Source: Altererythrobacter xiamenensis (GTDB lineage Bacteria; Pseudomonadota; Alphaproteobacteria; Sphingomonadales; Sphingomonadaceae). From it: DNA of 64,000 nt. Both the position numbers and the translations under genes were made by a program. Numbering within the stretch: the first letter of the stretch is position 1; the number at the start of each line of letters is the position of its first letter. Below the pieces are notes generated by a model, which made no database searches, had not been told where the DNA came from, and saw only the letters and a program-made list of their open reading frames with translations. Shown piece by piece: positions 1 to 64,000 of the stretch. The DNA is taken from contig NZ_FXWG01000002.1 in the NCBI RefSeq assembly GCF_900177715.1, forward strand, positions 930,001 to 994,000, read 5' to 3'.

Positions 1-1
1 G

Positions 2-1255
2 CTGCTGTCGAGTGGTTGTGCCCGATTCGTCGGCAATCCGTCAGGCTCGCTCTTAGCAAGTCCTTATGGTCCTCTCGTGCCTGATCCCGCAGGCCTGCTC
101 GATCTGCCCGAAGGGTTTTCCTATCGGGTCATTTCCCAGCTGGGAAGTTCGATGTCCGATGGTGGCACCGTCCCCGATCGCGCGGACGGCATGGGGTGTT
201 TCGACCTTGGTGACGGATCGATCGCTCTGGTGAGAAATCACGAGCTGAAGGTCGATCACGCGGCTAGCGGAAAGCTTTCCGAAGGGTTCGACAGAAACGA
301 CAGCGGCGAAATCCTTCCCGGCGGAACGACCAACCTGATCCTCGATGCAAAGACGCTGAAAGTGAAGGGCGAGTTCCGCACCCTAGCCGGGACGATCCGC
401 AATTGTGCAGGCGGGGTGACCCCATGGGGCACCTGGTTGACCTGCGAGGAAGACGTGACCCGTGCGGGCGACGGTGTGGAGCGCGATCACGGCTGGGTTT
501 TCGAAGTGCCTGCCGACGCCAATGGTCTGGTCGATCCGGTCCCGCTTAAAGCGATGGGCCGCTTCAATCACGAGGCCGCATGTGTCGATCCGGCGACCGG
601 CGTGGTTTACATGACCGAAGATCGCGATGACAGCTTGCTCTACCGGTTCATTCCCGAGGTTCCTGGGGAGCTGAGGCGGGGTGGAAAACTGCAGGCTCTC
701 ATCGCCACGAGTATCGCTGACAGCCGCAACTGGTTTCGGCCGAGCATGGCTCCGGGTTCGTGGGCGGCAGTCAGCTGGGTCGATATCGATAATGTCGAAA
801 GTCCGCAGGACGACTTGCGATCGCGCGGCGCTGCAATGGGCGCAACGCTCTTTGCACGCGGCGAGGGCATCCACATGGGCGATGGCGAACTCTACTTCTG
901 CTGCACATCGGGCGGCGTGAGGAAGCTAGGCCAGATTTTCCGTTTGTCGCTGGATGAAAAGGGGGAGCAACTTCAACTTTTCTTCGAAAGCAGCGACCCG
1001 ACCCAGTTCCATTATGGTGACAACCTTACGGTCGCGCCCAACGGCCATCTCATTGTCTGCGAAGATCAGAGCGGCGATGTGTCGACCAATCATTTGCGCG
1101 GGATCACGCCTGCTGGCGACGCATACCCGCTCGGCTGGCTGAAAGCCGAAACCGAATTGGCGGGTGCATGCTGGTCACCTGACGGAACCACCCTTTTTGT
1201 GAATGCCTACAGCCCCACAACAACGCTCGCTATCACCGGCCCTTGGTTGAACTGA
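2..1255 (+). CDS. PhoX/DUF839-family phosphatase, 5' end outside window
   Basis: This reading frame is open to the left edge of the window, so the protein is partial; 417 residues are visible. A GTG at 77 is the first in-window start candidate, but the codons before it encode a signal-like stretch (LLSSGCARF) that fits the end of an exported N-terminus, so the true start lies upstream. The body matches the DUF839/PhoX family: PEGFSYRVIS near the start, the acidic TPWGTWLTCEED block, and GRFNHEAACVDP followed by MTEDRDDSLLYRF. PhoX enzymes are usually Tat-exported, calcium-dependent periplasmic alkaline phosphatases. A phosphatase role is inferred from the family. No partner gene is visible because the upstream side is missing. 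Confidence 0.8.
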   Translation: MLSSGCARFVGNPSGSLLASPYGPLVPDPAGLLDLPEGFSYRVISQLGSSMSDGGTVPDRADGMGCFDLGDGSIALVRNHELKVDHAASGKLSEGFDRNDSGEILPGGTTNLILDAKTLKVKGEFRTLAGTIRNCAGGVTPWGTWLTCEEDVTRAGDGVERDHGWVFEVPADANGLVDPVPLKAMGRFNHEAACVDPATGVVYMTEDRDDSLLYRFIPEVPGELRRGGKLQALIATSIADSRNWFRPSMAPGSWAAVSWVDIDNVESPQDDLRSRGAAMGATLFARGEGIHMGDGELYFCCTSGGVRKLGQIFRLSLDEKGEQLQLFFESSDPTQFHYGDNLTVAPNGHLIVCEDQSGDVSTNHLRGITPAGDAYPLGWLKAETELAGACWSPDGTTLFVNAYSPTTTLAITGPWLN

Positions 1256-1444
1256 GAGATCCAGGGCTGCCCACAGGTCTGTGGAATTCGAGATCTTTGA
1301 AGAAATGACTGTTTTCAGGCATAGCTAAATAGAGATCGAATGTCCGAGTTTGGGGCGCAAAGCTCACCTTGCGACCGGTACGCCGAAATGTCTGCTTAGC
1401 CAGATACCATTGCCAATTCCTGCCGTTTCGGCTCCGCCACTCGC

Positions 1445-2962
1445 TCAGCAATCTTGTGCACTTGAAGTTTCAGTTGGGAACCACCCCGCCTGCATCGTCA
1501 GCTCCAGCGCCATGTTTTCAATTCGACTGTTCCAGGCGAGCCGCTCGAGCCAGTACGCCGGGATGCCTTCCTTGCCATAAAGTGCTCCAGCAAGCTGTCC
1601 CGTGATGGCGGCGACCGTGTCGGCATCGTCGCCTAGGTTGGCAGCGAGCAACACGGCTTTGGCAAAGCTGTTAGTCCGCGCGACGCACCAGAGCGCGGCC
1701 TCAAGGCTGTCGATCACATAGCCAGAGCTTCGGATCGTCTCGCGGGTTCGCCCGCGCCAGGATCCGGCCAGGACTTCTGAGAGGCGGCCTGCGAATGGCT
1801 CTTGCCTTAGTCGCAGGACTTCATGACGAGACCTCCCGGCAATCGCTTCGGCCAGCATGTCTGCAAAGACCACGCAGGCATCAACCGCCTCTGGTGCGGC
1901 ATGGGTTGTTCTGCTCTGCCGGGCCGCGATGTCCCGGCGCGAGCTGTCATCCTGCCAGTAACGGACCGCGACAGGACTGAGACGCATAAGACTGCCGTTG
2001 CCGGCTGACATCGGATCGCTGGCCCCGGCGACAGGATCACCGGTGCGCTTGAAGCGGTTCAGCGACTGATTAACCGTGGTACCGACGTCGAAGCAGGTTC
2101 CCGTGCAAGAGTACTCGCCCCGCTCACGTCAAGCGAGAAAGCGGCACATGAGATCTTCTTCATCAAGCCCGCCTTGTTCGTGCAAGCTGGTTGCGAGCGC
2201 AAGCGCCATGGCAGTGTCGTCCGTCCAGGCACCGACCGGCAGGTTGAAGGCACCTCCTCCCACAAGATCGATGATCTGCGGATAACTGTCGCGAGCCTGG
2301 AACTCTCCGGTCGTGCCCATGGCATCACCCACGGCCAGTCCGAGCAAAGCACCGATAGCGCGATCGCGTACCGCTTCATGGCTGGCGTCAGGCAAGGGCT
2401 CTTCGACCGGAGCACAGCTTTTGACATACTCAAGCTGTGCGGCGGTCTCGATGGCACCTGGTCGGACGCTTCTGATCTGCTTGATGGCGTCGTCAGGATC
2501 CATACCCAGCTCGACCAGCAGCCGTGCGGCAATTGTCCCGGCACGGCCAAGTCCGCCCTTGCAGTGAACCAATACACCAAAGCCTTGGCGCACGAGGCCG
2601 CGCAGGTGCGCGCCGATGTTGATCCAGGCCTCTTCAAATGCCGCATCGGGCACGTCCACATCTCGGATCGGCAGGTGATACCAGGTCATGTGCCGGGCCA
2701 AGACCTCTTCCCCGAGCCGCGTAACCTGCAGGCTCTCTAGTTCTTGGCTTTCAACCAGGGTGACCACGGCCGCAGCGCCCCAGGCCATGATTGCATCGAG
2801 ATCGATAGCCAGATCGCGGTCCCACGCTCCCGAGACTGCGTATGCCTGCTTCTTCCCAGGGCAGAGCGTCAGCCCGATCTTCCCGCTTGCTGTCCCACCA
2901 AGGACAGGACGTAGCTCGGCAATCTGCAACGGGTGGCTCAGGCTGGTCCGACCGCGCATCAT
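1445..2962 (-). pseudogene. Dual-specificity phosphatase + ADP-ribosylglycohydrolase fusion with in-frame TGA
   Basis: The frame holds 506 codons and is open throughout except for one TGA at 2131-2129 (codon 278). The N-terminal part has a cysteine phosphatase loop, [10 protein letters not shown] (C-x5-R), of the CDKN3/dual-specificity type. It is followed by an ADP-ribosylglycohydrolase (DraG/MacroD-unrelated) domain with [14 protein letters not shown] and the metal motif [10 protein letters not shown]. After the TGA the same frame continues with RERGEYSCTGTCFD, MSAGNGSLMRLSPVAVRYW and the second metal motif LGDDADTVAAITGQ. As I recall the family, a tryptophan usually stands where the TGA is, so a single TGG-to-TGA change would explain it. 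The ATG at 2962 overlaps the TGA of the upstream Nudix gene as ATGA, which implies translational coupling. Termination at the TGA would remove the second metal site. A sequencing error or readthrough cannot be excluded. Confidence 0.75.
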
Positions 2963-3681
2963 TGTACCGCCTTGAGCTGGTAGAACTCGGCTGGACGATG
3001 AGGGCGTCCGCTGGTGAACTCGCCAGTGGCTTCGAGGTGACTGCCATCGGGCAGCATCTTGCCATGCCACTTCTTGCGAAAGTGCGGCTTATTGAGTGCG
3101 CGTCCCAGAATTGTCTCGTGGACGTTCTGAAGCTCAAGCAGGGTGAACCGCTCGGGCAAAAGATCAAAGGGCAGACTCGACCATTCAAGCTTGCCGCGCA
3201 GCCGCACCAGAGCAGTGTGAATGATTGCCCCGTGATCAAAGCCGGTCCTGACAGGCTCGCCTACGTCCTCGAGCTGGACCGCATCTCCATCCGCGTCAGC
3301 CGTGATTTGTGGCAGCCGCAGTCCATCAATCTCGCCAGCGGCAGCATATAGCCGTTCGTAGGCAACCAGAGCCAGATAGGCGGTGCTGACAACCCAGCCG
3401 CGTGGATCACGGTCCGGCGCGCTGAATGTATAAAGCTGCTCGACTGTCAGATCGGCAAGGCCTGCCTTTTCGGCGAGGACCCGACGGGCCGTGGCATCGA
3501 GGTCTTCGCCCGGATGGACAAAGTCGCCCGGCAGGACTTGGCAACCCGCAAAGGGCTCAGAGCTGCGCTCGATGGTCAGGACTTTGAGGTCGCGGTCCTC
3601 GATGGTGAAGAGGACGATATCGACCGCAAGGTGTGGTGAGGGGTAGGCGCCAAGATCGCTGGCGACAGGGGGTCGGTTCAT
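2959..3681 (-). CDS. NrtR-like Nudix-domain transcriptional regulator
   Basis: This 240-residue protein has an N-terminal Nudix fold (residues about 10-150) and a C-terminal segment ([14 protein letters not shown], then [14 protein letters not shown]) typical of the winged-helix part of NrtR-type regulators of NAD/ADP-ribose metabolism. Its Nudix box is degraded: the region [19 protein letters not shown] followed by LAEKAGL lacks the G, RE and second EE glutamate expected for catalysis. This fits a ligand sensor better than a hydrolase. Its stop overlaps the ATG of the phosphatase/ADP-ribosylglycohydrolase gene (ATGA), so the two are probably co-translated. A perfect TTGACA -35 box lies just upstream. 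ADP-ribose or a related NAD metabolite as effector is inferred from the family. Confidence 0.8.
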
Positions 3682-3687
3682 GCATGC

Positions 3688-3716
3688 TAGTTAAGTGTAA
3701 TATAGATATATGTCAA
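3688..3716 (-). promoter_or_regulatory. Predicted promoter of the Nudix-regulator operon, very short or no leader
   Basis: On the minus strand TTGACA (3716-3711) is followed by a 17-base spacer and TAACTA (3693-3688). The ATG at 3681 is only six bases beyond the -10-like box, so transcription would start at or near the start codon and give a leaderless mRNA. The -35 is perfect but the -10 is weak. The AT-rich spacer contains an imperfect dyad that could be an operator. Confidence 0.45.
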
Positions 3717-3722
3717 ATGCAT

Positions 3723-4346
3723 TTAAATGACCCATGGCTCGGACGAGCTCCTCCAGCTCGGCTTGAGCGCTAGCCTAAGCGAGTGTTCAGGCAACATCCG
3801 CGGCTTCTCGCGCAGTTCGGCGCGCAAGGTCTCATACTCCGTTACAAGTGCAGCGAAACGCTCGGCACGCATGTAGCGAGGCCGGGAGGGTTGGCCCCCG
3901 ACCGGGCGCAGCAGCTCGAATAGCTCCTCGCTGCGCTGCTCTTTGCGATAGGCCGGGCCAAGTCGCTGGCTGCGGTAGGTAAACCCATGGCACTTCCGAC
4001 AGGCCCATTTTTCTTTTGCGAGGACCAGCTGGCCGCTCCGCCTGGCGCAGTCTCGGCAGAGGAAATAGGGCTTGTGATAATTGGGATTGGTGGCGGCGCG
4101 CTCCAGCGGCAGGAGCACCTGGCCTTCGCCAGAGCCGCTTGACTGAGGCGAAAGACTGGAGTAGGCGATAACTATCTGGGAAGATGAGATATTTCTGACC
4201 CAGACAGTGCCGCAATATTCGCCATGCTGGTCATGCCAGATCGCAGTACCAAGGCCTTGGCGGAACATCTTCTCACAAGTGGCCGCCTCGAGCCGGATGT
4301 AGGCCTCGATATGGCGAGCAAGCGTCTCCTGCTTATCCTCGATCAT
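3723..4346 (-). CDS. Zn-ribbon accessory protein of unknown function
   Basis: The protein has 207 residues and no family I can name with certainty. A zinc ribbon is visible in the middle (about residues 96-120): FLCRDCARR, then WACRKCHGFTYRSQR, giving two CxxC pairs about 17 residues apart. The phrase CRKCHGFTYRSQ resembles a group of zinc-ribbon proteins that I recall as common in accessory regions of alphaproteobacterial genomes. The N-terminus (residues 1-30) is helical and acidic and the C-terminus is rich in arginine. It is the first gene of a leftward trio with the Nudix regulator, but a separate promoter lies between them. Function is unknown. Confidence 0.7.
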   Translation of the reverse strand: MIEDKQETLARHIEAYIRLEAATCEKMFRQGLGTAIWHDQHGEYCGTVWVRNISSSQIVIAYSSLSPQSSGSGEGQVLLPLERAATNPNYHKPYFLCRDCARRSGQLVLAKEKWACRKCHGFTYRSQRLGPAYRKEQRSEELFELLRPVGGQPSRPRYMRAERFAALVTEYETLRAELREKPRMLPEHSLRLALKPSWRSSSEPWVI

Positions 4347-4637
4347 GGTTGCTCCCAGTGGCTACGGCCTGTTTTTCGCTCGTCGAACCCTGCCTCCAAA
4401 TTCCCTTTTTTATAGAACGATAGTTTTCCCATCGTAATGTTCGAAATGCTATCAGAAAGTGATGAATCGGCAGGGGCGTACCAAAGTTCCGTTCTCCGCT
4501 CATGATCACCGGTCACAAGTAGAGCCTTTTCTCTCTCGGTTCGGTTTGATGGTACCGCTCTGAAAATCCAAACGACGCTAGTTCAAGGATTTGCGACGGT
4601 ACCCCACGGCAGCGGAGAGAAGTTTGTCCCGAAGGGG

Positions 4638-4728
4638 TGGCGGAGCAGGAGGGATTCGAACCCTCGATACGGGGTTGCCGTATACACACTTTCCAGGCGT
4701 GCGCCTTCGACCACTCGGCCACTGCTCC
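4638..4728 (-). tRNA. tRNA-Ser (anticodon GGA)
   Basis: The minus strand folds as a class II tRNA with a 7-bp acceptor stem (GGAGCAG/CTGCTCC), a long variable arm, the T-loop sequence GGTTCGAATCC and the anticodon loop around CTGGAAA, giving GGA (serine). The discriminator G is at 4641 and the 3' CCA is encoded at 4640-4638. Length with CCA is 91 nt. No integrase or duplicated 3' end was found beside it. Confidence 0.95.
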
Positions 4729-4924
4729 GCACTATGTTCCCCCTACCGCTTCGCCGCACGAGGACAAGTCCTGTCCGCCCTGTCGCGTCGCCAGAAGAGG
4801 ACAAGCCTGTCCTTCTGGTCGCCTTGCTACATCGGGACAAGAGCGCGCGCATCTAGCGGCGAACGCTTCATACCGCAAGACGAGTTGCAGCATTTGATTT
4901 CGAGCGACTCGTAATGCCGTGATA
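4729..4924. repeat. Intergenic hairpin repeats next to tRNA-Ser
   Basis: No gene is seen in this stretch. The element GGACAAG occurs at 4762, 4799 and 4835, that is, with a period of 36-37 bases. The first two copies are followed by an inverted partner (GGACAAGTCCTGTCC and GGACAAGCCTGTCC), so each can form a small hairpin, and CGCCAGAAG near 4790 can pair with CTTCTGGTCG near 4813. On the minus strand at 4754-4741 stands GCGAAGCGGTAGGG, the same core as the in-frame repeats inside the two genes at 5966 and 6371. The block looks like a small mobile or REP-type intergenic repeat. Confidence 0.5.
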
Positions 4925-5025
4925 AGAGAGCACTTATTGGCGACGCTGCGCGGTTGGGCATTCCCTTGCGAACGTCGCTGACAAGGCCCCTTTCCGCCCT
5001 CAAAAACGCGTGGAAAGGGGTTTTT
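4925..5025 (+). ncRNA. Possible small RNA ending at an intrinsic terminator
   Basis: The plus strand at 4987-5025 has a strong intrinsic terminator: CCCCTTTCC, a 16-base loop, GGAAAGGGG and then TTTTTG. No gene on this strand ends before it. The preceding bases can fold: GCGACG (4938-4943) pairs with CGTCGC (4974-4979), with an inner GGG/CCC stem. A structured transcript upstream of an orphan terminator suggests a small RNA or a leader/attenuator for the cyclophilin gene that starts 30 bases later. I found no convincing promoter, so the 5' end is approximate. Confidence 0.3.
4987..5025 (+). terminator. Intrinsic terminator
   Basis: A perfect 9-bp stem, CCCCTTTCC/GGAAAGGGG, is followed by five T residues. 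It lies 30 bases upstream of the cyclophilin start, so it either ends an upstream small RNA or attenuates the cyclophilin transcript. Confidence 0.7.
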
Positions 5026-5055
5026 GTTAGGAAGAGCGCGTGGCATGACAGTGCC

Positions 5056-6153
5056 ATGAAGAAGACACTCCTCACCGCTGCGGCTCTCGCCCTCGCCCTT
5101 CCCGCACATGCTCAGGATGAGCCCGAGGGTGCCCCATCGCCCAACCAGATCGTCGAGGCGGCGGATGCCGAAGAGTGGGTGAGCATTTCACCGGAAGACC
5201 TGCTGGTGATGACGCTCGCTCCCGACCCGCAAGGTAATCCGCGCCAGGTCGTGATCCAGCTCATGCCCGCGCCCTTCAGCCAGGGGTGGGTGGAGAACAT
5301 CCGCAAGCTCGCCCGCGCGAAATGGTACGACGATATCAGCGTCAACCGCGTGCAGGACAATTACGTCGTGCAATGGGGCGATCCTAATTACGACAATCCC
5401 GAAGCCGAGGGCGAGACCAAGACTCTGCCCGAGGGCCTGCGGGTGATGGGCGAGGATGAGTACTCCCAATCCATGGAATCCATGTCCTCTGCCGTGCAGG
5501 CAAATAAAGTGAATTTGAAACGAGACGAATTTGGCCGGTATCTTCCTCTTTATGAAGAAAGAGAGCGGCGAGCGATGATTTCGATTGCGTCCACAAGAAC
5601 ATCATCAGCGCCACAAGGTTGGCATCAACGTGATTCTTATGGCTATTTTGTAGAGTTCTACAACGGATGGCCTATCGCATCGAATACTGCTGGGGACTCG
5701 GCGGTTTTCTGGCCAGTCCATTGCTACGGCATGGTTGGCGTCGGAAGGAACTACTCGCCGGACACCGGCTCGGGCGCGGAGCTTTACACCGTCATCGGCC
5801 ATGCGCCGCGGCATCTCGACCGCAATATCGCGCTGGTCGGGCGCATCATCGAGGGGATGGAGCATCTCTCCTCGCTGCCGCGCGGCAAAGGCGAGCTCGG
5901 CTTTTATGGCGAGGACGAACTCGACAAGCGCACGCCGATCCTGAGTGTCAGGGTTGTAAGTGACCTTCAGGCCTCAAGTAGCGAAGCGGCAGGCCGAAAA
6001 TACGCCTTCGAATATCTGAGCACCGAGAGCGAGACATTCGCAAAATATGCCGAGGCGCGCGCCAACCGCCGCGACCCTTTTTTCATTCACCCCGCAGGCG
6101 GCGCGGACATCTGCAACATCCCGGTGCCGGTGCGGCGCGTGGCGAGTGACTGA
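5056..6153 (+). CDS. Periplasmic cyclophilin-type peptidyl-prolyl isomerase
   Basis: The 365-residue product begins with a signal peptide (cleavage near AHA-QD, residues 19-20). Its cyclophilin-like core includes FWPVHCYGMVGVGRNY, TVIGHAPRHLDRNIALVGR and IIEGMEHLSSLPRG, and ends with FFIHPAGGADICNIPVPVRR. It should catalyse cis-trans isomerisation of prolyl bonds in exported proteins. Two oddities are visible. First, a small hairpin repeat at 5966-5998 is read in frame as an extra DLQASSSEAAGRK segment. Second, about 5495-5745 is clearly richer in A and T than the rest, as if the gene were a mosaic. No Shine-Dalgarno lies at normal spacing before 5056: a GGAAGAG is about 20 bases upstream, but well placed for an ATG at 5045 that opens a four-codon ORF ending in ATGA over this start. 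The GTG of the next gene overlaps the end. Confidence 0.85.
   Translation: MKKTLLTAAALALALPAHAQDEPEGAPSPNQIVEAADAEEWVSISPEDLLVMTLAPDPQGNPRQVVIQLMPAPFSQGWVENIRKLARAKWYDDISVNRVQDNYVVQWGDPNYDNPEAEGETKTLPEGLRVMGEDEYSQSMESMSSAVQANKVNLKRDEFGRYLPLYEERERRAMISIASTRTSSAPQGWHQRDSYGYFVEFYNGWPIASNTAGDSAVFWPVHCYGMVGVGRNYSPDTGSGAELYTVIGHAPRHLDRNIALVGRIIEGMEHLSSLPRGKGELGFYGEDELDKRTPILSVRVVSDLQASSSEAAGRKYAFEYLSTESETFAKYAEARANRRDPFFIHPAGGADICNIPVPVRRVASD
5966..5998 (+). repeat. In-frame palindromic repeat, copy 1
   Basis: GGCCT (5970-5974) pairs with AGGCC (5991-5995), and TTC/GAA extends the stem around one bulged A. The 16-base loop is CAAGTAGCGAAGCGGC. The repeat is translated inside the cyclophilin gene without breaking the frame. 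It shares 14 of 16 loop bases with the copy at 6371-6400, while the stem sequence differs but stays paired. Confidence 0.65.
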
Positions 6154-6499
6154 AACACTCGTTCACCGCGCTCCGCTTGCCCGGTGGCAGGGTGAAAAGG
6201 CCGTCTATCACCTCCTCAGGATCACCGGCGAAGCGGCAGAGGCACTCGCGGCTCATGCCTTGATGCAGCGGCTCGAATTCGGGCGTCAGCGCGGCTTCGG
6301 ATCGATCAAGGTCATGGCGCTCATCGGTGAAACGCAATGGAAAACCTCGGTCTTCCCGCAGAAGAAGCCTTCGCCCTCAAGTAGCGAAACGGTAGGGCGA
6401 CGAGAGCGCGAATGGATCCTGCTCGTCAGCAAGAAAGTGATGCGCGCCGAGGATATCGCGCCCGGCGATGAGATTACCGCCGAATTGACCCTGCTCTAG
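6146..6499 (+). CDS. DUF1905-domain protein
   Basis: The GTG start at 6146 overlaps the end of the cyclophilin gene by 8 bases, and the 117-residue product matches the small DUF1905 fold: [39 protein letters not shown] and a final [16 protein letters not shown]. The molecular function of the family is not known to me. A hairpin repeat at 6371-6400 is inserted in frame between FPQKK and [10 protein letters not shown] and encodes [12 protein letters not shown]. The 3' end overlaps the convergent chemoreceptor gene by 4 bases. The overlap suggests co-expression with the cyclophilin. Confidence 0.75.
6371..6400 (+). repeat. In-frame palindromic repeat, copy 2
   Basis: TCGCCCT (6371-6377) pairs perfectly with AGGGCGA (6394-6400) around a 16-base loop, CAAGTAGCGAAACGGT. 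The repeat is translated within the DUF1905 gene. Together with the copy at 5966-5998 it shows a conserved loop with compensating changes in the stem, as in small palindromic mobile elements. Confidence 0.65.
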
Positions 6500-8334
6500 C
6501 CGGCAACCCGCTCGACGGCGTCGTTGCCCTTTTCGAGATCTTGCGCGGACCGGCGAACATCCGCGATGAAGCGGTCGGCCTTTTCGCGCAGATCCTTGGC
6601 GTGGCTGTCGAGCGAATTGGCGCTCTCGACCACGTCGTCGGCGGCAGAGCCCGTTTCATGGCTCGCGTTGCGCAGGCTTTCGAGCTGCGTTTCGACTTTC
6701 ACGGAGCCAGCGGCAACCGTGTCGATATTGCGCGCCAGAGCTTCGCCAGAGGCCGATTGCTGGTCCACCGCACTTGCTATGGTCACTGCGGCCTGTTCAA
6801 GCTCGCCGATACTCTTCACGATATTGGTGAGATCATCCACGCTCGACTGGGTCGAGTTCTGCATGGCCGTGATCTTGTCGGTCACGTCGCTGGTTGCGCG
6901 GCTGGTCTGCATCGCCAGTTCCTTCACCTCGCTCGCCACTACCGCGAAGCCGCGGCCTGCCTCGCCCCCGCGCGCCGCCTCGATCGAAGCATTGAGCGCG
7001 AGCAGATTGGTGCGCTGTGCGATCGTCTGGATTACCTCGATGATCTCGCCGACTTCGAGCGCCGCCTGCGACAGGCCTGCCATTTTCGTATTGGCGGTGC
7101 CAACCAGTCCGCTTGCCTCGCGGGCCAGCTCGGCTGACGCGGAAGCCTGGCGGTTGATCTCGCTGATGGAGAGCGCGAACTCGTCGGTCGCGGCCGCAGC
7201 AGCGGTGATGTTCTCGGTCGCCTCGCGCATGGCATCGCTGGCGTCCTGTGCCTGATCATGCGAATTGTCGGCCAGGCCCACCATCTGGCGCGAGGTAGCC
7301 TTCAGCTGGTCCGATGCGGCCGAGACCGCCGTGATCAATTCGCCCACCGATATCTCGAACCCCTTGGCGAGGTCTTCGAGCAACTGCCCCTTTTCCTGGC
7401 GCAAATGCCGCATCTGATCGCTCAGCGCTCTCTGCTGTTCGAGTTTGGCTTCGGCGTCTGTCGCGCGTGCGTCATTGAGGTCACGCAGTTCGAGCGAGCT
7501 CGACCGGAAAACGGCAAGGGCCCGGGCCATCGCACCGATCTCGTCCTGGCGCTCCCGCCCGGGAATGGCCGTTTCCATCTTCCCGTCGGCAATCTCCTCT
7601 GCCGCGTGTGTGATGCCCGAAATCATGCCAACGACATTGCGGTTGATCATCCGGGCGCCGAGCAACGCTGCCGTGACGGCGACAAGAACGAATATGATGT
7701 CGATTATCAATACACGGTCGATGCCGTTGAACAGCTCGCGCGCGGCCGGTGCAAGCGTTCCACGAAGCGTGCGTGCGTAGTCTGCGATTTCCTCTCGCAA
7801 CACGAGCAGGTCTTCTTCGAAGGCTTGCGTCGCGACAGGGTTTGGATCACGCGCAATTTGCGCCCAGCGCGAGTTCAGATCGATGAGCTCCTCGTCGAAT
7901 CGCCCGACCATTTCATGGGTCTCGGGCGGCATGGCATCGCTGATCCAGTCGCGGGTGTAGGCGATGTTCTCCTGCGCCAGGGCGAGGGCAGGGGCGACCT
8001 CGGTCAGCGCGTCTCGCTCGCCTTCTTCGCGATAGTCTCGCAGCGCGGTGGCCGCGTCGTCGATGTCCATGACAGCGTGGGTGGTGCGCACCTCCAGGCC
8101 TGCCACATCGGCGACATGACGGCCTGCACCCGAATAATAGGAAACCGTTGCAATCACGGTGGCAGCAATGATCAACAGGATCAGTGCGGAAGCTATGCTG
8201 GCGGCATTGAGTTTCGTTGCGAGGGAAAAGCGGTCGAGCCAATTCGGCGCATCACCGGTGGACACCGGTTGCGCGGTGGTTTCATTCCCAGCGCGCGCGC
8301 CAGAGAGATCGAAATCGAAACTTTGCGCGTTCAA
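6496..8334 (-). CDS. Methyl-accepting chemotaxis protein
   Basis: This 612-residue receptor has two membrane segments (about residues 42-66 and 208-228) flanking a periplasmic helical sensor of about 140 residues. A HAMP linker follows ([19 protein letters not shown] to about residue 285), then a cytoplasmic signalling domain with the conserved tip [17 protein letters not shown] and [18 protein letters not shown]. It should signal to CheA/CheW in response to an unidentified stimulus. No che genes lie nearby, so it is an orphan receptor here. The gene converges on and overlaps the DUF1905 gene by 4 bases. Confidence 0.93.
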
Positions 8335-8446
8335 GGTACTCTACCCTCTGCGAAGTGGCCGACGGCACGTGTTCGAGCCGCCGGGCAGGCTTGCTGATCG
8401 GAGGTAGACCTAAGGATTATAGTTTAAATGCTGGTAAACCGTGCCC

Positions 8447-8818
8447 TCAGGCGGGGGTGCGTTGCATCAGTTCGATCCGGTTGCCGAATGGATCGAGCAC
8501 GTCGCCGCGCTTGTAACCATCGAGCGGTTTGCCCGGCGCGAAAGGCACACCTGCCATCTCGAGCCGCTGAACCAGCGTCGGCAGATCATCGACCAGCAGC
8601 GCCGGATGGGCGCGCTGCGCCGGGGTGAAATCGCGCTCGACACCGCAATGGATATGCGCCGTTCCGGCGGAGAACCAGCAGCCGCCGTTGATCGCGAGAT
8701 GGGCCGGCTTGGGCATCTCGGTCATGCCCAGCACTTCGACGAAGAACCGCCGCGCCTCGTCCTCCCCGCCATGCGGCATGGCGAGCTGTACATGATCAAT
8801 TCCGGTTACCTGCGCCAA
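8447..8818 (-). CDS. VOC/glyoxalase-family protein
   Basis: The 123-residue product has one vicinal-oxygen-chelate unit: GIDHVQLAMPHGGEDEARRF at the start and LDPFGNRIELMQR at the end. Conserved H and E residues sit at the usual metal positions in the first and last strands. Members include glyoxalases, dioxygenases and resistance proteins, and the substrate cannot be told from sequence. It lies 21 bases downstream of rsh on the same strand and is probably co-transcribed with it. Confidence 0.85.
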   Translation of the reverse strand: MAQVTGIDHVQLAMPHGGEDEARRFFVEVLGMTEMPKPAHLAINGGCWFSAGTAHIHCGVERDFTPAQRAHPALLVDDLPTLVQRLEMAGVPFAPGKPLDGYKRGDVLDPFGNRIELMQRTPA

Positions 8819-8839
8819 ACCTGCCCCCTGCGCACTCGT

Positions 8840-10933
8840 TCATATCCGTTCGGCTTGCGCCACTGCATCGCTCGCACGCAGGGCGCTGAGAATGCGGGTG
8901 AGGTGCGCCAGATCCTGCACCTCGGTGTCGATTTCGTATGTGGTAAACGGATGATCGAGCTCGACCTGTTCGAGGCTTTTCACATTGGCGAGGTTCTGCG
9001 CGAAGATGCCGGCCATCTCGGCCAGCGTGCCCGGCCGATCGTAGAGCGTCAGCCGCATCCGCCCGACCGCACCTTGCGAACGCTTGCCCCACGAAAGGTC
9101 GAGCCAGTCGGCATCGATCCCGCTGGCGAGTTCAAGGCAGTCGATCGCGTGGACCTCCACCACTTCGCCCGGCTTGCGCAGGCCCACGATCCGGTCGCCC
9201 GGGACCGGGTGGCAGCATTCGGCAAGCTTGAACCCCACCCCCGGCGTCAGCCCGCGGATCGAGATGGCGCGGTCACGCCGCGACCAGTCCGAATCTTCTG
9301 CGATTTCTGCCGTACAGCCCGGTACCAGGGCCTCCATGACTTCGCGATCGGTGATCTTGGCCGAGCCGATGGCGAACATCAGGTCTTCTTCGTCCTCCAT
9401 CTCGAGCCGCTTGACCGCTTCACGCGTGGCTTTTTTGCCGATCCGAGCGGGGACGCGATCGGCGATCTCGTCGAACAGCTTGCGCCCGATCTCCGCGACT
9501 TCGGCGCGCTCCTTCAACCGCACTGCGCGGCGGATGGCGGCGCGCGCCTTGCCCGTCACGACAAAGCCCAGCCAGGCGAGCTGCGGTTCGGCATTCTTGC
9601 CCTTGATTATCTCGACAACGTCGCCGTTGTTGAGCGGCGTGCGCAGCGGCATGTGGCGCCCGTTGATCTTTGCGCCCACCGCCTGCGCGCCGAGGTCGGT
9701 GTGCACTGCAAAGGCGAAGTCGACCGGAGTGGCCCCCTTGGGAAGCTGGAATAGCCCGCCTTTCGGGGTGAAGGCGAAGATGCGATCCTGATAGATCGCG
9801 AGCCGCGTGTGCTCGAGCAGTTCCTCGGCATCGTGGCTTGCATCGACGATCTCGATCAGGTCGCGGAGCCAGCCGACGGCGCCATCTGGCCGGTCGCCCT
9901 GCTTATAGGCCCAGTGGGCGGCGAGCCCGAATTCGTTGCGCTGATGCATCTCGCGGGTGCGGATCTGCACTTCGACACGCATCGAGTTTTCGTACATCAA
10001 CGAGGTGTGCAGGCTGCGATAGCCGTTGTTCTTGGGCGTCGAAATGTAATCCTTGAAACGCCCGGGCAGGAATTGCCAGGTGGTGTGGAGCACGCCCATC
10101 GCGGCATAACAGTCGGCCTCGCTTTCGCAGATCACGCGGAAAGCCATGATGTCGGTGACCTGTTCGAAGCTGACATGGCGCTCTGCCATCTTCTTCCAGA
10201 TCGAATAGGGGTGCTTCTCTCGCCCTGACACCTCCACCTGAAGCCCGGCTTCGGCAAGCACCTGCTTGATCTTGAGCGCGATCGCGTCGACCTGACCGCC
10301 ATCCTGATTGCGCAATTCCTCCAGCCGCTTGGTGATCGTGCGGTAGGCTTCGGGCTCGAGCTGCTCGAAGGCGAGCAACTGCATCTCGCGCATGTATTCG
10401 TACATGCCCACGCGCTCGGCCAGCGGGGCATAGATATCCATAGTTTCGCGCGCAATCCGACGGCGTTTTTCAGGATTCTTGATAAAATGCAGCGTCCGCA
10501 TGTTGTGCAGGCGGTCCGCGAGCTTGACCATCAGGACCCGGATGTCCTCGCTCATGGCGAGCAGGAACTTGCGCAGGTTTTCGGCTGCGCGCTCGTTTTC
10601 CGGCATGGTCTCGATCTTGGAGAGCTTGGTCACACCGTCGACCAGCCGTGCAACGTCCGGTCCGAAGTTGGCTTCGATATCCTCGATCGTCGCCAGCGTG
10701 TCCTCGACAGTGTCGTGGAGCAGGGCGGTCATGATCGTTTCCTGGTCGAGCTGCAGGTCGGTCATCAGACCAGCAACTTCGACCGGATGGGAGAAATAGG
10801 GATCGCCCGAGGCGCGCTTTTGCGACCCGTGCTTTTGCACCGTATAGACGTAGGCGCGGTTGAGCGCCGCCTCATCGGCGTCGGGGTCGTATCCGAGGAC
10901 CCTTTCGACAAGTTCGTACTGGCGCAGCATCAC
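8840..10933 (-). CDS. rsh: Bifunctional (p)ppGpp synthetase/hydrolase (Rsh)
   Basis: The 697-residue protein has the full long-RSH architecture. An HD hydrolase domain carries LLHDTVEDT (H73, D74, E77, D78), followed by a RelA/SpoT synthetase domain (FKDYISTPKNNGYRSLHTSL), a TGS domain (FTPKGGLFQLPKGATPVDFA) and a C-terminal ACT domain (TLYDRPGTLAEMAGIFAQN). The intact HD residues indicate ppGpp hydrolysis as well as synthesis, as expected for the single Rsh of alphaproteobacteria. It controls the stringent response. The ATG at 10933 opens the frame and there is no better upstream start. The VOC gene follows in the same direction. Confidence 0.95.
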   Translation of the reverse strand: MMLRQYELVERVLGYDPDADEAALNRAYVYTVQKHGSQKRASGDPYFSHPVEVAGLMTDLQLDQETIMTALLHDTVEDTLATIEDIEANFGPDVARLVDGVTKLSKIETMPENERAAENLRKFLLAMSEDIRVLMVKLADRLHNMRTLHFIKNPEKRRRIARETMDIYAPLAERVGMYEYMREMQLLAFEQLEPEAYRTITKRLEELRNQDGGQVDAIALKIKQVLAEAGLQVEVSGREKHPYSIWKKMAERHVSFEQVTDIMAFRVICESEADCYAAMGVLHTTWQFLPGRFKDYISTPKNNGYRSLHTSLMYENSMRVEVQIRTREMHQRNEFGLAAHWAYKQGDRPDGAVGWLRDLIEIVDASHDAEELLEHTRLAIYQDRIFAFTPKGGLFQLPKGATPVDFAFAVHTDLGAQAVGAKINGRHMPLRTPLNNGDVVEIIKGKNAEPQLAWLGFVVTGKARAAIRRAVRLKERAEVAEIGRKLFDEIADRVPARIGKKATREAVKRLEMEDEEDLMFAIGSAKITDREVMEALVPGCTAEIAEDSDWSRRDRAISIRGLTPGVGFKLAECCHPVPGDRIVGLRKPGEVVEVHAIDCLELASGIDADWLDLSWGKRSQGAVGRMRLTLYDRPGTLAEMAGIFAQNLANVKSLEQVELDHPFTTYEIDTEVQDLAHLTRILSALRASDAVAQAERI

Positions 10934-11021
10934 GTGTTAATGTGCGGTGCGACAATGCTTTGGGCAAGCAGAAACAACGCCGGGGCGGCGCAATCGAACG
11001 GCATTGGGACGATCTGCCGGG

Positions 11022-12956
11022 CTAGGCGTCGCCGCTGTAGCCTACGATCTCGTCAACCTTGCTCCGCGTGTAGCTGTGATAGCCGGCGCGCGTTTCCTCG
11101 TAGAGTCCGGTCGCGATCGGGCGACCCCAGCTGCCGGTTTCCCAAAGCGCCTCGAACAGTGGCGAGACGAACTTGTTGCGGCCGACCCTCGCAAGGAATT
11201 CCTTCGCTTGCGGCACTGCCGGATCATATTCGTTGCGCAGCGCAGCCTCGAGCCAGAGGAATAGCACTTCGTTATTGCCCGTTGAGGAAAGGCCCAGCCG
11301 CTCGTTGAGCGCCGCCAGATCGGCATCGGTCATCTCTTCGGGCAGCGTTTCTAGGAAACGGCGCTGCTCTGCCGCCGTCCAGCCGGACCACGTCTGTGAT
11401 GAGGGCAGGGTGCCGTCTGCGGCATAGGCCTTGGCAGCCGCATCGACCGCTGCGAAGGCGGCCGGATCGGGCTGGGCGGCGTTTTCTGGAATACCGGTGC
11501 CGTATACCCACTCGTCCAGCAGAAGCGATTCTTCCAGCTTGATATTATTCGCGAGGAGGTTTTCGCGCATGTCTGCCAGGAACATTTCGGAGGTCACCGG
11601 CTGGAAGGCGTGGTTGTCGAACCATGCCGTCAGCCACGCGTCGAATTCCTCGCGGCCGACTATCTGCTCGACCGTGCGGAGGAATACCGTTCCCTTGTCA
11701 TAGATCGCCTCGCCGGAGGTGTCGAACGGGCTGATTTCCGCAGGCGTCCGCATCGCCGTGTTCGGATTGTCGGCGCCATTTTCCTCTACTGCTTCGGCCA
11801 GGCTGGCATAGCTCAAGGCGTATTCCTGCTCTGCGCGCGCCTTGCCGTAGACCTCTTCGGTGATGCGGCTTTCGATGTAGCTGGTGACGCCTTCGTTGAG
11901 CCAGCCGTCGCGCCAGCTGGCGTAAGTGGTGAGGTTGCCCGACCAGCTGTGCGCCAGCTCATGCGCGATCAGCCCGTTGTTCGATCGGTCTCCCGCGATG
12001 AAAGTCGGCGTGAGGAAGGTCATCACCGGGTTTTCCATTCCGCCATAGGGGAAAGCTGGCGGCAGGACGATCATGTCGTAACGGCCCCAGCGATATTCGC
12101 CGAACAGCTTTATGCCTGCATCGATCAATTCTTCGGTATCGCCGACTTCTTCGGCGGCAGCTTCGAGCATTTCCGGTTCCGCCCAGACGCCCGAACGCGG
12201 GCCGATCTCGGCGAACTCGATATTCCCCGCAGCGATTGCGATCAGATAGGGCGGGACGGACTTGTCCATGGTGAAGGTGAACGCGCGGCGGCTCGATTCA
12301 CCCGGCTCTGCGCCCAGTTCCTCCGGCTCGCCCTGGCTGATGCCCGACATGACGACCGTCAGCGGTTCGGGCGCTGTTATGCGCGCTTCCCATGTCTGGC
12401 GAATGCCGGGGCTGTCCTGCGTCGGAATCCAGGTGCGATTGAGGATCGCCTGTCCCTGGCTGAAGAGGAAGGGATATTCGCCGCCTGCTGTCTGTTCCGG
12501 ATCGAGCCATTGCAAAGCCTCGGCATCGGGCGCGCTGGCATAGGATACGACGATCCTCTCTGCCTTCCCGGAATCCTCATCGGCGTTGAGCTGGACGGTC
12601 AGCGGGGCGCCTTTTCCATCGACTTCCTCGCCCATTTCCCAGGCCAGTGCCTCGCCATCCGCATTGACGATGTCGGAAATCTGCAGGCCGTCGGTGTCGA
12701 GCACGATCTCGGTCGCTTCCGGGGTCGCCTGAAGATCGAGCGTGGCGGTCCCTTCGACCTGCTTTTCTTCGAAATCGAGATCGAGATCGAGCGCCACGTG
12801 GGTAACGCGCGCTTCTTGCGGGCGCGCAAATGTGAACTCGTCGAAGGCCTGTTCGCTGGTCAGAATAGGGGCGACCGTGGTGGCGCTTGTCTCGCCAATT
12901 TCCGGGGCATTGCAGGCGGCGAGCAATATGACAGACGACAAGGCGAAAAGGCGCAT
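11022..12956 (-). CDS. M1-family aminopeptidase lipoprotein (LTA4 hydrolase type)
   Basis: This 644-residue protein starts with a lipoprotein signal (LLAAC, Cys15), so it should be anchored to a membrane facing the periplasm. The M1 features are all present: GGMENPVMTF (exopeptidase motif), HELAHSWSGN (HExxH zinc site, about residue 330) and WLNEGVTSYIE (third zinc ligand). The C-terminal helical domain (about residue 500 onward) resembles that of leukotriene A4 hydrolase. It probably removes N-terminal residues from peptides. It stands alone between rsh and hemF, about 70 bases from hemF on the same strand. Confidence 0.93.
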   Translation of the reverse strand: MRLFALSSVILLAACNAPEIGETSATTVAPILTSEQAFDEFTFARPQEARVTHVALDLDLDFEEKQVEGTATLDLQATPEATEIVLDTDGLQISDIVNADGEALAWEMGEEVDGKGAPLTVQLNADEDSGKAERIVVSYASAPDAEALQWLDPEQTAGGEYPFLFSQGQAILNRTWIPTQDSPGIRQTWEARITAPEPLTVVMSGISQGEPEELGAEPGESSRRAFTFTMDKSVPPYLIAIAAGNIEFAEIGPRSGVWAEPEMLEAAAEEVGDTEELIDAGIKLFGEYRWGRYDMIVLPPAFPYGGMENPVMTFLTPTFIAGDRSNNGLIAHELAHSWSGNLTTYASWRDGWLNEGVTSYIESRITEEVYGKARAEQEYALSYASLAEAVEENGADNPNTAMRTPAEISPFDTSGEAIYDKGTVFLRTVEQIVGREEFDAWLTAWFDNHAFQPVTSEMFLADMRENLLANNIKLEESLLLDEWVYGTGIPENAAQPDPAAFAAVDAAAKAYAADGTLPSSQTWSGWTAAEQRRFLETLPEEMTDADLAALNERLGLSSTGNNEVLFLWLEAALRNEYDPAVPQAKEFLARVGRNKFVSPLFEALWETGSWGRPIATGLYEETRAGYHSYTRSKVDEIVGYSGDA

Positions 12957-13027
12957 TCGGAGACTCCGGGGAATAGATCGAGGGCCCGCCTAACCGGCAG
13001 GCCCTTCATCAAAGCTGAACGGAGCGC

Positions 13028-13885
13028 TTAGCTCCAGGTCGCCTCCGGAGGCAAGCTCATCAGGATCGCATCGACGTTTCCGCCTGTCTTGAGGCCGAAC
13101 AGCGTCCCGCGGTCATAGACCAGGTTGAACTCGGCATAGCGCCCGCGCCAGTCGAGCTGGCGCTGCTTGTCGGCTTCGTTCCAATCGGTCTCCATCCGGC
13201 GACGGACGAGTTTGGGAAAAATGCCGAGGAAGGTTTCGCCGACGTCGCGGGTGAACTGGAAATTGCGCTCGAACGCCTGTCCGTCTTCGCATTCCATATG
13301 GTCGTAAAAGATCCCGCCGACGCCGCGATGTACCCCGCGGTGAGGGATGTAGAAATAATCATCCGCCCATTTCTTGAATCGGTCGTAATAGGTCGGGTTG
13401 TGCGCCGAGCAGGCACCGCGGAAAGCGGCATGGAAATCGGCTGTGTCTTCTTCGTAGGGGATCGGCGGATTGAGATCGGCGCCGCCCCCGAACCATGCGG
13501 CCTGCGTGGTGAGGAAGCGCGTGTTCATGTGGACGGCGGGAACGTGCGGATTCGCCATATGCGCGACGAGGCTGATGCCGGTCGCAGTGAAACCCGGGTT
13601 GTCGGCGGAAGCGCCATTGATCGTCGCCGCGAACTCGGGCGCGAAATTGCCTTTCACGGTCGAGACATTGACGCCAACCTTCTCGAACACCTTGCCCTTC
13701 ATGAGGCCTTGGGTCCCGCCACCGGGATCGGAATTGCCTTCCTCTTCGCGCTGCCAGGGGGTGTACTCGAATGCGGCGTCTGAGCCTGCTTCTCGCTCGA
13801 TCGCTTCGAACTCGGCGCAAATGCGGTTGCGCAGGCTTTCGAACCATTCCTTCGCTCGGGCGGTTTCGGGGGTCCAGTCGGTCAT
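13028..13885 (-). CDS. hemF: Oxygen-dependent coproporphyrinogen III oxidase
   Basis: The 285-residue product matches HemF along its length: NSDPGGGTQGLMKGKVFEK, FAPEFAATINGASADNPGF, HMNTRFLTTQAAWFGGGADL, YYDRFKKWADDYFYIPHRG and the end YDRGTLFGLKTGGNVDAIL. It catalyses oxidative decarboxylation of coproporphyrinogen III in haem synthesis. I chose the ATG at 13885 (MTDWTPE) because the frame upstream is not protein-like. A perfect FNR/FixK-type box lies 56 bases upstream of this start, which suggests oxygen-responsive control. Confidence 0.95.
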   Translation of the reverse strand: MTDWTPETARAKEWFESLRNRICAEFEAIEREAGSDAAFEYTPWQREEEGNSDPGGGTQGLMKGKVFEKVGVNVSTVKGNFAPEFAATINGASADNPGFTATGISLVAHMANPHVPAVHMNTRFLTTQAAWFGGGADLNPPIPYEEDTADFHAAFRGACSAHNPTYYDRFKKWADDYFYIPHRGVHRGVGGIFYDHMECEDGQAFERNFQFTRDVGETFLGIFPKLVRRRMETDWNEADKQRQLDWRGRYAEFNLVYDRGTLFGLKTGGNVDAILMSLPPEATWS

Positions 13886-13940
13886 GGGGTCTTTCGTTTT
13901 AAGCATGCGCGCCACTAGGACCAACGCGTGCCATGGTGCC

Positions 13941-13954
13941 TTGATACAGATCAA
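13941..13954. promoter_or_regulatory. FNR/FixK-type binding site upstream of hemF
   Basis: TTGATACAGATCAA is an exact match to the FNR-family consensus TTGAT-N4-ATCAA. Its centre is about 62 bases upstream of the hemF ATG and about 55 bases from the divergent pdeM start. The position fits activation of hemF when oxygen is low, though pdeM could also be affected. Confidence 0.7.
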
Positions 13955-14002
13955 TCTTACGCCAGTCTTGCCAAAGCCTGCAATGCGGGGCAAGTGACGC
14001 CA

Positions 14003-14695
14003 ATGGTTCCCCTTTCGTTCGCAAATGAAGAATTGCTGATTGCAGGCGGTCGCGCGCTTTACTGGCCGCGCGAGCGGACGCTGCTCGTTGCCGATCTGCA
14101 TCTGGAGAAAGCGAGCTGGTATGCGCGCGGCGGACAGATGCTGCCACCTTATGACAGCCGCGAAACGCTCGAAAGGCTGGCCGATGCGGTCAGGCAGACC
14201 GGGGCGCGGCGCGTCGTCACGCTAGGCGACAACTTTCATGACAGCGAAGGGACATCGCGGCTCGATCCCTATGCTGCGGGAATGCTGGAGGGGTTGACCC
14301 GCGCGCTCGACTGGGTGTGGATCACCGGCAATCACGATGAGGAAATGCACCGCGCGTTCGGCGGCACTCTGGTCGAAGAGCTGGAGATCGGCGGAGTTGT
14401 TTTGCGACATATCGCGCGGGCTGGCGAGACGCGGCCCGAGTTGTCCGGTCACTTCCACCCGAAGATGCGGGTCAGAATCCGCGAACGCCATATCTCCCGC
14501 CCCTGCGGCGTCGTCAGCCGCAGCGCCAATGGCGGCGACCGGATGATCCTGCCCGCATTCGGTGCACTCACTGGCGGAATGGATGCAGGCGCGCCTGAAA
14601 TCCTCAAGGCTCTGCAACCGGCAAGCCGGATCGACGCGGTGCTCCCTGCCAAGGGCAAGCTGGTAAGCTTTCCGCTGTTCCGGGACGCCGCCTAG
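14003..14695 (+). CDS. pdeM: Ligase-associated DNA-damage-response phosphoesterase PdeM
   Basis: The 230-residue protein is a calcineurin-like metallophosphoesterase with motifs in order: DLHLEKASWYARGG, GDNFHD, GNHDEE and GHFHPKMRVR. The combination DLHLEKAS and the overall length match the PdeM group, often linked to LigD-like or Lhr-type repair genes. No such partners lie nearby here, so the repair link is inferred from the family only. The ATG at 14003 was chosen because the reading frame upstream runs into the hemF control region. Confidence 0.85.
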   Translation: MVPLSFANEELLIAGGRALYWPRERTLLVADLHLEKASWYARGGQMLPPYDSRETLERLADAVRQTGARRVVTLGDNFHDSEGTSRLDPYAAGMLEGLTRALDWVWITGNHDEEMHRAFGGTLVEELEIGGVVLRHIARAGETRPELSGHFHPKMRVRIRERHISRPCGVVSRSANGGDRMILPAFGALTGGMDAGAPEILKALQPASRIDAVLPAKGKLVSFPLFRDAA

Positions 14696-14792
14696 CGGGC
14701 CGAACCTCTCGGCGCTTCCCCCTAGCGTTTCACCGCAAGAACCCCTACATAGCGCGGACGTATAGAATCACGGCTGTAACAGGAGAATACAC

Positions 14793-15335
14793 ATAGCCCG
14801 TCCACCCCGGCGTTCGCTGGCCCCGCCCGTAAAAAGCGGCCCGCGCTACGATAATTTCATCCAGTCCGACAAAGTTCGCGTGATCGACCACGAGGGGGAA
14901 AACCTCGGCGTCATGTATACCCGCGAAGCGATGGAGCAGGCCAACGACCTGGGCCTCAACCTAGTCGAAGTGTCTCCCAATGCGGACCCGCCGGTGGCCA
15001 AGTTCCTCGATGTCGGCAAATATCGTTACGAGGCCCAGAAGAAGGCCAATGCTGCGCGCAAGACGCAGAAGACGCAGGACATCAAGGAAGTGAAGATGCG
15101 TCCGAACATCGACACGCATGATTATGACGTGAAGATGCGGAACGTGAACAAGTTCATCGAACACGGTGACAAGGTGAAAGTCACGCTGCGTTTTCGCGGA
15201 CGTGAAATGGCTCACCAGAACCTCGGCATGGACCTCCTCAAGCGCGTTCAGGAAGACGTCGAGGAAATCGCCAAGGTCGAAGCTTTTCCGCGCCTCGAAG
15301 GGCGCCAGATGCTGATGGTGCTCGCACCCAAGTAA
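14793..15335 (+). CDS. infC: Translation initiation factor IF-3, apparent ATA start
   Basis: The protein carries both IF-3 domains: [20 protein letters not shown] at the N-terminus, [17 protein letters not shown], and the C-terminal [20 protein letters not shown]. The first ATG/GTG available in frame is the GTG at 14880, which would remove the first 29 residues including part of the N domain. Upstream, a clean AGGAG (14781-14785) sits 7 bases before ATA (14793), and the codons from there ([19 protein letters not shown]) look like normal IF-3. The most likely start is therefore ATA, giving 180 residues. E. coli infC uses AUU for autoregulation by IF-3, and the same logic probably applies here. 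Confidence 0.9.
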
Positions 15336-15369
15336 ATCCAGACTATCGGGCTGAGGGGACCGACAGGAC

Positions 15370-16785
15370 ATGACCGCACGCAAGATCGGCCTTGTCCTCG
15401 GTCCCTTTGCCTTTGCCTTGACCGTATTCACCGCACCGCCGGCCGGCATGTCCGAGGGGGCGTGGCTGGTCGCAGGTCTTGTCATGTGGATGGCGGCCTG
15501 GTGGATGACGGAAGCGATTCCGCTGACCGCCACCGCCCTCCTGCCGTTCGTCGTCTTGCCGCTCGGCGGCGTGATGAACGCGCGCGACACGGCGAGCGCA
15601 TACTACGCGCCGATCCTCTTCCTGCTGCTGGGCGGCGCTTTCATCGCTCTTGCAATCGAGCGCACCGGTCTGCACCGGCGCCTTTCGCTGGCCATTCTCA
15701 AGACTATCGGGACGAGCGGCGGACAAAGCCGGTTGCTGCTCGCCTTCATGATCAGCGCCGCAATCCTGTCGATGCTGATCTCCAACACTTCCACCACTCT
15801 CATTATGATGCCGATGGCGCTGGCTGTCCTTTCCGGAGGAGGCCTCGTCGCCGAAGATCACGAGGGCATGAGCGGCGCCTTGCCAATGGGGATCGCCTTT
15901 GCCGCGAGCATTGGCGGGCTCGGCACCATCGTCGGATCGCCGACCAACGGCATCGCGGTGGCGCTGCTCGACGACATGATCGGGCTGAAGATCAGCTTCG
16001 CCGACTGGATGTTTTTCGGCATTCCGATCGTGATCCTTGGTGTGCCGCTGGCGGCCTTCCTGATCTCGAAGGTTCAAAACCTCGCCACCCATCCTTTCGA
16101 CATGGCGGCTGCGCGACAGTCGATCGACGACCATAAGCCGTGGTCGAGCGCCGAGAAACGGCTCGTCCCGATCATCGCCATCACCTTCCTGCTGTGGATG
16201 TCGCGGCGCTGGATCGAACCCTATCTTCCCGAGAACAGCTGGACGGACGGCACCATCGCCATCATCGCAAGTCTTGCGCTGTTCCTGTTGCCCGATGGTT
16301 CCGGCAGACCCTTGCTCAAGTGGGAGGAAGCCGACCGCGCACCCTGGGGCGTCATCATGATGTTCGGCGGCGGCCTGGCGCTCGCGGCGGGGATGCAGGC
16401 TTCAGGTCTCGCTGACTGGCTGGGTAACGCGTTGCTCCCGCTCGAGGTCGTGCCCCTCATCGTGATCGCACTCGCTATCGTTGCGATGGTCGTGCTGGTC
16501 ACCGAGTTCGCCAGCAACGTCGCCACAGCCAGCGCAATCATCCCGGTCGTCGCAAGTCTCGCCGCGGCGCTTGGTCTCGGCGAGCAGGCCATTCTCCTCG
16601 CGATGCCGGCCGCGCTCGCTGCGAGCTGGGGCTTCATTCTGCCCGCCGGTACCGGGCCGAACGCCATCGCCTGGTCGACCGGCAGGCTGAGGATCGGACG
16701 CCTCGTCAAGGCCGGCTTTCTGCTCGATCTTGTCGGCATTTTCCTGATCGTGGGGATGGTCTGGGTAATCGCTGCGGTTGCCTGA
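15370..16785 (+). CDS. SLC13/DASS-family anion symporter
   Basis: The 471-residue membrane protein has about 11-12 hydrophobic segments and the two conserved substrate/sodium loops of the divalent-anion:sodium symporters: ISNTSTTLIMMPMA (about residue 137) and ASNVATASAIIPVV (about residue 382). MWMAAWWMTEAIPLTATALL near the start is also typical. It probably imports dicarboxylates or a related anion with sodium. Substrate is not determinable. It begins 34 bases after infC. Confidence 0.88.
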   Translation: MTARKIGLVLGPFAFALTVFTAPPAGMSEGAWLVAGLVMWMAAWWMTEAIPLTATALLPFVVLPLGGVMNARDTASAYYAPILFLLLGGAFIALAIERTGLHRRLSLAILKTIGTSGGQSRLLLAFMISAAILSMLISNTSTTLIMMPMALAVLSGGGLVAEDHEGMSGALPMGIAFAASIGGLGTIVGSPTNGIAVALLDDMIGLKISFADWMFFGIPIVILGVPLAAFLISKVQNLATHPFDMAAARQSIDDHKPWSSAEKRLVPIIAITFLLWMSRRWIEPYLPENSWTDGTIAIIASLALFLLPDGSGRPLLKWEEADRAPWGVIMMFGGGLALAAGMQASGLADWLGNALLPLEVVPLIVIALAIVAMVVLVTEFASNVATASAIIPVVASLAAALGLGEQAILLAMPAALAASWGFILPAGTGPNAIAWSTGRLRIGRLVKAGFLLDLVGIFLIVGMVWVIAAVA

Positions 16786-16854
16786 CACGCGATATTGAAT
16801 TGCGCGGACAAGAACGATAACTGCAGCCACGAAATCGGGCTGTTAGCGGAGAAG

Positions 16855-16919
16855 CGTTCCTGCGGAGGTTAGGAACGGGCGCCGCTTGCGGCCTCTTTAG
16901 CTCCTGCCTTCCTGGGAGC
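16855..16919 (+). promoter_or_regulatory. Structured leader before the trans-sulfuration gene
   Basis: Three hairpins follow one another in the 160-base gap: CGTTCCT/AGGAACG (16855-16877), CCGC/GCGG (16882-16891, followed by CTCTTTAG) and GCTCC/GGGAGC (16900-16919). A GGAAGGA ribosome-binding site comes after. The arrangement suggests a regulatory leader, but it does not match the SAM-II riboswitch pattern I know for alphaproteobacterial methionine genes. Confidence 0.3.
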
Positions 16920-16944
16920 GAGATCACAAGGAAGGACGCCAACC

Positions 16945-18288
16945 ATGGCCGACAACTCCAGCAATCCGACCGACGACCCGCTTGGTGCCGTCGACACCCC
17001 TACGCCGCGCCGCAAGCCCAAGCCCGAAGTGACCACCATCGGCGGGCGCGAACTGAAGCCCTCGACCCTCATGATGGGGCACGGTTTCGACCCGGCGCTG
17101 TCCGAAGGCTCGCTCAAGGCCCCGATCTTCCTCACCTCGACCTTCGCGTTCGAGAATGCTGCGGCGGGCAAGCGCCACTTCGAAGGTATCACCGGCAAGC
17201 GTCCGGGCGGGGCCGAGGGCCTCGTCTATTCGCGCTTCAATGGACCCAATCAGGAAATCCTCGAAGATCGCCTTGCCATCTGGGACGGCGCCGAAGACGC
17301 GCTGTGCTTTTCCTCCGGCATGTCGGCCATCGCCACGTTGATGCTGGCGGCCTGCAACACCGGCGACGTCATCGTGCACTCCGGCCCACTATACGCTGCG
17401 AGCGAAGGCTTCGTTTCGAAGGTCATGGCGAAGTTCGGCGTAAGCTATGTCGATTTTCCGGCTGGCGCGACCCGCGAAGAGCTCGACGAAGTCATGGCCA
17501 AGGCCAAGGCACTCGCCGAGAAGCAAGGTGGTCAGGTTCAGCTGATCTATCTCGAAAGCCCGGCAAACCCGACCAATGCACTGGTCGATATCGAGGCGGT
17601 GCGCGATGCGCGTGACGCGGCTTTCGATCCCGACCTCACGCCGATCGCGATCGACAACACCTTCCTCGGCCCGCTGTGGCAGCGTCCGCTCGATCACGGC
17701 GCGGACCTCGTGGTGTACTCCCTTACGAAGTATGTCGGCGGCCATTCCGACCTTGTCGCGGGCAGCGTTTGCGGAGCCAAGCGCTGGATCGATGCGATCC
17801 GTGCGCTGCGCAACACGATGGGCGGTATCGCCGACCCGAATACCGCATGGATGCTCTTGCGGTCGCTCGAAACGGTAGAGCTGCGGATGGAGCGGGCTGG
17901 CAAGAATGCCGAGAAAGTGTGCGAGTTCCTGCGCGGCCACCCTAAGGTCGAAGGGCTCGGCTATCTCGGATTCATCGAAGACGAGCGTCAGCAGGACATC
18001 TACAACCGCCATTGCACCGGTGCGGGCAGCACGTTCTCGGTCTTCATCAAGGGCGGAGAGGCGGAGTGTTTCAAATTCCTCGATGCGCTCACAATCGCCA
18101 AGCTCGCGGTGAGCCTCGGCGGCACCGAAACGCTTGCCAGCCATCCCGCCAGCATGACGCACCTGTCCGTGCCCGACGAACGCAAGGCCGCGCTCGGCAT
18201 CACCGACAATCTGGTGCGCATCAGTATCGGTATCGAGGATCCGGACGATCTGATCGCCGATTTCGAGCAGGCACTGGCGAAAGTCTAG
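16945..18288 (+). CDS. Cystathionine gamma-synthase/methionine gamma-lyase family PLP enzyme
   Basis: This 447-residue protein belongs to the Cys/Met-metabolism PLP family. It has YSRFNGPNQEILEDRLA, the SSGMSAIATLML cofactor phosphate region, YLESPANPTNALVDIE, the IDNTFLGPLWQRPLDHGADL block, the PLP lysine in SLTKYVGGHSDLVAGS (about residue 261), and LGGTETLASHPASMTHL near the end. The N-terminal 30 residues are a polar extension. The reaction (gamma-replacement or gamma-lyase) cannot be settled from sequence alone. A structured leader precedes it, consistent with regulation by sulfur amino acids. Confidence 0.88.
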   Translation: MADNSSNPTDDPLGAVDTPTPRRKPKPEVTTIGGRELKPSTLMMGHGFDPALSEGSLKAPIFLTSTFAFENAAAGKRHFEGITGKRPGGAEGLVYSRFNGPNQEILEDRLAIWDGAEDALCFSSGMSAIATLMLAACNTGDVIVHSGPLYAASEGFVSKVMAKFGVSYVDFPAGATREELDEVMAKAKALAEKQGGQVQLIYLESPANPTNALVDIEAVRDARDAAFDPDLTPIAIDNTFLGPLWQRPLDHGADLVVYSLTKYVGGHSDLVAGSVCGAKRWIDAIRALRNTMGGIADPNTAWMLLRSLETVELRMERAGKNAEKVCEFLRGHPKVEGLGYLGFIEDERQQDIYNRHCTGAGSTFSVFIKGGEAECFKFLDALTIAKLAVSLGGTETLASHPASMTHLSVPDERKAALGITDNLVRISIGIEDPDDLIADFEQALAKV

Positions 18289-18316
18289 AGGATTTGGCGT
18301 GCGGTCGTCGCCTTCG

Positions 18317-20095
18317 TCAGGCGGCGACCTTCAAGCAGTTGCGGCCGGAACGTTTCGCTTCGTACAGCGCGTTGTCGGCTGCCTGCAGCAACCAGGTTTC
18401 GTCTGCCCCTTCGACAGTGGTAGCCATTCCGAAACTTCCGGTGACAGGAAGGCCATCCATTTCTTCCCAGACCTTTTCCTGCAATCGGAGCCGCACGAGT
18501 TCCACCAGTTCGTGCGCCCTGACTTCGGATAATCCCGGGAAGAGGAAGAGAAATTCCTCACCGCCCAATCGGCCGACAAAGCCATTCTCTCGTATGGTTT
18601 CGCGGCAGATGGTGGCGACCTTGCGCAAGACCTGGTCGCCCATGGCGTGCCCGTGTTGATCGTTGATCGATTTGAAGTGATCGATATCGAGAATGGCGAT
18701 CGGCATGATCCGGCCCGTCTCCGCGCAATCGGCCAGATTCGCGGATAGAAGATCGAGGATCTTGCGGCGATTGTTCAGGCCCGTCAGCTGGTCGGTTTCT
18801 GCCAGCAGTCGCGCGGCAAAGGCTTCCGCTTCCGCGACCTTCTTTGCCGCCTGCAGATCTTCGAGCGCCATGACCCGCTCGGTGACGTCCTGGAAAGTAC
18901 CGAACAGAGCCGTCGTGCGGCCGTGCTCGTCGACCTCACGCATGAGTATGGATTCGACATGGCGGATCGTTCCGTCTCTGCGCACGATCCTGGGCGTGCC
19001 GTAGATGGTTCCGCCATGTTCGATACAGTGCTCGAGCTTTCTGAAGGCCTGGTCGCGGTCTTCGGGATGGAAGAATTCGCGAGTTAGCTTGACCGTCGGT
19101 TTCTGACTGCTGGGCAAGCCGTAGATGCGGTAAATCCCTTCCGACCAGACGATGATCTTCGTTCGCATGTCCATGCGCCAGCGCCCGAAATTGGCGAGCT
19201 CTTCCGCCGTCGCCAGCAGGTCGCGATTGGTCTTGAGGCGGCGCATCAGGTCACGTCCCTCGTTCCGGAGCGCAGCCAGAGGCAGGCAGACCGAGATGAT
19301 GACGAGGAGATAGAACTGGAAGAAATTGACCAGTTCCGCTTGTGACTTGCCGATTGGATTGAGGGCGTAGGTATCGAAGGCAAGAGTATAGCTGCCTACG
19401 GTGGCAATACTCGCAATACAGGCCGCAGCGCCGATAGGACCCAGCCGGTGCGTCACCAGAACGGCACCTGCAAACGGTACGAAAAGCAGCGGATAGGAAG
19501 CCTGTGTCGCTACGAACCAGGTTACCGCCATGACCAGGGCGAGCAGTCCGAAGGCCTCGGCGCCGTAGGCTGTTGTCCAGCGGGCCCGGTTCTCCTGGAT
19601 TTCGCGCGCAACGGTAACAATCATGGGCGCTACAGTCAGCGTCCCAAGCCCCAGGGTCGCGCTCCAGTTGAGAAACTCGGTCAAGGTCCAACCCATCCCG
19701 GCGAGAAAAATGATCGCGCAGTTGGCCGCAACGCCGGCTACCGTGGCGAGGCAGAAGCGCCCCAGATCAGCCGTCGTCGAAAAAGCGCGCTGCGTGGCAA
19801 ACCTGCCGAAGATCAGGGCGCAGACCAATGCGTGGACGAGATTTGCAGCTATGTGGATCGCGACACTGCCTGGACCCATGCCGACCACCCAGCCGCCCAC
19901 GACGCTGACCAGGCAGAAGAGGATCGCAACGACAGGCCATTGGTTCTGCCGCGTCAGCAGGAAGGTGGCGACGAATATTCCCGCCGTCGGCCAGACCATG
20001 GCCAACCCTTCCATATTGACGGCCCAGCGATAGATGGTCACGCCAGCAATGAAATAGGCGAGCGCGGCCACGACCGGCCAGGTGCCCGGTTGCAT
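18317..20095 (-). CDS. Membrane diguanylate cyclase (MASE1-like, PAS, GGDEF)
   Basis: The 592-residue protein has an N-terminal sensor of about eight membrane segments (residues 1-270, MASE1-like), a PAS domain with a PAC motif (about 290-410), and a C-terminal GGDEF domain. The active-site loop is GRLGGEEF (about residue 507), an allowed variant of GGDEF, with DIDHFKSINDQHGHAMGD upstream. It should make cyclic di-GMP from two GTP. The inhibitory I-site RxxD that normally lies five residues before the loop reads RENG here, so product inhibition may be missing. It converges with the PLP-enzyme gene. Confidence 0.92.
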   Translation of the reverse strand: MQPGTWPVVAALAYFIAGVTIYRWAVNMEGLAMVWPTAGIFVATFLLTRQNQWPVVAILFCLVSVVGGWVVGMGPGSVAIHIAANLVHALVCALIFGRFATQRAFSTTADLGRFCLATVAGVAANCAIIFLAGMGWTLTEFLNWSATLGLGTLTVAPMIVTVAREIQENRARWTTAYGAEAFGLLALVMAVTWFVATQASYPLLFVPFAGAVLVTHRLGPIGAAACIASIATVGSYTLAFDTYALNPIGKSQAELVNFFQFYLLVIISVCLPLAALRNEGRDLMRRLKTNRDLLATAEELANFGRWRMDMRTKIIVWSEGIYRIYGLPSSQKPTVKLTREFFHPEDRDQAFRKLEHCIEHGGTIYGTPRIVRRDGTIRHVESILMREVDEHGRTTALFGTFQDVTERVMALEDLQAAKKVAEAEAFAARLLAETDQLTGLNNRRKILDLLSANLADCAETGRIMPIAILDIDHFKSINDQHGHAMGDQVLRKVATICRETIRENGFVGRLGGEEFLFLFPGLSEVRAHELVELVRLRLQEKVWEEMDGLPVTGSFGMATTVEGADETWLLQAADNALYEAKRSGRNCLKVAA

Positions 20096-20310
20096 CTCTT
20101 ATTTCTGCTGACCAAAACTCATGCGTGCTTTTTTAAGGAGCGCGCGTTCAAAACTTGTAAAAAGAGCGTTAACCGCACTTTATGGAACTCCCGATGGCCG
20201 GGGTTAACCATGCTGCCATGTCCATTCTGCCCGGGTATTCACCGGATTTTCTGGTCATGCCGCATTCCCGCGCTTAACCTTAGTTCCTGGCCGCAAGGGA
20301 GCAGCGCAGG

Positions 20311-21162
20311 ATGAGCAGCAAACCGGTTTTTCTCGTCATCGGCGCGGGCGCCGGCATCGGTGGCCACGTTGCCGCGCGCTTTGCGGCAGGCGGCTATCAC
20401 GCCGTTCTGGCGCGGCGCAGCGATGAGGCCGGGCTTGCGCGCCTCGTGGGACAGATCGAGGATGCTGGTGGCTCGGCCAGCGGCACGTTGCTCAACGCCG
20501 CCGAGGACGGCGCAATCGAAGAATTGGTCGAGCGCATCGAGCGCGACATCGGACCGATCGAGGGCGCGCTCTACAATCTCGGGGCGCAGATCGGGAACCG
20601 TGCGCTGGAGGATACACCGCACCGCACCTTCGAGCTTGGCTGGAGGCTCGGCTGTTTCGGACTCTATCGCCTCGCCCACGCCATCTTCCCTTCGATGGTC
20701 GAACGCGCAAAGGACGGACCTCATGGCACGCTGCTTGTGACCTCGGCTACCGCGGCGGTGCGGGGGAACGCCGGCCAGCATAGCCATGCGGCGGCCATGG
20801 CCGGACGGCGCATGCTGTGCCAGACGCTCAATGCGGAGTTCGCGCCCAAGGGTATCCATGTCGCGCACATTGTTGTCGATGGGGCGGTGAACTCACCCGA
20901 CACGCTAGGCAAGCTGCTGGGCGACAAGTGGGAGACGTTCAAGTCGATGAAGGGCGAGCATGGGATGATCGAACCCGCCGCACTCGCCGAGACTTACTGG
21001 CACCTCGCTCAACAGCCGCGCAATTGCTGGACGCATGAGATCGACCTGCGCCCGCATAATGACGTCCCCTGGTGGAACGACAATCCCAACCCCCAGATCG
21101 ATGCGACCGCCGGAGGCAAGGGCTTTGCCGGCCCAGAGACCGGATCATCGGGCATAGGCTAA
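20311..21162 (+). CDS. SDR-family protein lacking the YxxxK catalytic motif
   Basis: The 283-residue product has a Rossmann start (VIGAGAGIGGHVAARFAAGG) and the order of elements of a short-chain dehydrogenase. After the strand with TSATAAVRGNAGQHSHAAAM, where Tyr-x-x-x-Lys should follow, it reads HSHAAAMAGRRM, with no Tyr/Lys pair. It may therefore be a non-classical SDR or a binding protein. Three TTAACC sites precede it. Its stop overlaps the remnant of a sigma-factor gene on the other strand. Confidence 0.8.
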   Translation: MSSKPVFLVIGAGAGIGGHVAARFAAGGYHAVLARRSDEAGLARLVGQIEDAGGSASGTLLNAAEDGAIEELVERIERDIGPIEGALYNLGAQIGNRALEDTPHRTFELGWRLGCFGLYRLAHAIFPSMVERAKDGPHGTLLVTSATAAVRGNAGQHSHAAAMAGRRMLCQTLNAEFAPKGIHVAHIVVDGAVNSPDTLGKLLGDKWETFKSMKGEHGMIEPAALAETYWHLAQQPRNCWTHEIDLRPHNDVPWWNDNPNPQIDATAGGKGFAGPETGSSGIG

Positions 21163-21260
21163 GCCTCCGCCATCGCATCCTTGAGTTTCGTCAGAGCCTG
21201 TCCGCGCAACTGATGGATGCGCGGGACGCTCACCTCAAGCACCTGAGAGATCTCGGTGAG
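21159..21260 (-). pseudogene. Sigma-28 (FliA-like) C-terminal remnant
   Basis: The minus strand from 21260 to 21159 encodes 33 residues, LTEISQVLEVSVPRIHQLRG followed by QALTKLKDAMAEA and a TAG stop. This is the helix-turn-helix of sigma region 4 with the normal C-terminus of flagellar-type sigma factors. Upstream the frame continues only with unrelated sequence, and no start is present. A shift between ...DNDNRSL and LTEIS (a CTCAGTTCTC duplication near 21265) suggests a small insertion. The rest of the gene is missing. It is likely the decayed end of a fliA-like gene. Confidence 0.5.
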
Positions 21261-21428
21261 AACTGAGCGAGCGGTTATCGTTGTCCGGTATATTCCTTCG
21301 CGTCATTTCCTCTTCGCCCAACACTAAACTCACGTATTTCCTTAGCTTGATGGTAAAGTACTCCACAGTTCGCGGAGCTAATTCCTGCCGAGAAGTCGCA
21401 GCCTTGGGGCGCCTCACACGCATTCATT
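21261..21428. other. Gap without a recognisable gene
   Basis: Short minus-strand frames are open here, and one (about 21423-21290) contains APRTVEYFTIKLRK, faintly like a LuxR helix-turn-helix, but it has no support from length or start signals. I see no terminator or RNA. Confidence 0.4.
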
Positions 21429-22931
21429 TCAACTGGCCCGGCAGTGCTTCTCGATATAGTCGGCATGGCTTGGCAGTCCGGCGACGGCACGCTCGATGAT
21501 CTGGCGGACGTCCCCAAGGAAACTGCCAAGCTGCTCATCCGAAAGCTTATCCGCCATCGGATTGTAATCCTGCGGCATGATGCCTTGTCCCAGCATCACC
21601 TGCGCCCAGCTCGCATCGCGGAACAGGTCGTCCGCGTCGCGCCCGATCCGTCCGGATGCGGCGAACAGTTCCATCTTGTGACGCAGCGGCTCGGGCACGT
21701 CCATGTGCTTGCAATAGCGCCAGAACTCGGAATCCTCGCGGTCGGTCTGGTGGTAGTGCAGGATGAGGAAGTCGCGGATCTGCTCGAATTCGGCCACGGT
21801 GCGGCGGTTGTATTCATCGCGGTCGGCATCGCGAATGCGCTCGCGCGGGAACAGCTCTATCAGGCGCCCGACGTTCGACTGGATTAAGTGGATGCTGGTG
21901 GACTCGAGTGGTTCGAGGAACCCGCTGGATAGCCCGATCGCGACGCAATTGTGCGACCAGAAGGCCTCGCGCCGTCCGGTGGTGAAGCGGATCGGGCGCG
22001 GATCGCCTGTTGCCGGCGTGTCGAGATTGTCGAGCAGGATCGTCGCCGCTTCGTCATCCGACAGGAACTCGCTGCAATAGACATGGCCGTTTCCGGTGCG
22101 ATGCTGGAGCGGAATGCGCCACTGCCATCCAGCGGTTCGCGCGGTCGCGCGGGTAAAGGGCGGCAGGTCGGGCAGGCGCTCGCTCGGCACCGCTTGTGCG
22201 CGGTTGCACGGAAGCCATTTGGACCAGTCCCGATATTCGACGCCCAGTTCCGACCCAAGCAGCAACGAGCGAAAACCGGTGCAATCGATAAAGAAATCGC
22301 CTTCGATCTTGGCGCCCCTATCCAGCGTGATCGCCGCGATATCCCCGCTCTCGCCGTCGCGTTCTACCGACTGGACGATGCCTTCCGTACGCGTGACGCC
22401 GTTGGTCTCGGAAAAATGCCGCAGATAACGCGCATAAAGCCCGGCATCGAAGTGATATGCGTAGGCAAGCCCGGTCATCGATGTCTTTCCGACCCGATCG
22501 AGATGCGCAAACTTGCCTTGCTGAGCGGCTAGCTGGTGCAGCGAGTAGTGCCACAGCGACTTGTCGCCGCCCTGCATCGCCTGCCGCCGCCAGTAATGGT
22601 GGAAGTGCACATTGCCGAGGTTAATCCCGGCATCGCCGAATGTGTGGAGGTAGCGTGAACCGATCTGCGACCAGTCGACGAACTCGATTCCCAGCTTGAA
22701 CGTGCCGTTGGTCTGCCTGACGAAATCCGCCTCGTCGAAGCCGAGGATCGTGTTGAGGCGGATGATCTGCGGAATGGTCGCCTCGCCCACGCCGACTGTG
22801 CCGATCGTCTCGGACTCGACCAGTTCGATCGACAGCCTCGGCCCGATGAGGCGGGAGAATGCGGCAGCCGCAATCCATCCGGCGGTTCCCCCGCCGACGA
22901 TGACCAGTTTCCGTATGCCTTGCTCTCCCAT
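21429..22931 (-). CDS. Flavin-dependent (tryptophan-type) halogenase 1
   Basis: The 500-residue protein belongs to the tryptophan-halogenase family. It has the FAD motif IVGGGTAGW (residues 11-19), the GWQWRIP motif (268-274) that keeps flavin halogenases from acting as monooxygenases, Lys79 in TFKLGIEFVDW at the same number as the catalytic Lys79 of PrnA/RebH, and a glutamate in EPLESTS (Glu343) matching PrnA Glu346. The residues needed for chlorination or bromination are present. Members of this group often stand beside TonB receptors in Caulobacterales and Xanthomonadales, with substrates mostly unknown. It follows the DUF6445 gene by 12 bases, so both are probably one transcript, divergent from the TonB receptor. 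Confidence 0.9.
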   Translation of the reverse strand: MGEQGIRKLVIVGGGTAGWIAAAAFSRLIGPRLSIELVESETIGTVGVGEATIPQIIRLNTILGFDEADFVRQTNGTFKLGIEFVDWSQIGSRYLHTFGDAGINLGNVHFHHYWRRQAMQGGDKSLWHYSLHQLAAQQGKFAHLDRVGKTSMTGLAYAYHFDAGLYARYLRHFSETNGVTRTEGIVQSVERDGESGDIAAITLDRGAKIEGDFFIDCTGFRSLLLGSELGVEYRDWSKWLPCNRAQAVPSERLPDLPPFTRATARTAGWQWRIPLQHRTGNGHVYCSEFLSDDEAATILLDNLDTPATGDPRPIRFTTGRREAFWSHNCVAIGLSSGFLEPLESTSIHLIQSNVGRLIELFPRERIRDADRDEYNRRTVAEFEQIRDFLILHYHQTDREDSEFWRYCKHMDVPEPLRHKMELFAASGRIGRDADDLFRDASWAQVMLGQGIMPQDYNPMADKLSDEQLGSFLGDVRQIIERAVAGLPSHADYIEKHCRAS

Positions 22932-22943
22932 GCGCGTCTTTCT

Positions 22944-23834
22944 TCAGGATTGCGGTGGCGGACGCAAGAATGCGTTGATCGTGTAACGGCCCTTGCGCGG
23001 GTCGGGGGAGAGCGACGCGTCATTGTCGATCACGCCGCTGTGCAGCAGATTGCCGCGATAGAAGACCGCCTGGTTGAAGGTGCCCGGCGTCTGGTACGTG
23101 CGGGTGAAATGCGGCGCGCCATCGGTGATGTAGCGACGGGGCGGCAGGCCAGTCCGCGCAACGTCCGCTTCGAGTGCAGCCTTGTATCGCGGGAAGGTTT
23201 TTGCGGTCAGCGCATCGAGTCCGGTGGAATTGTGCTGGAAGAAAGCCGTCCCGCCATGAGGGGTGTGATCGAGATAGAGCATCATCGCGAACTGATCGGG
23301 GTCGGTGCCGTCGACATGCGGGAAACACTGGATTGGCTGCAAGTCACCCGGCGGGGTCGAAACGATCGAATGCCATGCGATCATCGACCATGCGCCTTGG
23401 GGGTAACCGAAGGTTTGCGAGAGCACGGGCGACAGTGCCGCCGACCATGCTTCGAGAACTTCAGGATCGAGCGCCGCGCGGAGCCCTGGATATTGCGGAG
23501 TAATCTTTGCAAAATTTTGCAAAGTTGCATCGTCAATCACCTCGTCCGGCGATTTGAGAAAGCCGTCGATCGCCAGGTATGCATGTGCACCGGATGCAAA
23601 ATGTCCGACCTCGAACTGGCCCGTCTGGATCGCGTAGCAACTCATATCGATGAATGTTCTGCCTGCAATTCCCACCCGGCGCAATGCCTGGAGAATCACG
23701 GCTCCGCGCTCGTCGGCCGACGGAATATCAAGGCAAGCAACTGATCTAAAGGCCGGAATCTGCGTGGCAAAATATCGCTGCGTGATCTGATGCCCGGTTA
23801 TCCGATCGCGCGGGTTTTGTGGCTCGCGTGACAC
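22944..23834 (-). CDS. DUF6445-family protein, 2OG-oxygenase-like residue pattern
   Basis: The product has about 296 residues from a GTG at 23834, which I prefer because the codons upstream (to an ATG at 23939) look non-coding and overlap an operator; the start is uncertain. The family commonly accompanies tryptophan halogenases and TonB receptors. I see the metal-site pattern of Fe(II)/2-oxoglutarate oxygenases: CFPHVDGTD (H173, D175), then YRGNLLHSGV (H265) and RYTINAFL (R283, 18 residues after the histidine), within a region predicted to be beta-rich. This is inference and needs a profile search. A perfect 20-bp palindrome lies inside the gene at 23505-23524. Confidence 0.75.
   Translation of the reverse strand: MSREPQNPRDRITGHQITQRYFATQIPAFRSVACLDIPSADERGAVILQALRRVGIAGRTFIDMSCYAIQTGQFEVGHFASGAHAYLAIDGFLKSPDEVIDDATLQNFAKITPQYPGLRAALDPEVLEAWSAALSPVLSQTFGYPQGAWSMIAWHSIVSTPPGDLQPIQCFPHVDGTDPDQFAMMLYLDHTPHGGTAFFQHNSTGLDALTAKTFPRYKAALEADVARTGLPPRRYITDGAPHFTRTYQTPGTFNQAVFYRGNLLHSGVIDNDASLSPDPRKGRYTINAFLRPPPQS
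23505..23524. promoter_or_regulatory. Perfect 20-bp palindrome inside the DUF6445 gene
   Basis: CTTTGCAAAATTTTGCAAAG is identical to its reverse complement. It lies within coding sequence (codons for LQNFAKI). It is much more AT-rich than its surroundings and has the form of a LacI- or similar-family operator, but its spacing differs from the 16-bp motif near the promoters. Confidence 0.35.
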
Positions 23835-23928
23835 ATTTTTCACTCTTCGCTGTGGAGCTATGCAGACGGTGTCTCGCGCAAAAATCAGCCAAATTATTGA
23901 TTTATTGGGCGAAAATTCACCCGACTTG

Positions 23929-23944
23929 TGCATACGCATGCGCA
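23929..23944. promoter_or_regulatory. Operator-like 16-bp motif upstream of the TonB receptor
   Basis: TGCATACGCATGCGCA lies between the divergent DUF6445 and TonB receptor genes, about 90 bases before the receptor start. Its reverse complement matches the motif at 33026-33041 at 13 of 16 positions. The form suits the LacI-family regulator encoded in this locus. Confidence 0.5.
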
Positions 23945-24031
23945 GCTTTTCTGCATTTACGAAAACGTGATTTGCCGTTATGAAAAAAGATGCAAAATAT
24001 GGACTCAGAGGGTCTGATGGGGAGGTTTGAA

Positions 24032-26797
24032 ATGCGAAGAACAGGATTTTCTGCGAACGCGCGGCTGCTCTGCGGTGCCGCCACCGGCATGGCGTTGCTG
24101 GTCAGCGGTGCCCCGGCATTTGCTCAGGATAGCGATGCGGACGAGGGTGAGGAAAACACCATCGTCGTCACCGGTATCCGCAGCGCAATCGAGAACTCGC
24201 TCGATGCGAAGCGCGAATCGTCGAGCATCGTCGAAGTCATTTCGGCAGAAGACATCGGCAAGCTGCCCGATCTCTCGATCGCCGACTCGCTGGCTCGCCT
24301 GCCCGGCGTGACCGCACAGCGCGTGCGTGGCCGTTCGCAGCAGATCTCGATCCGCGGCCTCGGCCCCGACTTCTCGCTGGCACTGCTCAATGGCCGCGAA
24401 GTCGTGTCGGCAGGCAACAACCGCGGTATCGAGTTCGACCAGTTCCCGTCGGAACTCATTGCGCAGGGTATCGTCTACAAGACCCCCGATGCGCGCCTTT
24501 CGGCAACCGGCATCGCCGGCGCGGTCGATCTGCGGACGATCCGCCCGCTCGATTACAACGAGACCAAGATCAACATGTCGGCCCGCTACGTCATCAATGA
24601 CGCGGGTAAGCTCAACCCCGATTTCTCTGACCAGGGCTATCGCTTCTTCGGATCGTACATCGGTCAGAACGATGCCGGCACGGTTGGCTGGTCGCTGGGC
24701 GTTACCCACCAGTCGAACCCGACGCAGTTCATCTCGCGTGAGCTCAAGACCAACCAGTTCCAGGTTTCGCGCGACGCCAACGGTCTGCTCTACCCGTCGG
24801 ACAACCCGCGCCAGGGCGTCGTCTCGCGCGATTTCGAGCGGACCTCGATTGCAGGTGCCCTCCAGTTCGAACCGAGCGACCGTTTCCAGCTGACGCTCGA
24901 TGCCTTCTACACCGACACGCAGGATTCGGGCATCTTCCGTGGTACGGAAACGCCCATCGCTTCGTGGAGCGGCGCAAGCTTCGACAGCGCAACCGGTTCA
25001 GGTCCCTTTGCCGACACCGCGACCTATACCGCTGTCGTGCCGATCCTGCGCACCGATACCGAGGGTAACGAGGCGGAGATCTTCGCCGCCGGTGCGAACC
25101 TGAGCTACGAAGTAACTAACCGTCTGAGCCTTGAGGTCGACTACGGCTATTCGACTCTCGATCGCAACGACATCGACTACGAATCCTACGCCGGTACGGG
25201 CTTCGCGCGCTCGGGCGCGCAGGACACGCTGACCTTCACCATGCCCGACGATGGTCGCTATTCGATCGCGTCGCAGCTGGATTACACCGATCCGGGCACG
25301 GTCCTGCTAACCGATCCGGGCGGCTGGGGACAGGTCGGCTTCATCAAGGAACCGATCATCGAGGACGAGCTTCACCAGCTGCGCGCCGAAGTCGATTACG
25401 CCCTTGATGCGGGCATCCTGTCGAGCGTCACTCTCGGCTGGATCTACAAGGACCGCGAGAAGAACTTCGACTCGAACGAAGGCTTCATCCGCCAGTCCCC
25501 CGGCTTCACCAACGGCTCGCTTGCGATCCCCTCGGACGCCATCATCGGTTCGACCAATACCAAGTCACTGGGCATGGACATCATCGCCTATGACCCGTCG
25601 AACTTCTTTGAAGACGGCACCTATGTCTACGAGAAGGCGACCTTCGACACGCAGTGGAGCGTCGCGGAAGAGATCCACACCTTCTACGGCATGATCAACC
25701 TCAACGGCGACCTCGGTTCGATCCCGCTGCGCGGCAACATCGGCGTCCAGTATGTCGATACCAAGCAGTCCTCGACCGGGACCATCGGCGGTGGTCTGAC
25801 CAACCAGGTTTCGGACAGCTACGATCACTGGTTGCCGAGCGTGAACCTCTCGTTCGAGGTGGCCAACGATACCTTCGTCAAGATGGCCTTTGCCAAAACG
25901 CTGACCCGTCCGCGGCTCGACCAGCTGGCGGCGAACCAGAACATCACGGTCAACCCGCTAAGCTGTACCGACACCGATGGCGACCAGATCCCCGACACGG
26001 TGATCGCCTTCAATCCGCCGCAGCTCACCTGCTTCAACCTCGGTGGCGGCAACCCGCAGCTGCGGCCATATCGCTCGACGTCATATGACATCTCCTTCGA
26101 GAAGTACTTCTCGCGCACATCGGCGCTTGCCGTGGCGGTGTTCCACAAGGACCTGTCCGACTGGGTCATCCAGTTCAGCGACACGATCGATATCGAGCAG
26201 CAGATCATCAATGCCGGGTTCGGCAACATCCTGCAGACCGCGCCTGAGCTGGCGACCGCTTCCTTCAACGGTCCGGTCAACTTCTCGAGCGGGAAGATCA
26301 CCGGCGTCGAAGCAACCCTGCGGCTCGACTTCGCGGATTTCACCGATGCATTCGACGGCTTCGGTGGCAGCTTCAGCTACACCTATGCCGATGCCGAAGT
26401 GGAAGATGCGAACGGCGATCCGCTCGACATTCCGGGATATTCGGAGAACGTGTGGTCGGCCGACCTCTTCTACGAGAAGGCCGGCTTCCAGGGTAAGCTG
26501 AGCGCGCGTCATCGCAGCGGCTTCCTGTCCGAAGTTCAGAACTTCGACGGCAGTCTTTCGGGCGCGCAGGCGCTCAGCGAAACGATCCTCGACGCCCAGA
26601 TCGGCTACACCTTCGAGGACCGCGATGGTTGGCTCGACGGCTTCGGCATCCAGTTCGAAGTCTTCAACCTGACCAACGAGCCCTTCGTGACCGAGAACGC
26701 CCTGCTCGATACGGGCGGCAACCAGATCGGCACCTTCCCAAGCCGGCACGAGGTCTACGGACGCACCTATAACGTGACGATCAAGAAAGAGTTCTGA
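24032..26797 (+). CDS. TonB-dependent outer-membrane receptor for malto-oligosaccharides
   Basis: This 921-residue receptor starts at the ATG preceded by GGGGAGG at six bases. It has a signal peptide (APAFA-QD, residues 27-33), a TonB box (NTIVVTGIR, residues 42-50), a plug with SSSIVEVISAEDIGKLPDLS and SQQISIRGLGPDFS, and a 22-stranded barrel ending in NVTIKKEF with the usual terminal aromatic residue. It would carry substrate across the outer membrane using TonB energy. Maltose or starch fragments are inferred from the amylase and glucosidase genes in the same locus. It is divergent from the DUF6445/halogenase pair and ends at a terminator shared with halogenase 2. Confidence 0.93.
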   Translation: MRRTGFSANARLLCGAATGMALLVSGAPAFAQDSDADEGEENTIVVTGIRSAIENSLDAKRESSSIVEVISAEDIGKLPDLSIADSLARLPGVTAQRVRGRSQQISIRGLGPDFSLALLNGREVVSAGNNRGIEFDQFPSELIAQGIVYKTPDARLSATGIAGAVDLRTIRPLDYNETKINMSARYVINDAGKLNPDFSDQGYRFFGSYIGQNDAGTVGWSLGVTHQSNPTQFISRELKTNQFQVSRDANGLLYPSDNPRQGVVSRDFERTSIAGALQFEPSDRFQLTLDAFYTDTQDSGIFRGTETPIASWSGASFDSATGSGPFADTATYTAVVPILRTDTEGNEAEIFAAGANLSYEVTNRLSLEVDYGYSTLDRNDIDYESYAGTGFARSGAQDTLTFTMPDDGRYSIASQLDYTDPGTVLLTDPGGWGQVGFIKEPIIEDELHQLRAEVDYALDAGILSSVTLGWIYKDREKNFDSNEGFIRQSPGFTNGSLAIPSDAIIGSTNTKSLGMDIIAYDPSNFFEDGTYVYEKATFDTQWSVAEEIHTFYGMINLNGDLGSIPLRGNIGVQYVDTKQSSTGTIGGGLTNQVSDSYDHWLPSVNLSFEVANDTFVKMAFAKTLTRPRLDQLAANQNITVNPLSCTDTDGDQIPDTVIAFNPPQLTCFNLGGGNPQLRPYRSTSYDISFEKYFSRTSALAVAVFHKDLSDWVIQFSDTIDIEQQIINAGFGNILQTAPELATASFNGPVNFSSGKITGVEATLRLDFADFTDAFDGFGGSFSYTYADAEVEDANGDPLDIPGYSENVWSADLFYEKAGFQGKLSARHRSGFLSEVQNFDGSLSGAQALSETILDAQIGYTFEDRDGWLDGFGIQFEVFNLTNEPFVTENALLDTGGNQIGTFPSRHEVYGRTYNVTIKKEF

Positions 26798-26815
26798 TCG
26801 CGCTGTAACTCCCTG

Positions 26816-26867
26816 CCGGCTTCGGCCGGAAAACGAAGAAGGGCTCGCCAGCGATGGCGGGCCCTTT
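26816..26867 (+). terminator. Terminator after the TonB receptor
   Basis: CCGGC-TTCG-GCCGG forms a tetraloop hairpin at 26816-26829. A second, stronger stem, GGGCTCGCCA/TGGCGGGCCC (26841-26864, one U-G wobble), is followed by TTTG. The second hairpin is the likely intrinsic terminator and separates the receptor from the convergent halogenase gene. Confidence 0.7.
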
Positions 26868-26912
26868 GCGCTAGTTCGGAGGGAATAACCGATTTCCGCC
26901 ACCCCCGAGGGT

Positions 26913-28430
26913 TCAGGCGTGCGGGCTCTTGCAATGCTGCGCGAGGAAATCGGCGTGTGCGGGCATCTGCGCGACGGCATCCTGCATCGCCTTGCTGATC
27001 GCGGCGAAGCGGTCGGCGACAGGCACCTCTTCGCGCAACTTGGCGATGGCTGGCGCGCGCCGGGGTTCGATCCCCTGACCCAGATAGACCGCGATCCAGC
27101 TGGGGTTATTGAACAACTCGCGCTCGTCCGACACCAGCATTCCGTAATTGCGGAAGTGATCGATCTTGTACTGGAGGCTGTCGGGGATATCCATCGCGGC
27201 GCAATATCGCCACAGCTCGGAATCGTCACGCTCGGTCGCCTTGTAGTGCAGGATCAGGAAGTCGCGGATCCGCTCGTACTCGGCAGCGGTCTGCCGGTTA
27301 TATTCTTCGGCCAGAAGCGGCGACATCTCGCTGTCAGGGAAGAGCGCGAGCAGCCTCAAAATACCGTACTGGATCAGGTGCAGACTCGTCGATTCCAGCG
27401 GCTCCATGAACCCCGCGGAAAGACCGATGGCGACGCAGTTCTTCGCCCAGAAAGCGCGGCGTTTGCCGGTAACGAAGCGAAGGGTTCGCGGCTCGGCCAG
27501 CAATTCGCCCACGATCGAGGAAACCAGTGTTTCGGTCGCCTCGTCCTCGCTCACATACTCGGTGCAATGCACATAGCCGTTTCCAGTGCGGTGCTGTAGC
27601 GGAATTCGCCACTGCCACCCGGCTGCCTTGGCGGTCGAGCGGGTGTAGGGCGAGATGGTTTCGCCGCGTGCGCTGGGTACGGCCACGGCGCGATCGCACG
27701 GCAGCCAGTGTTGCCAGTTGTCGTATCCCGCCTTCAACGCATCTTCGATCAGCAGTCCGCGGAAGCCGCTGCAATCGATGAACAGCTCGGCTTCGAATGC
27801 GCGACCGTCTTCCAGGGTGACGCTGGCAATCGCGCCGCTTTCACTGTCGAGCGTGACGCCGACGACCTTGCCTTCGACCCGTGTGACACCGCGCTGTTCG
27901 GCGTAGCCGCGCAGGAAGCGTGCATATAGTGTCGCGTCGAAGTGATAGGCGTAGTCATAAGTCGACTGGATCTGCCGCCGATCGGGGAGGGGAGGGGCGA
28001 ATTTGCCCGCCTTCGACATCGCCCAGGCCATCGAGAAGTCGTCGATCGGGCCGTCGATCCGTCCGGCGAGGCTTTCGCGCATCCAGTAATGGTAGAAGGG
28101 CACCTGATCGAACTCGGCACCGTGCTGGCCGAACGGATGGAAATAGCTGTGACCGAGGCGCCGCCAGTCGACGAACTCGATCCCCAGTTTGAAGGAACCT
28201 GCGGTCTCGCGGATGAATGTCGCTTCATCGATGCCGAGGCGCTGGTTGAAATAGCGGATCGGCGGGATCGTCGCTTCGCCCACGCCGACAGTGCCGATCA
28301 TTTCGGATTCGATCAGCGTGATGTCGACGCGTGGTCCCAGCGCATCCGATAGCGCCGCCGCCGTCATCCAGCCCGCACTGCCCCCTCCGACGATGCAGAT
28401 TTGCCTGATGGGGGCGAATTGCGATGCCAA
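26913..28430 (-). CDS. Flavin-dependent (tryptophan-type) halogenase 2
   Basis: This 505-residue protein is a paralogue of the halogenase at 21.4 kb. It has IVGGGSAGW (residues 13-21), Lys81 in SFKLGIEFVDW, GWQWRIP (271-277) and Glu346 in EPLESTS, all at positions matching the active halogenase PrnA. The two copies differ clearly in sequence, so they are not a recent duplication and may act on different acceptors. It is the last gene of a four-gene leftward operon after the amylase, the glucosidase and LacI, with only 29 bases after LacI. Co-expression with sugar-degrading enzymes is therefore likely. Confidence 0.9.
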   Translation of the reverse strand: MASQFAPIRQICIVGGGSAGWMTAAALSDALGPRVDITLIESEMIGTVGVGEATIPPIRYFNQRLGIDEATFIRETAGSFKLGIEFVDWRRLGHSYFHPFGQHGAEFDQVPFYHYWMRESLAGRIDGPIDDFSMAWAMSKAGKFAPPLPDRRQIQSTYDYAYHFDATLYARFLRGYAEQRGVTRVEGKVVGVTLDSESGAIASVTLEDGRAFEAELFIDCSGFRGLLIEDALKAGYDNWQHWLPCDRAVAVPSARGETISPYTRSTAKAAGWQWRIPLQHRTGNGYVHCTEYVSEDEATETLVSSIVGELLAEPRTLRFVTGKRRAFWAKNCVAIGLSAGFMEPLESTSLHLIQYGILRLLALFPDSEMSPLLAEEYNRQTAAEYERIRDFLILHYKATERDDSELWRYCAAMDIPDSLQYKIDHFRNYGMLVSDERELFNNPSWIAVYLGQGIEPRRAPAIAKLREEVPVADRFAAISKAMQDAVAQMPAHADFLAQHCKSPHA

Positions 28431-28459
28431 GGTTCGACCCTCTCTCCTGCGCTGCGCGC

Positions 28460-29488
28460 CTAGCCGCCGCAGCTCTCGCGAATGAGCAGGCTGGTCTCGG
28501 TCCTGTCGGACATGGGCACCTTGCCCTGCGCATCCATCAGCTTCGATACCAGCAGGCGACCGGCAAGCCCGGTATCCTGGTCGATCGTGGTCAGGCGCGG
28601 TGTGATGTAGCGCGAGGCAGGGATATTGTCGTATCCTACGACCGAGACGTCGCCTGGGACGGAAACCCCTGCTCGCGTGAGAGCGCGGATAGCGCCAATC
28701 GCGATGAGATCAGACGCAGCAAAGACCGCGTCGAACTTCAGGCCGTTGTCGAGCGCGGCGCGGGTCGCGCTTTCAGCCGAGTGAACGTCGAAATGCGCCG
28801 GGATTGTCAGCTCTTCGGTGAAGGCGATATCGGCCTTCTCGAGCGCGCGGCGATACCCGCGATGGCGCTGTTCCATCTCGGGAGCCTCGGTGTCACCGAG
28901 AAACAGGATGCGCTGGCGACCCAGCCTGACGAGGTGCGAGGCCGCGCGTTCTCCCCCGAGCAGATTGTCCGAACCGATCGAGCAATATTCCGCATCGCGA
29001 AAGTTCGCGCCCCACACGACAAAGCGCGTGTCGAGCTTGGCCAGGCGGTTGAAGGCGTGGTGGAACGAGCTTTGTCCAATGAAGATCACGCCCGTCGCGC
29101 GGCTGGTTGCCAGAGCGTATTCGAGGTGTTCTTCCGAAGTCGGAGTGAGATGGCTGACCAGCACATCGGCATTGCGGTCTCTCGCCGCTTCGGTGATCCC
29201 GGCGAGGAGTTCGAGCAGGAACGGGTCAGCCAGCCTCGTTTCGCGCGCCTGTGGTGCGGGCACGACGACCGCAATGGTCGCTTCGGCACCGATCGGCCCC
29301 TTGGGCATGGAAAGACGGAAATCGTAATCGTGCTCGCGCGCGATTGTCCAGATCGCCTGCTTGGTCCGGCGGTTTACAGCAGGATGGTCGTTGAGAGCGC
29401 GCGAAACGGTCGAGATCGACACGCCCGCTTCCCGCGCAATGTCTTCCAGTCTCGCGCCCTTGGCCTTCGCTGGATCCCTCGTCGCCAT
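28460..29488 (-). CDS. LacI-family transcriptional regulator
   Basis: The 342-residue product has a LacI-type helix-turn-helix at residues 14-33 (LEDIAREAGVSISTVSRALN) and a periplasmic-binding-protein-like effector domain. I chose the ATG at 29488 because it overlaps the glucosidase stop codon as TAATG. It is encoded inside the sugar operon, so it is the natural regulator of the locus and probably binds the 16-bp motifs at 23929 and 33026. The effector is probably a malto-oligosaccharide, by context. Confidence 0.92.
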   Translation of the reverse strand: MATRDPAKAKGARLEDIAREAGVSISTVSRALNDHPAVNRRTKQAIWTIAREHDYDFRLSMPKGPIGAEATIAVVVPAPQARETRLADPFLLELLAGITEAARDRNADVLVSHLTPTSEEHLEYALATSRATGVIFIGQSSFHHAFNRLAKLDTRFVVWGANFRDAEYCSIGSDNLLGGERAASHLVRLGRQRILFLGDTEAPEMEQRHRGYRRALEKADIAFTEELTIPAHFDVHSAESATRAALDNGLKFDAVFAASDLIAIGAIRALTRAGVSVPGDVSVVGYDNIPASRYITPRLTTIDQDTGLAGRLLVSKLMDAQGKVPMSDRTETSLLIRESCGG

Positions 29489-31149
29489 TATGCCCCCGCT
29501 TGCATCCTGGAGGCCCAATAGCCCGACATCGGGGGCAAGGTCGATGGTATTTGCTGATCGGGGGCAAACCCGGTGTCGGATGCGACCGCTGACCATACGC
29601 CCGGGGCTCCGGGCTCCCAGTCGACGGCGCCATCGCCCAGATTGAAAGCGCAGAGCACATCGCCCGAGGGATCCGTCCTGACAAAGGCAACCACGTCGGC
29701 CGGACTGTCGAGCAATTCGAGGTCACCGCTTGCCAGCGCAGGAAACTGCTTGCGGACCGCGAGCAGTCGGCGGGTGAAGCTGAGCATCGACGCCGGATCA
29801 CTGCCTTGCGCATCGACCGCCAACGGCTTGTGCGCCTCGTCCAGTTTGAGCCATGCGCTCGTGCCGCTGGTGAAGCCGCCGCCGCTTGCGCCTGCTTCCC
29901 ACGGGATCGGCGTACGCGCACCGTCACGGCCGAGCGTGTGCGGCCAGTTGGCGATTGCCTCGGGATCCTGCAGGTCTTCGAAGGCGACATGCGCCTGCGG
30001 CAGAGCGAGCTCTTCGCCCTGATAGATGAAGGCGTTGCCGCGCAGCGCCGTCAGCAGCAGCATCATGGTGCGGGCCGTTCGGGCTGCGGTCGCTTCATCG
30101 CTCCAGCGCGTGATCGCGCGCGGCGCGTCATGGTTCGAGAAAGCCCAGGATGGCCAGCCTTCGCCCTTATCGCCGCTCCACTGCGCCAGCGATCGCTTGA
30201 CCAGCGGCGCGGTGAGCTTCTCGGCATAGAGGAAGTCGAAATTATAGGCGCTGTCGAGCCGTGTATCGCCCTCGGTAAAGGCCTTCATTTCGGCAAGCGG
30301 TTCCGGCCCGCCGACTTCCGCGACGGTAAAGCGCGCCGGATATTCGTCCATCACTCCGCGGATTCGCTCGATGAATGCGGTGATGTCGGGATGCGACTGA
30401 TTGTACACCTTCAGTTGCATGTCGAACGGGCGGGTCACCGCTTCCATTGGAGCACCCGAAGGCGGATTGTCGCGCAACTGTGGGTCGTGCATCGCGAAGT
30501 TGATCGCATCGAGCCGGAAGCCATCGACCCCGCGGTCGAGCCAGAACCGCGCGGCATCGAGCACCGCGTCCTGTACCTCGCGATTGTGCAGGTTGAGGTC
30601 GGGCTGGCTCTTGAGGAAATTGTGCAGATAATACTGCTTGCGCGGCCCGTCCCATTGCCAGGCCGATCCGCCAAAGACCGATTGCCAGTTGGATGGCGGG
30701 GAGCCGTCCGGCTTGGCGTCGGCCCAGACATACCAGTCGGCCTTGGGATTGGTGCGATCGCGGCGGCTCTCCTGAAACCACGCGTGCCGGTCGGAGGTGT
30801 GCGAATAGACCTGGTCGATGATGACCTTGAGGCCGAGGCCGTGGGCCTTTTCTATGATCCGGTCGAAGTCGTCGAAATCGCCGAAGCTCGGGTCGATCCC
30901 GCAATAATCCGATACGTCATAGCCGAAATCGTCCATCGGCGAAGTGAAGAAGGGCGAGATCCACACGCCGTCCACCCCGAGCGAAGCGATGTGGTCGAGA
31001 CCTTCGACGATACCGCCAAGGTCGCCGATCCCGTCACCATTGGTATCGCGAAAGCTGCGCGGATAAATCTGGTAGAAGACCGCGCCGCGCCACCATTCTG
31101 CGGTGTCGGGCAAGGCGCTCTTGCGGTCAATGGGCGAGGCGTGGCTCAC
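29488..31149 (-). CDS. GH13 alpha-glucosidase
   Basis: The 553-residue protein carries the GH13 regions in order: DGVWISPFF, IIDQVYSHTSD, VDGFRLDAINF (nucleophile Asp), FTVAEVGG (acid/base Glu) and SNHDAPR (transition-state Asp). The serine-histidine version DQVYSHTS is typical of the oligo-1,6-glucosidase/alpha-glucosidase subgroup. No signal peptide is visible, so it should act in the cytoplasm. I chose the GTG at 31149 over a TTG at 31185 because it starts five bases after the amylase stop. It hydrolyses malto-oligosaccharides to glucose and is coupled to the LacI gene by TAATG. Confidence 0.9.
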   Translation of the reverse strand: MSHASPIDRKSALPDTAEWWRGAVFYQIYPRSFRDTNGDGIGDLGGIVEGLDHIASLGVDGVWISPFFTSPMDDFGYDVSDYCGIDPSFGDFDDFDRIIEKAHGLGLKVIIDQVYSHTSDRHAWFQESRRDRTNPKADWYVWADAKPDGSPPSNWQSVFGGSAWQWDGPRKQYYLHNFLKSQPDLNLHNREVQDAVLDAARFWLDRGVDGFRLDAINFAMHDPQLRDNPPSGAPMEAVTRPFDMQLKVYNQSHPDITAFIERIRGVMDEYPARFTVAEVGGPEPLAEMKAFTEGDTRLDSAYNFDFLYAEKLTAPLVKRSLAQWSGDKGEGWPSWAFSNHDAPRAITRWSDEATAARTARTMMLLLTALRGNAFIYQGEELALPQAHVAFEDLQDPEAIANWPHTLGRDGARTPIPWEAGASGGGFTSGTSAWLKLDEAHKPLAVDAQGSDPASMLSFTRRLLAVRKQFPALASGDLELLDSPADVVAFVRTDPSGDVLCAFNLGDGAVDWEPGAPGVWSAVASDTGFAPDQQIPSTLPPMSGYWASRMQAGA

Positions 31150-31153
31150 GCGG

Positions 31154-32998
31154 TCAGTACTCCGATTTGCAGACAAGATAGCCAAGAGCGGGGATGGTCA
31201 ATTGATAGGCACCTGGGGCGGGCGAGGTGGGGGCGCAATTGCCGCTCAGCGATTGCCATTGCAGCGCGCGTCCGTCCACTGCGAAGGAGACCGTGCGGTC
31301 CTTCGTGCCATTGTTGAAGGCGACGACGATCTCGCCGCTGTCGTCCGGGGCGAGGCGCGACATGACGAAGGCATGGCCGTCATGCTCGGCCAGGCGGACG
31401 ACCTGCTCTCCGCGGCGCAGGGCAGGCTCGGCGAGGCGGAGCCGCGCCATGTCGCCGATGGCGCGGTAGAGCGGATGGTCGGTATCGAAGTTGTCATCGC
31501 CGACCGTCGCATCGGTGCCGATCAGGTCATTATCGAGATAGACCTTTGTCGCGCCCGGAAACATGGTTTCGCGCGCCGCCTGATCATTGCCGTCCGAAAT
31601 GAAGCCCTGCTCGTCGCCATAATAGATCGTCGGCACGCCGCGCGAGAACATCATCATCGCATGGCCGAGCAGAATGCGGGTTTGCATCTCCTCGTCGGAG
31701 GCATTTTCGTTTTCCTCGCGCACGAACATGGAGAAACGGCCCATGTCGTGATTGCCGAGGAAGGTCGGCAGTTGCTTGGCGGTGGCAAATCCCTCGGCAT
31801 AGACCGCGTCCGCGCCGAACAGGCGCTCGAGCGACTTGCTCGGCTGGCCTTCCGCCACCAGCCCGCGCACGGTGCCCTGAAACGCGAAATCGAGCACGGT
31901 CGGCAGTTTGGCGATGGTTGTGAACTTCGCGAGATGCGCGGGTTCGAACTCGTAGACTTCGCCGAACATGTGGAAGTTCTCGATGCCCTCCGCCTCGGCA
32001 TGGTCGAGGATGGCGGGCGCGAATTGCTGCCAGAATTCCATGTTCACGTGCCTGGCGGTGTCGATGCGGAAACCGTCGACGCGGAAGTCGGTGATCCACT
32101 GCTTGTAGATGTCGATGAAGCCTTCGACCACGCGCGGGTTCGACGTCATCAGGTCGTCGAGGCCGGAGAAGTCTCCCAGCACCGCGCTGTCGCCCTCCCA
32201 GAAGCTGTCGCCGCGGTTGTGATAGAGCGTGACAACATTGAGCCACGCGGGGTTCTTCACGTTGCGCTCGTGCGGTTCGACATAGGGCGTATAGGCGTAG
32301 TTCGGATTGGTCAGCCGCGCGTAGTTCTCCTGCGTCTGGTGCTTGGCCTGCGTGCCGAGAAAGCCATCGTTGATTCGCTCGCCGTCAGGACCGCCGAGCG
32401 TCGTGTAGGGATAGTCTCCTTCGGAGCGATAGGGACAGGTGAAGGTGTCGCGGTACTTGGCAGGTGCACCGGGTCCATGGCACTCGGCGTTCTTGATGAC
32501 GTCAGCGGTGTGGTTGGTGATGATGTCCATGTAGACCTTCATCCCGCGTGCATGGGCGGCCTCGACCAAAGCCTTGAAATCTTCTCGTGTGCCGATGTGC
32601 GGATCGACATTGAGGAAATCGGTAATCCAGTAGCCGTGATAGCCTGCGGACTCGTTGCCCTTCGGCCCTTGCACCGGCTTGTTCTCGAAGATCGGGGTCA
32701 GCCAGATCGCGGTAACGCCGAGGCCCTGGATATAGTCGAGCCGCTGCATCAGCCCCTTCAGATCGCCGCCCTGGTAGAATCCCTTGTGCTTCGGATCGAA
32801 GCCGTGATCGAGGCGGTCTCCTTCGATCCCGCCGCGATCATTGGCCACATCGCCATTTTCGAATCGGTCGGGCAGGACAAAGTAAATGACTTCGTCTTCC
32901 GGAAGGCGATCGGGCTGCGTGTCATGCGGTTCGTTTGCATGTGCCGCTGCACTTATGATCGCGGCAACGCTGGCCATGGCCACTACGACCGATTTCAT
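31154..32998 (-). CDS. Secreted GH13 alpha-amylase
   Basis: The 614-residue product has a signal peptide (ISAAAHA-NEP, cleavage near residue 21), so it acts outside the cytoplasm. The GH13 motifs are VTAIWLTPIF, VYMDIITNHTADV (region I), VDGFRIDTARHV (region II, nucleophile), FHMFGEVYEF (region III, acid/base) and FLGNHDMGRF (region IV). The start at 32998 has a GGAGGG ribosome-binding site. It is the first gene of the leftward operon with the glucosidase, LacI and halogenase 2, and is divergent from the GH97 gene. It probably cleaves starch or maltodextrin in the periplasm or outside. Confidence 0.92.
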   Translation of the reverse strand: MKSVVVAMASVAAIISAAAHANEPHDTQPDRLPEDEVIYFVLPDRFENGDVANDRGGIEGDRLDHGFDPKHKGFYQGGDLKGLMQRLDYIQGLGVTAIWLTPIFENKPVQGPKGNESAGYHGYWITDFLNVDPHIGTREDFKALVEAAHARGMKVYMDIITNHTADVIKNAECHGPGAPAKYRDTFTCPYRSEGDYPYTTLGGPDGERINDGFLGTQAKHQTQENYARLTNPNYAYTPYVEPHERNVKNPAWLNVVTLYHNRGDSFWEGDSAVLGDFSGLDDLMTSNPRVVEGFIDIYKQWITDFRVDGFRIDTARHVNMEFWQQFAPAILDHAEAEGIENFHMFGEVYEFEPAHLAKFTTIAKLPTVLDFAFQGTVRGLVAEGQPSKSLERLFGADAVYAEGFATAKQLPTFLGNHDMGRFSMFVREENENASDEEMQTRILLGHAMMMFSRGVPTIYYGDEQGFISDGNDQAARETMFPGATKVYLDNDLIGTDATVGDDNFDTDHPLYRAIGDMARLRLAEPALRRGEQVVRLAEHDGHAFVMSRLAPDDSGEIVVAFNNGTKDRTVSFAVDGRALQWQSLSGNCAPTSPAPGAYQLTIPALGYLVCKSEY

Positions 32999-33025
32999 GC
33001 TTTTCCCTCCCGCGCTAAACCGCAT

Positions 33026-33041
33026 TGCGCATATGTTTGCA
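33026..33041. promoter_or_regulatory. Operator-like 16-bp motif between amylase and GH97 genes
   Basis: TGCGCATATGTTTGCA is an imperfect dyad in the 139-base divergent gap, 28 bases from the amylase start. It matches the reverse complement of the motif at 23929-23944 at 13 of 16 bases. Binding here could control both the amylase operon and GH97. Confidence 0.5.
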
Positions 33042-33137
33042 TAATTTCTCATAGAGAAACCAGCTTAAAATGTGTTACGAGGTGGAAAACAAGCATTCCT
33101 TTGCAGTTTTTTGCAGGAATCAATCCGGGAGTTGGAA

Positions 33138-35210
33138 ATGCATCGTCTTTTGTCCGCCATGGTGCCAGTGTTTCTCGTGGCGATATCGTTCTCGCAGCCG
33201 GTCTCTGCCGAGGAGACGGTGACCTCTCCCGATGGCCGTATCACGGTGACGGTCGACGTGAATGGCGAGGGGCGACCCTTCTACCGGATCGATCTCGATG
33301 GCGCAGCGGTGCTGACCGAGAGTCGCCTGGGGTTTCTCTTGGCAGACCAGGACAAGCTCGAACGGCGCCTCGCGGTCATCGCGGCGGAGGCTTCCAGCCA
33401 TGACGAGACATGGGAGCAGCCCTGGGGCGAACGGCGTTTCGTGCGCGACCATCACAACCAGCTCACGGTGCGGTTCGAAGAAGACAGCGATGAGAAACGC
33501 CGCTTCGGCGTGACCTTCCGCGTCTTCGATGACGGAGTGGGCTTCCGCTACCTGTTCGACGATTCCAGCGTGGGCGAGACACTGCGTGTCGCGGACGAGC
33601 TGACCGAATTCAATCTTGCGCAGGACGGCACGGCCTGGTGGATCCCGGGCGGCGAGTGGAATCGCTACGAATATCTCTACGAGAAAACGCCGATCAGCGG
33701 CGTCTCGATGGCGCATACGCCGCTCACCTTCCGCATGGAGAACGGCACCCATGTCGCTATCCACGAGGCGGCACTGGTCGACTTCGCCGGCATGTGGGTG
33801 AAGCGCACGACCGGCACCAATTTTCGCGCGACGCTGACCCCGACGGGTTCAACCGCTGCGCGCGCGATGCGCGACATTCCCTTCGCCACGCCCTGGCGCA
33901 CGATCCGCGTTTCGGACGATGCGGCGGGCCTTGCGATGAGCGACATCGAATTGAACCTCAACGAGCCCAACAAGCTGGGCGATGTCAGCTGGTTCAAACC
34001 GCACAAATATGTCGGCGTGTGGTGGTCGCTCCACCTCGACGAGGAGAGCTGGGGCCTCAACTCCGGCTCGGGATCGGATGCGAGCTTCACGGCGAAGAAG
34101 CACGGCGCGACGACCGAAAACGTCAAGCGCTACATCGATTTCGCCGCCGAGCATGGCTTCGAAGGCGTGCTGGTCGAAGGCTGGAACATCGGCTGGGACG
34201 GCAACTGGTTCTTCAACGGAAAGCTGTTCAGCTTCACCGAAAGCTATCCCGACTACGACTTCGCCGAGCTCGCCCGCTATGCCGCCGAAATGGGCGTGCC
34301 GATCGTCGGCCACCACGAGACTTCGGGCGATATCGGCAATTACGAAAGCCAGCTTGCCGATGCGCTCGACCTGATGGCGGAGCGCGGCGTGAAGACGATC
34401 AAGTCGGGTTACGTCACCGATGCCTGCAATTTGCGCTATGTTCATCCGGATGGCCGCGAGACGCGCGAATGCGTCGAAAGCCAGGTGATGACCAATCATC
34501 ACATCATGGTCGTGAAAGAGGCGGCCAAGCGGAAGATCGCGATGAACCCGCACGAACCGGTGAAGGGCACGGGCCTGCGCCGCACCTATCCCAACTGGGT
34601 CAGCCGTGAGGGGGCGCGAGGCATGGAGTTCAATGCCTGGGGCGTCCCGCCGAACGGGCCGAGCCATGTGCCGACCATGGTCTTCACCCGCATGCTGTCG
34701 GGCCCCATGGACTATACGCCGGGTGTGCTGAGCCTCGAGGGGCGCGGTCAGCCGCTCCAGATGACGAAGGCGCGCGCGCTCGCCGAATATGTCGTGATCT
34801 ATTCGCCGATCCAGATGGCGGCCGATCTGCCCGAGCACTATGCCGAGGCGATGGACGCCTTCCAGTTCATCAAGGACGTGCCGACGGATTGGTCGGAAAG
34901 CCTTATCCTTGATGCCGAAGTCGGGGAATATGTCGTCACCGCGCGCAAGGACCGGAATAGCGAAGAATGGTTCCTTGGCGGAGCGACGGACGAGCAGGCG
35001 CGCGACACCGCCGTCTCGCTCGACTTTCTCGATGCTGGCACGGCCTATCGCGCCGAGATCTATCGCGATGGCGCGAATGCGCATTTCGAAGGCGAGGGCC
35101 GCTTCGACATCGTCATCGAAACGCGCGAAGTCAGCAGCGCCGACACGCTCGACCTGCGCATGGCGCCGGGCGGCGGATACGCGGTACGGCTGGTTCCCCT
35201 CTCTCGCTGA
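33138..35210 (+). CDS. GH97 alpha-glucosidase (SusB-like)
   Basis: The 690-residue protein has a signal peptide (QPVSA-EET, residue 24) and matches GH97 with the N-terminal beta-sandwich, the catalytic barrel containing EGWNIGWDGNWFFNG and IVGHHETSGDIGNYESQLAD, and the motif GLRRTYPNWVSREGARG. GH97 contains inverting alpha-glucosidases such as Bacteroides SusB, and the conserved glutamates support an inverting mechanism here. The start has GGGAG at seven bases. It is divergent from the amylase operon and completes a periplasmic route from starch to glucose. Confidence 0.92.
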   Translation: MHRLLSAMVPVFLVAISFSQPVSAEETVTSPDGRITVTVDVNGEGRPFYRIDLDGAAVLTESRLGFLLADQDKLERRLAVIAAEASSHDETWEQPWGERRFVRDHHNQLTVRFEEDSDEKRRFGVTFRVFDDGVGFRYLFDDSSVGETLRVADELTEFNLAQDGTAWWIPGGEWNRYEYLYEKTPISGVSMAHTPLTFRMENGTHVAIHEAALVDFAGMWVKRTTGTNFRATLTPTGSTAARAMRDIPFATPWRTIRVSDDAAGLAMSDIELNLNEPNKLGDVSWFKPHKYVGVWWSLHLDEESWGLNSGSGSDASFTAKKHGATTENVKRYIDFAAEHGFEGVLVEGWNIGWDGNWFFNGKLFSFTESYPDYDFAELARYAAEMGVPIVGHHETSGDIGNYESQLADALDLMAERGVKTIKSGYVTDACNLRYVHPDGRETRECVESQVMTNHHIMVVKEAAKRKIAMNPHEPVKGTGLRRTYPNWVSREGARGMEFNAWGVPPNGPSHVPTMVFTRMLSGPMDYTPGVLSLEGRGQPLQMTKARALAEYVVIYSPIQMAADLPEHYAEAMDAFQFIKDVPTDWSESLILDAEVGEYVVTARKDRNSEEWFLGGATDEQARDTAVSLDFLDAGTAYRAEIYRDGANAHFEGEGRFDIVIETREVSSADTLDLRMAPGGGYAVRLVPLSR

Positions 35211-35290
35211 CTGCCTTTATCTCGCTAATTGACAGGGCGCGTCTGGCAGTCGATCCAGCGCCCTCGAATTAATGTCGAGGGCGGGAATAC

Positions 35291-36406
35291 GTGAGCGCGA
35301 AGGGAAAACTTGCAGGGATCAAGGTCGTCGACCTCACCCAGTTCCTCCCGGGTCCGATGATGACGGTCATGATGGCCGATCAGGGCGCAGAGGTGATCAA
35401 GGTCGAACCACCTGCAGGCGATCCTGCGCGTGAGCAGGCGCCGTTCGACACTTACGACGGGGCCGAGCATTCGGTCTGGTTTGCCAATCTCAATCGCGGC
35501 AAGAAAAGCGTGGTTTGCGATCTAAAGAGCGAGGCGGGCAAGGAAAGGCTGCGCGCGCTCTGCCGTGAGGCGGATGTCTTCGTGGAAGGCTTTCGCCCCG
35601 GCGTGATGAAGCGGCTCGGCTTCGATTACGACAGCGTCAGGGCGATCAAGCCCGATATCGTCTATTGCTCGATCTCCGCTTTCGGGCAGGAGGGCGATCT
35701 GGCGCACCATCCCGCGCATGACATGGCGGTGCAGGCGCTTGCGGGCTTCCTCTCGGTCAATGACGGAGCCGACGGCATGCCGGTCGTGCCCGGCGCAGCC
35801 AGTGCGGACCTTGCCGCCGGTCTTACCGCACTATCCTCGGTCCTGATGGCGCTGGTCGGGCGAGAGCGGTCGGGCGAGGGCGCTTATATCGACTGCGCGA
35901 TGTTCGACAGCCTGCTGCCGTGGTGTGCCCACACCGCGAGCTCGGCGATTGCCGGCGGCGAGAGCCCGACATCGGCCAACCAGCGCTCGCTTGGCGGGGC
36001 TGCCTTTTACCTGGTCTACGAGACGAGTGACGGGCAGCATGTCGTGCTGGGCGGGCGTGAAATGAAGTTTGCGCGCAATCTCCTGACCGCACTCGGTCGC
36101 GAAGACCTGATCGCGATCGCCGAGCGCCCTGCTGGCGAACAGGACGAACTGATCGCATTCCTGCGCGGCGTCTTCGCCGGCAAGACACGGCAGGAATGGA
36201 TCGACTGGTTCGCCGACAAGGACGTTGCCTTCTCGCCCGTGCTCGATTTCCGTGAGGCCTTCGCAGAACCACATATTGCCGAACGCGGTCTGCTTGCGAC
36301 AAGTGAGGGCGGTGGACGGCATATCGCCCCTGCCATACGTTTCGATCAAAGCGACTGGCACCCGGGCAGGGTACCCCAGCTGGGCGAGAGCGAGTCGGAG
36401 GAATAA
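35291..36406 (+). CDS. CaiB/BaiF-family CoA-transferase
   Basis: The 371-residue product begins at GTG and matches family III CoA-transferases: GIKVVDLTQFLPGPMMTVMM, ADQGAEVIKVEPPAGDP, RGKKSVVCDLKSEAG and the conserved Asp in QALAGFLSVNDG-type sequence. These enzymes move CoA between carboxylic acids or racemise alpha-methylacyl-CoA. The substrate is not clear. The enoyl-CoA hydratase gene follows after 49 bases, so both probably serve breakdown of an acyl-CoA. Confidence 0.85.
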   Translation: MSAKGKLAGIKVVDLTQFLPGPMMTVMMADQGAEVIKVEPPAGDPAREQAPFDTYDGAEHSVWFANLNRGKKSVVCDLKSEAGKERLRALCREADVFVEGFRPGVMKRLGFDYDSVRAIKPDIVYCSISAFGQEGDLAHHPAHDMAVQALAGFLSVNDGADGMPVVPGAASADLAAGLTALSSVLMALVGRERSGEGAYIDCAMFDSLLPWCAHTASSAIAGGESPTSANQRSLGGAAFYLVYETSDGQHVVLGGREMKFARNLLTALGREDLIAIAERPAGEQDELIAFLRGVFAGKTRQEWIDWFADKDVAFSPVLDFREAFAEPHIAERGLLATSEGGGRHIAPAIRFDQSDWHPGRVPQLGESESEE

Positions 36407-36455
36407 TCCGCTTCGCGCCGCAATGACCGATTGAAGTTTCAAGGAGGAACACCCG

Positions 36456-37211
36456 ATGAGCGTCAGGCTGGAAAAGAACGGAGCGATCGCGCGGATCATC
36501 ATCGACCGCCCCGATGCGCGCAATTCCATCAATCTCGCCATGTGGGAAACGTTCCCGTCGCTCATCGCCGATGCGGTGTCCGATCCGGCAATACGGGTTC
36601 TCGAACTGCGCGGTGCCGAGGGATCGGGCATTTTCAGCGCGGGCGCCGACATCAAGGAAATGCTCGCGCACAAGGACGACATGAGCTGGCTTTCGGCCAA
36701 TCAGGCGGAGATCAACCGCGTCCAGCATGAACTGGCGCGCGCGGATATTCCCACGATCGCCTTCGTCGACGGTGATTGTATCGGCGGAGGATGTGGGCTG
36801 GCGCTGGCCTGCGACATTCGCGTCGCGACACAGAGGGCGCGCTTCGGCATTACGCCGGGCAAGCTCGGCCTCGTCTATCCGCTGCACGACGTAAAGCTGC
36901 TCACCGATCTCGTCGGGCCCGGGCAGGCCAAGCGCATGCTGTTTACGGCAGGACTGATCGACGCAGACGAGGCCTATCGCATCGGAATGGTCGAAATCAT
37001 TGCCGAGGATACGAGCAAATTGATCGAGCAGATGCTGGCCAATTCGACCCATTCCGCGATCGAGAACAAGCGCTTCGTCCGCCGCGTGCTGGAGGGGCAG
37101 GGCGATGACGACGATCATTCGTTGAGGGTTTTCCATGCGGCCTTCACGCGCGATGATTTCGCCGAAGGTAGCAGCGCCTTCGTTGAAAAGCGCCAGCCGC
37201 GCTTCCACTAG
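36456..37211 (+). CDS. Enoyl-CoA hydratase/isomerase
   Basis: The 251-residue protein has the crotonase fold: ARIIIDRPDARNSINLAMWE, the oxyanion-hole loop GIFSAGADIKEML, then FVDGDCIGGGCGLALACDIRV (second oxyanion glycines) and the glutamate-bearing FGITPGKLGLVYPLHD. It should hydrate a 2-enoyl-CoA or isomerise a double bond. It lies between the CoA-transferase and a YciI protein and probably shares their operon. AAGGAGGAAC precedes the start. Confidence 0.88.
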   Translation: MSVRLEKNGAIARIIIDRPDARNSINLAMWETFPSLIADAVSDPAIRVLELRGAEGSGIFSAGADIKEMLAHKDDMSWLSANQAEINRVQHELARADIPTIAFVDGDCIGGGCGLALACDIRVATQRARFGITPGKLGLVYPLHDVKLLTDLVGPGQAKRMLFTAGLIDADEAYRIGMVEIIAEDTSKLIEQMLANSTHSAIENKRFVRRVLEGQGDDDDHSLRVFHAAFTRDDFAEGSSAFVEKRQPRFH

Positions 37212-37239
37212 AGGAGGCAAGAGGGAGAGAGCCGCAACG

Positions 37240-37530
37240 ATGCCGCATTTCGCATTCTACTGCCGTGATGGCGAGAATGGCCCCGCGCTGCGCGAACGCA
37301 CGCGCGACGCGCATCTTGCCTATCTGGACGAGCACGGCGGTAGCTATGCGCTTGCCGGGCCGCTCAAGCAGGATGGCATGGTTATCGGCTCACTGGTGAT
37401 CATCACTGCTGCAGATGAAACTGCGGCACGCGCGATATTCGAGCGCGATCCCTATTTCGAAGCCGGGGTGTGGCAATCCATCCGCGCTTCGCAATTCGAT
37501 GCGCTCAAGGGAGAATGGGTCGGGGAATAG
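37240..37530 (+). CDS. YciI-family protein
   Basis: The 96-residue protein fits YciI: HFAFYCRDGENGPALRERTR, HLAYLDEHGGSYALAGPL and FERDPYFEAGVWQSIRASQFD, with the conserved His and Asp pair. The family is related to ferredoxin-like dimeric barrel enzymes. Function is unknown in general. It starts 29 bases after the hydratase gene and ends 9 bases before the convergent 5-oxoprolinase. Confidence 0.88.
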   Translation: MPHFAFYCRDGENGPALRERTRDAHLAYLDEHGGSYALAGPLKQDGMVIGSLVIITAADETAARAIFERDPYFEAGVWQSIRASQFDALKGEWVGE

Positions 37531-37539
37531 CGGCTTCGA

Positions 37540-40500
37540 TCACTTGCCGGACCCATATCCCCCGCCGCCCGGGGTGAGGATCACGAAACTGTCGCCGGGG
37601 CGCATTTCAGCCGAACCGGTTGCAGGCAGCCGTTCGATAGTCCCGTCGCTGCGTTCGACCCAGTTCTCACCCGGCAAGGCATCGCCGCCGCCCTGGATAC
37701 CGGCGGGCGCGATGGCGCGACGGTTGGCGAGAATGTTGGCGCGCATGGGCCGAAGGAAGGTCATGCGGCGTTCCAGACCGTCGCCGCCGCGATGCGCGCC
37801 CGGCCCGCCCGAGCCCTGCCTGATGGCGAAGCGATCGAGCCGCACCGGCAGCCGGGTTTCCAGAATCTCCGGATCGGTCAGGTGCGAATTGGTCATGTGC
37901 GTCTGCACGCCGCTCGTCCCGTCGTGATCGGGGCCTGCGCCTGAACCACCGGCGATCGTCTCGTAATACTGGTCCTTTCCGTCGCCGAAGGTGAAATTGT
38001 TCATGGTTCCCTGGCTCGGCGCGAGACGTCCGGTTGCCGCAAACAGCGCATCGGTCACGACCTGGCTCGTTTCGACATTGCCCGCGACGACCGCGGCAGG
38101 AGGCAATGGGTTAAGCATCGAGCCTTCGGGCACGATCAGTTCGACCGGGCGCAGGCAACCATCGTTCATCGGGATGGCGTCGTCGATCAGCGTGCGCACG
38201 ACATAGAGCGCGGCGGCCCGTGTGATCGAATGCGGAGCGTTGAAATTGTCGGATAGCTGCGCGCTCGTTCCGGTGAAGTCGAACACGGCAGAACGCGTCT
38301 CGCGATCGATCTTTATGGCGACCGAGACCTGCGCGCCATTGTCCATCGCATAGGTGAACTCGCCGGGCTCGAGTCGGTCGAGCAGGCGGCGAACGCTTTC
38401 CTCGGCATTGTCCAGGACGTGTCCCATGTAGGCGGCAAGCACCTTCGCGCCGTTCTCTCGCGCCGATTTGCCGAGCAGTTCCGCGCCGCGCGTGCAGGCG
38501 GCGAGCTGCGCGCGAAGGTCCGAGATATTGCGCGCCGGATTGCGGGCCGGCCATTCGCCAGCAGAGAGCAATTCGCGCAATTCGCTCTCGCAAAAGCGCC
38601 CCTCGTCGGCGAGCAGGACATTGTCGAGCAGCACGCCTTCTTCCTCGATCCGGCTGCTTTCGGGCGGCATGGAACCCGGCGCGATTCCGCCGATGTCGGC
38701 ATGGTGCCCGCGTGCCGCGACGAAGGCGTCAGGCGCGTCGCCCTGATCCCCGTAGAACACCGGGACGATCACCGTAATGTCGGGGAGGTGCGTGCCGCCG
38801 CGATAGGGATCGTTGAGAACATAGGCATCGCCGCGCCTGAACCCGCGCCCATCCGCTGCGCTGCCGCGCGCTTCGAGCACCCGCCGGATGCTCTCCCCCA
38901 TCGATCCGAGGTGCACCGGGATATGCGGGGCGTTAGCGATCAGCGCGCCGTCCGCGTCGAAAATCGCGCAGGAGAAATCGAGCCGTTCCTTGATGTTCAC
39001 CGAGCTGGCGGTCGATTGCAGGACCAGCCCCATCTCCTCTGCAATCGCCATGAAGTGATTGTTGAAGATCTCGAGCCGGACGGGATCGAGCGCGGTATCT
39101 TCCTTGCGGCTGGTATCTCGCGCTTCACTGCGGGTCAGGATCAGGGTCCGGTCCGCAGCGAGGCGCGCCTGCCAGCCTTGCTCGACAACGGTGGTCGAAC
39201 CGGGATCGATGATGAGTGCGGGGCCTTCGATCGTGTCGCCGTCGGACATCTGCGCGCGCTGAACCGTGCGCCATTGGCCGCTGGAATCGATATCTTTGCC
39301 GGTAATATCGGCGGAAGACTGCGCCAGCGACCCGGCCTGTCCGCTGGCCTCGACGCTCAAGGCCTCGACGATGATCTCGGCTTCCTCGTCGCTGTAGCCG
39401 AACTGGTCGCGGTGCGCCTTGCGGAAGGCCGCCTCGAGCTCACTCACTTCGGCGTCATCCAGGGACAGCGCGCTGTCGCTCCCCGCAAAGCGTAGCTTGA
39501 GACGCACGGCAGAAGTGATTGCGTCCGCTGCAATGCCCTGATCGAGCAGATCATCGCGCGCTTCGACGACAAGTTCCTCGCGGATCGCGCCGAAGTCCGA
39601 TGAGAGCGGAACCTGCACACTGCGTTCGCGGATCGATTTCACCGGAGCGAGCCCGATGCCATAGGCCGAAAGCAGGCTGGCGAGCGGATGGACGAGCACC
39701 GTTTCGATACCCAGTTCGTCGGCGACGCGGCAGGCGTGCTGTCCGCCCGCTCCGCCGAAGCAGGACAGGGCATAGCGCGTCACGTCGCGCCCGCGCGCAA
39801 CGCTGATCTTGCGGATCGCGATGGCCATGGAGTCTACCGCGATCGTTAGGAAACCCTCGGCAATCTCCTCGCAGGATTTGGGCTCGGGCAGGGCGGAGGC
39901 GATCTCTTCCAGACGTGCGTGCGCGGCTTCGGCATCTAGCGGCGCGTCGCCATCGGGTCCGAAGACCTGTGGGAAGAAGGCCGGATCGACGCGGCCCAGC
40001 ACCAGATTGCAATCGGTCACCGTCAGCGGGCCACCCTTGCCATAGCAGGCGGGTCCGGGATCGGCGCCGGCGCTTTCCGGGCCGACGCGAAAGCGCTCTC
40101 CGTCGAAATGGCAGATCGAGCCGCCGCCCGCCGCGACCGTATGGATATGCATCGCCGGCGCCGCGACCCGTACGCCGGATATCACGGCGTCGCCGGTGAG
40201 TTCGTATTCGCCCGCATAATGGCACACATCGGTGCTGGTGCCGCCCATGTCGAAGCCGATCAGTCGCTCGTAACCCAGCGGTCTTGCGGTCTCGACCATG
40301 CCGACCACACCGCCTGCCGGACCGGAAAGAATCGCGTCCTTACCGCGGAAGGCATGCGCATTGGTCAGCCCGCCGTTCGATTGCATGAAGCGCAGGCTGT
40401 CGTGCGCGGGCAGATTGCCCTCCAGTCCCTCGACATAGCGCCGCAGCACCGGGGAGAGATAGGCGTCGATCACGGTCGTATCGCCGCGCGGTACCAGTTT

Positions 40501-41091
40501 GATGAGTGGTGAAAGTTCGTGGCTGACGCTCACCTGCCGAAATCCGAGCTCGCGCGCTATTTTTGCCGCCAGCGCCTCGTGCGCGGTATATTTCCAGCCG
40601 TGCATGAACACGATCGCGAGCGCATCGAAACCGTCATCGCGCAAGGTTTGCAGGGACGAGCGGATAGCGCTTTCATCAGGCTCGACCAGTACTTCGCCAT
40701 CCGCGCCGACCCGCTCGTCAATCTCGACGACGCGCTCGGGCAATTGTTCGGGAAGCACGATGTGGCGGGCGAAGATATCGGGCCGTGCCTGCGTCCCGAT
40801 CCGCAGCGCATCGGCGAAACCGCGCGTGATGGCGAGCGCGAGCCGCTCTCCCTTGCGTTCGAGCAGGGCATTGGTCGCAACCGTCGTTCCAACGCGCAGC
40901 TCGGCTATCGGACCCTCGCCGTACTCTTCCAGCAAGCGGCGAACGGCCTCGCTCGCCGCGTCGTCGTATCGGCCCGGATCCTCCGACAGCAGCTTGGCAG
41001 TGACGAGCTCTCCAGAAGGGGTCGAGGCGACGACATCGGTAAATGTGCCACCGCGGTCGATGGCAAAGCGCCAGGCTGGTTGATCCGTCAT
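37540..41091 (-). CDS. 5-oxoprolinase (HyuA/HyuB fusion)
   Basis: The 1183-residue protein joins a hydantoinase A (ATPase) half and a hydantoinase B half. The first has [15 protein letters not shown] and [14 protein letters not shown], both actin-fold phosphate motifs, and the second has [19 protein letters not shown] and [16 protein letters not shown]. Eukaryotic-type 5-oxoprolinase opens 5-oxo-L-proline to glutamate with ATP. I chose ATG 41091 because the upstream frame is not protein-like. A GntR regulator is divergent, 127 bases away, and may control it. Other amidohydrolase substrates cannot be ruled out. Confidence 0.9.
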
Positions 41092-41218
41092 GGGGCAAGA
41101 CTTGGGGACTGCGGCGCGCCAGTCAATCGAGAAGACGGCAAGACTTGCCCATGACAAGCCGGACCGAGATCGCTAACTAGGTGAGACAACCTCTGGCGAA
41201 CAGGATAATCAGGCGGGC

Positions 41219-42007
41219 ATGGCATCACGCGGAAAGGCAGATGAAGGCAACGCATCGTCGATGGGGCAGCCCGAAGAAGTGCGCGTGCCCAAAACGGCCG
41301 AGATCGTCGCCGACAGGATCCGCAAGCGGATCATCGCCGGCGAATTGAAGGAGGGAGACTCGCTCCCGCCGGAAGGGCAACTGCTCGAACGCTTCGGCAT
41401 ATCGCGCCCGACCCTGCGTGAGGCGTTCCGCATTCTTGAGGCCGAGCGCCTGATCGCGGTGTCGCGTGGCTCTCGTACGGGCGCAAGGGTCAGCCCGCCG
41501 CAAGTCGGCAGCGTCTCGCGCTATGCCAGCTTCGTGTTGCAGGCAGAGGGCGTGCGCGTACCCGACATTTTCGAGGCGAGGCTCGCGATCGAACTGTTCG
41601 CCGTCAGGCGCCTGTGCCGCCAGGTCAAATCCTCGCAGATCAAGCGCTTGCGCAGCGAAGTTGCAAATCTGGAAGCGCTGATGGCAAAAGACGACCCGCG
41701 CGCTTTCATCGTCGGGCTCGCCGATTTTCACGTCCTGCTGGTCGAGGTGGGCGGGAACGAGACCCTGCTTTTCATGATCCGTATGCTGCAGGACCTCATG
41801 CGTCAGGCGCAGCTACGACTGCTCTCTCGCGAGCGTGAAGACAGTGAAGGCGATAGCGAAAAGGCGATCCGCAGCATGGCCAAGCTGATCGATCTGATCG
41901 AGGCCGGGAATCGCGAGGAAGCGGCGCGTCACTGGCGTCTCCACCTCATCAATGCGAACAAGAAAGTGCCCTATGACGGGACCCTGCGCGATCTCCTCAA
42001 GGACTGA
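41219..42007 (+). CDS. GntR-family regulator with FCD domain
   Basis: The 262-residue protein has a GntR winged helix (IVADRIRKRIIAGELKEGDS, then LLERFGISRPTLREAFRIL, residues about 28-75) and a C-terminal FadR/FCD helical domain with the metal-site residues D and H (ADFHVLLVEVGGNET, then AARHWRLHL). It likely represses or activates the neighbouring genes in response to an organic acid. The divergent 5-oxoprolinase gene is the most likely target. Confidence 0.9.
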   Translation: MASRGKADEGNASSMGQPEEVRVPKTAEIVADRIRKRIIAGELKEGDSLPPEGQLLERFGISRPTLREAFRILEAERLIAVSRGSRTGARVSPPQVGSVSRYASFVLQAEGVRVPDIFEARLAIELFAVRRLCRQVKSSQIKRLRSEVANLEALMAKDDPRAFIVGLADFHVLLVEVGGNETLLFMIRMLQDLMRQAQLRLLSREREDSEGDSEKAIRSMAKLIDLIEAGNREEAARHWRLHLINANKKVPYDGTLRDLLKD

Positions 42008-42009
42008 CC

Positions 42010-42246
42010 TCAGGTCCCGAAAATCGTCTGCAGGACGGTGCGGCGGCGCGGTTTCGACTGGCCAGTCAGTTCAAAGAGGTAGTTGGCCAGCAACACGGCC
42101 TGGTTCTTTTCAACCATGATTGCACGCTCGCGCAGTTCCTTCTCACCATCTTCGCTGCGGTGCATCGTCTGCATGGTCAGGAGTATGCGATTGCCCAGAG
42201 GGTTCGCTTTCCAGCCTACCAGCGCGCCGGCATCGACATCTTCCAT
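42010..42246 (-). CDS. Small hypothetical protein
   Basis: The 78-residue product starts at an ATG with AGGA at good spacing. It is charged (RSEDGEKELRERAIMVEKNQ) and ends in SKPRRRTVLQTIFGT. I do not recognise the family. It ends 3 bases from the stop of the GntR gene, which it faces. Confidence 0.55.
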   Translation of the reverse strand: MEDVDAGALVGWKANPLGNRILLTMQTMHRSEDGEKELRERAIMVEKNQAVLLANYLFELTGQSKPRRRTVLQTIFGT

Positions 42247-42454
42247 GGCCTGCAATCCTCCTCGACATGGCGGCCTGCTGCGTAAGTTAACACAACTAAG
42301 CCGCAATGCGGAGTCGCCACTGCTTTGCCAACCGGCAATGCAGCGCATGCCCCTTAGTGAAACACCCAGGCGCTGTCATTTCCGAGGGCTTTACAAGATT
42401 GCCCATGGTGGCATTGCTGATAACCGAAAACCTTATCCGGAGAGTTGAACCACG

Positions 42455-43597
42455 ATGCTCGATACATCCACCCGTTTTGCCTACAATGAAGACCACGAGA
42501 TGTTCCGTGACACGGTCCGCAAGGTCTTCGCCCAACATCTCGAGCCGAACCTCGATGAGCATGAGAAGAACGGAATTGTCCCGCGCGAGGTATGGAAAGC
42601 TGTCGGTGAAGCCGGCCTGCTGTGCCCGACCGTATCGGAAGAGAATGGCGGACTGGGTCTCGATTTCGGCTATTGCGCGATCGTTGGCGAGGAACTTGCC
42701 TATCTCGGATCGTCGGCTGGCTTCACCCTGCAGAGCGATATCACCGCGAACTATTTCGAGCGTCTCGGCACGCCGGAACAGCGCGAGAAATATCTCCCCG
42801 GCATGGTCTCTGGCGATATCATCACCGCCATCGCGATGACCGAACCGGGTGCGGGGAGCGACCTTCAGGGCATTCGCACCACCGCGATCGAGGATGGCAA
42901 CCACCTCGTTATCAACGGGTCCAAGACCTACATTACCAACGGGCAGAACGCCGACGTCGTGATCGTCGTCGCCAAAACCGATCCGAGCCAGGGTGCGAAG
43001 GGCACCTCGCTGGTGCTGGTCGATGCGGGCACCGAAGGGTTCGAGCGGGGCCGCAACCTCGACAAGATCGGCCAGCATGCTGCCGATACCTCGGAGCTGT
43101 TCTTCAACGATTGCCGTGTTCCGAAGACGAATATCCTCGGCGGCGAGGGCAGGGGCTTCGTCCACCTGATGGAAGAGCTCCCGCAGGAGCGCCTCGGCAT
43201 TGCCGTCGGTGCACAGGCAGCGGCGCAGCGTGCGTTTGACGAGGCCGTGAAATTCACCAAGGAACGCAAGGCTTTCGGGCAGACAGTCTTCGAATTCCAG
43301 AACACCAAGTTCACGCTCGCCGATCTCAAGGCGGAACTGCAGGTGGGCTGGGCGCACCTCGACTGGGCGCTTTCTCGCCACCTGAAGAAGGAACTGACGA
43401 CCGACGAGGCGAGCGCGGCAAAGCTGTGGCACACCGACCTGCAGTGGAAGGCAGTCGATACCGCGCTGCAGTTGCATGGAGGTGCGGGCTACATGAACGA
43501 ATACGCCATCGCCCGCCTCTGGCGCGACGCACGTGTTACTCGCATCTTCGGCGGCACGAACGAGATCATGAAGGAAGTGATCAGCCGTTCGATCTGA
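42455..43597 (+). CDS. Acyl-CoA dehydrogenase
   Basis: The 380-residue protein is a flavoprotein acyl-CoA dehydrogenase. The signature ITAIAMTEPGAGSDLQGI, the motif LPQERLGIAVGAQAAAQRAF, ERKAFGQTVFEFQNTKF, LHGGAGYMNEY (catalytic Glu region) and the final RIFGGTNEIMKEVISRSI all fit. It removes hydrogens from acyl-CoA and passes electrons to ETF. The SDR gene follows 26 bases later, so both may act in the same oxidative pathway. Confidence 0.92.
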   Translation: MLDTSTRFAYNEDHEMFRDTVRKVFAQHLEPNLDEHEKNGIVPREVWKAVGEAGLLCPTVSEENGGLGLDFGYCAIVGEELAYLGSSAGFTLQSDITANYFERLGTPEQREKYLPGMVSGDIITAIAMTEPGAGSDLQGIRTTAIEDGNHLVINGSKTYITNGQNADVVIVVAKTDPSQGAKGTSLVLVDAGTEGFERGRNLDKIGQHAADTSELFFNDCRVPKTNILGGEGRGFVHLMEELPQERLGIAVGAQAAAQRAFDEAVKFTKERKAFGQTVFEFQNTKFTLADLKAELQVGWAHLDWALSRHLKKELTTDEASAAKLWHTDLQWKAVDTALQLHGGAGYMNEYAIARLWRDARVTRIFGGTNEIMKEVISRSI

Positions 43598-43623
43598 GTG
43601 CGCCCTCTTGGGAGAATGATGAC

Positions 43624-44361
43624 ATGACCGATCCGCTCGATTTCACCGGCAAGATTGCGCTCGTAGTCGGCGGATCGAGCGGTATCGGCAATGGCGTTGC
43701 GCATGCTTTCCGGGAACGCGGCGCCGAGGTTCACGTGACCGGTACTCGCCATGACGAGGGCGACTATCTCGAGAACGAGGACAGCGATTTCACGGGGCTC
43801 ACCTACCACCAGCTCGACGTGACCGACAGGTCGGCCGTCGACGGGCTGGCCGGCGAGATCGGCGCGGTGGACGTGCTGGTCCTGTGCCAGGGCGCTGTGC
43901 GTTACGGGCGGCAGGAGTTCGAGCGCGAGGGCTGGGATATTGTCGTCGACGTCAATCTCAACTCGGTCATGGACTGCGCGCGCGCTTTCCAGCCTGCCCT
44001 CGCAGGACGCAGCGGCACAATCATCATCGTGAGCTCGACCGGCGCCTTCCACGCCATGATCGGCAATCCCGCCTATGGCGCGAGCAAGGCGGGCGCTGCG
44101 AGCCTCGTCGGTTCGCTGGCGCAGGCCTGGGCGAAGGACGGTATTCGCGTGAACGGAATCGCGCCCGGCTTCGTCGCGACGAAGATGACCAGGGTGACGA
44201 CCGAGAACGAGAAACGCCGCGAGGGCGTGATCCAGCGCGTGCCGCTTCGCCGCATGGGGACCCCGCAGGATATGGCGGGCGCCGCGCTGTTCCTCGCTTC
44301 GCCGCTTGCATCCTACGTCACCGGACAGTCGCTGATCGTCGACGGCGGCCTCTCGCTCTAA
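43624..44361 (+). CDS. Short-chain dehydrogenase/reductase
   Basis: The 245-residue protein is a classical SDR: VVGGSSGIGNGVAHAFRERG cofactor motif, the serine in IIIVSSTGAFHAMIGN, the YxxxK motif in NPAYGASKAGAASLVGS, and GQSLIVDGGLSL at the C-terminus. It may oxidise or reduce a 3-hydroxyacyl-CoA, given the dehydrogenase upstream. The substrate is not determinable. Confidence 0.9.
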   Translation: MTDPLDFTGKIALVVGGSSGIGNGVAHAFRERGAEVHVTGTRHDEGDYLENEDSDFTGLTYHQLDVTDRSAVDGLAGEIGAVDVLVLCQGAVRYGRQEFEREGWDIVVDVNLNSVMDCARAFQPALAGRSGTIIIVSSTGAFHAMIGNPAYGASKAGAASLVGSLAQAWAKDGIRVNGIAPGFVATKMTRVTTENEKRREGVIQRVPLRRMGTPQDMAGAALFLASPLASYVTGQSLIVDGGLSL

Positions 44362-44517
44362 CCCGCCACCCTGAGTTCGGTCTTTTAATGTCGCCGTGGA
44401 TCCGCGGGCGCAGCAGCGCGCCTGCATCCATCGAATTTTGTCCTCCGTCCTTTTGTTCAGGATTTTGTCACCGCACTGTCATTTAGGTTAAGCAATGGAG
44501 CCGGACGGAGGGTTGCG

Positions 44518-45141
44518 ATGATTCTCGCACACTTGGGGCGGCTGGGTTGTTTTGCAGCGGTCGCTCTGTTTGCAGTACAGGCTCGGGCAGATGTGCTCGA
44601 GATCGGAGAGACCGGTGCCCAATGGGTTGCCGGACCGCTCGCTGCCGTGCCGGTCGCAGGCGCGGGTTCCGCGCTCGAACAGGCTCCGGACGATCTCGTG
44701 GTCCCGCATGGGGCCGTCGCCGATCCGTCTCGCACGGCGCGGGGCATTCCACTGGAGTATGCGGTCAAGGTCGCCGAGCTTTCCGCACGCTATGACCTCA
44801 GCCCTTCGCTGATCGAGGCGCTGGTCTGGCAGGAAAGCCGCTGGCGCCCGAATGCAGTCTCGCACGCCGGTGCGCGCGGGCTTGCCCAGTTGATGCCCGG
44901 AACCGCGCGCTACCTCGGCGTCGATCCGGACGATCCTCATGCCAATCTCGAGGGCGGGGCGCGGTATTTGCGCGAACAATTGAACCGCTTCGATGGTGAT
45001 CTGGAAAAGGCGCTCGCCGCTTATAACGCAGGGCCCGGACGGGTCGAGCGCGCCAAGGGTATTCCGCGCATTCGCGAAACCCAGAATTACGTCGCCTCGA
45101 TCATGGGGCGGCTGTCGAACCACGCACGTGAAGGACAATAG
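44518..45141 (+). CDS. virB1: Lytic transglycosylase, VirB1-like
   Basis: The 207-residue protein has a signal peptide (VQARA-DV, residue 24) and an SLT domain with the catalytic glutamate in LVWQESRWRPNAVSHAG and ARGLAQLMPGTARYLGV, then YLREQLNRFDGDLEKALAAY. It should cut peptidoglycan to let an envelope machine assemble. A GGAGGG ribosome-binding site precedes it. It opens the VirB operon and ends 4 bases before virB2. Confidence 0.88.
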   Translation: MILAHLGRLGCFAAVALFAVQARADVLEIGETGAQWVAGPLAAVPVAGAGSALEQAPDDLVVPHGAVADPSRTARGIPLEYAVKVAELSARYDLSPSLIEALVWQESRWRPNAVSHAGARGLAQLMPGTARYLGVDPDDPHANLEGGARYLREQLNRFDGDLEKALAAYNAGPGRVERAKGIPRIRETQNYVASIMGRLSNHAREGQ

Positions 45142-45145
45142 TGTA

Positions 45146-45451
45146 ATGACAATTTTCTCCCGTCTTTTCGCCGGGATGGCACTCTTCTTTTCCTCGACCG
45201 CTGCATTTGCACAGCAGGTGGGGGGCGATCCGCAGGGTTCGGGCCCGGTCGTGTCCGCCCTCGCGTGGTTGCAGGGCACGCTGCTCGGCACGGTCGCGAC
45301 GACCATTGCTGTCATGGCCGTCGCTGCAATCGGCTTCATGATGCTGACGGGCCGGATGAACTGGCGCTTCGGAGCGACGGTCATCGTCGGCGTGTTCATC
45401 CTGTTCGGTGCCACGACGATCGTCGCCGGCATCCAGTCGGCCGCGGGCTAG
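45146..45451 (+). CDS. virB2: VirB2/TrbC-like pilin or membrane protein
   Basis: The 101-residue product has a signal peptide (STAAFA-QQ) and two membrane segments, ATTIAVMAVAAIGFMMLTGR and FGATVIVGVFILFGATTIVA, as in VirB2/TrbC pilin precursors. It lies between virB1 and virB3 in the expected order. Confidence 0.85.
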   Translation: MTIFSRLFAGMALFFSSTAAFAQQVGGDPQGSGPVVSALAWLQGTLLGTVATTIAVMAVAAIGFMMLTGRMNWRFGATVIVGVFILFGATTIVAGIQSAAG

Positions 45452-45459
45452 GGCGCGCG

Positions 45460-45744
45460 ATGAGCGATCTCGTCCGCCATCCTGTCCATCGCGCGCTGAC
45501 GCGGCCGCAGATGTTTGCCGGGGTGACGATGAACTTCTTCATCATCAACCTGATGGTGACGACGATCGCTTTCCTGATCCTGAAGAGCTTCTGGATCATC
45601 CCCGTGCCGATCATAACCCATGCGATCGGCTATTTCGCGAGCATGCGCGAACCGCGGGTATTCGACCTCTGGATTACCAAGGTTTCGATGTGCCCGCGGG
45701 TGAAGAACTACAAGCGCTGGGGGTGCAACAGCTATGCGCCCTGA
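45460..45744 (+). CDS. virB3: VirB3-like inner-membrane protein
   Basis: The 94-residue protein has an N-terminal motif VRHPVHRALTRPQMFAGVT and a hydrophobic hairpin (NFFIINLMVTTIAFLILK then FWIIPVPIITHAIGYF), typical of VirB3. It follows virB2 by 8 bases and precedes the ATPase VirB4, with which VirB3 normally works. Confidence 0.85.
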   Translation: MSDLVRHPVHRALTRPQMFAGVTMNFFIINLMVTTIAFLILKSFWIIPVPIITHAIGYFASMREPRVFDLWITKVSMCPRVKNYKRWGCNSYAP

Positions 45745-45762
45745 CGCGGGAAGGCACGCAGA

Positions 45763-48213
45763 ATGACGAAGTGGCTAGGAGCGGCGAGCTGGAGCGCCAA
45801 GGAAGCGCGCGCGGGGGAGCGATTGCCCTACGCGGGGCTGGTCGACGACCGCACGATTCTGCTGCGCGACGGCAGCGTGATGAGCGTGATCCAGGTGCCC
45901 GGCCTGTTGTTCGAAACCGAGGATACCGCAAGCCTCAACGCCCATGCGGCAACTCGCGAAGTGATGCTGCGCTCGGCGCTCGATTCCCGTTTCGTGATGT
46001 ATCACCACGTGATCCGTCGGCGGGTCGAAGTCGAGCTCGATGCCGAGTTCGACGATGCGCTTTCGGGCCATATCGACGCGCGCTGGAAAGAGCGGCTGGC
46101 AGGCGGTTCGCTGTTCATCAACGACCAGTTCATCACGCTGATCCGCCGTCCGGCACGCGGCAAGGCGGGCCTTGTCGAGCGCGCACAGCGCAAGTTCTCG
46201 CGTCGTGGCGGCGAGATCGAGGCCGACCCCAAGGATCTGCGTGCGCTGCAATCTGCGGTCACCGGCATCGTCGCTTCGCTGTCCTCCTATGGCGCAGCGG
46301 TGCTGGGCGATTACGCGAATACGAGCACGGGTGCAGCGGGCGGGACCAATTCGGAACTCCTCGAGCTGCTCTCGGCGCTCTACAATGGCGAGATGCGCCC
46401 CGTGCGCCGTCCGGCGGACGATGTCGATATCGGCGACATGCTGCCTTATCGTCGCGCCAGCTTCGGCCTCGATGCGATGGAACTGCGCGGTTCGGGCGCG
46501 CCCGATTTCGCTGCGATCCTCGGCCTCAAGGATTATCCCGAGGCGACGTCTCCGGGCCTGCTCGACAATCTGCTGCGTCTGCCGTTCGAAATGGTCATCA
46601 CGGAAAGCTACGCGCCGACCGAGCGAACCACGGCGAAGGAACGGATCGACCTCGCCCTGCGCCGCTTGCGCTCTGTGGACGAGGAAGCGGCTGCGGAGCG
46701 CGCCGACATGCTTTCTGCACGCGATGCGTTGGGCAATGGCGCGGTCGGCTTCGGCGATCATCACCTCACCGTGCTGGTGCGCGAACGCAATCTGGAACGT
46801 CTCGACGAGGCGACCGCTGCCTGCGGTGCAGCTCTGGCCGATACGGGCGCGATCGCAGTGCGCGAGGATACCAATCTCGAGCCTGCCTTCTGGGCGCAAT
46901 TCCCGGGTAACGAGCGCTATGTCGTGCGCCGCGCGCTGATCTCCAGCGCCAACATGGCAAGCTTCGGTTCGCTCCACGGCTTCGCGCTGGGCCAGGCGAG
47001 CGGCAACCATTGGGGCGATGCGGTCACCTTGCTGGAAACCACCAGCGCCACGCCGTTTTTCTTCAATTTCCACCACGGCGACCTCGGCAATTTCTCGGTC
47101 ATCGGCCCCTCCGGCTCGGGCAAAACCGTGGTGATGAACTTCCTTGCCGCGCAGGCGCAGAAGTTCAGCCCGCGGACCATATTGTTCGACAAGGATCGCG
47201 GCGCAGAGCTGTTCATTCGCGGGATCGGTGGCCGCTACGACCGGATCGTTGCGGGTGAACCTTCGGGTTTCAACCCGCTCGCGCTGCCCGACACCCCCGC
47301 CAACCGCGCGTTCCTGCGTGACTGGCTGGCGGTGCTGCTCGAAGCGTCGGGGCCCGAAGAACTGTCGACCATCGCGCAGGCGGTCGATGCCACCTATGCC
47401 AATGACGCTTCGCTCCGCCGCCTGCGCCATTTCAAGGAATTGCTGTCAGGCACGAAGCGCCCGCAGCCGGGCGATCTGGCTGACCGGCTTTCCGCATGGA
47501 TTTCCGAAGGCGAGCATGGCTGGCTGTTCGACAACGAGCAGGACAGGCTCGATCTTGATCAGCGCGTGCTCGGTTTCGACATGACCGCGCTGCTGGAGAA
47601 CCCGCGCCTCAGGACCCCGGTGATGATGTACCTCTTCCACCGGATCGAGGAGCGCCTCGACGGCAAGCCGACCATGATCCTGATCGACGAGGGGTGGAAG
47701 GCGCTCGACGACGAGGTCTTCGCCGCGCGCATCCGCGACTGGCTCAAGACATTGCGTAAGCGCAATGCGCTGGTCGGTTTTGCCACGCAGTCGGCGCGCG
47801 ATGCGCTCGAAAGCCGGATTTCGACTGCACTGGTCGAACAGACCGCGACGATGATCTTCATGCCCAATGCCCGCGCGCGGGCCGAGGATTATTGCGACGG
47901 CTTCGGGCTCACCCAGCACGAGTTCGAACTTATCAAGTCGCTGCCCGCGCACAGCCGCTGCTTCCTCGTGCGTCAGCCTGACGCGAGCGTCGTGGTGCGG
48001 CTCGATCTGGGCGGCGCCCCCGAAGTGCTCACCGTGCTTTCGGGCCGCGAAGCATCGGTTCGCCGCCTTGACGGGTTGCGCGCTTCGCTTGGCGATGATC
48101 CCGAACAGTGGTTCCCCGCGCTCACCGGCCATTCCTGGCCCGGTACGGGTGAGGGCGAAGCTGATGACGGGCGAGGCCCGGGCGGCTATTCTATCCGGCA
48201 GGCCGCAGAATGA
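45763..48213 (+). CDS. virB4: VirB4-family ATPase
   Basis: The 816-residue protein has an N-terminal VirB4 region and a C-terminal AAA-type motor with Walker A GPSGSGKT (about residue 448) and Walker B MILIDEGWKAL (about residue 638). It should power assembly or transport. The stop overlaps the virB6 start as ATGA. Confidence 0.93.
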   Translation: MTKWLGAASWSAKEARAGERLPYAGLVDDRTILLRDGSVMSVIQVPGLLFETEDTASLNAHAATREVMLRSALDSRFVMYHHVIRRRVEVELDAEFDDALSGHIDARWKERLAGGSLFINDQFITLIRRPARGKAGLVERAQRKFSRRGGEIEADPKDLRALQSAVTGIVASLSSYGAAVLGDYANTSTGAAGGTNSELLELLSALYNGEMRPVRRPADDVDIGDMLPYRRASFGLDAMELRGSGAPDFAAILGLKDYPEATSPGLLDNLLRLPFEMVITESYAPTERTTAKERIDLALRRLRSVDEEAAAERADMLSARDALGNGAVGFGDHHLTVLVRERNLERLDEATAACGAALADTGAIAVREDTNLEPAFWAQFPGNERYVVRRALISSANMASFGSLHGFALGQASGNHWGDAVTLLETTSATPFFFNFHHGDLGNFSVIGPSGSGKTVVMNFLAAQAQKFSPRTILFDKDRGAELFIRGIGGRYDRIVAGEPSGFNPLALPDTPANRAFLRDWLAVLLEASGPEELSTIAQAVDATYANDASLRRLRHFKELLSGTKRPQPGDLADRLSAWISEGEHGWLFDNEQDRLDLDQRVLGFDMTALLENPRLRTPVMMYLFHRIEERLDGKPTMILIDEGWKALDDEVFAARIRDWLKTLRKRNALVGFATQSARDALESRISTALVEQTATMIFMPNARARAEDYCDGFGLTQHEFELIKSLPAHSRCFLVRQPDASVVVRLDLGGAPEVLTVLSGREASVRRLDGLRASLGDDPEQWFPALTGHSWPGTGEGEADDGRGPGGYSIRQAAE

Positions 48214-49379
48214 GCGCTGCTTGCGACAACCAGTTGAACGAGCTTGGCGGGGGCATTGCCTCGGCGCTGAGCGCGGTCGATTGCGTCGCGTCCGACGTCA
48301 CCGCGCAGGCCTTCGGCCGCCTGTTCGCGCCGGGCGGTTCGCTCGGCCTTGCGCTCACGATCCTGCTGACTCTGTTCGTCGCCTTCTTCGGCATCAGCCT
48401 GTTGCTGGGCCGTTCGAACCTTTCGATCCGCTCGCTCACCCCGCGCATGATCACGCTGGGCCTCGTCCTGACCTTTGCGACCAGCTGGGTCGCATACCAG
48501 AGCGTGGTCTGGACCCTCGCGACCGGCACTCCGGACTGGCTTGCAACGGTGCTGATGGGCAGCGACGGGTCGGCGACACAGGTCTTCGCGCAGAAGCTCG
48601 ACGTCGTTTTCCTTGCCGTGCAGGAGGCCAGCCAGGGGCAGGAGGACATCAGCGCCTTTTCGCCTGCAGGCATGATGTGGATGGGCGCGATGCTGCTCCT
48701 GCTCGGCACCGTCGGCGTGCTGGTGACTGCGCGGATTGCGCTCGCACTGCTCGTTGCACTGGGGCCGATCTTCGTGGTCATGGCGCTGTTCAGCGGCACG
48801 CGCGGCCTCTTCACCGGCTGGCTCAAGGGGTTGGTCATGCTAGCCCTTACACCGCTGCTCGCCGTCCTCGGCGGGTCGATCATGCTGGAGCTGGCCGTAC
48901 CCGTGCTCGGCGCGCTGACTGCTGTACCCGGCCAGATCGAGGCGCAACCGGCCATGGCATTTTTTCTCGTCGGAGCCGTCCACGCCGCGCTGATGGTGAT
49001 GGCGTTGAAGGTCGCCGGCACCATGGTCGCCGGATGGCAGGTATTCGGCCTCGTGCGCCCGAGCGAGGATCGCGCCGCGCCCGCGAGCGCACCCGCGGCT
49101 CCGCGCGAGTTCCACCCCGCGAACTCTCCCGCCGCAGCCGCGCCTTCCGGTGCGGGGTCGCGCCGGATTGATGTTTCGGCAGTTTCGACCGCTACGCCGG
49201 CCAATGACGCAGGCTCTTCGGGCACCAGCGTGAGGCAGACCAAGGTCTACGCCACCAGCGCCGCCAATGCCTCGGCACGGCCCACTGCCGAGGGCCCGTC
49301 GCGAACGCGCGGCATCGGCAATCGCTTCAAGAGCGCCCCGCAGCGCACCAAATCCCAAGTTTCGGAGAAGTTCTCATGA
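48210..49379 (+). CDS. virB6: VirB6/TrbL-like polytopic membrane protein
   Basis: The 389-residue protein has about six membrane segments, including LGLALTILLTLFVAFFGISL, MLLLLGTVGVLVTARIALAL and GLVMLALTPLLAVLGGSI, and a long alanine/proline-rich hydrophilic tail (residue 285 onward). This fits VirB6. It overlaps virB4 and virB9 by ATGA on both sides, so it is strictly co-translated. Confidence 0.85.
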   Translation: MSAACDNQLNELGGGIASALSAVDCVASDVTAQAFGRLFAPGGSLGLALTILLTLFVAFFGISLLLGRSNLSIRSLTPRMITLGLVLTFATSWVAYQSVVWTLATGTPDWLATVLMGSDGSATQVFAQKLDVVFLAVQEASQGQEDISAFSPAGMMWMGAMLLLLGTVGVLVTARIALALLVALGPIFVVMALFSGTRGLFTGWLKGLVMLALTPLLAVLGGSIMLELAVPVLGALTAVPGQIEAQPAMAFFLVGAVHAALMVMALKVAGTMVAGWQVFGLVRPSEDRAAPASAPAAPREFHPANSPAAAAPSGAGSRRIDVSAVSTATPANDAGSSGTSVRQTKVYATSAANASARPTAEGPSRTRGIGNRFKSAPQRTKSQVSEKFS

Positions 49380-50173
49380 TCCGCGCCAGTCTTGCCGCAC
49401 TCGCGCCTGTTGCGCTCGCCCTGGCGACCGCCGGACCTGCGCTCGCGGACGATCCGCGCCTCGTCGAACGGCTTTATGATCCGGCCGAGGTGGTGACCAT
49501 CGCCGGCAAGGCCCGCGTCCAGGCGACCATCATATTCGGTGATGACGAGGCGATCGAGAACGTCGCCATCGGGGACTCGCAGAGCTGGCAGGTCACCCCG
49601 AACAAGCGTGCGAATCTGCTGTTCGTCAAACCGCTCTCGCCGACCGCCAGCACGAACATGACGGTGGTCACGAATAAACGTACGTATCTCTTCGATCTCG
49701 TCGCCAGCCCGAGGAACAAGCCGCTCTACGTGCTCCAGTTTACCTATCCGGTCGATCCGGAGCAGGAGCAGGCGCAAATGCGTGCGGAAGCGGAGCGCGC
49801 CAGCGAGGCTGAACTCGCCGCCGCTTCCGATCCCTATGCCGTGGTCGATCCCTCCGCGCTGAATTTCGCGTGGGCTGCGAGCGGCAAGAAGGCGCTCCTC
49901 CCCGCGCAGACTTTCGACGATGGGGAGGCGACCTTTTTGACCTGGCCCGAAGGCGCGGCAGTCCCCGCGATCCTCGTCGCAGATGACGAAGGCACCGAAG
50001 GCCCGGTCAACTTCACCGTCCGCGGCGATACTGTCATCGTCGACGGCGTGCCGCAGGCGATCATCTTGCGCGCGGGCAAGGATAGCGCGCTTCTCACGAA
50101 CAATGCGCCGCCCCCTGCACCGGGCCAGAACCAGTCCAGCGACCCGGCGCTCGCCCAACTGGAGGACAAGTGA
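49376..50173 (+). CDS. virB9: VirB9/TrbG outer-membrane-complex protein
   Basis: The 265-residue protein has a signal peptide (AGPALA-DD, residue 24) and the CagX/TrbG fold: RLYDPAEVVTIAGKARVQA, then FGDDEAIENVAIGDSQSWQV and YVLQFTYPVD, with a C-terminal part (FNFAW-type ALNFAWAASGKKALLPAQTF) of the family. It forms part of the outer-membrane core complex, with VirB10. No VirB7 lipoprotein gene was found nearby. Confidence 0.88.
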   Translation: MIRASLAALAPVALALATAGPALADDPRLVERLYDPAEVVTIAGKARVQATIIFGDDEAIENVAIGDSQSWQVTPNKRANLLFVKPLSPTASTNMTVVTNKRTYLFDLVASPRNKPLYVLQFTYPVDPEQEQAQMRAEAERASEAELAAASDPYAVVDPSALNFAWAASGKKALLPAQTFDDGEATFLTWPEGAAVPAILVADDEGTEGPVNFTVRGDTVIVDGVPQAIILRAGKDSALLTNNAPPPAPGQNQSSDPALAQLEDK

Positions 50174-51294
50174 TGCGCCTCGCCATGCGAATGCCCAGCA
50201 AGACCAGCGACAGCGCCAACACTGGCGCGAGCGATCCGCGCGATGGTGAAAGCGCGGAGATCATCGATCTCGCCAGCCGCACCGCCTACCCGCAGGTCAC
50301 CCAGCGCAATCCGAAGTCGGACAGCCTCGGCCTCGCCGCAGGCGTTGCAATCGTGCTTGGCCTCGGCGCGGTCGCCTTCTGGGCGATGAACTCGGCCCGG
50401 CTTGCTCCGCCTGAAAGTGTCGGCAACCCCGCGGTCCAGGCACCCGCTCCGGCGCAGGCGGCGGCAGTCCCCGTGACCAACCCGCAGCCCGGCGCGACCC
50501 CCGTGCAAGAGCCACCCGTGTCGGCACCCGCGCCGGTCTATTCCAACGCGCCGAATGTCGAGGCGGTGCCTGCCGCCAACCCCTATTCGAGTCCGACCAT
50601 GGTCTTCGATGCCAGTGCTGGCGTGCAAACGGTCAGCACCGGCGTGCCCGGAGCGCCCGCTACGGCGGAGAACCCCAGCGGCGCAGCAGGCTCGGCAGCA
50701 GACTTTGCCAGCCGGATCGGCGGTGTCGGCGGTGCGCCCGCGAGCGCTCAGGCTATGGCCAATCCGACCACGACGGTCACGCAGGGCACGCTGATTCCGG
50801 CCATCCTGGAGACTGCGATCGACACCGATGTGCCCGGCTATGTGCGCGCAGTCGTGAGCCAGGACGTCAAGAGTTTCGACGGTACCAATGTGCTCGTGCC
50901 GCGCTCCTCGCGCCTCATCGGCCAGTACCAGTCGGGCCTGCAAGGCAACCAGAAGCGCGCCTATGTCATCTGGACCCGCCTGATCCGGCCCGACGGCGCT
51001 TCGGTGAACCTCGCTTCGCCCGCAGTCGGCTTCGATGGCGCGACCGGCATTCAGGGCGAGGTCAAATCCAACTTCTTCAAGCGCTTCGGTTCGGCGATGT
51101 TGCTCTCGGTCGTCGGTGGATTGTCGACCATCGCCTCTGGCGGGGCATCCGTCGTGCTCGGCGGAGCGGGCCAGTCGGCCGCCGGTGTCGCCGCGCAGCA
51201 GGACAGCCAGATCGGCCCCACGGTGCGCGTGCGCCAGGGTGAGCCGATCCGCGTCTTCACCGCGCGCGATCTCGACTTCAGCAGCGTGAATTGA
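50173..51294 (+). CDS. virB10: VirB10/TrbI envelope-spanning protein
   Basis: The 373-residue product has one membrane segment (residues 52-72, LGLAAGVAIVLGLGAVAF), a proline-rich periplasmic linker (residues 80-130) and the C-terminal TrbI domain with GTLIPAILETAIDTDVPGYV, RLIGQYQSGL and VRQGEPIRVFTARDLDFS. I prefer the ATG at 50173 over the GTG at 50170 because it lies seven bases after GGAGG. It links the inner and outer membrane parts. Confidence 0.9.
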   Translation: MRLAMRMPSKTSDSANTGASDPRDGESAEIIDLASRTAYPQVTQRNPKSDSLGLAAGVAIVLGLGAVAFWAMNSARLAPPESVGNPAVQAPAPAQAAAVPVTNPQPGATPVQEPPVSAPAPVYSNAPNVEAVPAANPYSSPTMVFDASAGVQTVSTGVPGAPATAENPSGAAGSAADFASRIGGVGGAPASAQAMANPTTTVTQGTLIPAILETAIDTDVPGYVRAVVSQDVKSFDGTNVLVPRSSRLIGQYQSGLQGNQKRAYVIWTRLIRPDGASVNLASPAVGFDGATGIQGEVKSNFFKRFGSAMLLSVVGGLSTIASGGASVVLGGAGQSAAGVAAQQDSQIGPTVRVRQGEPIRVFTARDLDFSSVN

Positions 51295-51310
51295 TCGGGC
51301 AGGGCAAACG

Positions 51311-52324
51311 TTGAGCGCCGACATCCATCCCTTGCCAGCCGATCCCACTAGCGACGGCGAACGCAGCGTCTATCTCGACGCCTACCTTGCGCCGTTCCGC
51401 CAATGGCTCGACACGGACACCGTTACTGAGATACTCGTCAATCGCCCGGGTGAGGTATGGGTGGAGGACGCCGCACAACCGGGCATGCAGCGTATCGAAG
51501 CGCCCGAGATCGATGACCGGCTGATCCAGCGCCTTGCCGAACAGGTTGCCCGGGTCAGCCATCAGGGGATCAACCGCGAACACCCGCTGCTCGGCGCGAC
51601 GCTCCCGGCGCGGGACGGCGAGACCGGCGCGCGCGTCCAGTTCTGCGGTCCGCCCGCTGCTCGCAAGCACTGGGCCATGGCGATCCGCCGCCATCGCCGC
51701 CTCGACCTGCCGCTCGATGCCTATGATGCAGGTCCACTCAAAGGCGAAACCGCGCCGGAGATGCCCGACGCGCAGGAACAGCCGATTGCCTATTTGCGCG
51801 AAGCCATTCGCCAGCGCCGCACGATCCTGATTTCGGGCGGCACGTCGAGCGGCAAAACCACCTTCCTCAACGCCATGCTGCAGGAAATCCCCCGCTCGCA
51901 GCGCGTGGTCCTCGTCGAGGACACACCCGAACTGAAGCTACCCGGTGCCAACGGGGTCGGTCTGGTTGCGGTCAAGGGCGAGCTGGGCGAGGCCAAGGTT
52001 ACCGCCAACGAGCTGCTCCAGGCCGCCCTGCGCCTGCGCCCCGATCGAATTGTTCTGGGCGAATTGCGCGGTACCGAGAGCGTCTCGTTCCTTCGCGCGA
52101 TCAACACAGGTCACCCGGGCAGCTTCTCCACCATTCACGCCAACTCGCTCAAGGGCGCGCTCGAACAGCTCGCGCTCATGGTCATGCAGACCGGCATCGG
52201 CCTCTCGCGGCAGGATACGCTCGAATACGCCGCATCGGTGATCGACGTCGTCGTCCAGCTTGGTCGCGACTCTGAGGGAAAACGCGGAATTACCCAGATT
52301 ATCGAGGGCAAGAGCCTCGTCTGA
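51311..52324 (+). CDS. virB11: VirB11-family hexameric ATPase
   Basis: The 337-residue protein starts at TTG (51311), 16 bases after virB10. It has an N-terminal domain, Walker A GGTSSGKTTF (about residue 176), the Asp box LVEDTPELKL, Walker B-region DRIVLGELRG and the His box GHPGSFSTIHANS. It supplies energy for the secretion machine. It closes the operon. Confidence 0.92.
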   Translation: MSADIHPLPADPTSDGERSVYLDAYLAPFRQWLDTDTVTEILVNRPGEVWVEDAAQPGMQRIEAPEIDDRLIQRLAEQVARVSHQGINREHPLLGATLPARDGETGARVQFCGPPAARKHWAMAIRRHRRLDLPLDAYDAGPLKGETAPEMPDAQEQPIAYLREAIRQRRTILISGGTSSGKTTFLNAMLQEIPRSQRVVLVEDTPELKLPGANGVGLVAVKGELGEAKVTANELLQAALRLRPDRIVLGELRGTESVSFLRAINTGHPGSFSTIHANSLKGALEQLALMVMQTGIGLSRQDTLEYAASVIDVVVQLGRDSEGKRGITQIIEGKSLV

Positions 52325-52406
52325 AGGCTTTGCGACCGGAGCAAGCTTTGCCTTGACGGTTCGCTCGACCTTGCCCAAGCCATGAAGGCAGGAGCGTGCG
52401 TGGACG

Positions 52407-54557
52407 ATGAGCAGCAAGCCGATCATCAATGACAACGAGCAGGAAGAAGCTCCTGCCGAGCGCTATTTCAACCGCGAACTGAGCTGGCTGAGCTTCAACG
52501 AGCGGGTTCTCGCGGAAGCGAGCAACGAAAGCTATCCGCTGCTCGAACGGCTGCGGTTTCTCTCGATATCAGGCAGCAATCTCGACGAGTTCATGATGAT
52601 CCGTGTCGCCGGCCTGGTCGGACAGGTCCAGCGTGGTATCGAACTCCCTTCGATCGACGGACGCACGCCGAGCCAGCAACTGGCGGCGATAAGGGAGCGG
52701 CTGAGTACGATTGCCAGCGATCAGCAAGCGATCTGGAACGACCTGCACGACCGCCTCGCCGAGCAGGGCATCCACATCACCGACGACGAACTCGTCAGCG
52801 AAAGCGCCTATCGCTGGCTGCGTGACTATTTCCTTGAAGAGATCGTGCCGGTCATCACGCCGCAGGCGATCGATCCCGGGCACCCGTTTCCATTTGTGAC
52901 CAACGAGGGGATGGGCCTCCTGTTCAACCTCACTCGGGAGGCAGACAAGGAAAAGATCATCGAGATGGTCCTCATCCCCCCGGCCTTGCCGCGCTACGTC
53001 CGGGCGCCGGGTGAAGAGGCGGTCTACATCAGCATCGCGAGCCTCATTGGCCGCTTTGCCGATCATCTCTTCCCGGGCTTCAAGATCAAGGGATCGGGCC
53101 TGTTCCGGGTGCTGCGAGACAGCGATATCGAGATCGAGGAAGAGGCCGAGGATCTCGTCCGCACCTTCCGTAGCGCGATCCAGCGCCGCCGCCGCGGCAA
53201 GGTGATCCAGCTCGAGATCGAGGAGGATTTCGACAAGCGGGCCGAGCAGGTCCTGCTCGAACAGCTGGGCGTCAGCGATGCGATGGTTATCAAGACCGAT
53301 GGGGTCATCGGCTTCGACGGGCTGGATGAAATCGTCGACGGCGAAGACCGGCCCGATCTCAAATTCGAAAGCTACAGCCCGCGCTATCCCGAGCGTATTC
53401 GCGAACATGATGGCGATTGCTTCGCCGCGATCCGCGAGAAGGATATCGTGATCCATCACCCTTACGAAAGTTTCGAGGTGGTGGTCGACTTCATCAGGCA
53501 GGCTGCAGCCGATCCCGACGTAGTGGCGATCAAGCAGACGCTCTACCGCGCGGGCAGCCAGTCGGCGGTCATCAACGCGCTGATTGCGGCGGCAGAGAAT
53601 GGCAAATCCGTCACCGCAGTGGTCGAGCTGAAGGCGCGCTTCGATGAAGAACAGAACCTCATGTGGGCGAGTCAGCTGGAGCGCGCTGGGGTCCAGGTGA
53701 TCTACGGTTTTCTCGACTGGAAGACCCACGCCAAGGTGGCGATGGTCGTGCGGCGGGAGGAAGAGGGTTTCCGTACTTACTGCCATTTCGGCACCGGCAA
53801 TTACCACCCGATGACAGCGCTGACCTATACCGACCTCAGCTTTTTTACTGCCAATCCGAAATTGGGGCGCGATGCGGCCAAGCTCTTCAATTTCGTGACC
53901 GGATATGTCGAGCCGCGCTCGACCGAACTCCTGGCGATTGCACCGCATAATCTGCGCGAGGAAATCTACGCAAGGATCGACAAGGAAATAGAAAATGCCC
54001 GCGAAGGCACGCCGGCGGCGATCTGGATCAAGTGCAACCAGATCACCGATCAGGCGATGATCGACCGGCTCTACGAAGCGAGCCAGGCAGGTGTCGAGAT
54101 TGAGCTGGTCGTGCGCGGGATATGCTGTCTGATCCCCGGCATTCCCGGTGTAAGCGAGAATATCCGGATCAAATCGATCATCGGGCGGTTTCTTGAGCAT
54201 GGCCGTATCTATGCTTTTGCCAATGGCAAGCCGATGCCCTCAGCCAAGTCGGTGGTGTACATCGGCTCTGCCGACCTGATGGAACGCAATCTCGACCGCC
54301 GCGTCGAAACGCTGATTCAGATCCGTAACAAGACGGTGCACGATCAGGTGCTCCAGCAGGTGTTGCTCGCCAATGTGCTCGACACCGAGCAGAGCTGGGA
54401 GTTGCACGCCGACGGCACTTACTCGCGTGTCGAGGCAGATGGCGAACCGTTCAATTGCCACCGTTATTTCATGACCAACCCCTCGCTTTCCGGGCGCGGT
54501 GGCGCTCTCGAACTGGGTCCCGTGCCGACGCTGGCGCTGCGCAAGGGTGGCACCTGA
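52407..54557 (+). CDS. ppk1: Polyphosphate kinase 1
   Basis: The 716-residue protein is a typical PPK1: RYFNRELSWLSFNERVLAEA, SGSNLDEFMMIRVAGL, then the phosphorylation-site block TYCHFGTGNYHPMTALTYTD (His460) and the second HKD-like region with YIGSADLMERNLDRRVE. It makes polyphosphate reversibly from ATP. The ppx stop/start overlap (TGATG) shows the two are co-translated. Confidence 0.95.
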   Translation: MSSKPIINDNEQEEAPAERYFNRELSWLSFNERVLAEASNESYPLLERLRFLSISGSNLDEFMMIRVAGLVGQVQRGIELPSIDGRTPSQQLAAIRERLSTIASDQQAIWNDLHDRLAEQGIHITDDELVSESAYRWLRDYFLEEIVPVITPQAIDPGHPFPFVTNEGMGLLFNLTREADKEKIIEMVLIPPALPRYVRAPGEEAVYISIASLIGRFADHLFPGFKIKGSGLFRVLRDSDIEIEEEAEDLVRTFRSAIQRRRRGKVIQLEIEEDFDKRAEQVLLEQLGVSDAMVIKTDGVIGFDGLDEIVDGEDRPDLKFESYSPRYPERIREHDGDCFAAIREKDIVIHHPYESFEVVVDFIRQAAADPDVVAIKQTLYRAGSQSAVINALIAAAENGKSVTAVVELKARFDEEQNLMWASQLERAGVQVIYGFLDWKTHAKVAMVVRREEEGFRTYCHFGTGNYHPMTALTYTDLSFFTANPKLGRDAAKLFNFVTGYVEPRSTELLAIAPHNLREEIYARIDKEIENAREGTPAAIWIKCNQITDQAMIDRLYEASQAGVEIELVVRGICCLIPGIPGVSENIRIKSIIGRFLEHGRIYAFANGKPMPSAKSVVYIGSADLMERNLDRRVETLIQIRNKTVHDQVLQQVLLANVLDTEQSWELHADGTYSRVEADGEPFNCHRYFMTNPSLSGRGGALELGPVPTLALRKGGT

Positions 54558-56116
54558 TGGCGTCACGTTCGCGCAGTTTCGATAGGGCTGGCAGTTTCTC
54601 CGGCCACAAGGCGGAACGTGCGATCATCGACATCGGATCGAACACGGTCCGCATGGTGGTTTACGGCGGTGCCATGCGCGCACCGACCATCCTCCTGAAC
54701 GAGAAAGTCGCGGCGCGGCTCGGGCGTGAAATCACCGAAACCGGCAGGCTCGCAGACGATTCTGTCGAGCTTGCCATGCGCGGCCTCAGGCGGTTCGTCC
54801 TGCTGCTCGAAGACCTCGGCGTGAGCGAAGTGCACACGGTGGCCACCGCTGCTTCGCGCGAGGCCACCAATGGCCCGGAATTCATCGCCGCGGTCGAGGA
54901 CCTGGGGCTCGCACCGCGGGTGATCTCGGGCGAGGAAGAAGCGCGCCTGTCCGCCCATGCCGTGCTCGGCGCTTTTCCGGGGGCTGAAGGCGTGGTTGCC
55001 GACCTCGGCGGCGGCAGCCTGGAACTGGTCGAAATCGCCAATGAGGATACAGGTCCGCCGGTCTCGCTTCCTCTCGGCACGCTGCGCCTCGCCGAATACC
55101 GCGCCAAGGCCCGCTCCACCATGCGCGAACGGCTGGAAAAGAAGATCGCAAGCTCGGGATGGGGCGGCGCGCGCGGCAAGCCGCTCTACCTTGTCGGCGG
55201 AACCTGGCGGGCGATGGCTGTCTATTCGATGGAGGCGCGCAAGTTTCCGCTGACCGATCCGCATGGCCTGTCGCTCGATGCCGAAGCGGTCGGCAAAATT
55301 GCCCGGCGACTGGCTCAGAGCCGGCCCGACGACCTGCAGGCGATCGAGCGCATCTCGACCATGCGATCGCAAACCATGCCCGATGCCGCCGTGCTGTTGC
55401 AGGCGCTGCTCAAGCAGCTGGAACCGAGCCGGGTTGTGTTCTCCTCATGGGGCTTGCGAGAGGGACTGATTTACGATGGGCTCGCGCCGCATGCGAAGTC
55501 GCAGGACCCGTTGCTCGCCGGCGTTTCGCATTTCGCCGAGCAACGCGGCGCGCCGCCGATGCTGGCCACCCGGATCGCAGGCTGGACCGTGAATGCGGTT
55601 CCCACTGGTGCGAAGGGTAGCGAAAGGGTGCGGCTCGCGGCGACCATGCTCGCGCTGGCATCGATGCAGATTGAACCCAATCTGCGCCTTCATCAAGCCG
55701 TCGACTGGGCTTTGCACAAGCGCTGGATGGCGATATCGCCGCGCGGCCGGGCGATGCTGGCGGCGACGATCGCGGGCAACGGCAACCACCCCGAACTGCC
55801 CAAAGCCGTGCGCAAGCTCGCCGACGAGGAGTCGCTCGAGGAAGCGATCCGCTGGGGCCTCGCAATCCGCCTTGCGCGCCGCATCGGAGCGCGCTCGCGT
55901 CGGTCGCTGCAGGTCAGCCGGATCGGGATGGAGGACGGCACGCTGATGCTCGATCTGCTCGAAAGCCACGCCGACCTGTTCGGTGTGCCCAACGAGAAAG
56001 ACATGAAGCTGCTGGCGGACCGGCTTGGGTCCGATTTCGATCTCAGGATCGTGCCGGACGAGGAATGGCACCGCAACGGCGGCGAAGAGGACGATCCTTT
56101 CGGCCTGGGGAATTAG
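54557..56116 (+). CDS. ppx: Exopolyphosphatase (Ppx/GppA)
   Basis: The 519-residue protein has the actin-like phosphatase motifs AIIDIGSNTVRMVVYGG and VVADLGGGSLELVEIANED, and the HD-type C-terminal domain (about 320 onward) found in many Ppx/GppA proteins. It should hydrolyse polyphosphate from the end or convert pppGpp to ppGpp. The one-base overlap with ppk1 couples synthesis and breakdown. The 3' end overlaps the convergent yhhQ gene by 4 bases. Confidence 0.93.
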   Translation: MASRSRSFDRAGSFSGHKAERAIIDIGSNTVRMVVYGGAMRAPTILLNEKVAARLGREITETGRLADDSVELAMRGLRRFVLLLEDLGVSEVHTVATAASREATNGPEFIAAVEDLGLAPRVISGEEEARLSAHAVLGAFPGAEGVVADLGGGSLELVEIANEDTGPPVSLPLGTLRLAEYRAKARSTMRERLEKKIASSGWGGARGKPLYLVGGTWRAMAVYSMEARKFPLTDPHGLSLDAEAVGKIARRLAQSRPDDLQAIERISTMRSQTMPDAAVLLQALLKQLEPSRVVFSSWGLREGLIYDGLAPHAKSQDPLLAGVSHFAEQRGAPPMLATRIAGWTVNAVPTGAKGSERVRLAATMLALASMQIEPNLRLHQAVDWALHKRWMAISPRGRAMLAATIAGNGNHPELPKAVRKLADEESLEEAIRWGLAIRLARRIGARSRRSLQVSRIGMEDGTLMLDLLESHADLFGVPNEKDMKLLADRLGSDFDLRIVPDEEWHRNGGEEDDPFGLGN

Positions 56117-56847
56117 CCCGTCCGCTTCTCGCTCGCGAAGGGGGAGAAATCGGTCGATGTGTCGAATATTTCGACGCCTTCCGCCTGTTTGAGCTTGCCC
56201 ACCACCAGATAGGTCACCGGTGTCAGCACCGCTTCCCACAGCACCTTCAGTAGCCAATTCGAGACCATCACGATCAGGACGTCGCGCGTCTCCCAGATGC
56301 CGAGGAATGCGACCGGGTAGAAAATCGCGCTGTCGACGCCTTGTCCGACAATCGTCGATCCGATCGTGCGGCTCCACAGCGCCTTGCCCTCGGTCCATAT
56401 CTTCATCCGCGCCATGACGTAGGAATTGACGAATTCGCCCGCCCAGAAGGCGATGATCGAGGCGAGCACGATGCGCGGGACGAGGCCGAATACCTGTTCA
56501 TAGGCATCCTGCCCGTCCCATGTCGCTGCGGGCGGCATGGCGACCACGGCCCAGCTCATGAAGGCCATGAACACCATCGCGCCGAAGCCGACCCAGATCA
56601 CGCGCCGCGCGCGGGCATAGCCGTAAACCTCGGTCAGAACGTCGCCGATGACGTAGCTGACGGGGAAGAACAGGATGCCTGCCCCGAAGGTGAAACCCGC
56701 CACGGTCGAAAGCTTGGCCGCGCCGATAATGTTCGACAGCAGCAGGATGGCGACGAATGCCGCCATGACGATGTCGTAATAGCGAAAGCGAACAGGGGTG
56801 CCTGTGCCTTGAAGCGGAGGTGCGGCCGGAGTTTCGGATTTATCCAT
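56113..56847 (-). CDS. yhhQ: Queuosine-precursor transporter (YhhQ/VUT family)
   Basis: The 244-residue protein has six membrane segments and the VUT-family motifs FPVSYVIGDVLTEVYGYARA, then EFVNSYVMARMKIWTEG and the final ALTPVTYLVVGKLKQAEG. It should import preQ0/preQ1 for tRNA queuosine. The ATG at 56847 was preferred over one 21 bases upstream because of better fit with family length. Confidence 0.92.
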   Translation of the reverse strand: MDKSETPAAPPLQGTGTPVRFRYYDIVMAAFVAILLLSNIIGAAKLSTVAGFTFGAGILFFPVSYVIGDVLTEVYGYARARRVIWVGFGAMVFMAFMSWAVVAMPPAATWDGQDAYEQVFGLVPRIVLASIIAFWAGEFVNSYVMARMKIWTEGKALWSRTIGSTIVGQGVDSAIFYPVAFLGIWETRDVLIVMVSNWLLKVLWEAVLTPVTYLVVGKLKQAEGVEIFDTSTDFSPFASEKRTG

Positions 56848-56920
56848 GGACGCAATGCCTATCTGCATTTGAACCAGCGGGAAAGCACGCTAATGCGCAA
56901 GTGTCCCGCAACCGGGGCGC

Positions 56921-56997
56921 GCGCCCGTAGCTCATCTGGATAGAGCGCGAGACTTCTAATCTTGAGGCAGCAGGTTCGAGTCCTGCCGGGCGCGCCA
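56921..56997 (+). tRNA. tRNA-Arg (anticodon TCT)
   Basis: The sequence folds as a standard tRNA: acceptor GCGCCCG/CGGGCGC, D-arm GCTC/GAGC, anticodon loop CTTCTAA giving TCT (arginine), T-arm GGTTCGAGTCC, discriminator G and encoded CCA (56995-56997). Confidence 0.95.
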
Positions 56998-57015
56998 ACC
57001 CCTCGCTTCCGACAA

Positions 57016-57798
57016 TTACCCGCGCATTGCTTCGTCGAGTGGTTCTCCAGCAACCGGATAGCCGTGGTCCTCCCCAATCGAGAGCCAGGTCTTGCCGCCT
57101 TTCTCGTCCATGTAGGGCGTGATTGTGCGGACCGGGATGGCTTCGGCCTGCGCTTTCGCTTCGGCAAAGCTGGAGAACAGCGCCAGCCTTTCCAGATTGC
57201 GGCGCGTCGGGAAAATGACCTTGATCTCTCCGCGCTCGGCAGCATCAAGGGCGTCCTGTGCGCTGGTCCAGAACAGGTGCGTGTTTTCCGAAAGATCGGC
57301 TGCGATATCGACCGAACCGGTGCCGAGATCGGCGAGATAGAAGCGCGTGTCGTAGACGCGCGGTATCCGCTCGTTCTTGGGATACCAGCGGGCGAACGGC
57401 GTAAGCTGGGCGAGGTCGAGCTCCCAACCGAAGTGCTCTAGCACCGGGGCGAGCTCACCCGTCTGCTGCAGAAAGTCGCGGGCGGCGCGTGCCCGGTCTG
57501 CGTCGATCTCTCCGGTGAGACCGATGGCAAGGCCGGTTTCCTCGAGCGTCTCGCGCACCACGGCGATCTGGTGCGCGGCCTCGTCCGGATCGAGCGGCCC
57601 GCCGATGGCAGCGCCCAGTTCGAAATCCGCCGGGTCGACGCGCCCGCCGGGAAAGACCGCCATGCCGCCTGCAAACACCATTTCGCGCGAGCGGATAGTC
57701 ATGAGGATTTCCGGCGGACGGCCTTCGGGCCCATTGCGGAAAATGACGACGGTGGCGGCGGGGATTCCCTCGGGCGAGGTTTCGGAAGAAGTGTTCAT
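57016..57798 (-). CDS. Nudix hydrolase (NUDT19/RPP-like)
   Basis: The 260-residue protein has a Nudix box split by an insertion: GGMAVFPGGRVDPADFE, then HQIAVVRETLEETGLAIG with the catalytic RETLEE core intact. This split form is typical of CoA- or ADP-ribose-type Nudix enzymes related to NUDT19. It is active-looking, in contrast to the Nudix regulator at 3 kb. The ATG at 57798 (MNTSSE) was preferred over 57819. Confidence 0.85.
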   Translation of the reverse strand: MNTSSETSPEGIPAATVVIFRNGPEGRPPEILMTIRSREMVFAGGMAVFPGGRVDPADFELGAAIGGPLDPDEAAHQIAVVRETLEETGLAIGLTGEIDADRARAARDFLQQTGELAPVLEHFGWELDLAQLTPFARWYPKNERIPRVYDTRFYLADLGTGSVDIAADLSENTHLFWTSAQDALDAAERGEIKVIFPTRRNLERLALFSSFAEAKAQAEAIPVRTITPYMDEKGGKTWLSIGEDHGYPVAGEPLDEAMRG

Positions 57799-57960
57799 CG
57801 CCGCATTTGATGGCGGCAACTATGGCAAATGCCAACCGCCTTTGTGCCAGTGCTGTCGGTAAACTTTACAAAAAGGGACAGCTAAAATTCTTGTTAACCG
57901 TGAAAATCCGCGTTTTTCCGAGGGTTGCCATTTTTGGCACGCGCCGTGCAGAATAGATCA
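57799..57960 (+). promoter_or_regulatory. Gap with a promoter-like element before a putative small RNA
   Basis: On the plus strand TTGCCA (57925-57930), an 18-base spacer and CAGAAT (57949-57954) look like a sigma-70 promoter. Inverted repeat TGCCA-TTTT-TGGCA (57926-57939) overlaps the -35 region and could be an operator. The rest of the gap holds no gene and probably the promoter of the leftward Nudix gene. Confidence 0.35.
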
Positions 57961-58065
57961 CATATCGAACGGTCTTCGATAGATGAGACGGGGCCACTGG
58001 TCTCCCGGCGCCGTCTCCCCGAAAAGGAAAAGCCGCCCCATCCGGTACCCCGTGGGCGGCTTTTT
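57961..58065 (+). ncRNA. Putative small RNA (about 105 nt)
   Basis: Following the promoter-like element, the sequence has GAGACGG (57985) paired with CCGTCTC (58011-58017) across a loop that includes TCTCCC, a possible anti-Shine-Dalgarno sequence seen in alphaproteobacterial sRNAs. It ends at the terminator at 58028-58065. There is no open frame. The terminator is symmetrical and could instead serve the leftward grxD operon, so the case for an RNA gene is moderate. Confidence 0.4.
58028..58065. terminator. Bidirectional intrinsic terminator
   Basis: AAAAGCCGCCC and GGGCGGCTTTT form a perfect 11-bp stem with a 15-base loop and T runs on both strands. It can end the leftward grxD transcript and any rightward small RNA. 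Confidence 0.8.
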
Positions 58066-58130
58066 CTTCGTCTATTTTCCAGCTTCAGGCGCCAGCGCTC
58101 ACATCCGTTCGCTTGTCTATCCTCGCTCAC

Positions 58131-58187
58131 GCGACCTGAAGGTCGCATCGCTGCGGACGGGCGGTCGCCCTTGCGGCGCTTCGCGCC
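58131..58187. repeat. Three consecutive hairpins (REP-like)
   Basis: GCGACC-TGAA-GGTCGC (58131-58146), GGGCG-GT-CGCCC (58159-58170) and GGCGC-TTC-GCGCC (58175-58187) follow each other just downstream of grxD. No copy of this block is found elsewhere in the window. It looks like an intergenic repeat. Confidence 0.45.
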
Positions 58188-58203
58188 GACGAATGCCGAG
58201 AGG

Positions 58204-58536
58204 TCAGTTCTCCGCTTTCGCGACCTGCTTTTCGTCGAGCACCTGCTGAAGCTCGCCTGCTTCGAACATTTCCATCATGATGTCGCTGCCGCCGAGGAAC
58301 TCGCCCTTGACGTAAAGCTGCGGAATGGTCGGCCAGTCCGAATAGGTCTTGATGCCCTGGCGGATCTCCATGTCCTGCAGCACATCGACGCTTTCATAGG
58401 CGACGCCGCAATGATCGAGGATCGCGACCGCGCGACTGGAAAAGCCGCATTGCGGAAACAGTGGCGTTCCCTTCATGAAGAGGACGACATCGTTGTTGCC
58501 GACGATGGAAGAGATGCGGGAATTGATATCGGACAT
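58204..58536 (-). CDS. grxD: Monothiol glutaredoxin Grx4
   Basis: The 110-residue protein has the CGFS active site (Cys30, GTPLFPQCGFSS) and the motif TIPQLYVKGEFLGGSDIMMEM, typical of Grx4-type proteins that hold and transfer [2Fe-2S] clusters. The BolA gene lies 37 bases upstream in the same direction, and these two proteins often form complexes. Confidence 0.95.
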   Translation of the reverse strand: MSDINSRISSIVGNNDVVLFMKGTPLFPQCGFSSRAVAILDHCGVAYESVDVLQDMEIRQGIKTYSDWPTIPQLYVKGEFLGGSDIMMEMFEAGELQQVLDEKQVAKAEN

Positions 58537-58573
58537 GATACTGGTCCTGAAAGATTGAAATGTATGCTTCGGC

Positions 58574-58807
58574 CTAGGTGGGAACCTCGGTAGTCAGTTG
58601 CAAGGCGTGGAGCACGCCGCCCATCCTGCCGCCGAGCGCATCATAGACCATCTTGTGCTGCTGCACCCGGTTCTTGCCTGCGAACTGCGGTGCGGTCACC
58701 TTGGCAGCCCAGTGATCGTCATCGCCTGCGAGATCTCGCAGTTCGATTTCGGCACCGGGCAGCGCTTCGCCGATCAGGCGCTCGATTTCACTGGCACTCA
58801 TGGGCAT
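58574..58807 (-). CDS. BolA-family protein
   Basis: The 77-residue protein has IERLIGEALPGAEIELRDLA, the conserved HWAAKVTAPQFAGKNRVQQH (class K-OH fold) and MVYDALGGRMGGVLHALQL. It is likely a partner of the Grx4 protein next door in Fe-S cluster handling. Confidence 0.93.
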   Translation of the reverse strand: MPMSASEIERLIGEALPGAEIELRDLAGDDDHWAAKVTAPQFAGKNRVQQHKMVYDALGGRMGGVLHALQLTTEVPT

Positions 58808-58834
58808 GGGACAATTCCTCGCGCTTGGTCGCGC

Positions 58835-59158
58835 TTAGCTTTCGCTCATCAGCTGGCGGCGCGCTTCGATCGCCTTTTCTTCCAGCTTGGCGCGAATGTC
58901 GGACTCGCTGACATCGCAATCGGCGGCGGTGAGGTCACCCAGCAGCTTGCGGATCACGTCTTCGTCGCCCGCTTCCTCGAAGTCGGCCTGCACGACCGCC
59001 TTCTTGTAGGCGTCGGTTTCCTCTTCGGTGAGATTCATCAGGCCAGCCGCCCACTCGCCCAGCAGACGGTTGCGTCGTGCGGCGATCTTGAAGGCGTTTT
59101 CTTCGTCGAATGCGAACTTGGCTTCTTCGCCGCGTTCGCGGTCCTTGAAATCGGTCAT
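58835..59158 (-). CDS. DUF1476 protein (alphaproteobacterial F1-ATPase zeta-type)
   Basis: The 107-residue protein begins with MTDFKDRERGEEAKFAFDEE and continues with IAARRNRLLGEWAAGLMNL, the pattern of DUF1476. In Paracoccus this family is the zeta subunit that inhibits ATP hydrolysis by F1-ATPase. Function here is inferred from that family. It lies at the head of the leftward group with bolA and grxD. Confidence 0.9.
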   Translation of the reverse strand: MTDFKDRERGEEAKFAFDEENAFKIAARRNRLLGEWAAGLMNLTEEETDAYKKAVVQADFEEAGDEDVIRKLLGDLTAADCDVSESDIRAKLEEKAIEARRQLMSES

Positions 59159-59221
59159 GAGGTCCCCTCGGGAATTGATATAGTGGCAAGATAGGGCGCG
59201 CGCAGGCGCCCTACAAGCCGA

Positions 59222-60220
59222 TTAGTCCATCGTCACGACGAGTTTGCCGACCGCCTTGCGGCTTTCGAGCTTGGCGATCGCTTCGCCGCCGCGTTCGAGC
59301 GGGAAAGTCTCCGACACGAGCGGATCGATCTTGCCGTCCTTCATCAGCTGGAACAGTTCCTCGACCTGCTGGCGGAACTTTACCGGTTCGCGCGCGGTGA
59401 AGGCACCCCAGAAAACGCCGGCAATGTCGCAGCTCTTCAGAAGCGTCAGGTTGAGCGGCATCTTGGCGATACCGGCCGGGAAACCGACCACGAGGAACTT
59501 GCCCTCCCACGCAATCGAACGCAGGGCGGGTTCGGAATACTGGCCGCCCACGATGTCGTAGACGATGTTCGCGCCTTCGGGGCCGCAAGCCGCCTTGAAG
59601 GCATTGGCGAGTTCCTTGGACGCATCCTTGTCCATCTCGCCCTTGGGATAGATCACGACCTCATCCGCGCCAGCCTTGCGCGCAACTTCGCCCTTTTCCT
59701 CGGAAGAGACCGCAGCGACGACGCGTGCACCGAACGCCTTCGCGAGTTCGACCGCGGAAAGGCCGACGCCGCCCGCGGCGCCAAGGACCAGCACGGTGTC
59801 ACCTTCCTTGATGTGGCCGCGATCCTTCAGCCCGTGGATGGTCGTGCCGTAGGTCATCAGCAGCGAAGCGGCTTTTTCGAAGGCAATCCCATCGGGGATG
59901 GGAAACATGCGACCGGCCTGGACGATGACTTTTTCCGCAAGGCCGCCGTTACCGATACCGGCCATCACCTTGTCGCCGACGGAGTAACCTTCGACACCTT
60001 CGCCGATGGCCTCGATCACGCCGGCGATTTCACCGCCGGGGGCGAAGGGGCGCTCGGGCTTGAACTGGTAGAGGTCGCGGATGATCAGCGTGTCGGGGAA
60101 GTTGATCGCGCAGGCCTTCACGTCGACCAGCACCTCACCCTTGCCGGGCGCGGGGACTTCTACCTCGTCGAGCGTCAGGGTTTCGGGTCCGCCGGTTTCG
60201 TGTGAGCGCAGGGCTTTCAT
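59222..60220 (-). CDS. NADPH:quinone oxidoreductase-like MDR enzyme
   Basis: The 332-residue protein has the medium-chain dehydrogenase/reductase layout: [20 protein letters not shown] at the N-terminus, [20 protein letters not shown], and the cofactor loop [20 protein letters not shown]. The zinc ligands of alcohol dehydrogenases are absent, as in quinone oxidoreductases. Its start overlaps the leuD stop as ATGA. Reaction and substrate are inferred. Confidence 0.88.
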
Positions 60221-60819
60221 GCATCAATCTCCGTTCCACGCGTCATCCAGGACATGCCTTCGGCGCGCGATTTTTCATGGGTTGCGATGGCCTCGTCGCG
60301 TTCGAGCGTGAGGCCGATTTCGTCGAGACCGTTCAGCAGGCAATGCTTGCGAAACGGATCGATCTCGAAAGTGAAGCGATCCTGGAAGGGGGTGGTGACC
60401 GTCTGGTTTTCCAGGTCGATGTGTATTTCGTCGGTTTCGGCCACTTCCAGCAGCCGGTCGATCTGCTCTTGCGGCAGCACGACCGTGAGGATGCCGTTCT
60501 TGAAGGCATTGCCCGAATAGATGTCGGAGAAGCTCGGCGCGATCACCGCCTTGATGCCAAGGTCGAGCATCGCCCAGGCGGCGTGTTCGCGGCTCGACCC
60601 GCAGCCGAAATTGTCGCCTGCGATCAGGATCGGCGCGCCTTTGTAGCGCTCGTCATCGAAGACATTGCCGGGCTGTGCGCGGACGGTTTCGAACGCCCCT
60701 TCGCCCAGACCTTCGCGACTGGTCGTCTTGAGCCAAGCGGCAGGAATGATCACGTCGGTATCGACGTTCTTCGCGCCGTAGGGATAGGCGCGTCCCTCGA
60801 TGTCGGAGACCGGCTCCAT
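60217..60819 (-). CDS. leuD: 3-isopropylmalate dehydratase small subunit
   Basis: The 200-residue protein has [20 protein letters not shown] and [20 protein letters not shown], the swivelling-domain motif of LeuD. It works with LeuC to isomerise 2- to 3-isopropylmalate in leucine synthesis. Its ATG overlaps by one base the stop of the microprotein upstream, and its own stop overlaps the MDR start. Confidence 0.95.
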
Positions 60820-60974
60820 CAATCGGTTTCGGGCTTTTCGCCTGAGGGAATCGGACCGGGCTGCGTCGGCTCGTTCTTCTTCTTGCGCTTGCCTGCATAA
60901 AGCAGCGCTGCAGCGATTGCCGCGGAACCGATGGCCGCGCCGATTGCGGCCTTGCCTTTGATGTTGTTCGTCAT
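60819..60974 (-). CDS. 51-residue single-pass membrane microprotein in the leu operon
   Basis: The small frame starts [18 protein letters not shown] and has one membrane segment ([20 protein letters not shown]), a basic stretch (KRKKKNE) and a proline-rich acidic tail. It lies between leuC (52 bases upstream) and leuD (one-base overlap TGATG), so it is translated from the leu mRNA. I do not recognise a family. The arrangement, with an overlapping stop and start, argues that it is a real gene. Confidence 0.6.
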
Positions 60975-61026
60975 GCCGTTCTCTATGGTTGGCTGGCCGC
61001 GCCAGCACAAGGGGGTAGGGTGGGGG

Positions 61027-62460
<1,434 letters not shown>

Positions 62461-62574
62461 CATCGTCCTTTCACGGAGTGGATTAGCGACCAATCGGCAA
62501 CACTGGCAAGCGCTCAGAACACCACGATAAACTCGGTCATGGAAAAGAAATCATTTAATGCTTAACTTACACAT

Positions 62575-62976
62575 ATGTCAGCAACACCTTTTGCCTTTCC
62601 GATCAAAGTCCATCCCGACGATATCGACTTCATGGGGCACGTGAACAACGCCCGCTATCTCAACTGGGTGCAGGACGCAGTGCTCGCCCATTGGAACAAG
62701 CTTGCCCCGGCCGAAGAGGTCGCGAACAAGGCGTGGGTCGCTCTCAAACACGAGATCACCTATCGCAAGCCGGCCTTTCTCGAAGACGATGTGATCGCGA
62801 AGACCGTGCTCGAAAAGTTCCACGGCGCGCGCGCATTCTACTCGACGGTCATTCACCGCGGCGAGGAAGTGCTGGCCGAAGTGAAATCGAGCTGGTGCTG
62901 CATCGATGCAGAGACGCTGCGCCCCGCACGGATCGGCGAACATCTGCGCGAGTTCTTCCTTCCCGACGGCGAGTGA
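62575..62976 (+). CDS. Acyl-CoA thioesterase (hot-dog fold)
   Basis: The 133-residue protein has VHPDDIDFMGHVNNARYLNW, with the active-site Asp and the HVNN motif of 4HBT-type thioesterases, and KHEITYRKPAFLEDD. It hydrolyses acyl-CoA thioesters. It is divergent from leuC and followed after 14 bases by crtZ. Confidence 0.9.
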   Translation: MSATPFAFPIKVHPDDIDFMGHVNNARYLNWVQDAVLAHWNKLAPAEEVANKAWVALKHEITYRKPAFLEDDVIAKTVLEKFHGARAFYSTVIHRGEEVLAEVKSSWCCIDAETLRPARIGEHLREFFLPDGE

Positions 62977-62990
62977 CCTATATTGGGTCC

Positions 62991-63512
62991 ATGCCCGACT
63001 GGATTGTGCCTCTTCTGATCGTGATTGCGACCGTCCTCGCGATGGAAGGCGTCGCTTGGGCGAGCCATAAGTACATCATGCATGGTTTCGGCTGGGCGTG
63101 GCATCGCGACCATCACGAACCGCATGACAATCTGCTCGAGAAGAACGACCTCTATGCGATCGTCGGCGCGGCGATGAGCATTTCCATGTTCGCCATCGGC
63201 TCGCCCCTGGTAATGGGCGAAGCCGCCTGGTGGCCGGGTATATGGATCGGGCTCGGCATCCTGTTTTACGGCATCATCTACACGGTCGTTCATGATGGAC
63301 TGGTCCATCAGCGCTATTTCCGCTGGGTGCCGAAGCGCGGCTATGCCAAGCGGCTGGTGCAGGCGCACAAGCTGCACCATGCGACGATCGGCAAGGAAGG
63401 CGGGGTGAGCTTCGGCTTCGTCTTCGCTCGCCATCCGGCCAAGTTGAAAGCCGATCTGAAACGCCAGCGCGAGGCGGGCATCGCCGTGGTTCGGGATAGC
63501 GCCGGAGCCTGA
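62991..63512 (+). CDS. crtZ: Beta-carotene hydroxylase
   Basis: The 173-residue membrane protein has the iron-binding histidine clusters of the fatty-acid-hydroxylase superfamily: SHKYIMHGFGWAWHRDHHEP, then VHDGLVHQRYF and AHKLHHATIGKEGG. This matches CrtZ, which adds the 3 and 3' hydroxyls to beta-carotene rings to make zeaxanthin. This fits a carotenoid-producing Sphingomonadales cell. It lies 14 bases after the thioesterase gene. Confidence 0.93.
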   Translation: MPDWIVPLLIVIATVLAMEGVAWASHKYIMHGFGWAWHRDHHEPHDNLLEKNDLYAIVGAAMSISMFAIGSPLVMGEAAWWPGIWIGLGILFYGIIYTVVHDGLVHQRYFRWVPKRGYAKRLVQAHKLHHATIGKEGGVSFGFVFARHPAKLKADLKRQREAGIAVVRDSAGA

Positions 63513-63806
63513 CAGGCTTTCTCCAACAAACTTGACACAATTGGCACTGCGTCAAGCAGCGGCTTCTTCGTCAAACACCTCATTTTGCATCGAAATGCCG
63601 TGTTGGAGGTGCTTGACACTTTGCCAACGCAATCGGCGCGAGGATCGGGAGATGATCGCGGGAAGATCTGGAGATCGACAGTGTGAAAGAGCGGGCATCG
63701 GCATAGCCCCGCGCCGCGCAGTAGGAAAATGGTTGGCAGGCACAGGCCATGTTGCTTCGCACCGGCAAGGCGTGACCTGCACTTCATCGCATGGTAGACC
63801 GCCGCC
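63513..63806. other. Gap with no clear gene
   Basis: I see no convincing protein, RNA gene or terminator here. TTGACA occurs at 63534-63539 and 63614-63619 but no good -10 follows either. The gap probably holds the promoter of the ferritin-like gene. Confidence 0.3.
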
Positions 63807-64000
63807 ATGAAAGCATGGTTCACCCGCCGCTATCTCGACCTGCTCGGATCGATCTATATCTATAACGAGCATCGCGGTTACACCGCGCTCGACCGCGTGC
63901 TAGAAGCGGTGAAGGCAAAGCATCCCGAGGCGACCGAGTTGATCGCGGCGGTCGAGAAGCACCGCGCCGACGAACGCAAGCATTACACCATGTTCAAGCG
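63807..64000 (+). CDS. Ferritin-like-fold protein, 3' end outside window
   Basis: Only the first 64 codons are present. They read MKAWFTRRYLDLLGSIYIYN then EHRGYTALDRVLEAV and EKHRADERKHYTMFKR. The pattern of E and ERKH residues suggests a helical ferritin-like di-iron fold, but the family cannot be confirmed from this piece. It is cut by the window edge. Confidence 0.5.
   Translation, partial: MKAWFTRRYLDLLGSIYIYNEHRGYTALDRVLEAVKAKHPEATELIAAVEKHRADERKHYTMFK

Follow-up and report, generated by a model that had tools for sequence, protein, structure and literature searches.

The Fe(II)/2-oxoglutarate (2OG) oxygenases are a well-known enzyme class, and the members most similar to the protein considered here are of the P4H-like kind, such as OGFOD1/Tpa1, LH3, the Pseudomonas P4H and PHD2, together with the Pfam family PF13640 (2OG-FeII_Oxy_3). 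The signature of P4H is YLN...GGE.F. An assignment of the family DUF6445 (PF20043) to this class was not found in print in the literature searched, as a full-text search, with most subscription papers outside its scope, returned nothing that names DUF6445 or PF20043. A second point of comparison is the flavin-dependent halogenase BrvH, in whose cluster another halogenase gene lies upstream, for which indole may not be the natural substrate, and for which the accessible part of the description names no 2OG-dependent partner (PMC5945002). A third is the maltose/maltodextrin CUT locus of Xanthomonas, where, according to the accessible part of the report, a receptor, a repressor and alpha-glucan enzymes occur together (PMC1790865); the words 'halogenase' and 'tryptophan' are absent from its main text. 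No literature was found on a pairing of a DUF6445-type oxygenase with a halogenase and a TonB receptor, in a search made partly on titles and the beginnings of abstracts and with most subscription papers outside its scope, and the accessible parts of PMC11909599 and PMC8269204 hold nothing on an association of oxygenases with halogenases. It is the recurrent pairing of DUF6445 with a halogenase that is the interesting part of the locus described below.

The window analysed here, a stretch of 64,000 nucleotides from Altererythrobacter xiamenensis, carries what looks like an alpha-glucan CUT locus with a TonB receptor. The TonB-dependent receptor gene (23990..26797, plus strand; TIGR01782, 540.8 bits against a cut-off of 310) is divergent from the DUF6445 gene (22944..23645, minus strand). 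Beyond the receptor lie the genes for a LacI-type regulator (28460..29596, minus strand, longest ORF; PF00356 and PF13377), two alpha-amylase family enzymes matching PF00128, which we take to merit the GH13 label (29488..31185, minus strand, longest ORF, E=1.8e-120; and 31154..33052, minus strand, E=2.2e-67, with a hydrophobic, signal-like N-terminus by hydropathy), and a GH97 glycoside hydrolase (33072..35210, plus strand; PF10566, PF14508 and PF14509). Receptor, repressor and alpha-glucan enzymes are thus together as in Xanthomonas, and the window differs from the CUT loci in adding an oxygenase/halogenase pair. The pair is formed with flavin-dependent halogenase A (21429..22931, minus strand, 500 aa; PF04820, E=1.2e-182), which starts 12 bp after DUF6445; a second flavin-dependent halogenase (26913..28430, minus strand, 505 aa; PF04820, E=5.3e-190) brings the window to the two halogenase genes also seen in the BrvH cluster. 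Both proteins carry the FAD motif, WxWxIP and the regions of the catalytic Lys and Glu, and halogenase A contains GGGTAGW, WQWRIP, FKLGI and EPLEST, presumably the motifs expected of a flavin halogenase. The best matches among PDB sequences are 6y1w, 9luq and 6frl for halogenase A and 9luq, 6frl and 6y1w for the second enzyme, where 6y1w and 6frl are taken to be Xcc4156 and BrvH, respectively. Elsewhere in the window, at 45763-48213, a VirB4/TrbE-type conjugation ATPase (PF03135, PF19044) points to a region for type IV secretion or conjugation.

The minus strand holds an open reading frame running from 23834 to 22944, with a translation of 296 aa, and it was this entire frame that the original prediction treated as the gene. 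The frame and its residues stand, but its opening 63 codons (23834-23646) are probably non-coding, since the relatives found in 22 fetched loci, mostly Erythrobacter/Porphyrobacter and Sphingomonas-like, start at or near the position of ATG 23645, and an alignment of intergenic regions places an ATG column common to the window, L053, L062 and L063. On these alignments a start at ATG 23645, giving 233 aa, is more likely than one at GTG 23834. The GTG falls inside a conserved inverted repeat at 23835-23818 (minus-strand sequence TGTGTCACGCGAGCCACA), which was seen in an alignment of 10 related regions between the divergent receptor and DUF6445 genes and whose simple pattern is present in nine of them. 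Because the relatives begin at about ATG 23645 and GTG 23834 lies within this repeat, the segment 23646-23834 is probably regulatory rather than coding. The repeat (23818..23835) is a candidate regulator site, possibly for the LacI-type regulator. In six other loci (L054, L055, L057, L058, L060 and L061) a varied string resembling TTTGTTAGGCTC, possibly a promoter element, occurs just upstream of DUF6445; it is absent upstream of DUF6445 in the window, where a promoter scan of 21200-24100 gave no promoter-like site and terminator-like sites no more numerous than in shuffled sequence.

The protein matches PF20043 at E=4.6e-61 (207 bits against a curated cut-off of 24), and it has no other Pfam match at E <= 1 and no match in NCBIfam. 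Translation of the frame puts H173, D175, H265 and R283 exactly where they had been predicted; counted from ATG 23645 these are H110, D112, H202 and R220. The bare pattern H.[DE].{50,120}H.{9,22}R turned up in 7554 of 20000 composition shuffles as well, and the motif by itself, having no significance alone, was dropped as evidence. Conservation is more telling. The regions that had looked conserved contain four residues that are identical in every row of three alignments: 19/19 in A1, which covers full-length and short forms of DUF6445 with two near-copies left out, 22/22 in A4, from which one broken frame was omitted, and 71/71 in a combined alignment in which the window protein, and one further place (L006 = L066), are present twice. 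The only other positions fully invariant in the 71 rows are G54, G132 and T133. The motif YL...GGT.F of DUF6445 resembles the YLN...GGE.F of P4H.

The original prediction, that DUF6445 may be an Fe(II)/2OG oxygenase, had called for a profile search, and the comparison of family profiles bears it out. DUF6445 aligns with PF13640, represented by 30 aligned proteins from the same class, at a probability of 93.6 and E=2.2e-7 over 169 columns, and H110, D112, H202 and R220 fall opposite the His, Asp, His and Arg of that family, so that the HxD...H metal triad of the Fe(II)/2OG oxygenase superfamily is in register along with the basic residue. Profiles of unrelated families gave E values of 0.049 (FDH_A), 0.64 (LacI), 0.39 (GH13a), 0.89 (GH13b) and 0.66 (TonB receptor), a reversed PF13640 profile gave 0.79, and the best of all controls, one of 30 column shuffles, reached 0.032. 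Single-sequence searches did not place DUF6445 within PF13640: the window protein was unlisted at E <= 1, and one of 19 members appeared at E 0.18. Among PDB sequences the window protein found nothing significant, only chance matches to ACE/ACE2; the A1 profile found only the 2OG hydroxylase PtlH, at a non-significant E=1.1, and the A4 profile unrelated chains only. The family 2OG-FeII_Oxy_5 (PF13759) drew weak matches from 6 of 19 DUF6445 members (best E 0.0024), but as the closest family it was dropped: its profile E of 0.0013 with A1 rose to 0.068 with a larger set, and the weak alignment sets D175 (D112 of the 233-aa protein) opposite a His. Given that the PDB sequence searches were null and PF13759 was unreliable, beside the profile match to PF13640, the sequence comparisons define DUF6445 as a separate family of the 2OG-oxygenase superfamily that is related to PF13640 and is not a member of it. 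As a side observation on these two families, five PF13759 and two PF13640 matches, one PF13640 overlapping PF13759, are listed for a segment of about 21 kb (G049, contig C10, 1831-22928) in a genome of 1.4 Mb, and by its domain content this segment is a 2OG-oxygenase gene cluster.

Structure prediction had also been proposed, with a fold lacking a double-stranded beta-helix named as the outcome that would count against an oxygenase. The AlphaFold2 model built on A4 (mean pLDDT 94.7, pTM 0.91) has the double-stranded beta-helix, as judged from its Foldseek and VIA-align matches, and its best matches are 2OG oxygenases. H202 is the first residue of strand 202-204, and R220, the residue aligned to the PF13640 Arg, opens the last core strand, 220-228. 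Foldseek returned 17 PDB matches at E <= 1e-3, including SnoN, SnoK, P4H, PHD2, OFD1, AlkB and TqaL as well as two uncharacterised proteins; the best of them (E=9.0e-5) is a DNA-lesion entry, presumably of the AlkB kind. Since TM-scores are modest, 0.25-0.50 over the query among the best 50 matches listed, DUF6445 is to be regarded as a distant relative. VIA-align placed OGFOD1 first (Z 14.0, 178 residues, 3.1 A, 12% identity), followed among others by PasI (Z 13.0), LH3 (13.0), the P. putida P4H (12.0) and PHD2 (11.5). The likeness to OGFOD1, LH3, P4H and PHD2 spans 162-178 residues at Z 11.5-14.0, with an identity of 12-14%. Against predicted viral proteins, the model gave 72 matches at E <= 1e-3, the best being an unnamed protein (E=1.7e-11, TM 0.65). 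What sets DUF6445 apart from the P4H-like enzymes is a segment some 40 residues long that separates strand 133-138 from strand 180-186, at about 139-179 and with a helix at 151-165, presumably specific to the family when compared with P4H structures, together with a His-to-Arg spacing of 18.

One could suppose that such a protein is another cupin-type metal protein with no dependence on 2OG, as human ADO, which we take to be a cupin thiol dioxygenase, is on the Foldseek list; its TM-score is low (0.25-0.27), however, and with all of HxD...H...R aligned to PF13640 at E=2.2e-7, and the 50 listed VIA-align entries being named or taken to be 2OG enzymes, or else putative oxygenases, this is a very improbable explanation. 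The profile comparison, the AlphaFold2 model and the structural matches agree, and for this reason DUF6445 is very probably a family of Fe(II)/2OG oxygenases near the prolyl and lysyl hydroxylases. The predicted fold and active site of DUF6445 are almost certainly those of a 2OG oxygenase, and it is likely to be an active Fe(II)/2OG enzyme. In the proposed mechanism H110, D112 and H202 would hold Fe(II) in the double-stranded beta-helix core, while R220, the residue that opens the last core strand, would bind 2OG at its distal carboxylate. In the reaction with O2, 2OG would be decarboxylated and the substrate most likely hydroxylated, and the insertion at about 139-179, with its helix 151-165, may perhaps cover the substrate. 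That the substrate is a protein or peptide is a tentative suggestion, drawn from the structural neighbours of the model, which include protein hydroxylases.

Hydroxylation is not dictated by the fold alone, and the fold and metal site might have been kept in a sensor, in a scaffold or in an enzyme of another 2OG reaction such as halogenation, epimerisation or desaturation; the epimerase SnoN and the carbocyclase SnoK are among the Foldseek matches, and VIA-align lists HalB, presumably a halogenase. Fe/2OG halogenases usually lack the acid of the HxD motif, but D112 is present in 71/71 rows, and the strict invariance of both His and of the Arg argues against a dead scaffold, so a departure from hydroxylase chemistry seems unlikely.

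A hydroxylase of this kind would be of interest mainly for the company it keeps. The original prediction spoke of a dioxygenase coupled to a halogenase in one transcript, and as gene order this part holds, both in the 12 bp gap of the window and in 11 of 22 related loci (L053-L063), where DUF6445 is directly upstream of a halogenase in the same orientation; the gaps there are about 5-52 bp and vary with the choice of start codon. As a property of the whole family it does not hold, because 13 of 32 full-length genes lack a halogenase in the 10 kb around them. Searches of the 22 loci with the window proteins (tblastn) gave a halogenase in 21, a receptor in 20 and an alpha-amylase-family gene in 19; one locus (L069) has none of the three, and some of the others are cut by contig ends. 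These figures overstate the link, as the loci were found with window-like sequences. A less biased count over 25 genomes, with halogenases accepted at E <= 1e-40, shows that 19 of the 32 full-length DUF6445 genes have a halogenase no farther than 10 kb away, where 0.68 would be expected from rounded genome sizes; none of 20000 simulations reached 19/32. A further 30 stretches with full-length or intermediate DUF6445 (L075-L104) contain a halogenase in 15 cases (tblastn). The coupling is thus common and not universal, given the 13/32 full-length genes and the ten short-form loci (0/10) that go without, and it follows that the DUF6445 enzyme must also work without a halogenase.

These exceptions raise the possibility that DUF6445 is a 2OG oxygenase unrelated to the halogenase, both being independent passengers of sugar loci with TonB receptors. 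Besides the 13 full-length genes that have no halogenase so close, the four halogenases for a single DUF6445 in the A. xiamenensis genome, and the genes that intervene between the two in L064-L074 wherever both are present, would suit such an account. It is harder to reconcile with the 10 of 32 genes that have a halogenase within 500 bp, and with the 11 of 22 loci where the two are immediate neighbours in the same orientation, and we would put it somewhat short of an even chance. That DUF6445 and the halogenase belong to one process wherever their genes are adjacent is somewhat more likely than not, for the pair recurs across loci devoted to different sugars: alpha-amylase-family and GH97 enzymes in the window, GH67 in L075 and GH97 in L099. 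Judged from hydropathy alone, DUF6445 and the halogenases do not resemble exported proteins, a weak indication that they should act in the cytosol. We have strong confidence in the reading of DUF6445 as a cytosolic Fe(II)/2OG oxygenase, one that is probably co-transcribed with the adjacent flavin halogenase and probably takes part in the same process; in the window the two would be expressed, probably from one transcript, opposite the TonB receptor of an alpha-glucan uptake locus.

As the receptor and the halogenase recur and the sugar does not, the modification would more likely bear on the machinery of uptake, or on a product common to these loci, than on a step specific to one sugar. In the A. 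xiamenensis genome two of the three receptors above the TIGR01782 cut-off adjoin a halogenase. The receptor was considered as a halogenase substrate by way of a conserved Trp, and this was rejected: in an alignment of 33 receptors (that of the window, 30 from the loci, not all near a halogenase, and two others of the A. xiamenensis genome), none of the Trp residues in the window receptor reaches 85% conservation, a result with which variable sites or Tyr remain compatible. It would be a bolder proposal, and a rather improbable one, that the halogenase and a DUF6445 hydroxylase make up a dedicated two-enzyme oxidative system acting on a shared peptide or protein of TonB-dependent carbohydrate uptake, for which the receptor precursor, SapC or an unseen peptide would be candidate targets. 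If true, the same two-enzyme system would be reused across different sugar loci, and uptake capacity would be linked to O2, iron and 2OG status. Two loci have SapC (PF07277) genes between halogenase and DUF6445, adjoining the latter (L083, 8662-9417; L087, 10152-10928). In three others at least three tandem halogenase genes, one of them short or divergent, lie close to a single DUF6445 gene and a TonB receptor (L086, 3555-9247; L075, 13746-19490; L093, 10195-15946).

With the oxygenase reading, a family of unknown function that is carried by 154 of the 396 genomes sampled in the order moves into a well-understood enzyme class with its catalytic residues named. BrvH-type halogenases, enzymes in search of a natural substrate (PMC5945002), gain a recurrent oxidative partner and a sugar-uptake setting, and their substrate should therefore be easier to look for; in gene clusters for sugar uptake the oxygenase and the halogenase, both modifying enzymes that use oxygen, may work jointly on a target.

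PF20043 is also present in 19 of 385 genomes sampled in the class and in 30 of 398 in the phylum. All of these counts cover two forms of the family, the full-length form and a short, divergent one, which in A1 retains each of the four catalytic residues. A part in the halogenase system was rejected for the short subfamily, in which neither a halogenase nor a TonB receptor was matched in any of ten loci (0/10 for each; L105-L114, tblastn with the window proteins, E <= 1e-6, within the fetched stretch). Since the short form keeps the residues and has no halogenase or receptor nearby, its role is a separate question. In one of these loci (L107) three short-form copies of DUF6445 stand in tandem.
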